From: Gonapodya sp. JEL0774
Lineage: Eukaryota; Monoblepharomycota; Monoblepharidomycetes; Monoblepharidales; Gonapodyaceae
Direction: 5' to 3'
NCBI GenBank assembly: GCA_027604505.1
Contig: JADIIX010000004.1
Span: 248,001-312,000, forward strand
Length of the DNA: 64,000 nucleotides
Position numbers and translations under genes: made by a program. The notes beneath the pieces were generated by a model. That model was not told where the DNA came from. It did no database searches and worked only from the letters and a program-made list of their open reading frames with translations. Positions 1-64,000 of the stretch are shown here, piece by piece (position 1 is the stretch's first letter; the number at the start of each line of letters is the position of its first letter).

Positions 1-851
1 GAATTCTATTGGTCATCCCCCGATTCTTCCCTTCCGTGCATCCCATGGACCTGGGCAGCTTCCACACAGCTCATCACAACTCTCCAATGCACAATCAGGG
101 CGTGAATAGGAATCGCTGTCAAAAAAACAGACACTGGGGAAATGAACGAGGTGACATGACAGCACCAACGACGATGAAGACACATACCAGCCACGTAGGG
201 GACAGAAGCATGTTTGCTGTGTAATTAATGATGAGACAAAAGGTGAAGGAGAGTGAGAAAGAGAGGACACAAGACATGAAACATGGCAAGTGGAGATGGG
301 GGGCAGACCATATTGGTATTGTCCGCATTTGCATTTTGCAACTGTTTGGGCTGCTAGTTTAGGGCGGTTGAACGTAGCTCAGCCAAATTAATGGCTTCTA
401 CATGCTCAAATGCCAGGATTGGTGATTGTGGGAAATGGTAAAGGGCTGTGGAGTGTTTAGAATATGTCATTCCATTGTGTCAGTACTCAGTTAAGGTGGC
501 TGGCTGGGCAAAGCATTGTAATCCAATCACTAGCTTCTAAGTGTAAACGTGAAGCTGAAATTCAGCAATTCGTAAAAAGGTTTGTAGCTGTCAATTCGGG
601 GCTTCTCCTGCATATTGACATTTAATTGTCACATGCCTGTGGGGAAAGAGAACATTGTCCCTGGTCCCAGACCATTCAAAACTTGGAACCACACTGACAC
701 TCCCTGAAACGTTTGTCCCACCGCTGTATTGCTACAACAGTCCATCTTCCAAAAATGGCGCAAATTGCACCAAGAAATCCAAGAAAGATGTAATGGTGGA
801 AGCAGGTGCGTAGCAGTGACTATATTCGATTCAACCACTGTCTAACCTATT
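1..851. other. gene-poor CpG-poor flank
   Basis: No coding region is supported here. The short open frames on both strands carry no recognisable motif and overlap each other. CG dinucleotides are scarce while CA and TG are common, as in the rest of the first 4.6 kb. I see no terminal repeats, tRNA or intact mobile element. Confidence 0.5.
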
Positions 852-1650
852 GTGACCCTTCTCCTGATTGTAGCCATAAGAGACCCAGTAGCCTTTGAGG
901 CCATCATTGCGATGGCTAGACAGACAAATGTTGATGGAAGTCAGATACACTCCTTTGTCTCTCAGTTGTTGCTGTGTTCTGCTGGACTCAAAGACAGGGA
1001 ACAAGAGGTGCTAAATGTTTTATCAGCTGGTGAGAATGTGACCCACCAGGTTGATTCTGTTCTCTTTGGACGCCAAGCTTTGTGACACAGGATGTGAAGC
1101 CTTACAAACTTCGGGTCACACTGAAACCGCAACAACCTTACGGGAGCAATTCACCTCAATTATTGCAGTTCAAACAAGTCTGCAGCAGTCTGAATCAAGG
1201 GTCTCCAAACTGGTCGGTATGATCTGTGCACTTGAACAACAAGTCGCCAAATGTAACCAACAACTCCAAACAGCCCAATGTGAGCACCAAGAGAGAATTA
1301 GGACCATGCAATCCCAACACATAACTGAAAGAGATGATCTTGCTGAGCGAGTTGGGCGAATGGAACAGGAGATGACAGATTCAGCACAGCTGATGAAGGT
1401 GAAGGATGCCTGTTCTCACAAGTGACAACTGAAAGGGATGATATGGCTAAACAAATAGAGTGCATTAAACAGGATATGGCACATTAGGCACAGCTCTTGA
1501 CTGCAAAGGATGCCACATTCTCACAACTGATGACTGAAAGGCACAATATGGCTAAACAAATCAAGGGCATGGAGCAGAAGATGACAGATTCAGCACAGCT
1601 GATGAAGGTGAAGGAGGCAGCGTTGTCACATGTGACAACTGAAAGGTAAA
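852..1650 (+). pseudogene. decayed coiled-coil repeat protein gene
   Basis: A heptad-like, Q/E/K/M-rich coiled-coil frame runs from about 1051 to 1425 and continues, broken, to about 1650. A shorter open frame at 852-1085 may be an upstream exon. The 3' part is a tandem repeat of a 35-residue (five-heptad) unit beginning MTDSAQLMKVKDA. Copies begin at 1372, 1476 and 1581. The first copy is 104 nt instead of 105, which shifts the frame and gives an early TGA at about 1423. The second copy has an in-frame TAG in MAH-stop-AQLL. The coding pattern returns after each lesion. It could also be a multi-exon gene with misplaced introns, but two independent lesions inside one repeat favour a dead gene. 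The original function is not recognisable. Confidence 0.5.
1372..1646 (+). repeat. 105-bp coiled-coil-encoding tandem repeat
   Basis: Three consecutive copies start with ATG(A/G)CA and contain GCACAGCT at the same offset: 1372-1475 (104 bp), 1476-1580 (105 bp) and 1581 to about 1646 (partial). They encode the 35-residue heptad unit of the surrounding pseudogene. Confidence 0.75.
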
Positions 1651-4600
1651 TACAAAGGAACACGAACTACGTGCAACTTCCGGACATCCCTCTGAAGTTA
1701 TAATGAGTGCAATGAATTGCGCAGCTTCGCATACTATGCACCAGCAATGTGCCCACATTGTTCCTGGCTGCGTGAACTGGCATTTCAGACTGTTCCAGCC
1801 CTATCCAGTCCTCTCCAGAGAATCTGCTCATGTCAGCACAGTTATGATCTGTCAGTAGATAGTGGTTTGGGACAAGTAGGATGGTGTGGTTGAGCTGGAG
1901 CCAAGCTGAGGGTACTAGCATATAGCAGTCAAAGAATCACATCCCATCTGTCACAGTTTAATGTGGAAAACCTAACTGTTTTCTGTCTGGCAAACAGCAC
2001 CAACGCTCCAGTACAATCCAGCACCAATCCTGTGAAATCACTATTGAAAATGAAAGTACTGAGTCAACATGAGAAAACGACCCAAATCAAGTGCAGCATC
2101 GATGAGTGAGGGAATGACAAGAAAACAACACCCTCGGGACAGTTGCAAAGAGTGACAACAAGGATGGATGTCCTCCCAATGTGCATGTCTGAACAGCAAA
2201 AGGTGTGTGGGCAGAAAATGATTTTCAAATGGGTGCCAAGCCCCAGTGAGCGCGGAACTAAATTGATGACGTAGAAAAACATGTTTGATTTTGGTTTAGA
2301 TCACAGGGAAGCGTTTCCAAATAATACAAACGTTCTTTGCGATCACTATGAACCACTATAATACCTAAAGCCATTTTGTTTGTGCCTGGAAACCCCTCAT
2401 CTGGTGACATCAGTGCATTTAATGAGTACGTACTGTGTGCCAGAAATTGTGAGCAGAGGGGTTGCTCTTCATTCAGTGGAAAGATGAGAGAGGTAGTGGT
2501 GGCAGTTGCACCACAGCAATGATGAGATGTTTTGTCATGGCGAACAATCTATCATGTCTGGCAACCTTCTGCCAAGCGCACCAGAGCATAAATTCGAGAA
2601 ATTCAACATTGAGCCCCTCAAATTTTATGCTTACATATGCATGTAATAGCTCCCAAATGAGTGGAATTACATATTGCCAATTTGGTTTGTGCACTGGATT
2701 TGGAGGGCAGCAGAGGCACGAAGGAGGAACAATTTCATTAGAATTCCAAAAGCACCGGTGAGACACACAAAAGTTCAGGGGTCCTGTCATGAAGACTTGC
2801 GTCTGGGGTTCCAATTAGGAACCAGTTTAGCAGTTCTGTTCACTGTGGAGAGAGGTGAGATGGCCACTGGTGCATTCACTGGCGATGTGTGACCCGCCTT
2901 AAGGTCACCACTCAGACTATGGTAGCTAGAGATGCAATGTAAATATAAGAACCCAACACAACACACTGCAGTGCTATCTGTCAAACTGAAGGAAAGAATC
3001 TACGCCATGCCTACTCTTATCATCTGGTGGCAGCTAGGCCACAACCCCTAAACCCTCAAACCTCATCTACTCCTTATCACCCATGTAAACACTGACCTGG
3101 CGGTAAGCTCTATGTGGCCCTGGCAACACAATGGTGTCTATGGTATTGCAGAATGTATGTAATACATGATGAAGAGGTAAGTCACTATATCAGGAATCCA
3201 ATGTGATGTACAACAGAGTACTGCTTGAGAGTTTTGAGACGTGGCATACATATTCATAGCCATGAATATAATGACCGGACAAACAGGACAACCTGCAGCT
3301 CCGCAACTCTTGTTCTTTCAAAATATCCTGTGACAATCACATGGCAATCAATAACCAAGTATAGTAAGCACAGCAAAGCTCAGCAGCCTTCTTGGATTTC
3401 TGCACCAATAGTGCCAGTGTGGGTCTGCCATACATGTGTCAGATACTTGAGCACTGCATGTTTCAGTGAGTCCCCCTTGAAATTCAATGTGCACACGAAC
3501 CCCAGCATAAACGCTCAAACAGCAGTTGTGTTTGTGGTCTGCCAGGAAATGCATCTGGTAGCTTTTGCAAGGGATCTGAGGAATCAATGGCAGAGAACTT
3601 TGAGGGGTGGTGCACTGTCCCCAAGCCACAGCTTGGTGCATGAGCCTGCCAAAAACCCATGCCATGGTGAATGGCTTAGTCAGGATCAATGGTTTTACAA
3701 CTGAGTGATGGACCAAAACTGTTTTAACAAGTATGTGAGACATGAAGGAGCAGGTTTGCACAGTGATTTTCTCCAAAACACACTTGCTGGAAATGTGTTG
3801 CATTTCGCAAATATTTCAAAAACTCATGTCTTTATCAAACTTGACCTGACAGCACCACTATCTCTTAGCCCATTCCAATTCCTTCCACAGCTGTTGTTCT
3901 CAACCATGAGATCTGATGCGCTGGGCACTGACTGTCCCACCAAAAGGTTTTCAATGTCCCTTTCTTACATTGCCCTTAATGTATCTCACTGTAATTTTGG
4001 AGGGAGTCGAAAAATCTGTTGTGGAAGAGGGCAAGTGGGGGACGAGGGAGGAGGATGCATGGATGACAGCGCACTTTTGTGAGCTTCATTGTGCCATTCA
4101 CGTTATCATGATTCATGAGCCAACTAGAAGGTGTGTGCAGTTGGCTAAATTCAAGGTTTCTGTCTTTTCTCACAACATAACAGATGTATTCCACATGCCG
4201 TGGTGAGGAATTGTGGGTGAGAAGGAGAGTGTGTGTGGGACTTTTCTTTTAGAAAGTAGCACCTTGCAAATATGTGAATTGGGTGTCACAGCTCTGGTGT
4301 AACAAAGAGGTTGTTACATGCAGGTGGCCAGCTGAACTTTTATTGGGGTATTCATTATTCTCGCATTAGCTTAGGCGTCAGTGCTTTGCACTGGCTGATT
4401 GGTTGTGCAAGGGTTCGGTGTTTAGTGACTTCGGTGTCAGTGTCTTCCCTGCCAATCATGGCAACGCATTTCCGAGTTGCAGATGGGACCATGCAGTCCA
4501 GTGAGATATAGGGAAGCGGGCTTCAGGACAGAATAGAAATGGGTAAGCAACCGCAGGACTGCATTTACAACCAATGGGAAGAACATGTGTTTGATGCAGG

Positions 4601-5024
4601 ATTCGATTCCCAAGTGTAAAATAAGGTGTGTTGAGTGTATGACTGCAGTAGGTGCAGAAATTTTTCGTCGCGTGAGATTTGTACTGTGAAGTGGGGTGTG
4701 TGCCCTTTTGGTGGAAGCCGACTGGAAGGGTCTTTTGATGACATTCATCATACCCTGATTGTGAAGTCATCGTATTATTGGCTCAACTGCTCATTCTGCC
4801 GGCCCTTGAGAATCGACCTACCGATCCCCTTGGCAAGCTTTTTTCAGCCATCAGCTGCTTCTCCCTGGCCTGTTACGGCCCAATAGGCGGACCAGCTCGG
4901 ATTGTTTGACGTCCACACTTGTAATCTTGAACAGAGTTGTTGGTCTTTTTCAATTCGGGCTGAATGGCCTAAAGCGTCTCATGTTGCAGATGGCCTTTTG
5001 AATCAACTATATAGTTCTTTCCAA
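1651..5024. other. CpG-depleted region without supported genes
   Basis: Frames of 100-160 codons occur on both strands (for example 2473-2814 minus, 3225-3704 plus, 3348-3803 minus) but overlap one another, show no family motif and have no plausible splice partners. A hand count of 2341-2940 gives about 10 CG dinucleotides in 600 bp, against 17 in 360 bp at 5701-6060 in the next gene. This looks like old, methylation-eroded DNA, perhaps transposon-derived, but no transposase motif survives that I can see. CpG density rises from about 4.64 kb. Confidence 0.5.
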
Positions 5025-7279
5025 ATGACAGACCCCGATATCTTGACCGCGGTTTCCGCGTTGCGACAGGGTAAGTGAGGAGGAGTCTTCTAGCAGATTC
5101 CATTGGGTAAATATGTGCGATTGATAGTTGAATAGTCTAATACTGTACTTGGACTCGTAGCACTCTTCCTTCCAACCAATCCGTCTCAAGAAGTTCAGGC
5201 CTTCGAGGCGATACGAAAGTCACTCTCGCACGTTGTTGAATTACAAGGTGGGAGTTACTGTAGGTGCCCTCTTCTCGATCTCAAGATGTCCGCGTCCTTA
5301 CGACATGCAAGTGTTTGGTGTGGCTGCCTCTGACAGGAGATAATCCAATTATTCATCCCACTCTACCCTTGGAGGATCGGTTGATTCGACTCCGCAGCTG
5401 GCTATCTGAAAATGGCTTCGAGGGTCTTGATAAGTTCAATTTTGTTGCAGGACTGCCTGAAGGTACGGGTGTCGTTGCTAAAGTTGATATTCAGGTAGGA
5501 CACTGCTTGAGCTGGATTCACGATATAGGTTTTTGAAATTCCGCTACTTTCATTATTTTACTGTTTCCGGAAACAGCCCGGTGAAACGTTATGTCGAGTC
5601 CCGGCGAACCTCATCATGACCACAGAGACTGCACGCGAGCACCCCGCATTCAGTGAGTTCTTTCTGTATCTTGGACATGCCTTTGCAGCAGATCAACTTG
5701 GCTTGGCTGGTGCAGAGTCTCTTATCCTCACCGGGTATCCGCCTCTTCGAGCAATTCCTCCACTCTTGCTTGCGCTCTTCCTACTGTACGAGAGCCTTAC
5801 ATCCCCGCCGGAGACCCCATCTTTTTGGAAACCTTACATCGATACTCTGCCCAGAGAATTTGGTATTCCCTTGCATTGGGAAGATGCCGAGTGGGTTGAA
5901 TTACAAGGGACAAGTATGATGAGTGAGTTTCAGCAGTTGGAAGTCTGCTTGGAATTAGCGGCATCTTTTGTGATGAAGTGAAGCGCACTTACCTCGATGG
6001 GACGAAGCAAGAAAACCCTGCTTCTTTGTTCTCATGCGGAGAACGTCGTTCTCATTCGTGTATTCTTTCTCACTTGTGACATGATTCCTGTCGTTTTTCA
6101 CTTGCCAGTGAAAGCCATTGCTGACTATCGCACGTATCTACGACATTATGTGACATTATACGAGGTTTTTTCGGTGGGCCTACCTTGCCTTGACGGGGGA
6201 ACGAATTCACAAGTGCTAATACCTCAAGCCCAGCGGTCGCAATACTCTCTCATTCCTCCACATCTGTTTACTTGGCGTCTCTTCCGATGGGCGGTCTCTG
6301 CGGTCTTAACGCGACAAAACACCATACCCTTGCGATTGGAGGCGGTGTCGAAAGGATCGAAAGGCAACATCCAGTCAGCGCAACCAGAGCTTGCTTGGTG
6401 TCTAATTCCTGGTTTTGACATGTTTAATCATGCAGAGGGCAAGGTGAGTAGGTTGTGAGCTACCAGAACAGTTGTTCTAGAATTTAAGTATATACCTCCT
6501 GCTCCAGATATCTACATATTACCAGCCAGATGCTCAATCAAATGTCACCATTGCACCGCGTGCAGTGAAGAAGGGTGATCAGGTACGGGATTGTTTGAAC
6601 GCGGATTTTAGTAGAGCCACGGAAGCACCTACGAACCACTTGCACCGCTCCACAGATATACCTTTCGTACGGAAATCGGTCAAACTTTGAAAATCTCATG
6701 GTGACGGGCTTCACCACATACCCGGAGACTCTGCCGTCAGATCTCGTTCGTCTTCGCCTAGCCTTCCCTTCTTCTCCAGTCTCCTCAGATCCACAAGAAC
6801 GTCTCGCTCATAGTCGCCGACGAACCTTGCTTGAAGCTTCAGGATTTGCTGAAGGGTCCTTCTTCGTCGACCTGCACCGACCCCCCTTGAGTGAACGATC
6901 CAGCAAACTCATGGCCTTCCTCCGCATTTTTGTTTCCAACAAAGAAGAGCTGGAAAAATTGAACTTGTCCCGCGGTGCGAACGGTGACAGGGTCCGAACA
7001 GTGGCTCAACGCATTTCCGCAGTGGGTGGCCTCGGTCCAGACAATGAACGACGTGTACTTGAGTGGATAAGAGGGCGACTCCTATTGCTCAGTCGAGGCT
7101 GGACCACGACTGCCGCTGATGATTCACGTTGCCTGGAAGAGCTTGAAGCCGTACCCCTGGTGGAGAGGGATCGGGCATGGCGTGCCGTTCGAGACATTAT
7201 ATTCGTCAGACGAACAGAAAAGGAAGTGGTCGATGAGATTGCGAAAGAGGTGGAATACATACTCAGTGCGAAAGGTTGA
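5025..7279 (+). CDS. SETD3-like SET-domain protein methyltransferase
   Basis: Spliced gene with at least seven exons. The chosen start, MTDPDILTAVSALRQ, ends at a GTAAGT donor and joins in frame (phase 1) to the exon carrying EVQAFEAIRKSLSHVVELQ and then the exon with LPLEDRLIRLRSWL. The SET fold follows in order: GFEGLDKFNF, PGETLCRVPANLIMT, FWKPYIDTLPREF, the insert with FRWAVSAVLTRQNTIP, the core CLIPGFDMFNH, and IYLSYGNRSNFENLMVTGF containing the SAM- and substrate-site Tyr. A Rubis-subs-bind-like helical C-terminus follows (LMAFLRIFVSNKEEL). The order and wording match SETD3, the actin His-73 N-methyltransferase, better than lysine methyltransferases of the LSMT, SETD6 or Rkm type. The Asn of RQN, linked to histidine specificity in SETD3, is kept. 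The Trp of human IPLWDMCNH is Phe here. Substrate is inferred, not shown. Confidence 0.85.
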
Positions 7280-7456
7280 TGTATATGATAGTAATAAATA
7301 CTACGTGATTCAAGAATACGAATTTGATATCACAGACTATTGCAAAGATGATTGGCGGATATGCGCTGATCGTGTTCCAAAGGCGTCTCGTAAGTATTGA
7401 TCTGTCAAGTTGGCTGTGATGCAGCTGTGGAACCGGATGTCATAGCTGGTGACTTA

Positions 7457-8834
7457 TCAATCCCGACTCCAATCGCTAGCTCCCACGATTGGATACCAGC
7501 TTGAGTCACTCCTGCCATGTCGATGAGGGGCAGATGCTTTGAATGATTTGCGATCGAGGAGTGCATTCGTTACTGTCCGTTCCATCATGAAGTTCCGAAT
7601 TGCGTGGAGAATGCATACCTTCTCAACCCCCACAAGTGCATCTTCTTTTGAGGACGCATCCTCGAGTGCCCGTCGGACCGAAATGAGTAGAGCAGTGGCG
7701 ACGTGTGACAATATCAGAACCTGGCCTCCTAGAAGAATATCCCAGATACTGAGGAGAATGCAGACTGCTTCTCACTTGAAGAGCCTATCATGGAAAACTA
7801 TGCGCACTTACCGTTCTAGACAGTCTGGTGGCATTATGGAGGAGAAGTATGAGTGGAACCAACTGGACGTGAAGAACGCAATAGCGAGAGTTATTCGGTC
7901 AATCAGTCGCAAGTAGATAGCGGTAGTCTTGCTTCATGCTCTCAGAGCGGCAGGGAACCAACCTCCCGGAGATTTCTTCCAATCGAACCCCAAGCGCCTT
8001 CAACCGACTCAAGACTTGGACGCCTTGCTGACTCTGCAGGAGCAATCGATCCATCCGCACAATGTGGGGCCTAATGGTCATGTCCCGCTGAGGATTCATC
8101 GCCACCTTGAGCACGTCCGGTTGATTGCTCAGAAGGAAGTGAGAAAATAGCCAGTATGCTTCCTCATTCTGCCGATCAGCTACGAGGAGAAGAGCACGTG
8201 CCAGATGCAAAAGGTGGATTAGTGCAGGGTGATGGGATGAAAGGGAAGTCGGCTTGAAATATTACGATAACAGAGTGGAACAAGTCAGATTGCCTCGAAG
8301 AAGTGAAGTGGCGATCCTCACCTTCCCGAATCGGTGTGGCTGTTTAAGATTGCATTGAAGAATGAACATGTTGACCATTATTTGTTCTTCGGATTCCTCT
8401 CTGCATGGGAGAGAAGATTCATGAGCATTCGCTAACACTCTGGCGAACACCAAATCACCTCTCTTTGGAAGGAAAAGCCAATAAAGCAGCCCTTCTCAAC
8501 ATGACGTATTGATCCAGCTTTTGGTTTTGCACGAAAGGCCAGAGTTCTCGAATGATTGGAGTGACACCTAACAGATTTCATTGATTGCGATGAGTATGCA
8601 TGCGCGAAGCGCAGACAGGCGACGATGCCTTGAATCCGTTCCATTTTCATTACCTAGGAGTGCTTTCCACACCGTAACTCGGTAGATATGGGGAATACGC
8701 ACCCACAGGCACAGCTTCTGAAGCATATCGACGTCAAGCACCTCATATGCTAGGGCGGATTCGACCTTCGGGAGAGCTTCCACAACCTGCACACCAAGAG
8801 AGCCATAGTAAGCCTTCCGGACGTCCCGGTTCAT
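7457..8834 (-). CDS. TBC1D7-like TSC-complex subunit
   Basis: Six-exon minus-strand gene. From the N-terminus: MNRDVRKAYYGSLGVQVVEA, LCLWVRIPHIYRVTVWKALLG, VTPIIRELWPFVQNQ, EEQIMVNMFILQCNLKQP, NEEAYWLFSHFLLSN, then WFHSYFSSIMPPDCLERIWD joined by a phase-2 intron to ILLGGQVLILSHVATALL. This follows human TBC1D7 from start to end, including YYEKVGF, LPSMYRALVWKVLLG and LQRVWDKVVSG. TBC1D7 is the third subunit of the tuberous sclerosis (TSC1-TSC2) complex, which restrains Rheb and TORC1. As in TBC1D7, I see no IxxDxxR arginine-finger or YxQ motif of active TBC Rab-GAPs, so a structural role is likely. An in-frame ATG at 8900 is an alternative start. The last residues before the stop at 7457 are uncertain. 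Confidence 0.8.
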
Positions 8835-8976
8835 GGACAAAGGAAATGCGTGGACGCCACTGTACCCGGATTGTGTTGCAATTTTGATGATTTTACACAT
8901 CCACCATTCCCTTCTCTTCCAATTCTTTCAAAAGCATGTCTGTATCTTTATACATGAAAGGAGGGGCACGGTATCT

Positions 8977-11900
8977 TCAGCTCTGTCCCCAATAACCTGT
9001 CCCACGACCACCATATCCACCAGATTGGTGGTGCCCGTAACTTGGGTAGCCTTGTGGGAACTGCCCCGCCCCAGCAGTCGTAAAGTAAGCTTGTCCCATT
9101 CCGCTCATGTTTTGCTGCTGGGAGCCTTGGGAGGCTCCCGACGGTAACTGGTAACCCGAGGGAGGCGTCTTGTGGGAGTCATAGTTCTACCGGAACGAAG
9201 ATATTCGTGTCGTCTCTGTCAAGGAAGATTGCTAAACTGACTCTAATCGGACTCACTTTCCCATAGCCTTGTTGCCCAGCGATACCTCCTAGGTTTCCTG
9301 GTGGGCCTTGCTTCCCGCCCATGGCCACACTCCCATCTTGCAGATTCGCAGAAAATCCAGCGAATCCCGCCGGCATTCCCATACCATAGACCGTTTTCCC
9401 GTATTCACTCAATTGGGACACGGCATGTCCACCCAACCCGCCGGCTTGGGCGTCCTGGCCACCGTAGGGAAATAGGTTTCCCCCATAACCGTACTGAGAG
9501 TTCCCTTGTTGTGGTGCCTTGGAGATACCATGTTGGGATACCTGCTGCTGTTGCGGGAGAAGATTGTGACCAGTTGCAGGTGAAGCACCACCACTGTGCC
9601 CACTTCCTTGGCCAGAGGATTGTTGCGGCATCTGCCCCATCGCTCCGTACATCGCTGGGTACAAGTTTCGTTGCGCGTATTGTGGTGCCGCGGCAAACTG
9701 GCCCATCGGGTATCCGTACGGATAATAAGCGTAGGGCATGCCCATGTTGGGGTAACCAGCTTGCGCGCCTGGGGCAGCAGGGGTTGGATTTTGCTGTGGT
9801 GCTACCGTGGCGACGGTCGAGGACGGTTGCTGTTGCTGTTGTAGTTGCTGCATTGCCGCCTGCATGTCATTCTGGGCTGGATACTTTGGGTTCTCCCGAC
9901 TTGCAGCGGAATGTCCAACTGCAGAACCAGAGGTTGTCTGGCCAAAGCCCGGTGTACCGGAAGCTTGAGCTTGCGCATTGTAAACTGATTGCGGGTCATA
10001 GTATCCCTGAAACACCAACAATCATTACAGATAACTTATGATTTGCACTCAACTCGATCCTCACAAAGAAAAGCTTACCATTAATCCTCGAGCCGGCTCA
10101 ACTCCCTGCTGTCCCAGTCCACCGTAAATTGCGTAATCTCCCCACCCCATCCCTTGGAACGCTTGCCAGCTGGGCAGAGCGCTCTGCTGCATACCAGTGG
10201 CTGCTGGAGCTGGATTATCACCCCATGCTTGAGGGCCCGAAGCACCATTTTGACCCTGCTGCCGTTGCGTTGTCGTGGGCATGGTGGGCGCGGGATTCGG
10301 CGCAGCGACAGGAACAGGGCTCAATTGTGGTGCGGATGGGGTCGTGGTTGCGGACAGGAGCTGGGAAATGGGAGTAGATGCAGTGATTGCTGCAACAGGT
10401 TGGGAGTGAGCAGCAGGCGCGGGAATATGGTGTACGGGTTCTTCCATCACGGCTAAAGAGCTTCTGCCATCAAAAATTGCAAAGAAAGGCACAGCTCGAT
10501 GAGTAAATCCTGCACAACGTCATCTCGCCGAAGTGTATCGGAAGCTCACTCTTCTGGAGCTCCTTCGAACGCTGATGTCGGAACTACAACGCCAGCCTCG
10601 ACTTTCTCGTGCAGTTCTGCAACATGCTCTGAAGGTTGAACCACCGGAGTTATCACAGTTTCCGATGGGACACCCTTTGCTGGACTCGCTGCTCTCGTTT
10701 GTGGTGCGTTTGCTGTTGGGGGAGGGGTAGGTGCCGTTTTACGGGGAGCTGCAGGAGGAGTTTGAGGAGGGGCTGTCGGAGGAGGCGAAACAGAACTTGG
10801 GGCCAGAGTTGACATCTGCTGCTGCTGTTGTTGACCGGGCACCCTTCGAGGGGTTTCTTGCGCATCGACGGTCCCGAACTTAACACCCACCCCGACACTA
10901 GCAAGTTTTTCTGCCAGATCTGGTACGGGCATGACCACCGCAACGTCCTGCTTTAAAGCTTTGCGAGGTTGAGAGGCAGCAGTAGCACCACCAATGAAAG
11001 GTACAGCGGAGACTGAAGGTTGCGGTCCGGGGGTTGGGGCAGATGCAACCGCCTTGGTCGATGGTGGGGCAGGCGGTTGGGGTGGCTTGAGTCCAGGTGG
11101 GGGTCTCTTGGCTTCCGTACCATCCTTGGCAGGTAACGTGGTGACTGGCGACGCATTGGCACCTTCTAGTGGCTTTACTGGCGGTGCAATGACTTTCGAC
11201 GCAGGTTTGGACTGGTCTTGGATCTTGGAGGGAGGTTGCGGTTGCGGTTTTGGTGGTTCCACAGGAGGGGGTGGAGCAGGTCTGTGAACGTGGGATGCGG
11301 CGACTTCAAAATCCTGAGCGATCTAACCTCCCGAACAAAATCTTACTTCACAATTGCCGCCCAGCTGGTGGGTTTCACTTTGGCGGGGGCCACTCCAACG
11401 GAAACACCACCAGTGATCGGTACAGCTATACTTTTGGCAGGAGGTTTTACAGGGGAAGCCCTCTGTGCTGGCTCTGGTGCTACTGTAGATTCTGGGACGA
11501 TCGGATCACCCCACCCGTTTGTGGAGCCTTGCGGGGGATCAACGACGCTATCATCACCCCATCCACCGGTCACCTCGGTGGAATGGTCTTCTTGGAGAGC
11601 TACCTCACCCCAAGGGACACCCGTGGCGGCAGCGAGGGCAACGTCGGAAGGACCGTCACTAGGGCTTCCGTCCGAGGGGACATCGGGTGATGAGGAAGGT
11701 TTTGAGCGTACTACAACCGAGATTGTTGGCACGGATGGTGCCAAAGAAGAAGACATTTAACAATTTGTAAGCATCGTTGAAACACAACCACAGTAGCGCA
11801 CCTGTGCCGGTGTAGCCTCCGCGGCCTCCACCTCTTCCACCACGGCCCGCTCGTCCAGCGACACCACCTTGGTCGTTCGCAAAAGACGCGCCGGCAGTCC

Positions 11901-12400
11901 ATTAGCATTATCGAGCATAAACAAAGGACTGGGCGAGACTCGTTACCTCCTCTGCTGCCTCGATATCCGCCTCGGGGCGCCAACCCGCCTCTCGCAGTGG
12001 TACCCAGCGCAATATCGCCATTTGTCTTCATTGCCCCATTTTGTTGCCCCAAAGGTCCTGCGGCGTGAGGCTGCGAAGATGAGGTAGCAGCTTTGTGATC
12101 CTTCTTTACTTCACGCCACATTCCAGCGTGACCTGAAAGTTTCCGGAGGTTGAAGAATTGTAATTAAAAGGGAGGAAGTCTCCCTTCGGGGTCGCAACAC
12201 GCTGCGAGGCATCCAAACCTTGGGAGATTCTCTCGATAGCCGCATCCATATCGAATTCGACCTCTTGGAACACCATTATCAGACTGTCCTCATCCCATTC
12301 CGGGTAGAAAAGCTCTTTGAGCGACTTGAGCTCATGCGCATACTTGTGTTTTGTTGAGACAAGAGGGTTGGCTTTAGGAACGGAATGGGTTGGGTGCCAC
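8977..12400 (-). CDS. Def1-like CUE-domain Q/P/G-rich protein
   Basis: About eight exons on the minus strand. An N-terminal CUE domain reads ELKSLKELFYPEWDEDSLIM, then EVEFDMDAAIERISQ, then across a phase-1 intron GHAGMWREVKKD. This matches fungal Def1 and the start of UBAP2/Lingerer-type proteins, where the CUE fold binds ubiquitin. The rest is low complexity: an RGG stretch (about 11.8-12.0 kb), Pro/Ala/Thr-rich spacers (10.5-11.7 kb), then Gln/Tyr/Gly-rich sequence with YYDPQSVYNAQAQ, ending GGRGTGYWGQS before the stop at 8977. In yeast, Def1 promotes ubiquitylation and removal of stalled RNA polymerase II; that role is by family only. The first coding exon is not resolved: the frame is open back to about 12414 but has no ATG before the CUE domain. 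Confidence 0.75.
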
Positions 12401-13203
12401 TCGGCAGGTACCGCTCACAAAGCAGTAGTAACAACGAAAGAGCTACACCCACAAGCTAATTGTGATTTTGCGGTATCCGTCATTGCAGTTCCGGTCTGGG
12501 AAACTATGGGGAAGGTTTGTTTCGATTTCGGCCCTTTGATTCAGCCTCTGAGGCAACAGTGGAGAAATGAAACACACAGCAAAAATATAGAAGAGATCCA
12601 AGGACCAAGTGAATAGGATTGTCGAAGGGAGAGAGACGGAGTGTATCCGCAATGAACAAGAGGATTCCTGCGGGCGCGAGCGAATCCGACTGGAAGGGGG
12701 CGAGCTGGCAGGCGAATGACCAAAGACGATGGTGTACCAAATCCAAAGCATGTACAGGTCGGTCAGTGGACGAAGCAGTGGAGGAAGGAAAGAGTGGGCC
12801 AGCAGGGAGCGTTTAGGACGTTTGCCAGCAGTGGGTTTCGGTAATCAACCCCAGGCTAAATCTTTCTCCGTCCACTGTCATATTCATTGACGCCGTACCT
12901 TCCAGAAAATCGAACACAGCGGGTGTTGGAGAGAAATTGACTGGGTGGGTTGGGAGTCAGACTCTTTGCATCACTCTACACCTTCGGTCAGGTGCAAGGG
13001 CACAAACGGCCATCGTGTTCTTAATAGGAATACAACACGATTGAGAAAATGAATGAGGCTTTGGTGAATGCAGAAGATTGCGTTTTCATGTGCGAAACCT
13101 CGTTTTACTCGTCGCGATGAATTAAGAACTTTATATGTACCAATCCCAATTTAGCTCCTCTTCGCCAGCACCACGTCGCCCTGCACCAACTCGAAACAGC
13201 ACA
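12401..13203. other. intergenic, no gene seen
   Basis: Lies upstream of the minus-strand CUE-protein gene and downstream of the minus-strand MAPR gene, so it should hold the CUE gene's promoter and any missing first exon. Open frames of 60-100 codons on both strands are mutually overlapping and featureless. Confidence 0.4.
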
Positions 13204-14238
13204 TTATGCAAGCTAGAATGTGAAGAAGAAGTCAGGCTTCGGAAACGGGATGAAATCAACATAGACTACAACAGAATCTCACCGTCCCAACCACTGTGTA
13301 CTTCTTGCGGTAATGAGCCTCCCATTTGTTCAATGTCTCAATCTGACACGAGACCACGACGAGTCACAAAAGAAATTGCATAGAAGAATTCGTCAAACAA
13401 AATCAACAAAAGGGAACTCGAGCAAGTGAATAGTTCCGATTGATTGACAGACCTCTTCCGCCGTTAAACCTGACGTGTCTGAAATACAGTCCTCGGGCTT
13501 CAACGAGCTTTTCGCGAGTGCCTTGTGATGTTGGTGGGAAGAGTTTTGAGACGGTATTTGTCAATATCAAGGACATAAACGTGACACTTGCAAATTCATT
13601 GCTGGGGTGGCAATGACGATCAAAGCCGAACTTGTTTCCAACTCACCCTAGACGCGTCCTTACCTGCAAAAACCGAGTATCCCTTGCCCGGCTGGTACAT
13701 GTCTTTACCCTGGGCGGTGGGAACGAGGTAATCGGCAGTTTAATGGAGTGGTCAAATAGGAGGATCACGTATCATGTAGTGAGAAAGCTCCCCAATCAGA
13801 CTGTCGGCTGAACCCCTCATGTCTGATTCTGGGTCTGGCCCTTGTAATACCCCACGATCCAGGCTGCTGATATGTTCAAGGAATCGCACGAAGCATTGGG
13901 TCGAAACTCCAACCTAGAACGCAAATCCGACGTCCAAAGGACCGGCCATGGCACGGGTTGCAAAAGAAAATTGCAGATTATCCTTTCAGTGGATATGTGC
14001 CCATCCGAATACATTAATGTCTTGCTCCCATACTCCAGCGCCTCTATCGAACCCATTATCAAGGTATATTTCTCCTCCGTTGGAGTCATCCACCGATTCC
14101 TGCTATGAAAATGATTCCTCCCCGTGCGCTTACCGCAGATACATCGAACACGACACCCTTGATGGCAAGATACACCGGTTTGGCCGGATCCTTTCCATCA
14201 AATTCTGAGAGTTCGGCAGGAGTAAAAACTCTGGTCAT
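13204..14238 (-). CDS. MAPR/Dap1-like cytochrome b5-type haem protein
   Basis: Exons, all joined in phase 0: 14134-14238 (MTRVFTPAELSEFDG to KGVVFDVSA), 13647-13709 (GKDMYQPGKGYSVFAGKDAS), 13453-13521 (ALAKSSLKPEDCISDTSG), one ending at 13342 (IETLNKWEAHYRKKYTVVG), and a short last exon LA-stop after GTGAGA...CTAG. If that last intron is retained, the protein instead ends at 13256. The sequence is a complete cytochrome b5-like domain of the membrane-associated progesterone receptor (MAPR/PGRMC, yeast Dap1) type. The axial-ligand Tyr is in the DMYQPG segment, as in this family. Dap1 delivers haem to or stabilises Cyp51 in ergosterol synthesis. No transmembrane anchor is seen, so it resembles soluble Dap1. 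The 424-nt intron after exon 1 is the longest in the gene. Confidence 0.85.
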
Positions 14239-14806
14239 GGTACGATGCGGCACCTAAGGGAAATGGATGAGAAGAGAAAGGGAGATTTGTCACAACATAG
14301 AAGAAGAAGGAAACACAGGACAATATTGATCCTTAGAAAAGATGAAAGAACCGTCTTCAGCAAATATGTCAAAGTTTCGATCACTGCTCATCAGTCCTCT
14401 TGATATATCACGATCCAGATCCATTTTCCAAAGCCATAAGTACCCATCTTCAGCAGTATCATCTCCCAACAATTGGAGCTTTGGACTATCAAAAATCATT
14501 CCATGTTGATTGTGGAAACTCACGGTGTTGGCGGAGAGGCAGACAAGATGTCCAAAGGGTGTTGGTTTGGGAGTGGGGCTTACACCTTGGGGTGATCATC
14601 CCATACATCCTTACGAGAGTAACAAATTTTCACACTATAGACGCCGGGTACGTCATGCACGCGACAGAGAGCCCGAGCGTAGTTGCTTTCTGCTGACGTT
14701 CTGACAGGCGAAGACGAAGGAGAACCTCGCCTGAAACCGATCACACCCGGCTTTTGCAGACTTGTGGCTCGACATGGGGACAACTGCTAGCGAGGAATGC
14801 CAAACG
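14239..14806. promoter_or_regulatory. divergent intergenic region
   Basis: Separates the minus-strand MAPR gene (start 14238) from the plus-strand mucin-like gene (start near 14807), so it should contain both promoters. I see no conserved site or repeat in it. Confidence 0.35.
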
Positions 14807-17800
14807 ATGCTCAGTCTTTGGAATGCGATCTGTTTCAGCTCTCTGCTCAAACTACTTCTGGCATTGATATGCTTCTCCTCCCCCGCTCTCGCTTTTGATG
14901 GTACCACAGCAAGGTCGCACTACCCGGGAGAACTTCGTTTGGTGATCCGCCAAGTCGCCCTCACAACCACAATTCCATCCCAATTTCTCGTTGGTGCAAA
15001 GACTAAAACAACGACGACAACCTACACAAGAACCACTTCGAGTACGCTGACTACTGACGGTCCCACACGTGAGAAAACAATTAAGATCGCGCTTTCGACT
15101 CTCTCGACTTACGACTTACGACTTATGGGTAAACGTTGATTTCAGCGTCAACGACGCCCCTTGTCACAGCTACTCGCTCCACGCTCTCCTCAAGTACCTC
15201 GTCTGTGACATCGACTCAAACATCCTCCCAAACTAGTTGGACAGTCTCTTCAAGCTCCACAAGTAAGAATTCAAGTTTATACTCGATCGTCATATTCGCA
15301 TGAATTGAGTGTTGTGCTGTGCCACTCTCACAGCAAGTCGGGCGTCGACAACATCTTCACTCGGCACTTCATCATCATCGACTCGAACAACGTCCGAAAA
15401 GAGTACGACGATCACCCCAAGCTCCACAAGTAGGCAAGTTTTTGGAAGCTGTATCTTGGAACTCATCTTAATTTGCGGGGTTCTCCGCTTGTTGGTCATC
15501 CCAGTAGCTCCTCCGACTACGACTGTCAGTCCTACCACAACGCGGACCTCCACTGCGTCCTTAACTAGCATTCCTTCGTCATCGACTCGAATTGTGTCAC
15601 AATCGAGTTCCACAAGCACCACAATCTCTACAAGTAGGACTCCAGTCTAAATCAAGGCTCAGTACATCTTAGTTTACGGATTTCTCTTGCTCATTTATCA
15701 CGCCAGCACTCCTGTTGATTACTAATGCTAGCTCTACCACAACTCGGAGCTCTACCTTGTCCTCAGCCAGCACTCCTTCCTCGTCCACTCAAACTTTGTC
15801 CCAACCAAGTTCCACCACCGCCTTAAGCTCCACCAGTAAGAATACACCTCGAAGTTTGAAGTCAGACTCCATTTTTCATGGATATTTTTCCTTCATTGGT
15901 TGTGCCAGCACTGCAGCTGAGTACAACCCCTAGTACTTCTGCAACGCGGACCTCCAGTGCGTCCTTAACGGACACTCCTTCGACGTCTACTCACACGTCG
16001 GTCCAAACGACTTCCACAAACACTCTAAGCTCCACGAGTAAGAATTTCAGAAACTGGAGCCTCGGGCTCTCTTAACAGTGAAAATTTGTCTCATTGGTTA
16101 TCTCAGCCGTGCAATTGACCACTACTGCGAGTCCTACCGCACCTCATGCCACAACTCACACCTCTACTTTATTCTCAATCAGCGCTCTTTTGTCATCCAC
16201 TGAAACGTCGTTTCAACCAAGCTCAACGAACACCTTAAGCTCCACCAGTAAGAATGCAATTCGAAGATTGAACGTTAGACTCGCGTAACTCGTGGACTTC
16301 TCTCCTTCATTTTGATATCCCAGCACTGCTGCTGAATACAACCACCAGTAGTTCCACAACCCGGACCTCTACTGCGTCCTTCACTAACACTCCGTCGACA
16401 TCGACTCTCACGTTGGTCCAAACGACTTCCACAGCCACCTTAAGCTCCACAAGTAAGAGCTTATGCGAAGACGAGCCTCAGACTGTCTTAACTTACGGAT
16501 TTCTCTCTCCATGGTTATCTTAGCGATAATGTTGACTAGTAGCGCCAGTTCTATCTCAACTCAGAACTCAACTGTGTCCTCAACGAGCACTCCTTCGCCA
16601 CTCACTCAAACTTTCTCCCAACCAAGTTCCACAGGCACTTTAAGCTCAACCAGTAAGAATACAATCCGAAGCTTGTAGTTCAGACTCTGCTAAAACATGG
16701 ATTTCTCCACTTCATTTGTTATTCCAGCACAGCAACTGACTCTCATTGCCAGTTGTTCTACAACGCGGACCTCCACTTCGTCCTTAACTGACACTCGTTT
16801 GACATCGACTCACACGTGGGTCCAAACGAGTTCCGCAAGGACGCTCAGCTCCACAAGTAAGAACTAAGAAGAAGCTCGAACCTCAGACTCTCTAAATTTA
16901 CGGGTTACTTTCCTATTTATCTCCAACGACATCCCAAGCAGTGAAATCCCTTCTGTTAACCAGCGCTATCTCCGAGACTGCGACGGAATATTCGACCGTC
17001 ACAAATGCGGGTGTGTGATGCGCGAATGACTGTATCTTTTTGATCCGGATATGTATGGATGGCTGCTTTTTAATTGCAGTTGAAGCGTCTAGCTCCAATA
17101 CAGTAGCCTCGGTCGGGGCAAGCAGCACAGAAGCCGTACCGCCGGACACTATCCTTCCATCATCCGTGTCTCTCTCTCGTACATTCGAAAGCTCCGCCAC
17201 ACCAACGAATGGTACGACATTGATTCCTCCCACGAACTCCTCTTCAGTTCTTGTTATCGGAGGTGCGACTGGTGCAGGTGTTTTGGTTACTGGTGCAGGC
17301 GCGTTTGTTGCTGTCAGCAGAGCCCGCCGGAAGCGGAAGCGACGTCATCGCCATCACGTAGTCGAACCTACATGTGAACCTGTTAAGGATAATTCTGGCT
17401 CCATGGATGTTGTTGGCTCGATAGGGATGAGCCTCACCAGTTCGGATCGCCTTGGATCCGCTGGTTCAGGCTATCTGGGTGATAGTCAAAGTGTCTGGAG
17501 AATTGCAGGATCTTCGAGTCGCCCTGCGACTTCAGCACCTCGTCCCTTGCCTCTTGCGCGACTCCATCCAGGCCGAAAACGTCAAGCCCGCGTCGTCTCG
17601 CCGTCTGTTGGTACTCTTTCAATGTCTAGCAAAGAGATGAACTCCAGTCAGTCAGTCTCCCCGTCGCAAGAGACAATGGGTAGTGTGCAAGGAGAGCCGC
17701 TCTGGGCATCGGTGGAGCTGCGTATCAAGAACTTTTTTACTAGAGCAGCAGCTACCATCACGGCTCCTCCACAAAACGATATCACTGAGATTCCGGGGAC

Positions 17801-19466
17801 GGAAGATCCTATGCTGAACTCTGAAATGGAGATTGGGAGCTCTCCTGAAGTTGAATTAGAGAGAACTGAATCCACACCAGGAGCCTTAAACGCCTCTCAA
17901 GTTCAGAGTGAATTTCTTTCTTCAGATGCTTTAGGCCCAGTGAGCGAGCGTCCACTTCATGTGCCAATTATTGATGGTGATAATCTGTTTGGTCAAAAGC
18001 ACCAACCTGGGGTAGAACTCTTGTCTCGATACTCGGTCGATCCCATGCGAGCTGAACCTGTGGTTGTACATTTTAATCGATCACACGAGGGGCGTCCACA
18101 GAGGATTGATCTTGTTTCAACCCTCTCTGATGAATCAACGGTAGTTGATCGTTACGAACGTACTCATGAGATGACACCTGTGACCTTTAAACCTTCAAAT
18201 GAGCCTCTACAAGTTGAAACGGCGTCTATGGCGATGGATCAACGAAGTGAAAGCTGCCCTATTGAAAACAATGTGATTCCAACATTGTTGGATTCCCCAC
18301 CCCGCAATCATTTCACTGACCATCAACCTACATTTGTCATGAAAGACCAGTGTTCAGATGGAGGCGTGGAAACTGACGTAGTGCCTCCATTGACGACTGG
18401 GACTCGTATGTCCCGCCAATTATCGAACGACTTTGTTCAGCCACTGTCAGATGCCCCACGCATGGACCGAAAGGACCAATGCCTGGCAAAGGAAGAGACG
18501 GAACTAATAGATTCTCAAATTGAAGGACGACTCAGTCACGTTGAATTTGCGTCATCTCTGATTAATAGGGCACCTGAGGTATTCGGTGTTGCACAGGCTC
18601 CTGCTCCAGAACCGACCGACGATTCAACCGTTCCCCCAGACTATGGGCAACTCAACAATGTGGACCACCTTAATCAACCGGGGGTGACGATTGAAAATGA
18701 TCTTCTGGAAGGAAACCTGACCGAACAACATATTCCTGACATTGAACTTGTCGACTGTGCATCACCCGATGAAAACAAACCACTTCAACATCCCTCAGCT
18801 GCACGAGATCGGCCTCGGCTCTTCTTCACGGCTGACACAAGATTGCGCGATAACAATCGTTCTGGCTGTGTACTGGACGGTGATTCTCATTTCGAGACAA
18901 CAACGAACAACACACCAAACATTGTGGGGATTCGGGCAGATCCTCTCCTGTTCCAGCGGCGGAACAAGCAAGCATCTCGCACTTCGCAAGAACAGCTCTC
19001 TAACTCTACATCGAGTTCAAGAGAGCAACAACTTCGCGAATCAGGGGGGAATAGTCAGTCAAACGAATCTGAGACTTGGAGTCTCAAAAATGAAGCCCTC
19101 TCCCTCATAAGTTCGTCCCGTATGCGAGATCTGCCACCCCAATTGTTTTCCAGGAGTCCATTGCCCGTTCAACAACCGCTATTCGATCAACCGCGAGGGT
19201 TCTCCGACTCAAAAACACCGATCTCCGCTAGTCGAGCAGACAGATTGTGGGACGAGATTGATAACATTGCAGAAGAAGTGCATGACCGGGTTCCAGCCAT
19301 GCGCCCTTTGACGACCCAGGGGGAGGGACGATCCGGAACCGAAGTCACTGAGAAAGACGTCAGGCGACGACGACTGTCCTCAAGAGGCTCATCTATGAAC
19401 TCCAATGCCGCCCAAGGAAGGAGACAATCTGATAGTTGGCAACCTCCGGGACCTTGGAAACCGTGA
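14807..19466 (+). CDS. mucin-like single-pass membrane protein
   Basis: Unrecognised family; architecture is clear. A hydrophobic signal peptide (MLSLWNAICFSSLLKLLLAL to the Ala-rich cleavage region) starts at 14807; in-frame ATGs at 14762 and 14774 are alternatives. Ten consecutive small exons (15146 to 17010) then encode Ser/Thr-rich mucin-like units. The final exon (from about 17081) carries more Ser/Thr, a transmembrane segment VLVIGGATGAGVLVTGAGAF and a basic stop-transfer RARRKRKRRHRHH. A cytosolic tail of over 650 residues, polar and apparently disordered, ends KP at 19466. The layout (signal, O-glycosylatable stalk, one TM, long tail) is that of fungal wall or surface sensors such as Wsc or Mid2, but no WSC or other domain is visible. 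All exons in the array are phase 1-1. Expression and splicing are inferred from frame only. Confidence 0.75.
15146..17010 (+). repeat. tandem exon-intron repeat array (10 exons)
   Basis: Exons: 15146-15262 (117 nt), 15334-15429 (96), 15505-15633 (129), 15707-15835 (129), 15909-16037 (129), 16107-16247 (141), 16324-16452 (129), 16524-16652 (129), 16728-16856 (129) and 16942-17010 (69). Every length is a multiple of three and every junction is phase 1. Almost all donors read (C)CAC(A/C)A|GTAAG or GTAGG. The start-to-start distance in the regular part is 198-217 bp, so exon and intron were duplicated together. Exon types alternate: 15505, 15909, 16324 and 16728 share RTS(T/S)-x-S(L/F)T, while 15707, 16107 and 16524 share (S/F)QPSST. 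Confidence 0.85.
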
Positions 19467-19650
19467 GGCAAACGAGCGGAGTTGGCGGGAATCGGAAATA
19501 TGCATCAGAATTACTCATCCTCATCACTGTGATTGTATAGTGTTGTTAAATTTTGAATGCAAGATAGAAGGCAGGAAATTCAATACATAGGGGATGGACG
19601 AACCCGCTTACAACATTTCATTTTTCAAAGATCGATCTCGTAGCCTGCAA

Positions 19651-22600
19651 ATGGGATCTCACCCGCAGATTCAGCTGGTACCGCTTGGTGAGTCTCGTCA
19701 TTGCTTCTAAACTTGGTTGTTCGGCTTTGCTACGCTCACCGACCTGTTTGCGGACTCTTCACTTGATCTGGTCACTATGACGACCCACTCAACACTATGA
19801 TGACCCACTCATCATTTGACTACTCGTGTGGTCAATTGCATTTGTCAATTTGAAATCAAATCAATGAAAAACTGCCTCTCCTGAACGGCAACGGGTTCTC
19901 TCTGGAATCGTGGAAACATCATTTGACCATTAGGCGCGGGACAGGACGTTGGCCGATCTTGCATTTTGCTGAGAATGGGCGGAAAGCACATCATGCTAGA
20001 CTGTGGTATGCGTGAGTGCCTTCACGATGTCGGAACTCTGAAATTGGACTCCCATTGAAACGCATTCCCGGAACTTCTTGAAACCCTGTCAAATACTGCG
20101 ACGATGGCGTAACATAAAGACATGGGCTACAACGATGACCGACGCTTCCCTGACTTTTCGTATATTGCCCCGTACCACCCTGCAACAAATTACACATCAA
20201 TGATTGACTGTGTGATCATCTCCCACTTCCACCTTGATCACTGTGGGGCGCTTCCTTTCTTCACCGAGTGTCTTGGATATGACGGACCTGTGTACATGAC
20301 TCACCCAACCTACAAAATAGCTCCGATCCTTCTCGACGATTACAGGAAGATTACAGTGGAGAAGCGAGCAGCACAGGGCCAAGAAGTCAAGACCAGTGCC
20401 GGAGCTTCGACCCCCGGCTCTGTCGGAAGTGCAGTCAGTACCTCACAATCACCTGAAAGCAACGAACATTCTGGGCGAAGCCTGCTCGCACAAATCACGC
20501 CGGACACATTTTTCACAGAAGGAGACATTAAGAATTGCATGAAAAAGGTCATTCCGATTGATGTCAATCAAGCTATTCAAGTTGATTCCCAACTTACGAT
20601 ACGACCTTATTATGCTGGACACGTGTTGGGAGCAGCTATGTTTCATATTCAAGTCAGCATCCCGGCCATTAACTCTACCACATGTCCTTCTGCTTCGTTC
20701 ACGTTCCACCCGTATAATACGCCCTACCTGCCCCATCCTACTTTGACGTGTGTCTACACGGGCGATTACAACACCACGCCCGATCGACATCTCGGTCCGG
20801 CTCAAATAGATCGCTGCCGCCCTGATGTACTCATCACAGAGACAACTTACGCAACTTTCACACGCGATTCCAAACGCACACGCGAACAAGCATTTCTCGA
20901 GGCTTGCCATCGAACTGTTTCTCAAGGTGGCAAAGTACTGATACCTGTTTTCGCATTAGGGCGGGCACAAGAATTGTGCATTCTGGTAGAAGGATATTGG
21001 GAGAGAATGGGTCGAGAGCTCCAGAATGTTCCTGTTTATTTCTCCGCGGGTCTCACCGAGAAGGCAAACGACTATTACAAGATGTTTCTGCAATGGACTA
21101 ATGAATCACTCAGAGTTAACTTTGTAGATCGAAACCCGTTCGATTACAAGCACATTCGGTAAGTTCAACAACAACCATTTTCTCCGAGCACCGCAAATCC
21201 ACTGAAACTGCCTTTGGCCTGCGTATGAATCGGTTTCAAATGAATTCACCCGTTTTCTGAGACCATTCACCAATCTCTCATTGGCCGATTCTCCGGGCCC
21301 GATGATTCTCTTCGCTACACCCGGCATGCTTCACGCTGGTGCCTCTCTGACAGTGTTTCTCAAATGGTGCTCCAATCCTCTCAATGCAGTCATACTACCG
21401 GGCTATTGTGTTCCAGGCACTGTCGGGGCACGTGTTCTAGCAGGAGAGCGAGTTATACCACTGGACAGATGGACGAACGTGGAAGTGAAATGCAGTGTGT
21501 ACAATATGAGCTTCTCTGCTCATGCTGATGCCAAGGGGATAATGTCTCTTATATCCGCGTGTGAACCCAAAAATGTGGTGTTGGTTCATGGGGAAAGGTC
21601 AAAAATGAGCACATTGAAGGAGAGGATTGTCAAAGAGAAAGGACTACCGTGCTTTGACCCTGGGAATGGAACCACTGTTACAATTGAGGTTGGTAGGAGC
21701 TTGGTTGCACGATTGGATCGCGAACTTGTGGTCGCAGCTTGGAGGGAGGAAGCCAAGCGACGCAGAACGCAGATTGAGATGACCAGTGTCGGAAAACTGC
21801 ACTCGACACCAATGCCGATTGGAGCAATTGATGTCTCTGAGAGGGTGATCACCTCTCATGTGAGTCATATTGACTCGCGTGACGTCGCTGTCCCGTGGGA
21901 CAGTACTGGCCGTGCAATATCCACTGTGACTTCTGCTATACCCCTCTCGGCTGCGCTCCTGTGGGATCGCACGGTCCTGCCTCGTGTGGACATTGGCGGG
22001 CTTTTCAACACAAGTCCCCCGCAACCAACCCTATCGACTTCTCAGGTCGCCCCGCCTCCTCTCGGGCGGCCCCATCTGATGCAGAGGATCCGAGATCCCA
22101 TTGTTTTAACAAAGAAATCAGGAGATGAAGAGACCCCGACATTAGAGCGTTTATTCCCTACAAAGCCTGTGGACTTGGGAGCTGGTATCCTGACAGTTAT
22201 AGATCCCTTGGATGCTGCGCAGATAGTTCAATCTAAAAGTTTGCAAGGACTCTTGTCGAAACCAAAAGTGATCCCGTCCACATCTCAGCCGGACCGGGCG
22301 TTATCTGTATTTGGAAGCGATCCTGTTGGACAACAATGGATCTACCACAGACTGCGAAAGCCTTTCAATTTAGCCCGTCTATATCTGTCAATGCTCAAGG
22401 AGCCCGACTTTCTCACGCCAAACGGATCCGTTAGCTCGTCCGGAACTAATTTGTCCGCACGAGTCAACACACGTCTCGCTGAGCGGATTTATTTGAGCCT
22501 TAACGAGTATGTTGGATCGGTGGAAGGGATTTCTGTGCGATTGGAGAAGCATGAGTCCCACAACGGCCAGAACATTCTCGCCACCATAATAGTTGGTGAG

Positions 22601-23002
22601 CCGCACCTCCTCCCGCCAGCTTTGCGTGAAAACTACGCAGACATTGATCCCGGCATTGTGGTTGTGGAAGTAAATCGACCACCCAGCACCGAGGTGCACT
22701 TCCGCTGGGTGGAGTGTGTTGGATCTGGTGCGAAAATGTGGAACATTGTAGGAGGGATTCAAGGGAGTGCCAGCGAGGACTTATCAGAGGAACTGGAGAA
22801 CACTGAAAGTGATCAAAAGGAGGATGGTGAGCTAGCCGACGATATGGACATTGCTAAAGATAATGCACAATTAGGAGTTCTTTTTGGAGGAGGCAATGGT
22901 TCTGACCGGAAGCGCTCCGTCAATGTCGAAAAATCTGATACAAACTTGGATGTGTCCAGTCTCGCAGACAGGGTCATGACGGTGGTATCGTGGGCACTAT
23001 GA
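19651..23002 (+). CDS. Integrator endonuclease INTS11-like MBL/beta-CASP protein
   Basis: Exons: [13 protein letters not shown] (from 19651), [20 protein letters not shown], a long exon to about 21160, and a last exon from about 21270 to 23002, joined in frame. It is a metallo-beta-lactamase/beta-CASP nuclease of the CPSF73 superfamily. The zinc motif is [12 protein letters not shown], with [83 protein letters not shown] and [31 protein letters not shown] is the INTS11 wording, not that of CPSF73/Ysh1. Two inserts relative to human INTS11 are seen, one Ser/Thr-rich (about residues 130-160) and one before YTGDYN. The C-terminal half after the nuclease is long and ends in an acidic tail. INTS11 cleaves snRNA 3' ends and nascent Pol II transcripts in the nucleus. 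Active-site residues look intact. Confidence 0.9.
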
Positions 23003-23121
23003 ATTAAATGTGTTGGTGGGATGGATAGATTGCATATAGATTCTGTTGCCAATCGCACATCTCAAACATAGTTGGTGAGCAAGCCTCCGCCAAACCTTTC
23101 GGTATCCTCGTCGTTCGCAGC

Positions 23122-25037
23122 ATGTCACATCAGCATCAAGGCGGAGGCCGGTCACAAGATCGAGGAATCATTAGCGACATATTTAATCAGTTTGTTCACC
23201 CACCGCAAGGTGGGAAAACAAGCGGTCTCTTCAATACCGACTGTGAAAGTCTTCAGAAGGGAAACTGAGCCCAGACTCTTTCTTTGCAGGCAGTAGCGGT
23301 CAAAGGCCAATTGGTAAGATCTGGATTGAGGTATCCGACGTCACCCACACTGAAAATCTTGAGAATGGGCTTTGATTCACTATCGCTTCAGTTTCTGCAC
23401 CAAGTGATGACGTTTTCGCACAAGCAATGGCAGCAATGGGACCCCCACCTTCTGATTTAACAGGTGGAGGAGGTAATGGTGGATACGGTGGTGGGATCTC
23501 TTCTCATTCTGGTGGATATGGTGGGAGCTCGGGACAGCAGGCGGCTTTCGGGTCTAGCAATTCCGCCCCCTCGGGCGGTCTTGGTTAGTTACCACTGAAG
23601 ATGTACTCGGGCGATGTGAATGTTTCATTCCATTCAAACTCTCCCAGTCGCTCCGCCCGGCAATGATCCATTCGCACAAGCCATGGCGCAGATAGGTCTC
23701 CCTCCCGGTAACTCCACAATTGCAAGTGGATACGGAGTAGGAAGCTCAGGACTTTCTGGAGGATACGGAGGTGGTAGCTCGGGGTCTACAGGGGGTCTCG
23801 GTGAGTTGTCACTCACTGTCGCATGGGATGTGAAAGCACTCATTAATTTTCATGATTCGATTCTAAGTGGCTCCTCCAGGAAATGATCCATTCGCACAAG
23901 CCATGGCGCAGATAGGTCCCCCTCCCGGTAACTCCACAATTGCGAGTGGATACGGAGCAGGGAGCTCAGGATTTTCTGGAGGATACGGAGGTGGTAGCTC
24001 GGGGCCTACAGGGGGTCTTGGTGAGTTTCACACACGGTGGGATGTGAAAGCACTCATGTTAATTTTTATGATTCTAAGTGGCTCCTCCAGGAAATGATCC
24101 TTTCGCACAAGCTATGGCGGAGATAGGCCCACCACCAGGTGGAAATAACAGTGTTTATGGCTCATCTGCCGGAGGCAGCGCGGTTTATGGAGGAGGGAAT
24201 GGAGTGGGAACTGGAGGCGGGCTCAGCTCTCCATCCATGGGTGGCGCTGGAGATTCTTCTGGTGAGTACATGAGTATTGATTCGAACCGCAGCTGCAACT
24301 TACTATCACTTGTCACTATTTGCAGCCAGCGGCATTCTCGGTGTGTATAATTTATTTCGTGGCAGTTTCATAAACGCACGTTGAGTTCCTGGGCTCTCAT
24401 GAATGTTCAGGATCACTCCTTGGTGGTGGTGGAGGTGGTGGCGGTAGTGGAGGGCTCTTGGTGTGTTTGAGGGTTTTGTTTGTTTGGGACTTTATGGGGT
24501 TTGATGGCGATTTCACTTTCCCAGGCGATGATCATACCATTACTGATTTCTGCAATGAGCGGCGGAAGTGGCGGCGCTTCAGGTGCTGGTGGTGGTGGTA
24601 CTGGAGGGTTTGGTGTTGCAAACCTTCTTGAAATGGTCAGTGGTCAGTGGTCGCGTCCATTTAATGCTGTTAGAGTGTTGACATGATTCCTATATCCCGC
24701 CCCATACTTCGTCACACTAAGTTTGCCGGAACAAGCAGTTCCCAGACTGGTGGTGAAGGCAACCCTCTGGCAGCTCTCAGTGTAAGTACTGCCTTCTCCA
24801 ACTCAAAACGTTTTTGCATATCTTTACCTCCCTCTTTTGGATGTTGTGTAGGGTCTGCTAACAAAGGGTGCGCAAAATCGTGGAATGGAAGTACCTCGTG
24901 CGTTGCCCAACTACAATGAGCGAGACATGCAGGCGCTCCACAGAGAGCTCGCAAATCTTGGTTATGTCCTAGATCCTCAGCAAGGGCTGAGGCCTATATT
25001 CAATCAAAATTATGCCCAGGCCGGAAATTGGAGATGA
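23122..25037 (+). CDS. Gly-rich protein with duplicated NDPFAQAM exons
   Basis: Unrecognised family. The chosen start MSHQHQGGGRSQDRGIISD gives GIISDIFNQFVHPPQ and splices in phase 1 to a short exon GSSGQRPI. Four repeat exons follow (23392-23583, 23648-23800, 23868-24020, 24079-24261), each opening V(A/S)APP or VAPPG(N)DPFAQAM and then Gly/Tyr/Ser-rich. A 15-nt candidate exon (24326-24340) and further Gly-rich exons lead to a conserved-looking, non-repetitive end, GLLTKGAQNRGMEVPRALPN then YNERDMQALHRELANLGYV, with the stop at 25037. No signal peptide or transmembrane segment is seen, so it is probably intracellular. The Gly/Tyr/Ser composition would suit a condensate or structural protein, but that is a guess. 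Confidence 0.65.
23648..24261 (+). repeat. tandem exon-intron duplication, near-identical copies
   Basis: Exons 23648-23800 and 23868-24020 are both exactly 153 nt and nearly identical. The next copy, 24079-24261, shares the first part. The introns after the first two are also copies: both contain GGGATGTGAAAGCACTCAT, and both end in ATTCTAAG. Exon starts are 220 and 211 bp apart. The duplication therefore included intron and exon together and looks young. Confidence 0.85.
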
Positions 25038-25181
25038 GTTTTGAATGTGATGTGAACCACTAGGTTTAGGCCATGGAGAGTTGTACCTCATTTCTTTGAA
25101 ACGAATATCGCAGTGATGCGACTCAATAGAGAGCAAGGAAATCTGTATTGAAGGTGCTTTAAGGGCAACTACAATGGATTT

Positions 25182-26702
25182 TTACAATTTTCCGGCGGCC
25201 TTTCTGAGAACTGCAACACCACCGTTGATGACAACCAAGTTCCTCTCAACCACTCTTACTTGGAATGCAATGAGGAATTTGTCACCCTCATCTTTGACCT
25301 TCCACATGTCCGTGCGGAGAGTCTCACCGGGGAACACCGGTGCCGAGAAACGACCACGAATGGAGACGAACCGGGCTACATCGTTGTTTACCCATGCGGA
25401 GACTATAGCGCGTGCGGCGTGCCCGTACTGTACATATACACGGAATTTCGAGTTCCTAGCAGGCAAAAAAAAATCATTGAGTACTATGCTCACCGTGCAG
25501 AGACCATGCAGGATCGGGTCTTTGAATCCAGTACTGCGAGCAACAGCGCCGTCAGCATGCAGAGGGTTCTGAGCAGAGAGGACACAATTTGTTTTCGATC
25601 AGCATATTTTTAGTTCTGGAATTGCAAATGAGGACCAGATCACCACTTACAAAGTCGCCAGACAGGCTGAAAACCGTGATGTGTAAGAATGTTTTGGAGA
25701 GTAGGTGAGAGGTCTCCGGACACAATGATCGGTTTCCTCTTACCGGTAGAGAAGTGCTTGACCGGGCGAGGTACTGTAAGTCACCGATTTTTCTGGCGGA
25801 GTCATGGGAGCAGGAATGTCGAGAGGGTTCTTGGGACGCTTTGGGCCTCCGAAGCCGCCTGCGCCGATGATGAAACCGGAGGAAATCTGTAAAACAAATC
25901 ACGTTTAATCACGCATTCAACGCTGGTACTGCCATTCACCGCACCATCTTAGCGACAGGTTGCCCCTTGTTGTCGTACAAGACCGACGTGCTCTCGGTGA
26001 TGGCACCTTTGCCACCATCCCAAATGCCAGTGAGCTTGCTCTTGACAACAAAGTCCTTGGCCTCAAGGGGAATGGGCTTAAGGAGCTCGAAGGACTGGTC
26101 GCCGTGGACTTTGGAAAGAAACAAGCCCGGTGTTGATTTATTGGAGATTCCAGGATCGCAACATGGCTCGATGGCAAACCCACCTCCTTTGCTCGGGTCG
26201 TACACTTTCAGGCCCGGAATAGGCGGCGGGGAAGCGGTCTGACTTGCATCTGAGTGATTGAATTCATAAGATCGCTAAGTAGTGTCGATTTGCTGAAAAC
26301 ATCGCACTTACTGAAATCAATCACATCCTGAGATGTTCCACGGAACGACAGCACAAGCGGGTAGGTAGGGAACGCCGAGAAGTTCTTGTCTGAGGAGATA
26401 GTTTTTACAACCGAATCAAACTTCCCCATCCAGAAGCGCGAAGATCCAAATCGTTGGCTCGATGCACACGGCCCCTCAAAACTCACCAAGCTCGTAAACA
26501 AACTGCAGTTCAGAACATCCTATTCCAGCCGCGTAGATGATGAGATCCCGTCGGTTGTAAGCGACTGAAAGGTTTTTATCGGTGAGTGATTGTGCCGAAG
26601 GACGAACGGAAGCGCCGAGCCGTTTCACTGATGACGATTCTGAGAGTGATGCGAACCTTTCTGAATCTTTTCTACTTCGTTCGAGAGATCGACAGCGGAC
26701 AT
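25182..26702 (-). CDS. peroxisomal-type enoyl-CoA hydratase 2 (MaoC fold)
   Basis: Minus-strand gene starting at 26702 with MSAVDLSNEVEKIQK, spliced to VAYNRRDLIIYAAGIGCSE and LQFVYELG. Next come FSAFPTYPLVLSFRG, the N-terminal hot-dog end, and ISSGFIIGAGGFGGPKRPKN. The hydratase-2 motif YRLSGDFNPLHADGAVA then precedes LHGLCT, YGHAARAIVSAWVNNDVARF and the C-terminus RKAAGKL. This is the two-hot-dog R-specific enoyl-CoA hydratase, equivalent to the hydratase part of peroxisomal multifunctional enzyme 2/Fox2 as a stand-alone protein. The catalytic Asp and His of GDxNPxH are present. The final GKL fits a weak PTS1 peroxisome signal. The catalytic LSGDF lies on a 16-nt exon at 25651-25666. It likely hydrates trans-2-enoyl-CoA in fatty-acid beta-oxidation. 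Confidence 0.85.
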
Positions 26703-26914
26703 GTTTCTTGGCGGTATGCGGGAGTATGGAGAGTGGTTTTGCAGCGAGCTTTCGGAATAATGAAGATGTCACCCGTAGCAGTTGTCTTCCCTGACCACCA
26801 CACCAATTGATCACCCGATTCAATACATTCCAAACACAAAAACGATATAAAAAATTTGAAAACACAAATATTTCTCATATTATATAACGGTTAGCAAACT
26901 CCGCCTCACACCAC

Positions 26915-29900
26915 TCAATTGCCCACCGCCACCGTTTTCCCCGCCTTGGCCAACGGGGGTAACATCCCCGTGACCGCCGTCCCCGCCGGCACCGTTCCCC
27001 TCCCCTCCTCTCCAAACCTCACCTTTGGTCCCCCGTCCCCGCCCCCTCCCCCTCCCGACCTGATCTCCTCCACCTCCAAGTCTCGATCCCGGGCCCGCCG
27101 TCGATCCTCCTCGTCAAACGAGGACAGCAGGTGAGGGGCTACGGTGAGTGGGCGGAGACCGAGTTCTTCGAGGGGCACGTTGTGCTCGGTGAGTTTCGCT
27201 TCGAAGGTGCGGAGGAGGTCGTTGTGGGCCTGGGGAATCGGGACCAGGACGGGGGTTGGCACCCGTAATGTGGTACAGACTTAACACACAATGGGACCAC
27301 CACGATCACATCCCAATCCATCAATCTCCACATTCCGAGCCGATCCATGTACTCTCATCGAGCACCACACCACACCACGCCGTACATCCACACCCTCACC
27401 CGGGCACCCTGGCACCAAACCCACCTTGGTCACCCTGGCCAGCTCAAACTGCAAATCCCTCATGACGGCATTCTTCGATTCGACCACCTCGTCCAACTTT
27501 TTTGACAAACGAACCGCCGCGGCCGGGTCGACGTTTCCCGCGCGGAGCACCTCGGTGAGTTGGAGGTCGCGCTTCTCGAGTGAGGTGCGGAGCGTGCCGA
27601 GCTTTTGTTCGAGGAGCTGGGGAGAGGGAAGACGGGTGGTGGGGGTTGGTTCGGGTGAGTGAGGCGGAGGTGGGAGTACAAATGTGTCAATGTGGCATCG
27701 TGCGCCACGCAGCTCTCGACCCACCCCCCACAACACACAACACACAAAGCACCGTCCCCTCCACTCACCATATTCTTCAACCCCGCCTTCTGCTGCACCC
27801 CCACGACCCTCTTCACAAACTCCCCGTACACGCCGTCCCTCTCCCCCTCTGCCCTGGCACACTTCTGTCTGGCCACCTCACACTCCCACCGCCACCTCTT
27901 TGCTTCCTCCTCGAGCGCTTTCATCCGTGTCTTTGCCGCCGTGAGCGACTGCTTGTCCTTGTGGTAGCTGGCCAGTTCCCGGCGGAGGGCGTCCCCCTGG
28001 GCGAGGGCGGCTTGGAGGGGTTCCGTGAGACGCTTGTTCTCGAGGGAAATGTCGGACATGAGCTTTTCGTTGCGTTCTTCTTTTTTCTTCATTTCTTCGA
28101 CTTGTTCCTGGGGGGTTGGGAGTGGGAGTGGCAAGACGGACGTGTGGACGTGGGGAGGGGAGAGGGGACAGAAGACAGTGGTTCGTAAAGAAGATTGAAG
28201 GATCCTAGGTGTAGGAAACTGTCCCTTCTCCGTCCTTTCCGTCCTTGAGCTTTTTGCACACCAACCCCCCATCCAAAGCCACCTCACCCCCTCCCCACCC
28301 CCCCTCCCCCGCCGCCCCCACCCACGCCAATCCCGCCCAATCCCACCCCACCCCCGCCCCCAACCCACCTTCAACGAATTAATCAACGCCAAATTATTCA
28401 ACGTGATATCGTTGTAATAGTTCTTAATCTCCGCGAACTGCCTCTCGTGCATCTTCACCATGGCGACCACCTGCCCGTTCTTCCGCTCCTCAATCTCATG
28501 GACCTCGGCCTTGCGGCGCACCTCCATCTCGTCTCTGACCGCCTTCGCGCGCCTCTCGTACTTGGCCACCATCTCGCCGGCCCTTCGCTCGTAGTCTGCT
28601 CGGAGGGCCGATATCTCCGCGTCGTGGTCCCGCCGGAGGGAGCGGACGGACTCGGCGTGGGAGGTTTCGAGGGACCGGTGGGCAAGGCGGAGGTGGCGTT
28701 TGTCGGCGTGGAGGTGGGACAGGGAGGCCGTGTGTTGGGCAGAGGTGGTGTCGAGGTGGTGGAGGTGGGAGGTTTGGAGGTGGGCCAGGCTGGTTTGGTA
28801 CTCGTAGAGGAGGTGCTTGACTTTTTGTTTGTAGAGCTGGAGGGGGAGGGGGGGGGGGGGGGGGGNNNNNNNNNNNNNNNNNNNNNNNNNNNNNNNNNNN
28901 NNNNNNNNNNNNNNNNNNNNNNNNNNNNNNNNNNNNTAGGAGTTGGAGGGGGTTGCGAGGGCACACGAACAGGTTCATAGTTCCTCTGCGAGACTCCAGA
29001 GCGACATGTCGCACGACCTTCCCGTTCGCCCTTCATTCGTACACTGGGATGTCCACGGTCCCGCACCACGGTGTGTTTCCACCCGTTTAGTGTTGGTAAC
29101 GGTATGCACAACACCGGCACATCGGCACACTCCGCATTTCATACCAGCACACACACACACACACAAACTCCATTCCCTTTCCCCACCCCAACCCTCCCTC
29201 AAGCTGCCCATCGGCCCCAAGCCCCCCCCCCCCCCCCACCCGGAAACACCGGCCCCCCCCAACACCCCATACCCACCTTCACCTCCTCTGCCCACCTCTC
29301 CTCCGCCTCTTCCTTGTCCCTGTCCCTGTCCTCTGCGGCAACGCGGGCCGTTTCAAGGTCGGCGAGGGCGAGGTGGAGGAAGTGGTGGAGTTTGTCCTTC
29401 GTGAGGGGGGGGTGGGGGAGGGGATGGGGAGTGGAGAAGACCGGAGGGTGAGAAGAGGGATAAGGAGGGTACGGTAGGCGAGCGCGAGTGCCTACGGGGA
29501 CACGATTGAGCAGAAGGAGGAGTGCACGACCGTATCCGTCCGCAAAGCGACACGTTTATCGCCAGTGCACTTTCAGACCATGTCCAGGACCGTGTCCGTC
29601 CATCTAGGATAACATTCCTCGCAAACGCACTATTTAGACCACGTCCAGGACCATGTCCGTCCACCAAGTGACACGTTCATCGCCAGTGCACAAAGGTCCA
29701 TGAAGCCAAAGGGTAAGTTGGTTCAACGGGCCATCCCATCCGGCTAATACGGATCGCTCTTGCTCCGCACGGGGTGGCAAAGCCCGCACCAACGCGCTGT
29801 CCTTGGAAGACGCTGGGGCGGGTGCCTCACCTTTTCAATCTGGAAGAAGTTCCTCTGCTCCCTCTCTTCGTCTGCGATCTTCTTTGCCTTTGCAATCTCT

Positions 29901-30100
29901 GCGATGAGGACATCTCTTGAGAATTCCTGGGCGGGAAGAGCAGGGTTTGCATTCTGGGCAGGAGCGGAGGATTGGGCAGGGGGATTGGAAGGGGCGGAGT
30001 TGGGCTTTGACTTGGTGGACTTTGCGGATTGGGGTTTGGGGGCCGAGGCAGAGTTGGGTTTTGAATTTGGTTTCGAAGGAGGTTTAGAGGACTGGGAGAA
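26915..30100 (-). CDS. N-DRC subunit 4 (DRC4/GAS8-like)
   Basis: Long coiled-coil protein with exons matching GAS8 in order. EIAKAKKIADEEREQRNFFQ is at about 29.83-29.93 kb. The exon DKLHHFLHLALADLETARVA follows at about 29.3 kb, then LYKQKVKHLLYEYQTSLAHL, RKAEVHEIEERKNGQ, the hallmark EIKNYYNDITLNNLALINSL, ENKRLTEPLQAAL, QQKAGLKNMV, SKKLDEVVESKNAVM and AHNDLLRTFEAKL. The tail is G-rich and the stop is at 26915. GAS8/DRC4 is a core scaffold of the nexin-dynein regulatory complex linking axonemal doublets, so the gene implies motile flagella. The N-terminus is Ser/Pro/Lys-rich and the first exon is not resolved, so the 5' limit is approximate. A 71-base gap (28866-28936) falls in an intron just upstream of the LYKQKVKHLL exon. 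Confidence 0.88.
28866..28936. other. assembly gap (71 N)
   Basis: Run of N directly after a plus-strand poly-G tract (about 28844-28865). The tract is the poly-C/pyrimidine stretch before a splice acceptor of the minus-strand DRC4 gene. The true gap length is unknown. Confidence 0.95.
29528..29705. repeat. 60-61 bp minisatellite, three copies
   Basis: Copies begin at 29528, 29588 and 29649 with GACC(G/A)TRTCCGTCC and end near CAGTGCAC or AACGCAC. The array lies inside the DRC4 intron between the EREQRNFFQ and DKLHHFL exons. Confidence 0.8.
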
Positions 30101-30662
30101 GGGGGAGAAGGGGGAGTGGGGGGAGGGGCAGAGGGGGAGAGGGGAGTCAGCGAGTGGACAGCGGACCCGAGTGGGAGACACAGACCATTGCAGGCCACAG
30201 GAGGGGCGGACTGTGGGAGACAGTGGACTCAGGAGGCGCACAGTGTGGGAGACACTCTAATGCTGTGGCTGTCTCTCTCTCTCTCTGTGCTGATCGATGG
30301 GAGACACGGACTAACCCTTCCACGCACCCTGCACTCAGCTCGACCACAGCACTCCGCTGTCTTCGCATCATCAACCACCTCCGCCCGCACATCCACGTAT
30401 TGTCCATGTTATATATAATACCATCTATAAATGAGCATAAAGACTGTTTTGAATGATGTACACAACGGAGAGAACTGGAACTGACCAAAAGCCTCAAGCA
30501 AATTAATCGCAAGCGTTGGAGACGTAGCGTGATCATATATAAACAGGAAACCCCCCCAAACGAGATTCCCCAGATTCCGCGCCAAAAAAACCCTCAACCT
30601 CGACCAACCAACCTACCAAGATCCTCTCCGCCGCTCGCTCGATCCCCGCGCATCCTCATAAT
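30101..30662. other. low-complexity intergenic stretch
   Basis: Between the 5' end of DRC4 and the 3' end of the kinase gene, both on the minus strand. It holds four dispersed GGGAGACA copies (near 30171, 30213, 30245 and 30298), a CT microsatellite at about 30271-30287 and GA/GGGGA-rich DNA. DRC4's promoter and any missing first exon should lie here. Confidence 0.5.
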
Positions 30663-33600
30663 TTACACCGTCAAACCACGCGGCCCAAACCCCCAACTCG
30701 GCTCGTCGCCTTCCCCCTCACCCTCACCCTCCCCCACCATCTCCCTCTCCGTCTTAGCTCCCCCCACCCCACCCCCATTCACCACCAACCCCACCCCCAC
30801 CCCACCACGCAGCACCACCCTCCACCCCGCCTTCCCCTTTTCCCTCGCGCTCCTCCTATTACTCGCGAACCTCTCGCTCAGATCCGGCAAGTTCGCCACG
30901 TCCTCTTCCACTCCCAGATCTCGGTCCGCCTGCGCCACCACCCCGAGCACTCCCGCCCGACGAATACTGTCTCGGGACAGAGTCGATTTGTGGATCGACG
31001 GGTCCACCGAGCTCGAAGAACGGTGCGTCGGGTAGATTGGGTCAGGGAACGTCGAGGGGGAAGGGGACGTGGACGGGTCCTGGTGTTCGTCGTGGGGTTG
31101 GTCGGGTTCGCCAAGGCCTGCCGGTTGTTGGTCGTGGGCGTGATCAACAAGGGCAAGGCCGGGGTCAGGGGTCAGGTCACCCGTGGCCATTCGCGACATG
31201 GACAGGGACAGTGGGGAGTCGGGGGACGTCAAGCCTTCTCCAACAATGTGCGCGGCACCTGCACCTGCATCTGCTCCTACGCTATCCGACTCCCCGACCG
31301 TCACGGAGGCGACCGACGAGTCCACGACCACAGTGAGCCCACCATCCGGGACCTGGTCCAGGTCCAGGTCCGCGTACGACGAGTGCACATCCTCCTCCGC
31401 CCCGGCCCCGATCCCGGCCCCCGCGTCCACATCGTCCGCTGATATCGGCGGCAGAGACAGCGGCGACGCGGGGCCGGTGACCGAGACCGGCGATTGCATG
31501 GACGACACGATCGACGAGTCCGAGCTGTGCGGCGTGAGAGAACCGTGTGTCACTGTTGGGGTCGGTGAACCGTGACCAGAACCGTGCCCGTGGCTCAGCG
31601 CAGCAGCCCCGCCCGAAGACCGTGTTTGCAACGACGACTCGGAACTCTGTGCAGCGAGTCGACCACGCTGGATGATTGAGGATGGGGCCTTCCCGGACAA
31701 GGAAGAGATGGAGGGGTCCGATCCGTGGGGGGTGAGTCTGCCGCGGGGGAGTGAGGAGGGAGGAGATCTGGGCTTGACGGACGGGGACACCGGCGCCGTG
31801 GACGAGGAGAATGAGGATGACGAGGACGACGAGGAAGACGTGATCGCGGCGTGGGCAAGGAGGTGGAGCGGGAGCGGGGACGGTGGCCGCGGAGAAGGTG
31901 TCGGGGTCGGGGGGGACACCGCAGCCGTACCCGACGACTTTGTCGACGACAGGGATCCTTGCGAGAGGGGAACAATCTTCCTCGACGGTGCGCGTTGCGG
32001 AACGGGCACGGTGTAGGCAGGGGTCGGCGTCCACTGGGGATCGGCCTTGGTGTGCGCGTCCACGTTGAGTTGCCGGAGGTACTCCAAGTAGCCGGCCGGA
32101 GTGTACTGAAATGAAAGAGAGACCGCACTCGTCAGAACCAACCGCGTCTTGTGAACCGAAAAAAAACGCCACAAACGACAACCGGCACACGGCACGCTGT
32201 GGAACGCTTCCATCATCCCCACACACCCCACACCCCCGCCCGACCCCCACCTTGACGATCCAGGGATGACGCAACAACTCATGTGCAGACAAGCGGTGGT
32301 CCGGGTACGTGCTCATGCACTTGCGGACAAAGTCCTTGGCGAGGTTGGAGATGGGGTCCCAGGCGGGTGAGTCGAAGTTGTAGTCACCGCGCACCACGCG
32401 GTCCGTGAGCGTGGCGTGGTCGGGGGCGTCGACAAAGGGACCGTAGCCTACGAAGAGTGAGTCTGGGGTGTGACCGGTGATGGAAAGGGGAAGGACGTGC
32501 GATCAGGATCAGGTGAGCAAATGGGGTCACCCACGTTGCGTGCCAACCAACAGTAATCAAGCGACCAACGAACGCACACGTCACGGTCCCCAACGCGTAG
32601 ATGTCCACTTTGGTATCATACGGCTGCCTCATGAGCACTTCTGGCGCCGTATACCCAGGCGATCCGCACACCGTACTCAACATGTTGCGGTTGGTGTCGA
32701 TGACCTGGGCGATGCCAAAGTCCACGATGGTCAGCGGGGCGTCTGGTCGATCGGTTTTGAAAAGGAGGTTCTCGGGTTTGATGTCCCGGTGCACGATTCC
32801 CAAGTCGTGGAGATACGCGAGGGCGTTGCAGACCTTGTGGAAAGGGAGACAATAGGGTTCGTAGGGTTGGGATCGGAGGGCGTTTTACAAGAAAAGGGGG
32901 GGGGGGAGGGAGGGCAAGGAGTGACTCACCGTCGCGATAATCACCGCAGCTTCCCGCTCCGTGAAAGAGTTTGTTTTATGTATGTTCACAATTTTGTCAA
33001 AGAGTTCGCCGCCAGTCGCTGTGTGAGAAGAAGGGAATGAGGTATCTCAACGAGAGCGGTGGTCGCATAATGAGGGCGAATCATGCTCACCCAATTCGAA
33101 AATCATGTAAAATGCGTCAGAAGTCTCGAAAAAATCGAAGATGGATATGATGTTTTCGTGGCTGGCAAAACCGGCAAAACCGTGTTCAACAAATGAACCG
33201 GAACTTGAGGTGCACTCTTGTGCTTCCGTCGAACCCACCTTATGTTTCTCAAAACTGACACTTCTTTGTAGACCATCTCTTCAAATTTGAAGCTGAGAGG
33301 ATACCAAGATCGACATACGATGATTCCCACGAATTTAATAGAAGACATTCCCCAAGCGCGAAGCGGCCAAAACCACCACCACCACAAAACTCACTGCTTC
33401 AAATGGCGTTTTTGAATTATTTTTGCAGCGTATTTCTTTCCGGTGGGAATGTGGGTGCATCTCTTTACGACTCCATATGTTCCCTCCCCTGAATGAATTC
33501 AATCCGGACACATGTTCGGGCAGCTTCACGACACGGGCAAGGGGAGCACCACGAAGCTTACCGAGCGACGATTCGATCCTGTATTCGTCCCTTTTTGTGC

Positions 33601-33793
33601 GCACTGGTGGTGGTGCGGGTGATGGGTCAACCTTTGGTTGGGGATCGGGAACTCTCAACGTCACCATTCTGGGAGGTTTCGACAGGTCTTGGACGAGAGA
33701 CCGCGGACGCTCATTTGATGATCGTTTGGGTGAAGGTTTCCGTTTGCGCTGAAAGACTGTCTTGAGAATGGCGAAACAGTTCATCACCGTCAT
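30663..33793 (-). CDS. CaMK-group serine/threonine protein kinase
   Basis: Minus-strand, about eight exons. The chosen start, MTVMNCFAILKTVFQRKRK at 33793, gives a basic Ser/Pro-rich leader; an in-frame ATG at 33949 is possible. The kinase domain is complete: glycine loop GEGTYGVVKRCTHIPTGKK, Lys in KYAAKII, HENIISIFDFFETSDAFYMI, catalytic loop IVHRDIKPENLLF, DFGIAQ, CGSPGYTAPEVL, a VDIYALG segment and RLSAHELLRHPWI. The order and the GSPGYxAPE activation segment fit CaMK1/DCLK-type enzymes. A tail of about 480 residues, rich in Ser/Pro/Gly/Asp, follows and ends WGFGPRGLTV; it is probably disordered. I see no clear IQ or autoinhibitory helix. Substrates are unknown. The C-terminal coding DNA is GC-rich and repetitive. 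Confidence 0.8.
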
Positions 33794-34334
33794 GCGTCCC
33801 GTGGGAGGTCGGAAGAGAGCGCGGGCAAGAATCCAGTCGCGTTTTGTTGGGAGAACTGATGGAGACTGAAAGCGGCGAAGAAAGACAACTTGCTGAGGGT
33901 GAGCGAGTTTGAATCGCAACAGGCAAAGCAAAGGAAGGTTGTCAGTCAACCAATATATTATTGGTCACCGGGGTGTGTATATTTGAAAAGCAAACGCACA
34001 AACAGGCACCAGCGGACCTGTCACTTCACTAAAAAAAACCTGCAGAAAAATAATGGATAGCTTTGCTGATGATTTAATGGCACAAGAATGATACAAGAAC
34101 AAAATGAATGTGAGCTTTCCGCTGTCTGAAACCTGCAAACCCGCGGCAGCATGCAATTCGCCAAAATTTGTGACCCAAAATGTCTTTGTGACCATCAGAA
34201 TCGGCCAGAGGATACTCAACAGCTAATAATTGTCGTCCAGTGAAAGGGTTCAAACCATACCATTAATTCGAATTCACATTCTGATCATCTCTCACCACTC
34301 TCAATAAAACTATCACCAGACATACTTTCCAACA
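33794..34334. promoter_or_regulatory. divergent intergenic region
   Basis: Separates the minus-strand kinase gene from the plus-strand SDR-like gene. It is A/T-richer than the flanking coding sequence. No specific motif is recognised. Confidence 0.35.
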
Positions 34335-35299
34335 ATGGGTGATCCGTCTCAGCCAGTCATCCTCATCAGTGAAGTCGCCAGTGGACTCGGTCTCGCCTGT
34401 ACCGAAGGTGAGTCCGATTACACGGCATTCGAGAGGTGGTGCTCCCCGGGATCTACGGACGATTTTACGGATTTCGCTTGTGAGGGTATCTGCAAGACAA
34501 GGTGCTTTTGGGCTGGATATGTCTGTGCGACAACAGATGATGTCGGTTCGGAACATCCCTCGTTCCGACAGTTGTCACTTGCTCGTTCAAAACTTTACTG
34601 AGACACGTGCGACGGTCAGTCGCAATCCGCCAGTTCAAGTACAACGTCGTCGGAATCTCGCCTGATGCGTCTGCTGGTCTTCAACCGCTCCTCAACTCAT
34701 CCAGTCTGCACTTCGTTCAGGGGGAAGTATCAGACACTTCAGTACACCAGGAAGCGATTGAAATAGCAATGGATGAGGTAAGTGTGAGGAAATTTTCAAT
34801 CATCTCCTCTGTTGAATGCCTTTCAATACATAAATCGAATATTCGTGATACAAGTGGGGCCACATTGACGCAGTTGTGCTTATTCCTGATGGAAACTCAG
34901 CTTCGCTGAAGGAGTTGTTATCGTCACTCCTCGAGAAAGTGAGATGCAGTTTGGAACATGAATCGCGCCTGTCGATACTTGGAAAATGAACGAACTTTCC
35001 CGTCCACAACCCTCAAGCTTGAGAATTCACAGTTGCCGGACAACACTGGTCGAATCATCATCATCTCCGAAGGGCTTGAGCAGGACTTGAAGTGTGAGTA
35101 CCAGCCAGGTCATCCACTTTGTGGTGACATCATTTTGAGGAATGCTCTCGTCGTCATTTTAGCACATGTCGAGTCTATCACTTCGTCCAACCCGAAACTT
35201 GTGCACGCCTTTGTAAGCAAGAATGGGAGTCACGCTCATGTTGCAAAAGCAATCGTAGAAATGGCAGCAGGTGGTCTCAAGAAGAGGGGAAATTTGTGA
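34335..35299 (+). CDS. degenerate SDR-like Rossmann protein
   Basis: Exon 34335-34407 (MGDPSQPVILISEVASGLGL) has a GTGAGT donor and joins in phase 1 to an exon with FKYNVVGISPDASAGLQPLL and HFVQGEVSDTSVHQEAIEIA. Then come WGHIDAVVLIPDGNS, a final part starting around 34950 (DAVWNMNRACRYLENE), and GRIIIISEGLEQD. This is the strand-helix order of short-chain dehydrogenases (TGxxxGIG, D-V-T, NAG, GRIVNIS). The glycine motif is altered, NAG is absent and no YxxxK catalytic pair is visible. Between about 34920 and 34950 the frame changes with no normal-sized intron, so this may be a sequencing error, a missed splice or a decaying gene. It lies head to tail before the IlvD-type dehydratase. An oxidoreductase activity cannot be claimed. 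Confidence 0.5.
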
Positions 35300-35591
35300 G
35301 GCATAGAAAATGGGACAACGATGAAACCCCCATGATAATAGTAGTACTATATAGCGCCGATACACGGTAAATTTTAACGTGGACAATCTGAATCATTCGC
35401 ATGGTGAATTTCTCTGCGGAATTATATTCTTGAACTATTAGGATCCGACAACGGGTGCTCGGTGATATCCTCCGAAACTTATTTGAGCATCATCATAAAC
35501 TCCACCATTCACCTGAACTATTCTCAACGTCAATTTCGGACCTCTCGCCCTCTTCTCCAATCGCTTCTCGACGTCCCCGTTTTGGAACAAA

Positions 35592-38551
35592 ATGAGCTGT
35601 GCAAACCACAACAATTGCCCGGTGGGCACATCTCCAGACCTTGAGGAGCTATCCGCCCCCGCTCCTCTGCATACCAACGGAAATATTCACTACGACCTTG
35701 ATCCAGAAGATTTGCAAGTCGGCGTTGAAGTCATCCCAGGGTCAAACCTAAAACTCAGGAGCCGGAGGTGACTCGTCGTGTTCTTCAGATCAGTCTTTCC
35801 CAGTTGACTCAACTCCCACCGCCACCCCTTCAGATGGTTCAATGACTCGTCAGTACTTACTTCCCTCCAAGATTTCATACTCGCTTCTTTTTCTCATTAA
35901 GGGGTTTAATGTAGGCATGACGTTGGAATGACTGCACTCTATATCGAGCGTTACCTAAATTACGGAATTACTCGGTGAGACCTTTCAGGAGATCGCGATG
36001 GAGTTTTCGTATTTGACTCATCCATCGGGTTTCCAACAGGGAAGAACTTCAGAGTGACAAACCCATCATCGGTATTGGTGAGTTGTTGCAACAACATGCA
36101 CTTACAACACAAAGCTCAGCCTTTTTTCACGATTTTGTTTTTCAATATCTGAAAGCTCAAACTGGCTCAGATCTGTCCCCTTGCAATCGCCACCACACTA
36201 TCCTGGCATCCCGTTTACGAGACGGAATCCGTGCTGCCGGAGGTGTGCCTCTCGAATTCCCCGTACACCCGATTCAGGTCAGCCATTATGCATGCTTTGC
36301 CCCGGGTCAAAACGCAACTCGTTGACTTCTGTTGAATCCGATTCGACTATCTTCCCCAGGAAACTGGCAAGCGACCCACCGCCGCGTTGGACCGAAATCT
36401 CGCATATCTTGGCCTCGTCGAGGTGCTCCATGGCTATCCCCTTGACGGTGTTATCCTGACAACTGGCTGCGATAAGGTTTGTTCCTTTTGACATCAATTA
36501 TACGCGGCCATCCTCACTGCCGGTTGTTATGCTTCTACAGACCACCCCTGCTATGCTTATGGGAGCTGCTAGTAAGACTTGAACTCCTTCGAGTCTCTTT
36601 CAATACCTTTACTTACCTCGACGAATGTGTATCGACGCAGCGGTCAACATTCCCTCTATTGTGTTTTCTGGGGGACCTATGCTTGATGGTTACTACAAGG
36701 GTGAACTCGCAGGCAGCGGAACTATCGTGTGGAAGGCGTAAGTTTCGACAATGAGTAGATACGGTGAAAATGTGGCGACTGAAAGTCGGAATTAACCAGC
36801 CGCAAGCTCTTCGCGGCGCAAGAGATCAATTACGACGAATACGTTGACATGGTAGCTGCCAGTTCCACCTCTGTCGGACATTGCAGTACAATGGGTACAG
36901 CATTGAGTATGAACAGTCTCGCCGAAGCGGTCGGCATGTCTCTTCCAGGGTGCGCAGCGATACCGGGTCCCTACCGACAACGAGGCCAAATGGCTTACAT
37001 GACTGGAAAGTGAGTACAATATTGGATCGAGATGTGGTACATGCTGAAGTTTGGCATGTACCCCATCGCGTTTACTTTGGTGTGCGCATGGAGTAAGCTC
37101 GTCTGTTTCTCACAAACCTTTAATGTTTGCAGACGCATAGTTGAAATGGTTCGGGAAAACCTGACACCCTCCAAGATTATGACCAAAGAGGCATTCCGAA
37201 ATGCTGTTGCGGCGTCATCTGCTCTGGGAGCGAGCTCCAACTGTCCCATCCACATGATGTGAGCAGTTCTTTTTCAAATTGTATACTTCCATCGGTGGAT
37301 TATGCTTATTTTTTCTCTTTGCCATACCTCCTTTTCATGCAGTGCAATCGCCCGTCACATGGGAGTTGAACACAGCCTTGAAGATTGGCAAGCAGTAGGC
37401 CCAGAGATTCCTCTCCTTGTCGACTGCCAGCCGGCCGGGCGATTCCTTGGCGAGCGATTCTACCGAGCCGGAGGTGTCCCGGCAGTAATGCGGGAACTTT
37501 TGGATGCCGGCAAGATAGACGGTTCTGTCACGACGGTGACAGGGAAGACCCTTTCAGAAGATCTAGCGAGCGTAAAATTGGAGGACGTTGACCGGGAGGT
37601 GATCAGAGCTTACAACGCGCCCCTCCTGGAGCGAGCGGGCTACGTTGTCATGAGGGGGAACTTCATGAAGTGGGTTGCGCCTCTAAACTATCAGGGATGC
37701 TACCGTTTTCAAATTCTTTCCCCCTTTTTAGCTCTGGGATTCTCAAAATGTCTGTCATTGACGAGGAATTTAGAAAACGGTATCTGAGCACTCCGGACAA
37801 AGAGAATGTCCTCGATGGGACCGCAGTGGTTTTCGAAGGCACCGAGGATTACCACAAGCGCATTGAAGACCCTGCTTTGGCACTTACCGCGCACTCGATT
37901 CTTGTGATTCGCAACTCTGGTCCAGTAGGATACCCGGGATCCGCAGAAGGTATGCATGGAAGTTGCCTGGAGTTCGCCAGCAAACGGATTGTCTCATAAG
38001 TTTATCCTCCGAACAGTCGTAAACATGCAACCCCCTGCGTACCTACTTAAGCAAGGAATTTCGACCCTTCCAACCCTCGGCGATGGTCGTCAATCGGTGA
38101 GCTCGAGCATGATATGCTTCCAACAACTTGGTTGTTCCTTCCTGAGTACCTCCCTATTACTAGGGGACATCCGCATCACCTTCCATTCTCAATGTGTCCC
38201 CAGAGTCAGCTGTCGGCGGTGGCCTCGCTTTACTCAAGACTGGTGAGACACCATCCCTGGGTCTTCTTTAGTCTTGGCTCTTCAACATTTGCTCTGTACT
38301 CTGTCTCACTTTATATAGGTGACCCGATGCGTATAGATCTCAACACTCGACGAGTGGACGTTTTAATTCCCGACGCGGAACTTGAGGAACGTCGCAAGGC
38401 GTGGACAGCGCCGAGGCTGAAGAACAAGACCCCATGGGAAGAAATCTATCGGTCACTGGTGGGACAATTGGAGTCGGGAGGATGTTTGGAGATGGCCACT
38501 CGATATCAAAAAGTCATTGAGACAAAGGGGGAGTCGAGGCATAATCATTGA
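35592..38551 (+). CDS. IlvD/Edd-family dehydratase, aldonic-acid type
   Basis: About ten exons. The start [20 protein letters not shown] ends SNLKLRSR and splices to WFND(S) and [19 protein letters not shown]. Family motifs follow: [106 protein letters not shown], VRNSGPxGYPG-like [28 protein letters not shown] and [13 protein letters not shown]. The three cluster cysteines and the wording SPCNRHH and NCPIHMIAIARH resemble pentonate (L-arabinonate or D-xylonate) dehydratases rather than the branched-chain enzyme Ilv3. Predicted reaction: Fe-S-dependent dehydration of a sugar acid to a 2-keto-3-deoxy acid. No mitochondrial presequence is evident. Substrate is inferred from motifs only. Confidence 0.82.
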
Positions 38552-38725
38552 CATTTCGACCGGAATTCGAGATAATCCCTCAAAGACGTCTTTGACTTTT
38601 TCCATCGAGCGGATAGGTCTTGTCGAGCGCATGATCGCATTACATAAAGAAGAGAATAAAATTATATTCCACCACAATGACGCAGATGTTTGCTCCGCCA
38701 CATCTATTTTTCAATTGTCGGCAGC

Positions 38726-39367
38726 ATGTCCGCGGATGACGAATCCACATCAGAACTTTTGGAGAATGACACTCTTTCTCCGCTTCCTTCTTCATCTGGG
38801 ACAGCTCCCGGAATTCTTGATCTCGGGTTCCCGACAGCACAATCTTCATCCACCCACCACTCCAGCGCACCGTCACCGTCAATGCATTCACGCAAAGGAA
38901 GTACTCTGACTTTTGCAACTTCAGCCACTGCAATCCCAACATCTGCAGGCTCGCTCTTGTTGCCGTCTGAGCTCGATCCAACTTCACTTCGGGCGCTCAA
39001 ATCCACGGCCCGAATGTCGTCCAATGCACTTCAATTAGCACAAAAACTGCGCTCCGCAAGAGATGAGTTGATTCGGGCGACGGCCAAAACTGCGCAGTTG
39101 CAAAAACAGTATGCCGAGAGGGAAAAAGAGGTCAAGGCTATAGAGCAGGAGTGTGACGAAGCGAGGAAAGAAGTGGAGAAGTTGAACAGAGGCTTGGACG
39201 CACTGGTCAAGGAGAAGAGCAAGTGTGAGAATTGCCTGAAGGAACTCAAAGATGAGAACGCGTTCTTGGAGGCAATGCTGAAAGAAGGAGCATTTGGACC
39301 ATTGGCCGGGGAACTCATCGAGAAAGAACAATTCGCATTAGATGACAAGATAGCACTAGAGAGCTGA
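38726..39367 (+). CDS. small coiled-coil protein, unknown function
   Basis: Single-exon frame of 213 codons (MSADDESTSELLENDT start; an upstream in-frame ATG at 38690 is an alternative). Residues 1-90 are Ser/Thr/Pro-rich. Residues about 100-185 form a strong coiled coil (KQYAEREKEVKAIEQECDEA) with a CENC pair near residue 170, then a short acidic end. No family is recognised. Lack of introns is unusual for this window. Codon use looks ordinary. Confidence 0.6.
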   Translation: MSADDESTSELLENDTLSPLPSSSGTAPGILDLGFPTAQSSSTHHSSAPSPSMHSRKGSTLTFATSATAIPTSAGSLLLPSELDPTSLRALKSTARMSSNALQLAQKLRSARDELIRATAKTAQLQKQYAEREKEVKAIEQECDEARKEVEKLNRGLDALVKEKSKCENCLKELKDENAFLEAMLKEGAFGPLAGELIEKEQFALDDKIALES

Positions 39368-39467
39368 TCGTTAATAATTTTGTGAAACACGGATAAAGCG
39401 GTTCGCCCACCCACCGATCCATCGCGCGGAGTTTTTGTTCCGACAGAACAACCAGCTAATCGCAATC

Positions 39468-41019
39468 ATGACTCTGCCAAGCTTCAAAAACGCGCTCATT
39501 TCTATTCCGAGACCACACGTTCTGCTCATCGTGAGTCTCCAACCGTCAAATGTCAATTCTGCCCAAGACGTGAAACCCAACCGAAACTTCTAATTTGGAA
39601 GACGATGAATCGCCCAGACAATCTCAATGCCTTTAATGTTGGTCTGCAGTAAGTGGTGACGAGTTTGACTCACACCAAAAGGTTCCACGTTGCTCACCTC
39701 CTCGGATGTTACAGTGACGACATGTCCGCAATCTGGTCCGTGGTTCTCAACAAACATCGGAACAATGTATCCACGAGCTCATGAGATCTGCCATCTTATT
39801 TTTTCTCCTCCGCACCAGGGATTTGTATGAGAAGGACAATAACTTGTGGTGTGCTGTGCTCACTGGTGCCGGAAGAGCCTTTTCCGCGGGAAACGATCTT
39901 GTCGAGATGTCGACCAAGCCGGCCCACCAGACTATTAAAAAAGGAAACAATGGTGCTTAACAATGGGCAGCCTTCCAATTCCGTTTATGGTGTCAAGCTC
40001 TCACCTCGGTTTTACACTGTGCGTTAAACAGGTTTCGGAGGCTTAACTAACAGGACATCCTTGACCAAGCCCGTCATCGCTGCGGTCAACGGAATCGCCA
40101 TGGGTGGAGGGTGAGCACTTAATAGCGCTCGTGCGAGGTGATAGTTTTTGAAAGGTGCTCCCCATAAATATCCCAACTGCAACCACTTGCTGCAGCATGG
40201 AAACAGCCATTGCTTGTGACATCATTCTGGCAAGTGAACATGCGCGTTTCGCGCTCCCCGAGGTGAAGGTTGGTCTCAGCGCGATGGCTGGTAAGTTGTG
40301 CACCCAAGTGCACCTGAAAGACATGTTTTGGTTTTGTGTTATGTATTTGATGCGAACTACTCTCTAGGCGGGACGGCAAACCTGCACAGACTTATTGGGT
40401 GAGATTTCCCCTTGTCTCTGTCGCTTTTGCGTTTGACCTGTTGAATATCGGAACAAAGATACCACAATGCCATGGCGCTCATCCTCACTGGCCGTCATTT
40501 CACCGCACAAGAAGCGAAAGATATGCGTTTGGTCCAGGAGGTTGTTCCCCATGCTGTGAGTGTGGCGAATCAGGACACTTGCAATGGAGGATGGTACGGC
40601 GTGCCTAACATCTCTTGCAACCTTTCCTTCCCTCCTCCTTCATCTCACAACCACTTAAAACTAACAGAATCTTGTAGACAGGGCCCTACAAATCGCCGAG
40701 GAGATCACCGCGAACTCACCTGACGGCGTTCGTGCGTCAAAGGCACAGGCAAGACGCGGCCGGGAAGTTGGGTGGATCCAGGCCAACCTTGATTCTATGA
40801 CACTACCCGAGGTGAGCAGCACTCATAACTTTTCCGAGATATGCCTGGCGCTCACGCCATGGAGTGGCAAACGACAACTCACTATGATTGTGTACTACAA
40901 TTGACACGTCTTAGACTGTTGCGATGGCTACGGGCACAAACGCAAAAGAAGGACCCCTTGCTTTCGCCCAGAAGCGGAAGCCAAACTGGGGACCGTTGGC
41001 GCCCCTGCCCAAGTTATGA
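39468..41019 (+). CDS. enoyl-CoA hydratase/isomerase (crotonase)
   Basis: About nine small exons. The start MTLPSFKNALISIPRPHVLL joins TMNRPDNLNAFNVGLHDDMS, W-DLYEKDNNLWCAVLTGAGR, AFSAGNDLVEM, LTKPVIAAVNGIAMGGGMET, ACDIILASEHARFALPEVKV, GGTANLHRLIGYHNAMALIL, NLVDRALQIAEEITANSPDG and a C-terminal Lys-rich end PLPKL at 41019. The oxyanion-hole segments AFSAGNDL and GIAMGGG are present. PEVKVGL sits where a catalytic Glu lies in hydratases. Acts on an acyl-CoA thioester; which one is not readable. The final PKL is at best a weak PTS1. It ends 323 bp before the convergent Zn2Cys6 gene. Confidence 0.85.
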
Positions 41020-41341
41020 GGGAGAGTGGTTTGCTGTCCTAATAGGAGGGCAAAGTGACATAGGCTTCTAGCATGCTCTGTTTGACGGAAATAAAACCGA
41101 CCTGGCATCACTCAATGACTGAGTGTGTGACCGAGCACTCCGTCTCAACGATTGCTGAGTCTTCATCTGAACACACCGGTAAATCTCATATACCGGGTCT
41201 AGGTTTGCCGCGGAGCAGGACGGTTGTCCAACGAACGTAAATGTGTGCATAAATTAAAATTGGGTATTTTCCTCTTGGAGGTTCAGTCCCAAAATTTACG
41301 TAAATGGGATAAAATACAAAATTCAACATAATGTAGTGCCA

Positions 41342-44254
41342 TTAAACTTGAATAATTCCGTTGGCGAATGCCACTCGTACCACCGTGGCATAGTACGCAT
41401 CCGCAGAGGCCCAAAACCTGCGGAGGGCGTCAAGAGCTTTGATAAGAATCGCAACTGACCGTCGAGAGGTTCTCAGAAGCTCTGCGTTGGGAAAGTCGGG
41501 GAAGGGGTGAGAAGTAGGCAACATGGTGGAAACGAGAGCGTTCATGAGGTGAACCATGCACGTCTTTCGCAGATTGACGGAAGAGTGAGAGTTAAGTGAA
41601 ACGGTTCAATGGATAAGCCTTGAACACCATGAATCTACCTCAAAGACGGGAAATGTCAAACAGGCATTAAAGTAGCGCAGGGTAGGTTCAGCGACGAGAA
41701 GTCGTTCGATTATTGCGGCCACGCGATTAGCCTGTGAATGTAGACGGTAACACGCAATTCGACAAGAAGCGCAAAAGTCACCCACTCACTGCGTGAGTGC
41801 AGACATCAAAAGACGTTCGCGTAGGCCACACAAAGTCGTGCAGTGTCAGTTCCGGTCTAAAGTTGCGTCAGAAAGATTATATCACGCTTGAACAATGGAC
41901 CGAACCTCACCGGTGAAGAAGGATCACAGTTGCGTGATACAAAACATGCAGACACGCACTTCCTGCCAGCGTCCGGAGCTCACTTCGCGACACAGATCCA
42001 TTGGGGTCCGTGTGCGGAATGTACTCTTTTTTCGCGTCATCGGAGAGTCCCGTCCAAAACTCTTTGAGCTCCGAGTCTAGTTGACACAGACGGTCATCCA
42101 AGTGTCCAATTGACGTGCGACTCGACTTCTCGCTCTTTGCATAGCTTGCCACCTTCCCGAAGATGACGGACATCATCATCTGCTCCCTTGCATATTTTGA
42201 CGGCCACTTCTGTTGCAAAGTGCTGCTTGTCATCACTGGAACAAGGCCAAACGCACTCTCTAATCCTTTTTCCCAATTTGGGATGTTCCGATGAATTTTT
42301 GCCACGCTATTTCTGGGATATCCAGAGTCATCGAGATTATTCCACTCAATGTCGTTTGGGAAGTCAACGTAACATTTGCAGGGATCGATCAGACTCGGAC
42401 GCCCAGCGATCATGCTAGACAGGGTGTCGAAATAAAACACAAACCACCATGCCCGCTTACGACTTTCAAACTCTAGAGGTGTGAGCTGCGCTAGAACACC
42501 GGCGTCGGGGGCTTCATGCCACTTCATTTCGAGAATCATCCTTACAGACATGCCACCATACATCCCTGCAGGTGCCAACAAAATCCCAAGCCCAAAAACA
42601 AGAGAAATACATGTGCATGAAAGAAAACAGAATAAGGAAACAAACACTCACAGCCTAGACTGACTCGGCCCGAACCTGTCGCATACAGGGACATGAACAC
42701 GAGAGACAAAACCGTACTCAAACAGGGCTCCTCCAAGGAAAATGTAAGAAGTCGCCGTGCAATAGAAAAGTAACGTTCCCCTTCATGGGCAGATGGAAGA
42801 CCAGGGAGGTTCTGTGCTCGCCACTCCGGAGATCCAACTGCTCCAACAGCAAGAGTGGTGGAGAGTGCATACATCGAGTAAATCAACAGAGGACTTTGGT
42901 GATCCAATGTGGCAAAAAAGGTTCCCTAGTCATCGTCGAAAGTGAGTATCTCTGGTCTGTAAAATATGAAGCACCCAGCTGGACGCACAGGATGAATGAC
43001 AGGGGCCCACATCATATTCTCAAAGAAATATTGTAGCAAATCCACACGAGTTGCTTCACGTGGGACCAATTTTCTCAGAAGACGAAGGCGAAACAGCGAT
43101 GGATTCATTCCTAGTCTTTCCAAACCAGCAACGAGAGCGGCAATTTCAGCGTCTTGTGGAACATTTTCCGCCAGGACATCTGCGACCAGTGCCGTTGAGC
43201 TTCTCCTCTGCCTTCTTACTCCCCATGGGATCGATTCAAAATGGGTGGCAGAGAAAGATGCTCCAACTGTCCGGTCCGTCATTGTGTCTACATAGTTATC
43301 ATCTCCATCAATGCTGACATCAACAACATCGAACTTCTCCGTGCCTCGACGTCGAGCGATGTCATCAAAGTAAGTAGTAGAATCTCTCAGTTTAATAGTG
43401 AGTGAGATAGCGTCACCGGAAATGGTTTCGTCTGATAGCGGTAATTGAGGAGAAAGGGTTTCGAGACTAGTCGTCCCTTTCCCCGTTAAATCTACTCCAA
43501 ATTCTGGAGGAAGGGTGCGCATGTCATAGTTAAAAGTCATTTCCTGAGGAATGGAATGGAAGAAATGTGACGTTGCTTCTCGCGGTGGTGGGGGTAGTTC
43601 CTCGGGTAGAAACTGCAAAAACGAAGAGTTGCTCGAGACTGGTGTCATACCCTCCGGTGAGACTTCGCGAGAGTGGTTCTGATCCTCGTTCACTTCATCT
43701 TCGCTCGAGTCTGTGACCTCTTCAATGTTATCCAGATTCTCCAACGAAGGAATTTCGACTCTCTTAAAAGGAGCATCTGACCCTGTTGGAGCTGCAGACG
43801 CGAGCGCAGCATCCATGGCCCGTAATCGCAATTCGAGATGCTGTATGTACTCTGCCTTGGACATTCTTTTCTTGGGCTCCGCCTTCAATGAAACAAACGC
43901 AGCGGTGCCTGTTCGTCATATTTATGGCGGAGCTGTCGCAAACATGCAGTACCCTCACCTTGGTATACACGCAATCACGGGCAGTTTTCGAGCAATGTGT
44001 ACATGGTTTGTTTCCATCACAGCGTTTCTTCGACTTATGGCAGCTGATGATATGTATCATGACAGTTTACCAAATGTGGCTTCGTTTCCCTTTTAACTTT
44101 CCTGAACTCACGACAAACAAGCAACTCTATTGCGACTCCATCGTGGAGTTCGGCGTGTTTGTCCCTTCCGTCCAGAATGTGTGGGATCACACCCTGAGTT
44201 ACGACCCTGATCATCCCCAGCAGTAATGGGGCTTTTGGTCTCCCTTGCGCTCAT
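41342..44254 (-). CDS. Zn2Cys6 fungal transcription factor
   Basis: The first exon 44112-44254 (MSARETKSPITAGDDQGR to RVACL) joins in phase 2 across an intron to give VACLSCHKSKKRCDGNKPCT, HCSKTARDCVYTK and the linker EPKKRMSKAEYIQHLELRLR. This is a full binuclear cluster, Cys-x2-Cys-x6-Cys with the second half Cys-x2-Cys-x6-Cys, followed by a dimerisation helix. A 300-residue acidic middle ends at YRPEILTF. The Fungal_trans domain follows (MYALSTTLAVGAVGS, FSIARRLLTFSLEEPCLSTV, KRAWWFVFYFDTLSSMIAGR, LRTLAGSACLHVLYHATVIL) and the protein ends at 41342. It is a nuclear DNA-binding regulator. It is divergent from the cyclase gene with only 170 bp between starts, which suggests it controls that gene. 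Confidence 0.85.
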
Positions 44255-44424
44255 CCGTGGTACCCCCAAGTAGCAGATGTGATCTTGTAGTTCGTGGTAT
44301 TATGGAGTTGTGTATATTAGGGAATCTTCGGAGTTTTTGGGTTCCACCAAAATGTTGGCTGTGAAATCTTCACATTCACCAACTTTTTACCTCCAAAAAA
44401 CCGAGATTTGGATTCCCAAGACTG
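44255..44424. promoter_or_regulatory. short divergent promoter, regulator/cyclase
   Basis: 170 bp between the start codons of the Zn2Cys6 regulator (minus) and the cyclase (plus). I could not pick out a convincing CGG-N-CCG pair typical of Zn2Cys6 sites by eye. Confidence 0.45.
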
Positions 44425-46100
44425 ATGTCTGCAGCGAATCCAAGATGGAAAAGGCGACCGGAAGGTTCCACATGGGGGGACTGGGGTAATTCATTCGATG
44501 TTGGAACTGGGTCGGGATGAATCCTTGCATGCTGGCTGCACTTCCACCTATAGGTGCCGATGACCAACTTGGAAGAATGAATCTCGTGACAGCGGAAAAA
44601 GTAAAGCAAGGAGTGGCCGAGGTAGGGCTGACATAGTTGTCTCATCGTAGGCCTTCATTGTCCACAATGAATCCCCATGCCCCACCCGATTTAACGTGGC
44701 GAGGTCAAAGAAGGTATTAGATTTAATCTGAACCTTCCTCTCACCCTTCCTGGTGGCGGGTCCGTTACGTCAGTGCTCAAGAAGGGCCGCTCAGCTTAAC
44801 TGAAAGGCTTTACATTGCAGAAATGCTCTGAATCCAAGAAGAAATCCGCCTGTGTTATCGCCAACCCACCGTTTGGAACCAGGCTTTGAAGGAGCGTCCA
44901 ATTTCAACATTCCATTGACGATTCAGAACCCACTGTTTACAGACATTGTGAACGATGATAAGGTTGAACTAGTGTTACAGGTTCGCTGTTTCCTGAATTA
45001 GCGGTCTTGCTAGTATTCGCTGACTTTGCCCGACGTTCCCCATTGCTCAAGTATTCATCCCAGTGGGATGGATTTGCTCATGTCGGGTCCCAATTTGATC
45101 TTATGGACAACGGAAAGCCTGAATTCTGTTTCTGTGGGGTCACTGTCTATGCCGTTCAAAGATGTACACCCTGATTGTGCTCTCCATACAGACAATGGCT
45201 TTCGTGCGGGAATCGACATAATCGGTCCTGTTACATACTCTCCCGAGGGAAAAGTTATTGAGACCCACTCCCACGGGCACATCGGTGCGAATAAGCTCAG
45301 CGTTTGCAACCTTGCTGTTCATGCTATTCAAGGGCGAGGTGTGATGGTGGATTTGGAAAAACATTTCGGAAGGGAGAAGCGCTATGTTTCGGTGAATATA
45401 GTGCCGTTTATGTATGGTGTTGCTAATCATATAGTCTTGACGCTCATTTCAGTATGGCGATTTGATGAAAGTCATGGAGGAGGACAACGTTATCGTGGAA
45501 AAGGGGGACCTTTGTGAGCACAGTCTACTTCTGTTCTGTGGTGCCCTGCTATGATTGAAGGTCGCTGTCAGTGTTCTTCCACACTGGGTTCGCTCAATCA
45601 TTGATAGAAATGAACGGCAATCCAGATCCCCACGTCTTACATAATACTTGCTGTGGATTGGATGGCCGAGATCCCGACCTGTTAAGGTGGATCACAGACT
45701 CTGGTGTCGCGGCACTTATTTCGGACAAGTACGTGCGATACTTGCATTCAAGTCCCCTTCAATAAATTGTGACCTGAACCCCGATATGACAGCTACGCAG
45801 TGGAGCAGCTCCCCGCTCGCCCTCCACCAGGTGACGCTGCTGGTCGCCCACACGCGTCCATGCCCCTACACGAACACGCTCTGTTCCGCGTCGGAATAAA
45901 TCTCGGGGAGATATGGCAACTCACAGAGCTTGCTGTTTGGCTGCGTGAACACAATCGGAACAGGTTTTTTGTGACTTGCCCAGGACTCAACCTTCCAGGT
46001 GCTGTTGGCTGGTGAGTTGCCAAAGTCCGTTTGTATTTCACGGGTATGCGAATTTTTGCCGTTATATTGCAGTCCTCCTTGCGCTGTTGCCACTGTGTAA
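44425..46100 (+). CDS. cyclase-family (PF04199-type) hydrolase
   Basis: Exons: MSAANPRWKRRPEGSTWGDW joined in phase 1 to GADDQLGRMNLVTAEKVKQG, then RFNLNLPLTLPGG, IPLTIQNPLFTDIVNDDKVE, YSSQWDGFAHVGSQFDLMDN, IQGRGVMVDLEKHFG, VHTGFAQSLIEMNGNP, RWITDSGVAALISDN, RPHASMPLHEHALFRVGINL, and GEIWQLTELAVWLREHNRNR ending CPPCAVATV at 46100. QWDGxxHxG, GRGVMVD and LHEHALFRVGINLGE are the marks of the fungal-type cyclase family, related to kynurenine formamidase and metal-dependent hydrolases. Substrate unknown. The exon join before RFNLNLPL and the middle join near 45.15-45.30 kb are not fully resolved. Divergent Zn2Cys6 regulator upstream. Confidence 0.8.
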
Positions 46101-46266
46101 CTGAAGTGAATACATCTATCCATCGCTTTGATTAATACGTTGCGTGTTACAGCTGAAAAGGGTTTCGAGCGGATGCCCGCTTGATTCTCTAACATGTCCG
46201 ATCCGTCACCATTCGAAACCTATATATTTAAATTTAGTGGCATCGAAAGTTTAGCGTCCTTGATTC

Positions 46267-48086
46267 TTAATCTCCATCATGTTCCTCCCTGTTCTCTGCT
46301 GATCTATTTGACCTCAACCTCAAATCATCCTCCGACGACACACTAGGATTCTGTTCACCGACCGTCCGACGAGGCTCAGCCTCATGTTGGGAACTGTTTG
46401 CGTCTCGACCTTCTTCCTCACCATTAGCACTACTATTGGCATCCGACGTTGGCTGTCTCCGCCAACCGTCCACCTGTGGTGCCGGTCCTCCAACCAGATG
46501 TGCTAACCCAACTGCTCCCAGAACCCGAGAAACGAATCCCAGTAGCACACCCGCGGGGTTCCTGGGTTGCACCTCATTCTGGGGACCGTTCCCGGCGGCT
46601 GCGATTCCCACACCAACTGCAGCACCCAACCCATACCCTAATGTCCCTCCCACATCCGTGTGCTCGGGAACGAAAATTGGATCTACTCCCGCCGCATCCA
46701 GCGTGGCGAATGGGTCCACATTTGTTCGACGCCCCGCGATGAGTGAGTCAACGAGGTTACGGAACGGCGTTGGAGCCTTAAAGAGGGACCACTCTTCACC
46801 TGGGAGAGGCGGAGGAAGACCGGCGGCGCGGCGGCGCTCGTCTAACACATGAGGCCTGTTCAGATAGGTGGAAGGTTATTTTGATGAACTAGGCAGGATA
46901 TATTTCCGACACCCGAGTCTCGTTACGATTGAAATAAACTTACCACACGTCCTCGGCCCAGAAGTAAACGTGCGCTACCGCCATACCCACCAAGTCCCCA
47001 ACAGGCCACTGATTTCCCACAAATATCGAAAATCCAGCCAACACAAAGGGGAGGTATGGAGCAGTGAAATTGAAAAGACCAAAGAAACTCATGCGGACGT
47101 AGGGATTGCGGCGGGACCAAAGGTACACGATGAAGGAGGTGAGCGTGTGGCCAAGAAAAATGAGAGTGGGGGAAATTATATGGGCGATAAGCTGTACAAT
47201 GTGGCAGAGTAGCGAAAGATCAGCTTCTGTACTCCATCCACCAGGGAGTTAGAGAGCGACTTCACGTTTCACAGGGACCAAACCTTCAATAAAGCATGTC
47301 CCACTTCCGTTTTGACGGGGATATCGTTTTCAATGAGCATCTCTTCTGTCGGTCGCTCACGCCCTTTACAAAAGTTCCACTTTGTGGGAGCAGGCTCGAA
47401 CATTGAGCACGCCGTCTAACTCAATGACTTTCCTCGCGCGGACATGCGCGACTCTTCGGAACACATCAGTACTGGTGACTCACAGAGATTGCAGTCATAG
47501 CATACAGTAACATCCAGACAAAATCAGCAGTTCTGGATCGGAAGCTTTCTTCCTCGAGCGCTCTAAAATTGCGCAGAAGAAAAAACATATTGAACATTAC
47601 ATCGACGGAAAGTGGGCCAAAGTACAGGAAAGATGTGAAGAGTCGATGATACTTGTCGAACACCAACATTCCGGTTCAGATATCAACAGAGAAGAGACAA
47701 AGCGTCAGCACCAAAGGCACGAAAGAGTTCGCTACAATCACCAAATGCGAACCTGGCCACCCTTCCAAATGAGGTCTGGATTGAAGTAAAGGTGGAACGG
47801 GGAAATCCACTTCACCTCCTTTGAAGCGAAATATCAGGCATCAGAAGAAAGAGCACTGGTAAGATTTAAGTGCAACATCGAAGCAGAGACCATACTTTGA
47901 ATATGCCGATCCGTCGAATCCGCTCTGAATAGCTCTGAATGACTAGATGACACAGTTCGCGAACATTTGCGATTGGCTACTCACACAGGCGAGCATGGTA
48001 ATGACCGCCGCAGTGACGTAAGACCTCGTTAGAATCGGTATATCAAAATACCACTGCTCGAGTGGAAACGCGCGGCCTTCGTCCAT
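46267..48086 (-). CDS. derlin, ER-associated degradation protein
   Basis: The start [20 protein letters not shown] at 48086 joins [74 protein letters not shown], a membrane segment, and [20 protein letters not shown] to [20 protein letters not shown], then [14 protein letters not shown]. This is the rhomboid-like derlin fold (WR motif region, polytopic ER membrane protein). Derlins form part of the retrotranslocation route that moves misfolded ER proteins to p97/Cdc48. The C-terminal cytosolic tail of about 190 residues (46267-46846), Gly/Ala-rich then Ser/Glu/Arg-rich, is longer than in human derlins. The splice into that tail ([20 protein letters not shown]) is approximate. Confidence 0.88.
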
Positions 48087-48716
48087 CGTTGTTCAGTGCT
48101 GATCGGGATTCGCAAGAAGCCGTTGGATGCTGTGGTCACTGCCAGGAGCGTGAACCACATACTGTGACGGCTCTTCGTTCCAGCACGTCGACGGCGTCAA
48201 CGACAATTCTTGGGAAGATGTGAGATGTTGAGGGCACTGGGGATGTGAATGACTGAAATGAATGACCCCATATTATGTAGCCTTTTCTGAAACAAATTTA
48301 CGTTGTATGGTGATTAAGTCTCGCCACGATCAGCTGTTTTGTTTAGTTGGAGTCGTGCCAAGGCCCCGTCAAACTCATCCCCGCTATTACTCAGTGAATG
48401 GATGATGACATTGAGCTGAACACGATGATATGCGCAAGGATTGGACGCGATAATCTTGCATAATTGGATAACATGCATAATGGTTGTTCAGATTATATTA
48501 TGCATTCCACATATATATCCCTTGTCTCCTCAAAAAATCGCCACCTTCCTTTCGCCTCAGCGAATATCCTCCACAAGCGAGCCAATCCTACTCACATTCT
48601 GTTCTGGTTTCCAAGCCCGGAATGAACTGAGTGGCCTCGCAAGGCCATTGAGTCCCTTGCTAACTCGCACAGACATTGGCGCGCTAGTCGGGGGGGACAC
48701 TGGAAACTGTTCTTCA
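48087..48716. promoter_or_regulatory. divergent intergenic region
   Basis: Lies between the derlin start (minus) and the start of an unknown plus-strand gene. It is A/T-rich around 48.42-48.53 kb. An open frame from 48441 runs through it but looks like non-coding extension. No RNA gene is seen. Confidence 0.4.
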
Positions 48717-50368
48717 ATGTTCAAAAGCAACAAGGGAAAGCGCGAGCGCAGAGCGCTCGAAGAGAAACCCGCACAACACTCTCAAAAGGTTTGGATTTTC
48801 TGTTTCTGTCGAGCTGAGCTCAATCACGCGTTGCTGATACCCATTCGGAACAGTTATCATTGTGGTCGCTCTTCCCTGGATTTCGGAAGAGCGACAAAAA
48901 CGAGCATCCTTCGCGCCCACTTTGGGGAACGCTTAGCTTTCTTGGTCTCAGTTCGACATCAGAGGCTGCTGCGGAAAAGCAGTCTCGAGCCTCCGCAGTT
49001 CCTGTGCCCAGAGCACTCCAACACCCCCCCCCTTCACTTCCACAGTTTCCACACTGGGCCAACAGTAATTCATCACCTCTCCATTATCCGCATACTTCGG
49101 CAACCGATTATGCACTCGTGCGACCCCGAAGTTCCTCTCCGTTGCCCACCACACGACCTCCTGGAAAACTCTTCCCCGCGTCGTCCACACAAACTACTTT
49201 GTTGCCAGATTTCAAGATTGAAGCAATAACGTTCACCGAGATCTGGCAAACGGTTGAAGCAAAAGTGGTTTTCACAGATTGTGGAGAAGCCGACCATATT
49301 TCCATCACCGGACGACGAAGTGTGATACGCTCGCGTCAAAGCTGGTACCCTCGAGACGATACGCCCCATCATTTTTCTTCAACTTTTCATCGAAATCGCC
49401 GGCGGCTGGCAGGCATGCGAAACTCATGGGGAGTCGCGGATTCATCACTCCGTGGAGCATCTCGTGCAAGCGTACTGGAGGACGACGATGATGAGGTTGA
49501 AATTCCACTCTCACCTATACCATTTGAGGGGGATGTGATTTCACCGCCGCATCGCGCATCCATCGAAATCTCCCGTCGCCCTCCAAGTGCATCGGCAGGT
49601 AGAAATGCCTCAAACCAATTTTCTTCTACATCGTATGATATCAAGGTGTATGATGATGCGGAGGATCTTACGACTCAAATGTATACAGGTTTGTGTTTAC
49701 TGGCTTTCAGTGCCACGGTTTTGTTTTTAGAGCCTTGAGTTCAATTTCATCCTCTTTCGTCCATTTTGCAATCAAACGCGAACTATGATGCAGTAACCTC
49801 TCCGAAGAAAGTTCTCGAATCAGAAACACGAAGTCGGAGCCGAACGTCCACACGGCAGTGGCCCCGTAAGTAGTGGATGAGTTCGACCTTTCGCTCTTGC
49901 CACTTAAAGCACGATATGCAACACATAGGGATCTCTCATGCAGCCATTGCATCGCCGGCTCCGTCTTTGGACTTAGAGCGAGAACGCTCTCGAGCAGCCA
50001 TGTCTCGTGCGGTCGAGATTTCTCCGCTATCAGCGCCGCGGATTGATGATCCACAGCCAACCGCATCTCGCGCGTTCGAGGCATCTCGAACGCCATCTCC
50101 AAACGTCGAGGAAGACCGCCTGCAAAGGGCTCTTTCTCCGATGAGTTCGGAATCGCCCGTATCATCCTGGAGCACGTCACCTCAGAGACAACGGCCAGGA
50201 ACGGCCCCCCGAGGTCCTAGGCCTCAGGTCATTTTGGAACCAACATCGTATTCGTTGCAATTTGGACAAAAGCGCCAACAAATGGGGCACTCACCGCGAG
50301 GCCCAAGGCCAGCTCCATTTCCAGAAGAGCAGCGTCTTTCGAAAAGGCCCTTCGTTAACCCTTATTGA
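48717..50368 (+). CDS. disordered Ser/Pro/Arg-rich protein, unknown
   Basis: The start MFKSNKGKRERRALEEKPAQ has a donor at about 48789. It splices after ...CATTCGGAACAG to LSLWSLFPGFRKSDKNE, and the main exon runs to about 49687 (QMYT). Two further exons follow: NYDAVTSPKKVLESETRSRS, and one with ISHAAIASPAPSLDLERERS ending PEEQRLSKRPFVNPY at 50368. There is no recognised domain, signal peptide or transmembrane segment. A short ordered-looking part (FKIEAITFTEIWQTVEAKVV) sits near residue 120. Repeated (P)RGPRP occurs twice near the end. Probably intrinsically disordered; function unknown. Confidence 0.55.
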
Positions 50369-50486
50369 AAATAGTTTGAAGTTTTGAGAACATTGTTTGG
50401 GTACCAACACAAGTGAAGCTGTTCGCCATAGGAGTGCAATTATTTTTTGTTGGGGGGGATTTCACTTATTATATACGTCAATGCAT

Positions 50487-53400
50487 TCATTTCACTTGGT
50501 AATTCCATTCGCCGACAAACTCCCTCGCGTTTGCAAACATTCGTGCCCAAGGACCAGTTTCCTTCCAACCCCAGCCCAGTTGCCAGCCTGAATTGTTGGA
50601 ACCTGAAACTTCCTCTTTCCAAGAGTTGGATGTCGCCTTGACGCACCGCTCCGGGTGTGGCATAATGATCGTCACCCGTCCACTTTTGTTAGTAATGCCT
50701 GTCATTCCCATTGGGCTTCCGTTAGGATTATATGGATACCGCTCAGTTGGAGATCCATAATTGTCCACAAATCGTAACGAAACAAGGTCGTTCGAGACCA
50801 CATACTCCAAATCTTCAGTTGATGCGAACTCTACCCGTCCCTCGCCGTGGGCGACTGCGACGGGGAGTCGGGTGCCCGCCATATTGCGGAAAAAGATGCT
50901 TGGAGAGTGGGTGATCTCAACCATTGCTACGCGACCCTCAAACTGTTCTGACTTGTTCCGCACAAAGTTTGGCCACCGGATCGCGGATGGTTCCGCTGTT
51001 TGTTCAAGGGAATCCTCGTCATCATCGCAAATCAATTCCTTCATAACACTCATCATTTGACAGCCGTTGCATACTCCCAGTGCGAAAGTGGTTTTGCGAG
51101 CGAAGAACCGTGTGAACTCCGTTCTCGCTCGAGAATTCAGCAAGACGCTCTTCGCCCAGCCGGCGCCAGCACCCAAGACGTCGCCATATGAAAATCCTCC
51201 ACAAGCCACCAAACCGGAAAAATTGTCCAAGCTGACCTTCCCGGCGAGAATTTCAGACATATGCACATCAATTGGTTGAAAACCCGCCCTCAGGAACGAG
51301 TCCGCCATTTCAATGTGACCATTGACGCCTTGCTCCCGGAGTATAGCTACAGGCGGCCGATTAACATTCGGACTGAATGCAAAAGGAACCACAGTCGTTG
51401 GATCGTACTCAGAAAAGGTGAGGTGGGAATGGATACCAGGGTCGGAAGCATCTAGAATCGAGTCGTATTCCTGATCCGCACAGAGAGGATTGTCCCGAAG
51501 TCGCTGAATTCTATGTGAGGTCCAACTCCACAAACGTTGCAAAGCAATGCGCTGCTCCTGGAGTATGATAGTGTTGCCGACTCGAAAGGTCACCTTGTCA
51601 TCCGCAGCTGGTCGACCAACGACATGAATAGCTCCACCGATGAAGAGACTCGGGAAATGCTTCTTTAAGAGGCTGAGTTTCGATTCCGGAAGCTGAACTA
51701 CGCATCCGAGCTCCTCAGCAAACAAGTGGGCAGCCAGACTGTCAATGTTTTGGCTATCGACTTCTCCGAGAACCGACTCCAGCTGTACGTCCACTCCAAT
51801 CCGTCCTGCAAATGACATTTCTGCAATGGTGACAAAGAGCCCCCCGTCGCTAACATCATGATATGCCATGAGTACTGGCCGCTTGTCACCAGCCCACTCT
51901 TCCCGTGTCTCTTCTTTCAGTCGTTGCAGACCGCTAAACAACTCCTTCAGATAGTCCACATTCTCTAAATCTGGAGTTTCCGAGCTCCCAATCTGTGAGT
52001 ACACCTGCGCGAGGCATGAACCGCCAAGACGCTTCTTGCGGGACGCCAGGTCTATGTAAACAAGAACAGTTTCATTGATAGGAGCGGACCGACCCCGACC
52101 AGAAGAACTTGTGAACGTCTTTAAGTCAGGCGACACAGTCTTTCGCACATCGTCCACACCTCCGTAACCCGTAACGTTCAGGGTGACAGGAGCGGTGGCA
52201 CTTTTACTCTCCGCAGTCACTTTGTCTTTCCATTTTGTCGCCATGCTCATGGAGTCCTTCCCGACAGGAACCGCAATCCCTAGTTTTGGGCATAAGTCCA
52301 TACCAACAGCCTCAACAGCGTCCCACAACCTAGCACCCTCATCACCGTGAGATGCAGCACACATCCAGTTGCAGGAGAGGCGAATTGCAGAAGTCCCCGT
52401 CTTGATGTACGCAGAGGCCAAGTTCATCACGGCTTCCGCCACTGCCATACGCGCTGACGCAGCGGGGTCTGTGAGTGCACTCATAGGACGTTCGCCAAGA
52501 CCCATGGCGTAGCCCGTAAAGCCAACGTAGCTTGTTGATGTGACCGAACAGTCCGCGACCGGTGTTTGCCAAGGGCCCACCATTTGATCTCGGGCGACAA
52601 GACCAGAAACTGTGCGGTCGCCGATAGTAATAAGAAATGTCTTTGCAGCCACTGTCGGGAGGAGAAGAAGCCGACGTGCTGCGGCTGTGAGAATCGCACG
52701 CGGGGTAAGAAGAGAAGGGAATAGTTCAACAACAGGAAGATTCATGTTGCTATCGTCGGCCAATCGGGGGAGAGTAGACTCGAACTTGACAGCCTCGACG
52801 AGACTGAATGCCCCTGTTCTGGTCTTCCTCCGAGAAACTTCTCTACGCATTTTAGGAGGTTTTCCGAACAGAATGTCCATGTCCATATCGACCACGTTCT
52901 GACCTAACAAACTATCTGTCACCACGATGCGCTCCTCAGCAGTGGCGACTCCAACCACCGCAAACAAAGCACGTTCGCGTTCACAGATCGAGCTGAAAAG
53001 ATCCACGGATGTCGGTGGGATCGCCAGAACGTATCTGCAAAAGACAGTGGTCAAATCTCAACCCATTAATAATGTGACACAAACACACCTCTCCTGGCTC
53101 TCGTTGCACCAAATTTCCATTGGGCTCATGCCCTCGTCCAGACTGAGGACCTTGCGAATCTCAATGAGAGCTCCGACATCCGAGTCATGCACAAGTTCTG
53201 GCATTGCATTGGAGAGGCCACCAGCACCAACATCATGCACAGAGAGAATGGGGTTTCCGGGCCCCAGTGCGGTGCAAGCATCGATGACCTGCGACAATAG
53301 TCTTCAAGGGGATGGATGAAATTCTCTGATACCTTAGACCCACCTCTTGCGCCCTCCGCTGCATCTCTGGGTTGTCCCTCTGAACGCTTCTGTAGTCGAG

Positions 53401-55477
53401 CTCCTCCCTGCCTTCACTTAGTCCACTTTTTTCTGAGCTCGCTGCACCACCACCAAGTCCGATCAACATAGCTGGTCCACCAAGAACGACAAGCAAAGAT
53501 CCGGGGGGGATTTTCTTTTTGTGCGTGTGTTGCGGCCGAACAGTACCCAGACCTCCCGCAAGCATAATTGGTTTGTGATATCCACGAAATTCACCATCAG
53601 CGAGTCCACCCATGGTGCGGAAGTATCCCGTGATCGCAGGCCGACCAAATTCATCATTGAACGCAGCGGCACCCAAAGGACCATGAATCATAATATCAAG
53701 GGCGGACTTGACTGTCGCGGAACGTCCGTACTCCAGTTCCTGTCGCTCCCAGGGGAGGACGGCGTTTGGAAGTAAGAGGTTGGAGACAGAGAAACCGGCC
53801 AGACCGGAAATAGGGTGGGAGCCCATTCCGACGGCTCCTTCGTCGCGGATCTCACCGCCAGAGCCCGTTGAGGCTCCTGGGTAGGGTGAAACGGCCGTCG
53901 GGTGGTTGTGTGTTTCAACCTAGGCCGATGGTGTTGGCTCCTGATCACAAACAGAGCGACACCTCAAAGTCAAAGCAGCATTCCTACCTTAACAACCACG
54001 TACACATCTTCTTCCACTCTTTTGTACTTGTGCTCGTCCGTAGAGTCGACAAGAAACCTAGAGTGCATCGAACATCGCGAATTGCAGATAATAAGAGAGA
54101 CATGAGACGTCTTGCTTGGATTGCTCGAACGCTCACTTAACGCTTCTTCCACCGACCCCTTCTAAAACAGCAGCGTTATCCGAGTATGCGCTCACAACCC
54201 CGTGAGGTGCTAGGTTGTACGTATTCCGAATCATGTCGAACAAACTCCTGTGCTTTCTCTTCCCTGCCTGGTCGAGGGAACTCTCCAACTCCTCTTTCCT
54301 CTCTCCATCAATAATCCACTCCGCGCGGAATATTTTGTGACGGCAGTGTTCTGAGTTCACTTGGGCGAACATGACAAGCTCGGCATCGGTGGGTGCTCTG
54401 ACTCGGCCCTGCGCGTCTGGATGACGAAGGAAGGCATCCGCAAGATATGCAATCTCGTCAGGAGCGAGAGCAAGACCCCACGACGTATTGGCCTCAGAAA
54501 GGACTTGGAGTGCGTTGGGGAGATGGGCGTCGACTTCGGCATTAGAGATGGTAGAGGTAGGGACAAGGGAGAGTGATTTTAAGGGCCGGGGCTCGCCTGG
54601 CAATTCACACGAGGAGAGAGGTGTGAGCTGGGAACGACGAACGGCAAAGAGATAGCCAGCGACTTTGGCCCGCCCACTAAATCGCCTAGCAATGTAACAA
54701 AATGCTTCCTCTTTCCTGTGGGTGGTCCCTATGCCAGTTTCCCGCATAGGCAGAAAGATTGCAACTCTCACCCCTTCCAAACACTGTCTCTTCCACATTG
54801 GCCGTAGACCCCTCACTACCACCTAAAAAGTCGTCAACGTCATCCACAACAGTTTGAGTCATGCGGTCGTGGAGTAAATCAGACCAAACCAGGTGCGGGT
54901 TGAAAGTTGTTATGCCATTGGTACTACTTGTTGTGGTGAGCGCGTTTAGAGGGGTCAATTCGTCGAGCTCCCTCGGAGCAAGATGAACAATCCACAGAAC
55001 ACCACGCTCAATCCTCGAAACGAAATTTTTGAGACCACAGATGTGAGCAATGTCGGTTGCCTTGGAAGACCATGGGGAGATGGTACCAGGGCGAGGAATA
55101 ACAAGGCGAGGGAGAACAGAGGGCGGTAGAGGATGTGTAGGGAGGTTTCGTTGTGAGTCTTGACCAATTGAACTTGCGGCAATTCCCCGAAGTGATTGCA
55201 GGACCAGACCGTCAGATGGGTGACGGAGTGTGTTGGCCTGAGCATCTCCATATCGAAGGAGTCGCCGCAATATGTCAATGTTCGCGTTCCATTGCTGTGT
55301 TCCAAGAAGAGCGGTCGCTTGAGAGGTGAGCTTGACAAAGTGGACGTAGTATGCAGAGACATCAGCGGGCTCGGAGTGTCTGAGAGGCCACCGGGCGGAG
55401 AGCTCCGAGAGAGCAGCGCCACGGCGAAAATCCGAGAGAGTAGAGCACCCCGGGATCGTGAGCATGGACGGCATCAC
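50487..55477 (-). CDS. ADE6: phosphoribosylformylglycinamidine synthase (FGAM synthase)
   Basis: Large purine-synthesis enzyme converting FGAR plus glutamine and ATP to FGAM in the cytosol. Start [20 protein letters not shown] at 55477 (in-frame ATGs also at 55474 and 55465). Domains in order: PurS-like N-terminus; linker with [15 protein letters not shown]; first AIRS-type half with [37 protein letters not shown] and [23 protein letters not shown]; second half with VGKDSMSM and [18 protein letters not shown]; and a class I glutamine amidotransferase domain with [18 protein letters not shown], nucleophile Cys in [12 protein letters not shown] and the His/Glu of IMPHPERC. The end is at 50487. 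Only a few introns, in the 5' half (about 53.06-54.8 kb). The second half is one 855-codon exon. Length matches single-chain eukaryotic enzymes. Confidence 0.95.
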
Positions 55478-56399
55478 TCGAAAGTTTGATGTGGACGGGA
55501 TGTCAAGTCTGATAGGACGAGTATGGAAAGATTTCAGTTAGGTTTGGTTAACCTGTGCTATCGCGCGAAACACAAAACATAGAGAGCCGCAAAGGAGCAA
55601 ATGCATGAGCTATGAGAGACTTCGGGGTGGAAACTAGAGGTCGTGACTTTCCCCATACACCATGGAAAGGTGAAGATTGCTCATCTCGTGTACAGATTCA
55701 AACAACCTCCTCGAAGGCCCCTGGAGTTCGATGGCAATTGGAGGTGGACGTGTTTCACAAAGTACACTCACACCCAGGGATTCTTGGCCGGTATTGGTTC
55801 CCAAAGGAAACGGATGTGGTTGAAGAAGGAATGGATAATTAGTTGACCGTGCCACAGTTCCGTGCAGTTTCAGAAATCCCAGACACACCAGACACAAACA
55901 CTCATATTCACACACTTCCACTTCTATCTTCTCATGAACCTTTTCGACCTTGTTGGGTCTCCACGGGTCGCCTCCGAAGCTCTCAATGTCTGCGATGATC
56001 TCATCATCACCGAGTTTGCTTCGACTCCATCCGGAACGCTCTCAGACCTGTACATAACACGCGCATGCCGGACATGGTGTAAACGACTCTCCAAATCTTG
56101 CTAATATCACCACTTCTGGCGTACATGATGAACATCAGGTAGCCCACGGCATACAGAAAAGCTGTAGCCCATCCTCGGTTCATTTTCCTGAAGTTCTCAT
56201 TCATAAGGAGTACACATGTTCTCTGTCTCAAACAGGAAATAAACAAATAGTATAAAAACTGACCGGACATGGGGACAACAAAGCTTTGGTCATCCCAGCC
56301 GCCTGAAATCATGACTCATGTTCGCTGACTGTGTCTCCCGCCACATAAAAGGGGGGCTCGTTCCATACATCATCAAACAATCATCCACCAATAAAGCTT
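55478..56399. other. intergenic, no clear gene
   Basis: Upstream of FGAM synthase. Frames such as 56007-56312 (minus, hydrophobic) and 55922-56104 (plus) have no motif and no convincing splice partner. It should contain the FGAM synthase promoter. Confidence 0.4.
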
Positions 56400-57418
56400 C
56401 AAAGAACACTATCATTGTCATGAGCGTCAATCTCAATTCGCAAATACAGTCACATTTGCGTCCTCCACTTCATGCAGACATGGCAGCAGCCTCAAAGGGT
56501 TCGGATTCCTACTTCAACTGGTATGTCCCAGATTGTAGATTATTTGGGAAGAATCTTCCGCTAATGTTCCACCCTCTCCGCTTGGTGCCTCACTGTATGG
56601 CCTTCTTATATCATGGGAAGGTTGGACCATACGTCTGGAATGATTGGAGGAAGAATCTACATAGCTGGTGGGTTTTCGAGAGAATCATCCTATACATTGA
56701 AGTACAAGAAAATCCTCACATTTCATTCCAGGTCAAGTTCCCTGCAAAGGAGTTTCGCTAGAGTCGTGCACCAGAAATGGTCTGGATGCAGCACCTTACC
56801 CAAGAGCATATGCCCGTCGCCACACAATTGCGCTGTCAAATCCAGCTTCTCACAAGCACGTGGAGACCTACGGATCACCTTCCAAGAATCGTACCACGTC
56901 GATGCTCCTCCTTCCAACCGAAATACAGAGTACCCCAACCCCTTCACCTCCCGCAACATCATCTCCGAGCCACGAACCCGTTCTGATCAGGAGAATATCT
57001 GTCGGTGCGGGAGTACTAACTGGTAAGTTGCTTCAACCGCGTAGCTCCTCGCACGCCAAACTAATCAACAACTCCAGAGGGCATGATCGTCCCAGACGTG
57101 ACCGCAACTGCGATTGTTCTCCAGGAACAGCAGCACCCCGAGATGCACACACTACTCAACTCGGCAGTTCCCACGCCTCCTCCGCGGGCAGGTTCGCCCA
57201 CACTCCGTTCCGACCCCGGCACAGAGACCGCTCACCAAGACGACTCAATCTGCACTACCAGTGTGTTTTCACCGATGGCTATTGCCGCTTCGGACGAGGG
57301 TCATTGGATTCGGGACTCGGGTGTTGATTTTGACAAGACACTCGCGGACATCAAGGAGAAAAGCGTAAGCTTGGGGTGGGCGAACTGGCAAAGCTATGCG
57401 CATAGACACTTCTTGTAG
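56400..57418 (+). CDS. unresolved gene, possible single Kelch motif
   Basis: A plus-strand gene is likely because two exons join well. ...PVLIRRISVGAGVLT ends at a GTAAGT donor (about 57023), and after an AG acceptor the frame continues with EGMIVPDVTATAIVLQEQQ to FDKTLADIKEKSVSLGW and the stop at 57418. Upstream exons are uncertain. HTSGMIGGRIYIAGGF around 56625-56670 looks like a Kelch blade, but the splice linking it to the downstream exon is unclear because two frames are open through 56.7-57.0 kb. The protein seems Ser/Thr/Pro-rich at its end. No function is assigned. Confidence 0.35.
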
Positions 57419-57650
57419 CGAGAGTGTACGTTGGAGAGAGGGGAGAAGCGAGTCTCCCTGGGACTTGTGAAATACCTTCCATTTGAAGTAAACTTTTCAG
57501 CTTCTGCTTCGAGCTGGACTGCCATCCAGCCTCTGTATTTTCATAGCAATTTATCAATCTCACACGGGAAAGTTTTGCAAAGATTTGGTGTTTGCGTGGA
57601 TACATATTGGTGGTGGTGATGATTCGAGGCTGGCTGGGGAATGACCGAAG

Positions 57651-60061
57651 GTGCACTCTGTCAGGAAAACATATCGAAAGTGCATTTCCGAAATGCGAAG
57701 AGCATTGCTGGCCACAACTCTCCACGACCATCGATGCGTGCCACCAGCTCTTGATTATTGCTCCTTCTCCGGTACCATTCGTCTCGCTCGGGCAAAAACA
57801 AACTTCATCGCAACGTCTCGGCATTCAAGCTTTTCATCAACCACCAACTCTCCCTCTTCACCCACCCCTTCGCTACCGACCACACCCTCATCGCCTGGCG
57901 AGGATCTCTTTGTCCGTGATCGACGACGGACCTTCCAACGGCTGGGGGTCGATCCATACCCCCACTTTGACCGATCGTCGTTAACAAACCCACTCCAGAT
58001 ATCCGAGTTCGTGGATGCATTTGCTGGAAAATATGCTGCGGGAGAACGGGACTCTGGCAAAGTCGCGACGGTTATGGGTGCGTTTGTAGTTTGATGGTGT
58101 TGGGGATCTGTGACGACCAGGTCTACGGCGGGGTCACTCGGCGCGAGACGATGCTGATACCCTACGATTTTTAGTAACTTCACCACATGCTCCCGATTGT
58201 GCTTCGCTTTGCCTCCCCACTTTCCCACGCATTTAGGACGAATTACCGCGAAACGTGTTGCCGGCAAGGGGTCCATGTTTCTCGATATAGTGAGGGACCG
58301 ACATCGACTACAAGTTCTAGTGAATGCAAAGCATCTGAACAGTGCCGAAGAGCACAATAAATGGGAAGGGGCGCTTTTGACAGGGGATGTAATCGGTGAG
58401 CAAGCAGAAGGCAGTCGAATGCCAGAAGAGTGGCAAGCTAATCCTCGGCATTGCTAACCATGAGTGCTTTTGTTGTGATGGTGCAAATACAGAGGTTACT
58501 GGCTTCCCTGGTGTTACGCGTACAGGCGAACTGTCCGTTATCGCCACGCAAATGCGACTGCTGGTACCATGTCTAAGGCGAATCCCGAAGACACAAGGTG
58601 TGGAGGATGTTGTGAGTATTACTGCCTAAACATCAGAATACAGGAAGGCCCATTCATTTGGATCCATGATGCGGCAGAACCTGCGCCTCCGTGACCGCCC
58701 TCTTGCACTTCTCGCCTCTCGCGAGCTCTCTGACACTCTCATTCTTCGAAGCCGTACTATTTCATATATTCGCCGCTACTTTGACCAAGAGGGTTTCTTG
58801 GAGGTGGAGACTCCGATACTTTCTGCCAAAGCTGGTGGAGCGAATGCAAGGCCTTTTGTGACATGGAGCAATGGACTTGATACTGAGATGCGGATGAGGA
58901 TTGCACCGGAACTGTATTTAAAGGTATGTAGTCATCAGCTTGCTGGAGAATTCACTCTGAACCGCCGTAGCGTTGTCATTTAGCAACTGATTATTGGAGG
59001 ATTGGATCGTGTCTACGAGATTGGTAAATGCTTTCGAAACGAAGGCATTGATAGCTCTCACCTTCCTGAGTTCACATCGTGCGAATTTTACGAGGCTTTC
59101 GCGGATCTCGAGAAGTTGATGAGTCGTACTGAGGAACTGTTGTTTGGTGCGTGGATCAGCCTGATAGTGGAGCGAGGGGACGGACGAATGACTCTTTGGC
59201 TTCAATCGTGGCTGTATGTTTGCCTATTACATCAGGTCTCTCCAAGGCACTTACAGGTAGCCCCGTTGTCCACATCGAGCGGGCGACAAATCCCCCAACC
59301 GAGATCGACTTCACTCCTCCCTTCCGTCGCGTGGACGTCGTTCCTGCGCTCTCTCTAGCCCTTGGTGAACCGCTTCCTCTCCCCTCGGAATCCCTATCGG
59401 AATCTGATGCCCTCAAAGGCTTGGTCAATCTCTTGGAGAAACGTCACATACCTCGACCGAAACCGCTCACTCTTGCTAGGGTTTACGATAAGCTCATTGA
59501 AAGATATATCGAGCGAGAATGTGTGCAGCCGACGTTTCTGATTGGACACCCTGGCGTGATGTGCCCTCTTGCCAAGAGAGATCCGAAGCTGGTATGCCGG
59601 GCCGTCCTGATGGAAGAGCTGGAATCTCCCGACTTACGATTCACTTTCTCGTCGATTGGTCTTAGTTCTCCACAACCCTTCGCTTTGAGCTGTTTGTGAA
59701 CGGCGTGGAGCTAGCCAATGCGTACGCGGAGCTCAATGACCCACTTGAACAACAGTCTAGGTTTGCCGCGCAGCACATTGCCCGTGAGAGAGCACCGTCG
59801 GATTTAGTGACGACGTCCTCATTGACGGAGTTTGACGACGAAGTTCAGCCTCCCGATGAAGATTTCGTCCGTGCTCTCGAATACGGTCTTCCCCCAACGG
59901 GCGGCTGGGGTTTGGGTATCGATCGGCTGGTGATGTTGTTGGCTGGGGGGAAGGGTATCCGAGATGTGGTTGCATTCGCCGCGGTACGTCACAGGGACGT
60001 CGATAGTATACCAAGTTCCGACGTCCGAGAAACCAGCACCGGAGATAGTGTATCGGAATAA
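57651..60061 (+). CDS. MSK1: lysyl-tRNA synthetase, mitochondrial type
   Basis: Class II lysyl-tRNA synthetase. The first exon ([20 protein letters not shown]; in-frame ATG also at about 57693) has a long Arg/Ser/Thr-rich leader consistent with a mitochondrial presequence, then [11 protein letters not shown]. The OB-fold exons read [18 protein letters not shown] and [15 protein letters not shown]. Catalytic motifs: motif 1 region [20 protein letters not shown], motif 2 [20 protein letters not shown] then [42 protein letters not shown], and motif 3 [19 protein letters not shown]. The stop is at 60061. It charges tRNA-Lys for mitochondrial protein synthesis. The mitochondrial assignment rests on the leader and the absence of a cytosolic-type basic N-extension. 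mEF-G lies 2.6 kb downstream. Confidence 0.88.
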
Positions 60062-60106
60062 TAAATATACAGTCAACACAATGAAAAGTCCTATGTAGCT
60101 CCTCAA

Positions 60107-62243
60107 CTATTTTTTCTTCCCTTTCTTGGCGCTTTTTTTGCCACTCTTGCCGCCCTGGTGCAGTACAGAGGAAGGTGATGATTCTGTGTTGTGATTTCTT
60201 CCTCCAGTTTACACACTCACCGACTTAGACTTCTTCTTGCGAATGTCTCGTCGAACACAAAAGCCCCTCCAGATGGCTTGAATCTTGGTGGCGGCAGTTA
60301 CCTTTACAGCAAGTTGACGGTCCTCTTCCTACAAGATGTGAACCAGAAAGTATAGCAGTACAAGATGACACCCCGAAGGCAACTGATGTAACACACTTTC
60401 TTCCTCTCCTCTGCTTTCTTCTTCTCCACCTGTATCCTCTCCCACTCCTTACTCATCGCACTATGCTTCTCCCTCAGCTCGTCAAGCTGCACCCTTTCTT
60501 CCCCATGTTGCCCCGCCAGATCGTCGAGCTCAACCTGCCGCTCTCCCATATCCTGGTCGTATTTATGAATCCAATTCTCAACCTCAGACTGGGTTTTGAG
60601 ATTACGTTTGCGAAGCAAGAGTTCAGCATCACGGTGAGTTGTGCGCAGGGAAGCTAGGTCTTTGGTGAGCGTTTCAATGTCAGAGACAAGGATCTTTTCC
60701 TGATAATGCAGCAAAATACGAGGAGTAGATTTGTTGACGAGAGGCGATAGATATCGAAGGATGCCCCGCGGCATCGCCCCATGCTGCTGTTGTCCGCTCA
60801 CCCTTTCAGCATAGTCCTTCAGATCTGCCTCCTCCCTCAGCTTCGACTTGATCTCTGTTTTCTTGGTCGCGTCCTCCGCCGTGTCTTTGATGTTCCGAAG
60901 CTCGTCTGTTCATCAGCGTTAGATTTCCGAAATTCGTAATAAATTCATGGCATACCCTCTCCGCCTGACAGAAAGCATACCTTTGAGTCGCCGTATAATG
61001 TCATTCTTGGCATTGATCTCGAGATTGCGCTGGTGCCTGGCCTTTTTTAGTTCTTCTTGGAGTTGTTTAACTTCGGCGGTGGTCTGTGGATTGTGAACGC
61101 GTGAGTCTAAGAGAAAAGGGGATCGCGATCGACCAATATCGAGGAGTCCAGCGCTCGGAACGTGGAAGCATTGTTTCATTCCTCGCAATCGCGAGTGTTC
61201 GAACGTTCGGTCCACCCTCGCGTGCCTTTTCATTTGTGAATTGTGCGTCGCAGTGGCATCGTTCACCCAGCTACCCCTCGCACCTTTTTTTCTCTCGCAG
61301 CAACAATCGACAACCTCTCCTCCATTTCCTTTTCCTCGTCCGCTTCCTGCCGAAGCCTCTCGAAGAGAATTCCTTTGAGCTCCTCGACGAGAGCCTCGAA
61401 GCGGGCGACTGCAGGGTGTTTCGCATGCTTGAGAAGGCGGAGCTTCGCTAACGAGTCACCATTGCGAAGGAAAATTCGTTGTACGGTGCGTGTGCTGGCA
61501 TGAAGGTGGCGAGATGCGTCAAATGCTTCGTTCTGGATTGCGGGTTGAAGAAGCAAACGCGCACAATAGTGTAGCTAAACAAACAATAAGAAGTAGGAAA
61601 AGTCACCGCACTCACACGAAAGGCTTCGGTGTTTGCTTCCGCAGCACCCCGCTCTTTCAACTCCATTAGCGAATCGAGGGCCGATTCCAGTTGGCGGTGT
61701 TCCTGTGCTCACCACGTGAATTGAGTGAAAAGATTGCGAATGAAGTTGGACCAAAAAGAGTGGCCATTTGCGACTTTTTGGGTTGGTGTGCCAACTAGTA
61801 CCAGGATTCCGAAATTCCGGATCTGGCAAGAGGGGTACACTGCCGCTCACCTGCAGCACCACAGCCAGCTCCGGCCCAAAAACGGTCGTAGCTTTTCTAT
61901 CCACGGTATCCGGAAGCATCCCCACCAGCACAACTTTCCTTTGTACTTCTTGCAAGACAGACAGTATGCGCTGAGCCTGAGGGGAAGGCAGCTTTGCAGC
62001 GAGGTTTGCAGCTTGTTCATCGTTCCAAATATCATCGGGATTTTGTTTTCCTGGGGATTGAAGTGAATTTGATGTCTGTGAAAGGCGAATGGAGTGCGAC
62101 GGTCCCCGGTTTAGAGTTGATAGCGGAGACGATGAAGACGGATTTGACGGATTTATCACTGAAAATTGCCGCTGAGATGGACCGATTGCAGGCAACGGTG
62201 GAAGCCCTAATGGTCGCGGAGTTGTTCCCGCACCATGTATCAT
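60107..62243 (-). CDS. N-DRC IQ-motif protein, DRC10 (IQCD)-like
   Basis: The start MIHGAGTTPRPLGLPPLPAI at 62243 leads to AQRILSVLQEVQRKVVLVGM then LPDTVDRKATTVFGPELAVV, EHRQLESALDSLMEL, FEALVEELKGILFERLRQEA, a long coiled coil (AEVKQLQEELKKARHQRN, SEVENWIHKYDQDMGERQVE), and a single IQ motif AATKIQAIWRGFCVRRDIR near the end. It finishes in a Lys/Gly/Ser tail at 60107. Length, coiled-coil layout and one C-terminal IQ motif match the axonemal N-DRC subunits DRC10 (IQCD) and its paralogue DRC9 (IQCG). The N-terminal LPDTVDRKATTVFGPEL block favours DRC10. The IQ motif should bind calmodulin. Together with DRC4 in this window it supports a flagellated organism. Confidence 0.75.
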
Positions 62244-62625
62244 TTCAGATGAGACGCGATGAGTGTTTCGTGATTTGTAGCCTTTAGCGAGCCCCCAGTC
62301 AAAATACTCTCGATCATCTATATTCTGACTCCAACCAAGATATACAAAACAAGAGTCTTATCCGAACATGTCCGTTTTTCTGCCAACACTCTGGCGGAGG
62401 AACTAGTTGCTCTCCAAAATCTTGCCGGCCAAATGATGTACTTCGTTCTTTATTCAGAACTCCTCGAATTGACAAGACGCGTAGTGCGAGCGTGATGTTC
62501 TCGATTGATTTGCAATTTTATTTCTTGTCCTTGTTCTATGCAACGTCACACTTTCTCTTCAGAACATCTTCACTACCTTGACCTTGTAAACCAATAAATC
62601 GGCAGCACCGAATCCCTCCCCCGCA
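62244..62625. promoter_or_regulatory. divergent intergenic region
   Basis: Between the DRC10-like gene (minus) and the mEF-G gene (plus). It is moderately A/T-rich and has no evident motif. Confidence 0.35.
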
Positions 62626-63843
62626 ATGCGACGAGTTCCAGTGCTGGCGCGCACTGCCCACCCATCGCAGTCACACGTTCGAACCTCAACATCTCCGGCA
62701 CCGTCTACGCTCACATCTTCACCTTGCCGAAACCATCCGTACACGCTTCGCCTACAAACCACATCCCAACTGTCTCTTTTTGCTGGTACTATTCGTGTGC
62801 CAGTCGTTCACAATCGCCTCCTCTCCTCATCTGTGTTCCGAAGAACCCTTACATCCGCGGCTGTCGCAGAGCAACCCCTCGTCGAATCTGAAGACCGGAA
62901 TGGACACGGTATTCAGGACCCCGATGATCTCGTAAGTAGTCATGGCTTTGGAAATTCATGGCATATCGATGTAGGAGCTTGCCTACCACTGGTTTCACAA
63001 GTCGAAATGAAAAAGCGCGATCGTCGATCCGGATCCAGGCCCACCCTAGTTCAGTACGGGCTTGGTCGCTCTAGAATGTAGCTTCTCTGAAAAGCGATTT
63101 TCTACGAACTTCAGAGCGCGAGCTGGCTAAGCGGCGCGAACAGCGGTGCTCGCTCGAACTCTGCACATGAGTCACTGCAACCCAGCCATCCATAGAATTT
63201 TTCACACGTGACTCTGATGAACTCGAAGTGGAAGACATTTGCAGGACTCGAGCGCGGTTCAATGGCGTTGTTCCCGGCTTTGGATAGCTCCGTAATCCAT
63301 AGCATGAGTCAAAACTGACCCGGTTCGAGCGAAGCGTTGCTGGGTACGGTGGATGCTATTGAATTTGTATGGACTATTAGGGACATTGCTATTCGGGGGG
63401 AACCATCTGCGCCCATTTGGAACCAGGAAGATCGATGTTGGAAAATCGCTTGAAGTGATCGCAAGCGGAAAATCGCTCAGGCGACCGTGCTTGCGTTCAC
63501 CTCCTTTTGTTGGCATTTTGGTCCATGTGCTGTGCTTTTCCGCACCTGAATTGCAACGTAATCGTTTGACAGTCCCGTTCACCATGCGTTCCACAGCACC
63601 GCATCTCCCTCATCCGCAACATTGGTATCTCCGCTCACATTGACTCGGGGAAAACAACATTGACGGAGCGCGTTCTGTTCTATACTGGACGCATCGGGCG
63701 CATTCACGAAGTTCGTGGCAAAGATGCGGTGGGGGCGAAGATGGACTCGATGGAGCTCGAGAGGGAGAAGGGTATTACCATCCAAAGCGCGGCAACGTAT
63801 GCGACGTGGAAGGGTTGGGCGCTCAATATTATTGATACACCGG
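62626..63843 (+). CDS. MEF1: mitochondrial elongation factor G (5' part)
   Basis: The first exon 62626-62931 (102 codons, [20 protein letters not shown] start) is Arg/Ser/Thr-rich, a mitochondrial presequence. After a 665-nt phase-0 intron (62932-63596) the second exon gives [20 protein letters not shown] with the P-loop [48 protein letters not shown], and the G3 motif DTPG at a GTGAGT donor (63844). GITIQS is the switch-I region of EF-G. The wording matches mEF-G1 (GFM1/Mef1), the GTPase that drives ribosome translocation in mitochondria, rather than mEF-G2. The gene continues past the window end; the last 150 bp look like intron. Confidence 0.92.
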
Positions 63844-64000
63844 GTGAGTTCGGTTTGGAATGATAGAATGGGAGGGGTCTTTCCAACACATCCAGGAACT
63901 GTCATCTGGGATGATACGCATACTCTCATTTGAAATGAAATGGTGGTCTTTCAGGAAAATAAAGATCTCCCAACGAGCCACCAAACGATTCTAAGCAATT

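Follow-up and report, generated by a model that had tools for sequence, protein, structure and literature searches.

The window, a 64,000-nt stretch at 248001-312000 of contig JADIIX010000004.1 in the Gonapodya sp. JEL0774 assembly (25.0 Mb, 381 contigs), within which all positions below are counted, carries at 14807-19467 on the forward strand a predicted gene of 12 exons and 1282 amino acids with a single terminal stop. All 11 junctions of this model are phase 1, and every splice site was placed from the sequence alone; an in-frame ATG further upstream, at 14774, is an alternative start for exon 1. Hydropathy of the whole predicted protein rose above 1.5 in only two separate peaks, one at residues 7-25 and the other at 544-562. 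The first reads as a predicted signal peptide, and the second, within residues about 543-566, reads as a single predicted membrane span, with a stretch rich in Arg, Lys and His after it. Ser and Thr make up 290 of the 513 residues of the predicted outer part, and the stretch 15146-17010 very likely encodes the stalk within a single ordinary spliced gene, the product being a predicted type I membrane protein. With a predicted signal peptide, a long Ser/Thr-rich stretch and one span all present, a mucin-like membrane protein is a plausible identity; the stalk would presumably be O-glycosylated and might act as a spacer or a sensor. Types of fungal signalling mucin or stress sensor include Msb2, Hkr1, Wsc and Mid2. 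A Pfam scan of exon 1 and exon 12 returned no family above the cut-off.

The gene appears to be single-copy, with one locus found in the one assembly. A 621-base DNA query for a paralogue or second array of the stalk family gave three matches in the assembly, all in its own array, and the tail protein matched the assembly in one place only. The spaced donor pattern was matched seven times on the forward strand, always in this array, and never on the reverse strand, and a backward control gave 0 and 0. Among the 7992 candidates scored in each search, which were those sharing most short words, so that a distant relative may be missed, the only homologue of the tail at E <= 0.001 was its own deposited protein, and a piece of the tail had no match at E <= 10. 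That protein, HDU93_006690 (17637-23002), and the tail are 100% identical in a match that covers 54% of the region used as query. Its start, at 17637, lies inside exon 12, so that neither the membrane span nor any of the array is included, and it runs into the next gene, whose Pfam domains (PF16661, PF07521, PF10996 and PF00753) we take to be parts of a CPSF-type nuclease. HDU93_006690 is probably a mis-annotation in which the tail was fused with the downstream nuclease-like gene, an example of a deposited gene model without the surface half of its gene.

Table 1 Predicted features of the stalk gene and of a second array in the window
Feature	Position	Strand	Description
Exon 1	14807..15068	+	Predicted start, signal peptide, onset of Thr-rich region
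Exon 2 (E2)	15146..15262	+	117 nt, diverged copy of the repeat exon
Intron 2 (I2)	15263..15333	+	71 nt; no detectable kinship to the array introns (3.4 bits, E 4.3)
Exon 3 (E3)	15334..15429	+	96 nt, diverged copy of the repeat exon
Intron 3 (I3)	15430..15504	+	75 nt; first intron related to the array; without in-frame stop
Unit 4	15505..15706	+	E4 (15505-15633, 129 nt) and I4
Block D1	15707..16106	+	E5 (15707-15835), I5, E6 (15909-16037), I6
Block D2	16107..16523	+	E7 (16107-16247), I7, E8 (16324-16452), I8
Block D3	16524..16938	+	E9 (16524-16652), I9, E10 (16728-16856), I10
Exon 11 (E11)	16939..17010	+	72 nt, phase 1; not a copy of the repeat exon
Exon 12	17080..19467	+	Stalk end, one predicted membrane span, basic stretch, predicted 716-residue tail after the span, stop
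Glycine-rich array, four exons	23392-23583, 23648-23800, 23868-24020, 24079-24261		192, 153, 153 and 183 nt, phase 1, hand-called

Frame and junctions of the stalk exons

An earlier note on this DNA had described ten symmetric exons at 15146-17010, and in the predicted model all ten lengths (117, 96, 129, 129, 129, 141, 129, 129, 129 and 72 nt for E2-E11) are indeed multiples of three with phase 1 at both ends. Six of the ten are exactly 129 nt and start where the note had placed them, at 15505, 15707, 15909, 16324, 16524 and 16728. These six copies lie in register at spacings of 202, 202, 415, 200 and 204, in agreement with the proposed period of about 200 bp, the spacing of 415 arising because the 141-nt exon E7 sits inside it. 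E7 is 12 nt longer, in frame, than the 129-nt exons, and E2-E10 vary in length only by multiples of three (96, 117, 129 and 141). Use of the CAG acceptor at 16941 would shorten E11 to 69 nt and leave it in frame. Introns I2-I10 are 69-82 nt long and are spread over all three length classes, and every intron of the predicted model has GT-AG ends. The donor contexts, which had been called nearly constant, are so for nine of the ten array exons: in E2-E10, GTAAG (seven) or GTAGG (two) is preceded by TCCACNA, TCTACAA or TCAACCA. E11, with GCGG and then GTGTGT, departs from this pattern.

The coding frame across the array is clear. In the gene frame, E2-E10 contain no stop and encode 63% Ser/Thr; the other two frames have 18 and 11 stops and encode 8% and 12% Ser/Thr. 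Without splicing, 15146-17010 is open in no forward frame, the stops numbering 17, 21 and 20, and the spliced frame is open across 1282 codons. A read-through stop is present in nine of the 11 introns and absent from introns 3 and 5. Since I3 is 75 nt long and free of in-frame stops, its retention would keep the frame; that of I5, which is also stop-free, would not.

On paper, as had been proposed, any of these exons can be removed without a frameshift, and every pairing of a donor with an acceptor among E4-E10 gives Thr or Ile. Such interchangeable junctions, along with an I3 that could be retained in frame, would suit alternative splicing of the symmetric exons, by which one gene would make stalks of different length. 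We consider this unlikely, given that exon symmetry is the automatic result of a duplication history, that donor and acceptor contexts are alike in all copies and that, by look, no exon is marked as skippable. The arrangement is better read as the product of tandem copying, and that the predicted introns are in fact spliced is something we infer.

Kinship of exons and introns, and the copied unit

Homology among the copies was assessed by a leave-one-out procedure, in which a profile was built without one copy and then used to recover that copy. All 15 held-out copies were recovered in place, comprising eight of eight introns (I3-I10; E 0.014 to 2.6e-10) and seven of seven exons (E4-E10; E 3.1e-18 or better), with I3 and I4 recovered over their last 40 bases only. 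The claim that exons were duplicated together with their introns therefore stands, by these held-out profiles, for the seven exons E4-E10 and the eight introns I3-I10. It does not extend to all ten exons, E2 and E3 being exon copies only and E11 no copy. A profile built from E4-E10 only matched E2 at 15162-15262 (38.3 bits) and E3 at 15320-15429 (41 bits), and found nothing else in the window. E11 was missed by this profile and gave z-scores of -1.0 to 0.9 against E2-E10, and for this exon the view that all ten are copies was rejected. The match to E3 extends 14 bases past the predicted acceptor into I2 (15320-15333), and the E3 acceptor may have moved into former exon sequence.

Intron pairs were also scored directly against shuffled sequences, after their outer donor and acceptor letters had been trimmed off. 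The pairs 5-7, 5-9 and 7-9 scored 7.1-7.9 standard deviations above the shuffles, these three introns being 73-76% identical, and pairs among introns 4, 6, 8 and 10 scored 1.3-6.4. Pairs across the two classes scored 1.2-5.9 standard deviations and intron 3 against introns 4-10 scored 0.6-5.1. Introns 1, 2 and 11 had no detectable kinship, at 2.9 standard deviations or less against any other intron.

The repetition expected from the earlier description was evident when the array was compared with itself, where a match at offset 404 ran over 991 columns at 71% identity (E 9e-128). At the further even offsets the matches were 72% over 679 columns (818) and 76% over 117 (1223), and at the odd offsets 64% over 1371 (204), 67% over 372 (616) and 67% over 320 (1019); three short self-matches from exon 2 (61-63 columns) were 75-80% identical. 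Tandem Repeats Finder reported a 405-base period in 2.9 copies; with a 2000-base period limit the program missed the main array, and its silence elsewhere means little. In a tree of units, each unit being an exon with its following intron, U5-U7-U9 (93/97) and U6-U8-U10 (87/91) grouped together, and the same two groups were found in an exon-only tree (89/94 and 91/97), although no fork in the unit, exon or intron tree reached the strict mark of 95/80. The intron-only tree was unresolved, its sole named fork (67/80, weak) joining introns 3, 6 and 8 and leaving 4 and 10 with 5, 7 and 9, a grouping that departs from the exon classes by placing I10 with I5, I7 and I9. Among 35 possible splits, the alternating one ranked first for exons and second for introns.

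The simplest reading of these data is probably three two-unit blocks, D1, D2 and D3 of Table 1, which are 78.5% (D1-D2), 77.1% (D1-D3) and 76.5% (D2-D3) identical. The start of the block cannot be fixed, because a shifted register (E4-E5, E6-E7, E8-E9) gives 74-79% identity, and blocks compared out of register are still 70-74% identical, a high baseline. The segment E3-I3-E4-I4 is 76.4% identical to D2 and 72-73% identical to the other blocks, so an older fourth block is possible and the number of blocks is not fixed. Duplication by single units throughout was disfavoured for the last six units, since the long even-offset matches beat the odd ones. The single exon-intron pair that had been put forward as the unit was thus probably not the unit of the later rounds, in which, from the self-matches and the tree, a two-unit block of about 404 bp appears to have been copied. 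On the right-hand side, the intron-profile match stops at 16922 inside I10, the rest of which is unlike the other introns. The right edge of the copied DNA therefore seems to lie within an intron, as would be expected if the breakpoint fell in one.

Divergence and history of the array

We consider it very likely that the stalk was lengthened by tandem copying of exon-intron blocks followed by divergence. The coding frame, the phases, the homology of seven exons and eight introns, the block structure and the divergence are supported by computation. An ancestral 129-nt, Ser/Thr-coding phase-1 exon with its adjoining intron would have been copied head to tail into a short array, after which a two-unit exon-intron block would have been copied at least two more times, giving at least three blocks (15707-16938). 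The recombination behind these steps we infer to have been misaligned (unequal) recombination or replication slippage between neighbours, which leave sequences that cannot be told apart. Copying that runs between equivalent intron positions gains complete exons with no change of phase, and this accounts for the likeness of lengths, phases and splice contexts; because each block begins and ends in the same codon phase, the added blocks would have lengthened the stalk without a frameshift. Selection would then have kept the frames open and, more loosely, the Ser/Thr-rich composition, while the copies diverged by substitution.

Within-class exon pairs had dS of 0.25-0.48 and dN of 0.15-0.49, and dN/dS ran from 0.40 to 1.97 over seven such pairs (E7 was omitted for its insertion), with values above 1 in two of the 15 exon pairs computed in all. 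This range indicates that constraint on exact residues is loose. Ser/Thr content lay above that of a random-substitution simulation (P < 0.05) in three of six exons from a six-exon consensus and in three of four from an A-type consensus, with no effect for exon 10 (P 0.30 and 0.44), in a design whose starting point, a consensus, itself favours high Ser/Thr. Selection is judged here from the gene's own copies only, as the tail searches found no relative outside the genome among the candidates scored.

The term coding minisatellite, used in the earlier note, overstates the likeness of the copies, for the blocks are 76.5-78.5% identical and single exons among E2-E10 54-82%. With no near-identical neighbouring copies, the array looks old and, to judge by its divergence, at rest. 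A hypervariable exon-intron minisatellite that is still live, its copy number often changing so that strains and alleles differ in stalk length, is accordingly rated as quite improbable. Its units are frame-neutral and its junctions interchangeable, and differences in number have been reported for Cryptococcus CNN00420 (PMC2395259) and Schistosoma SmPoMuc (PMC2576457), but recent exchange should leave near-identical neighbours, and here the best exon pair is 82% identical and the best block pair, in either register, 79%. The second array of the window presents the contrast, the exons of its copies 2 and 3 sharing 93% identity and the introns 95%.

Insertion of introner-like elements into an intronless coding repeat would also yield mutually similar introns at equivalent places, as seen here. 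We judge it highly unlikely, because the exons and introns repeat in step at offset 404 and because the intron profile had no matches in a 200-kb sample from other parts of the genome. Neither that profile nor the exon profile gave a match up to E 10 in this sample, and in the window the intron profile found only I3-I10 and the 3.4-bit piece of I2. Two single introns searched as DNA against the whole genome also matched only themselves, which excludes close copies only, since such searches missed even the 73-76% identical copies next door. Similarly remote is a tandem repeat, of period about 202 or 404 bp, that is decayed or non-coding and has no introns at all. The one deposited model found with the tail query does leave out the array, which would suit this reading, but a single spliced frame runs through all 1282 codons, E2-E10 are Ser/Thr-rich and free of stops, every intron has GT-AG ends and the lengths of E2-E10 differ only by multiples of three. 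Tandem copying of exon-intron blocks thus remains the preferred account.

Known systems and other repeats in the genome

Growth of genes by exon-intron copying is already known in other fungi, and the Gonapodya stalk is a new case that is ordinary in kind. The likenesses drawn here are of arrangement and not of ancestry, the proteins having been compared by description only. In Cryptococcus neoformans, the ~107-nt repeat of CNN00420 holds a whole intron and varies in number among strains, and ESTs support its splicing (PMC2395259). Both are fungal single-copy genes, and the CNN00420 unit consists of exon ends and a whole intron, such that extra units add introns; however, introns 3-5 of CNN00420 are identical and its unit is ~107 nt, whereas in Gonapodya the copies are diverged and the unit spans about 202 or 404 nt. 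Coccidioides SOWgp is cited in PMC2576457 as having the same exon-intron repeat arrangement with nearly identical repeats. It too is a fungal cell-surface protein gene with repeated exons and introns for which unequal crossing-over is invoked, but its repeats evolve in concert and are polymorphic in number, unlike the diverged Gonapodya copies. The stalk appears as a diverged end-state of a process described as younger and polymorphic in Cryptococcus and Coccidioides.

Outside the fungi, Schistosoma mansoni SmPoMuc has a 27-bp exon and flanking intron in tandem, so that, as in the stalk, the repeats of a mucin-type protein are separate exons copied with their flanking intron (PMC2576457). The SmPoMuc unit is about 1 kb, more than 93% identical and part of a multigene family, whereas the Gonapodya exons are mostly 129 nt, 54-82% alike and in a single gene, and no homology is claimed. 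Arrays of equal-length exons with introns of one phase are also found in Tetrahymena LRR genes, where the exons are exactly 90 bp, more than 96% of them are flanked by phase 2 at both ends, and unequal crossing-over, possibly with retrotransposition, is suggested (PMC6564038). There, however, about 72,000 such exons encoding an LRR protein are spread over the species studied, compared with one phase-1 array encoding a Ser/Thr stalk in Gonapodya. In teleost piccolo b one exon was amplified 8-16 times, with diverged copies in several species, and unequal crossover was proposed; that likeness is limited by its being a fish gene with a zinc-finger domain that grew in single-exon steps (PMC3484663). 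Among the literature matches listed there was no such case from the Monoblepharidomycetes, and the stalk gene is a clean, well-preserved example from this fungal branch, in which a boundary of the copied DNA can apparently still be seen within I10.

The glycine-rich array of Table 1, with introns of 64, 67 and 58 nt, was not matched by the stalk-exon profile and had no homologues at E <= 0.01 among 7993 candidates. The high identity of its copies 2 and 3 marks it as recent, and it is a better place than the stalk array to look for length variation. The two arrays belong to different genes, and some 6.4 kb separates the last position of the stalk array, 16938, from the first of the glycine-rich array, 23392. 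For comparison, 20 segments of 10 kb sampled from the genome were compared with themselves (matches of at least 60 columns, offsets up to 2500), and local repeats were found in five of them (L010, L013, L019, L020 and L023), and in none of these did the frames, judged by eye, show exon-intron units in tandem. That two genes here carry such arrays, one old and one recent, against none of the five sampled repeats, might point to a local tendency in this part of the genome to grow genes by phase-1 exon-intron blocks, with stalk length a heritable trait in exon steps, a suggestion to which we give little credence.

Repeats of other kinds were seen along the way. At L020:1025-1349 there is a direct repeat of 177 bases, its copies 95% identical, in which all six frames contain stops, and at L010:8864-9510 a short-period repeat (30/90/120-base) with a long open frame and without a visible exon-intron pattern. 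Within the window itself, a tandem repeat with a period of about 105 lies at 1312-1646, in 2.7 copies that are 72-79% alike.
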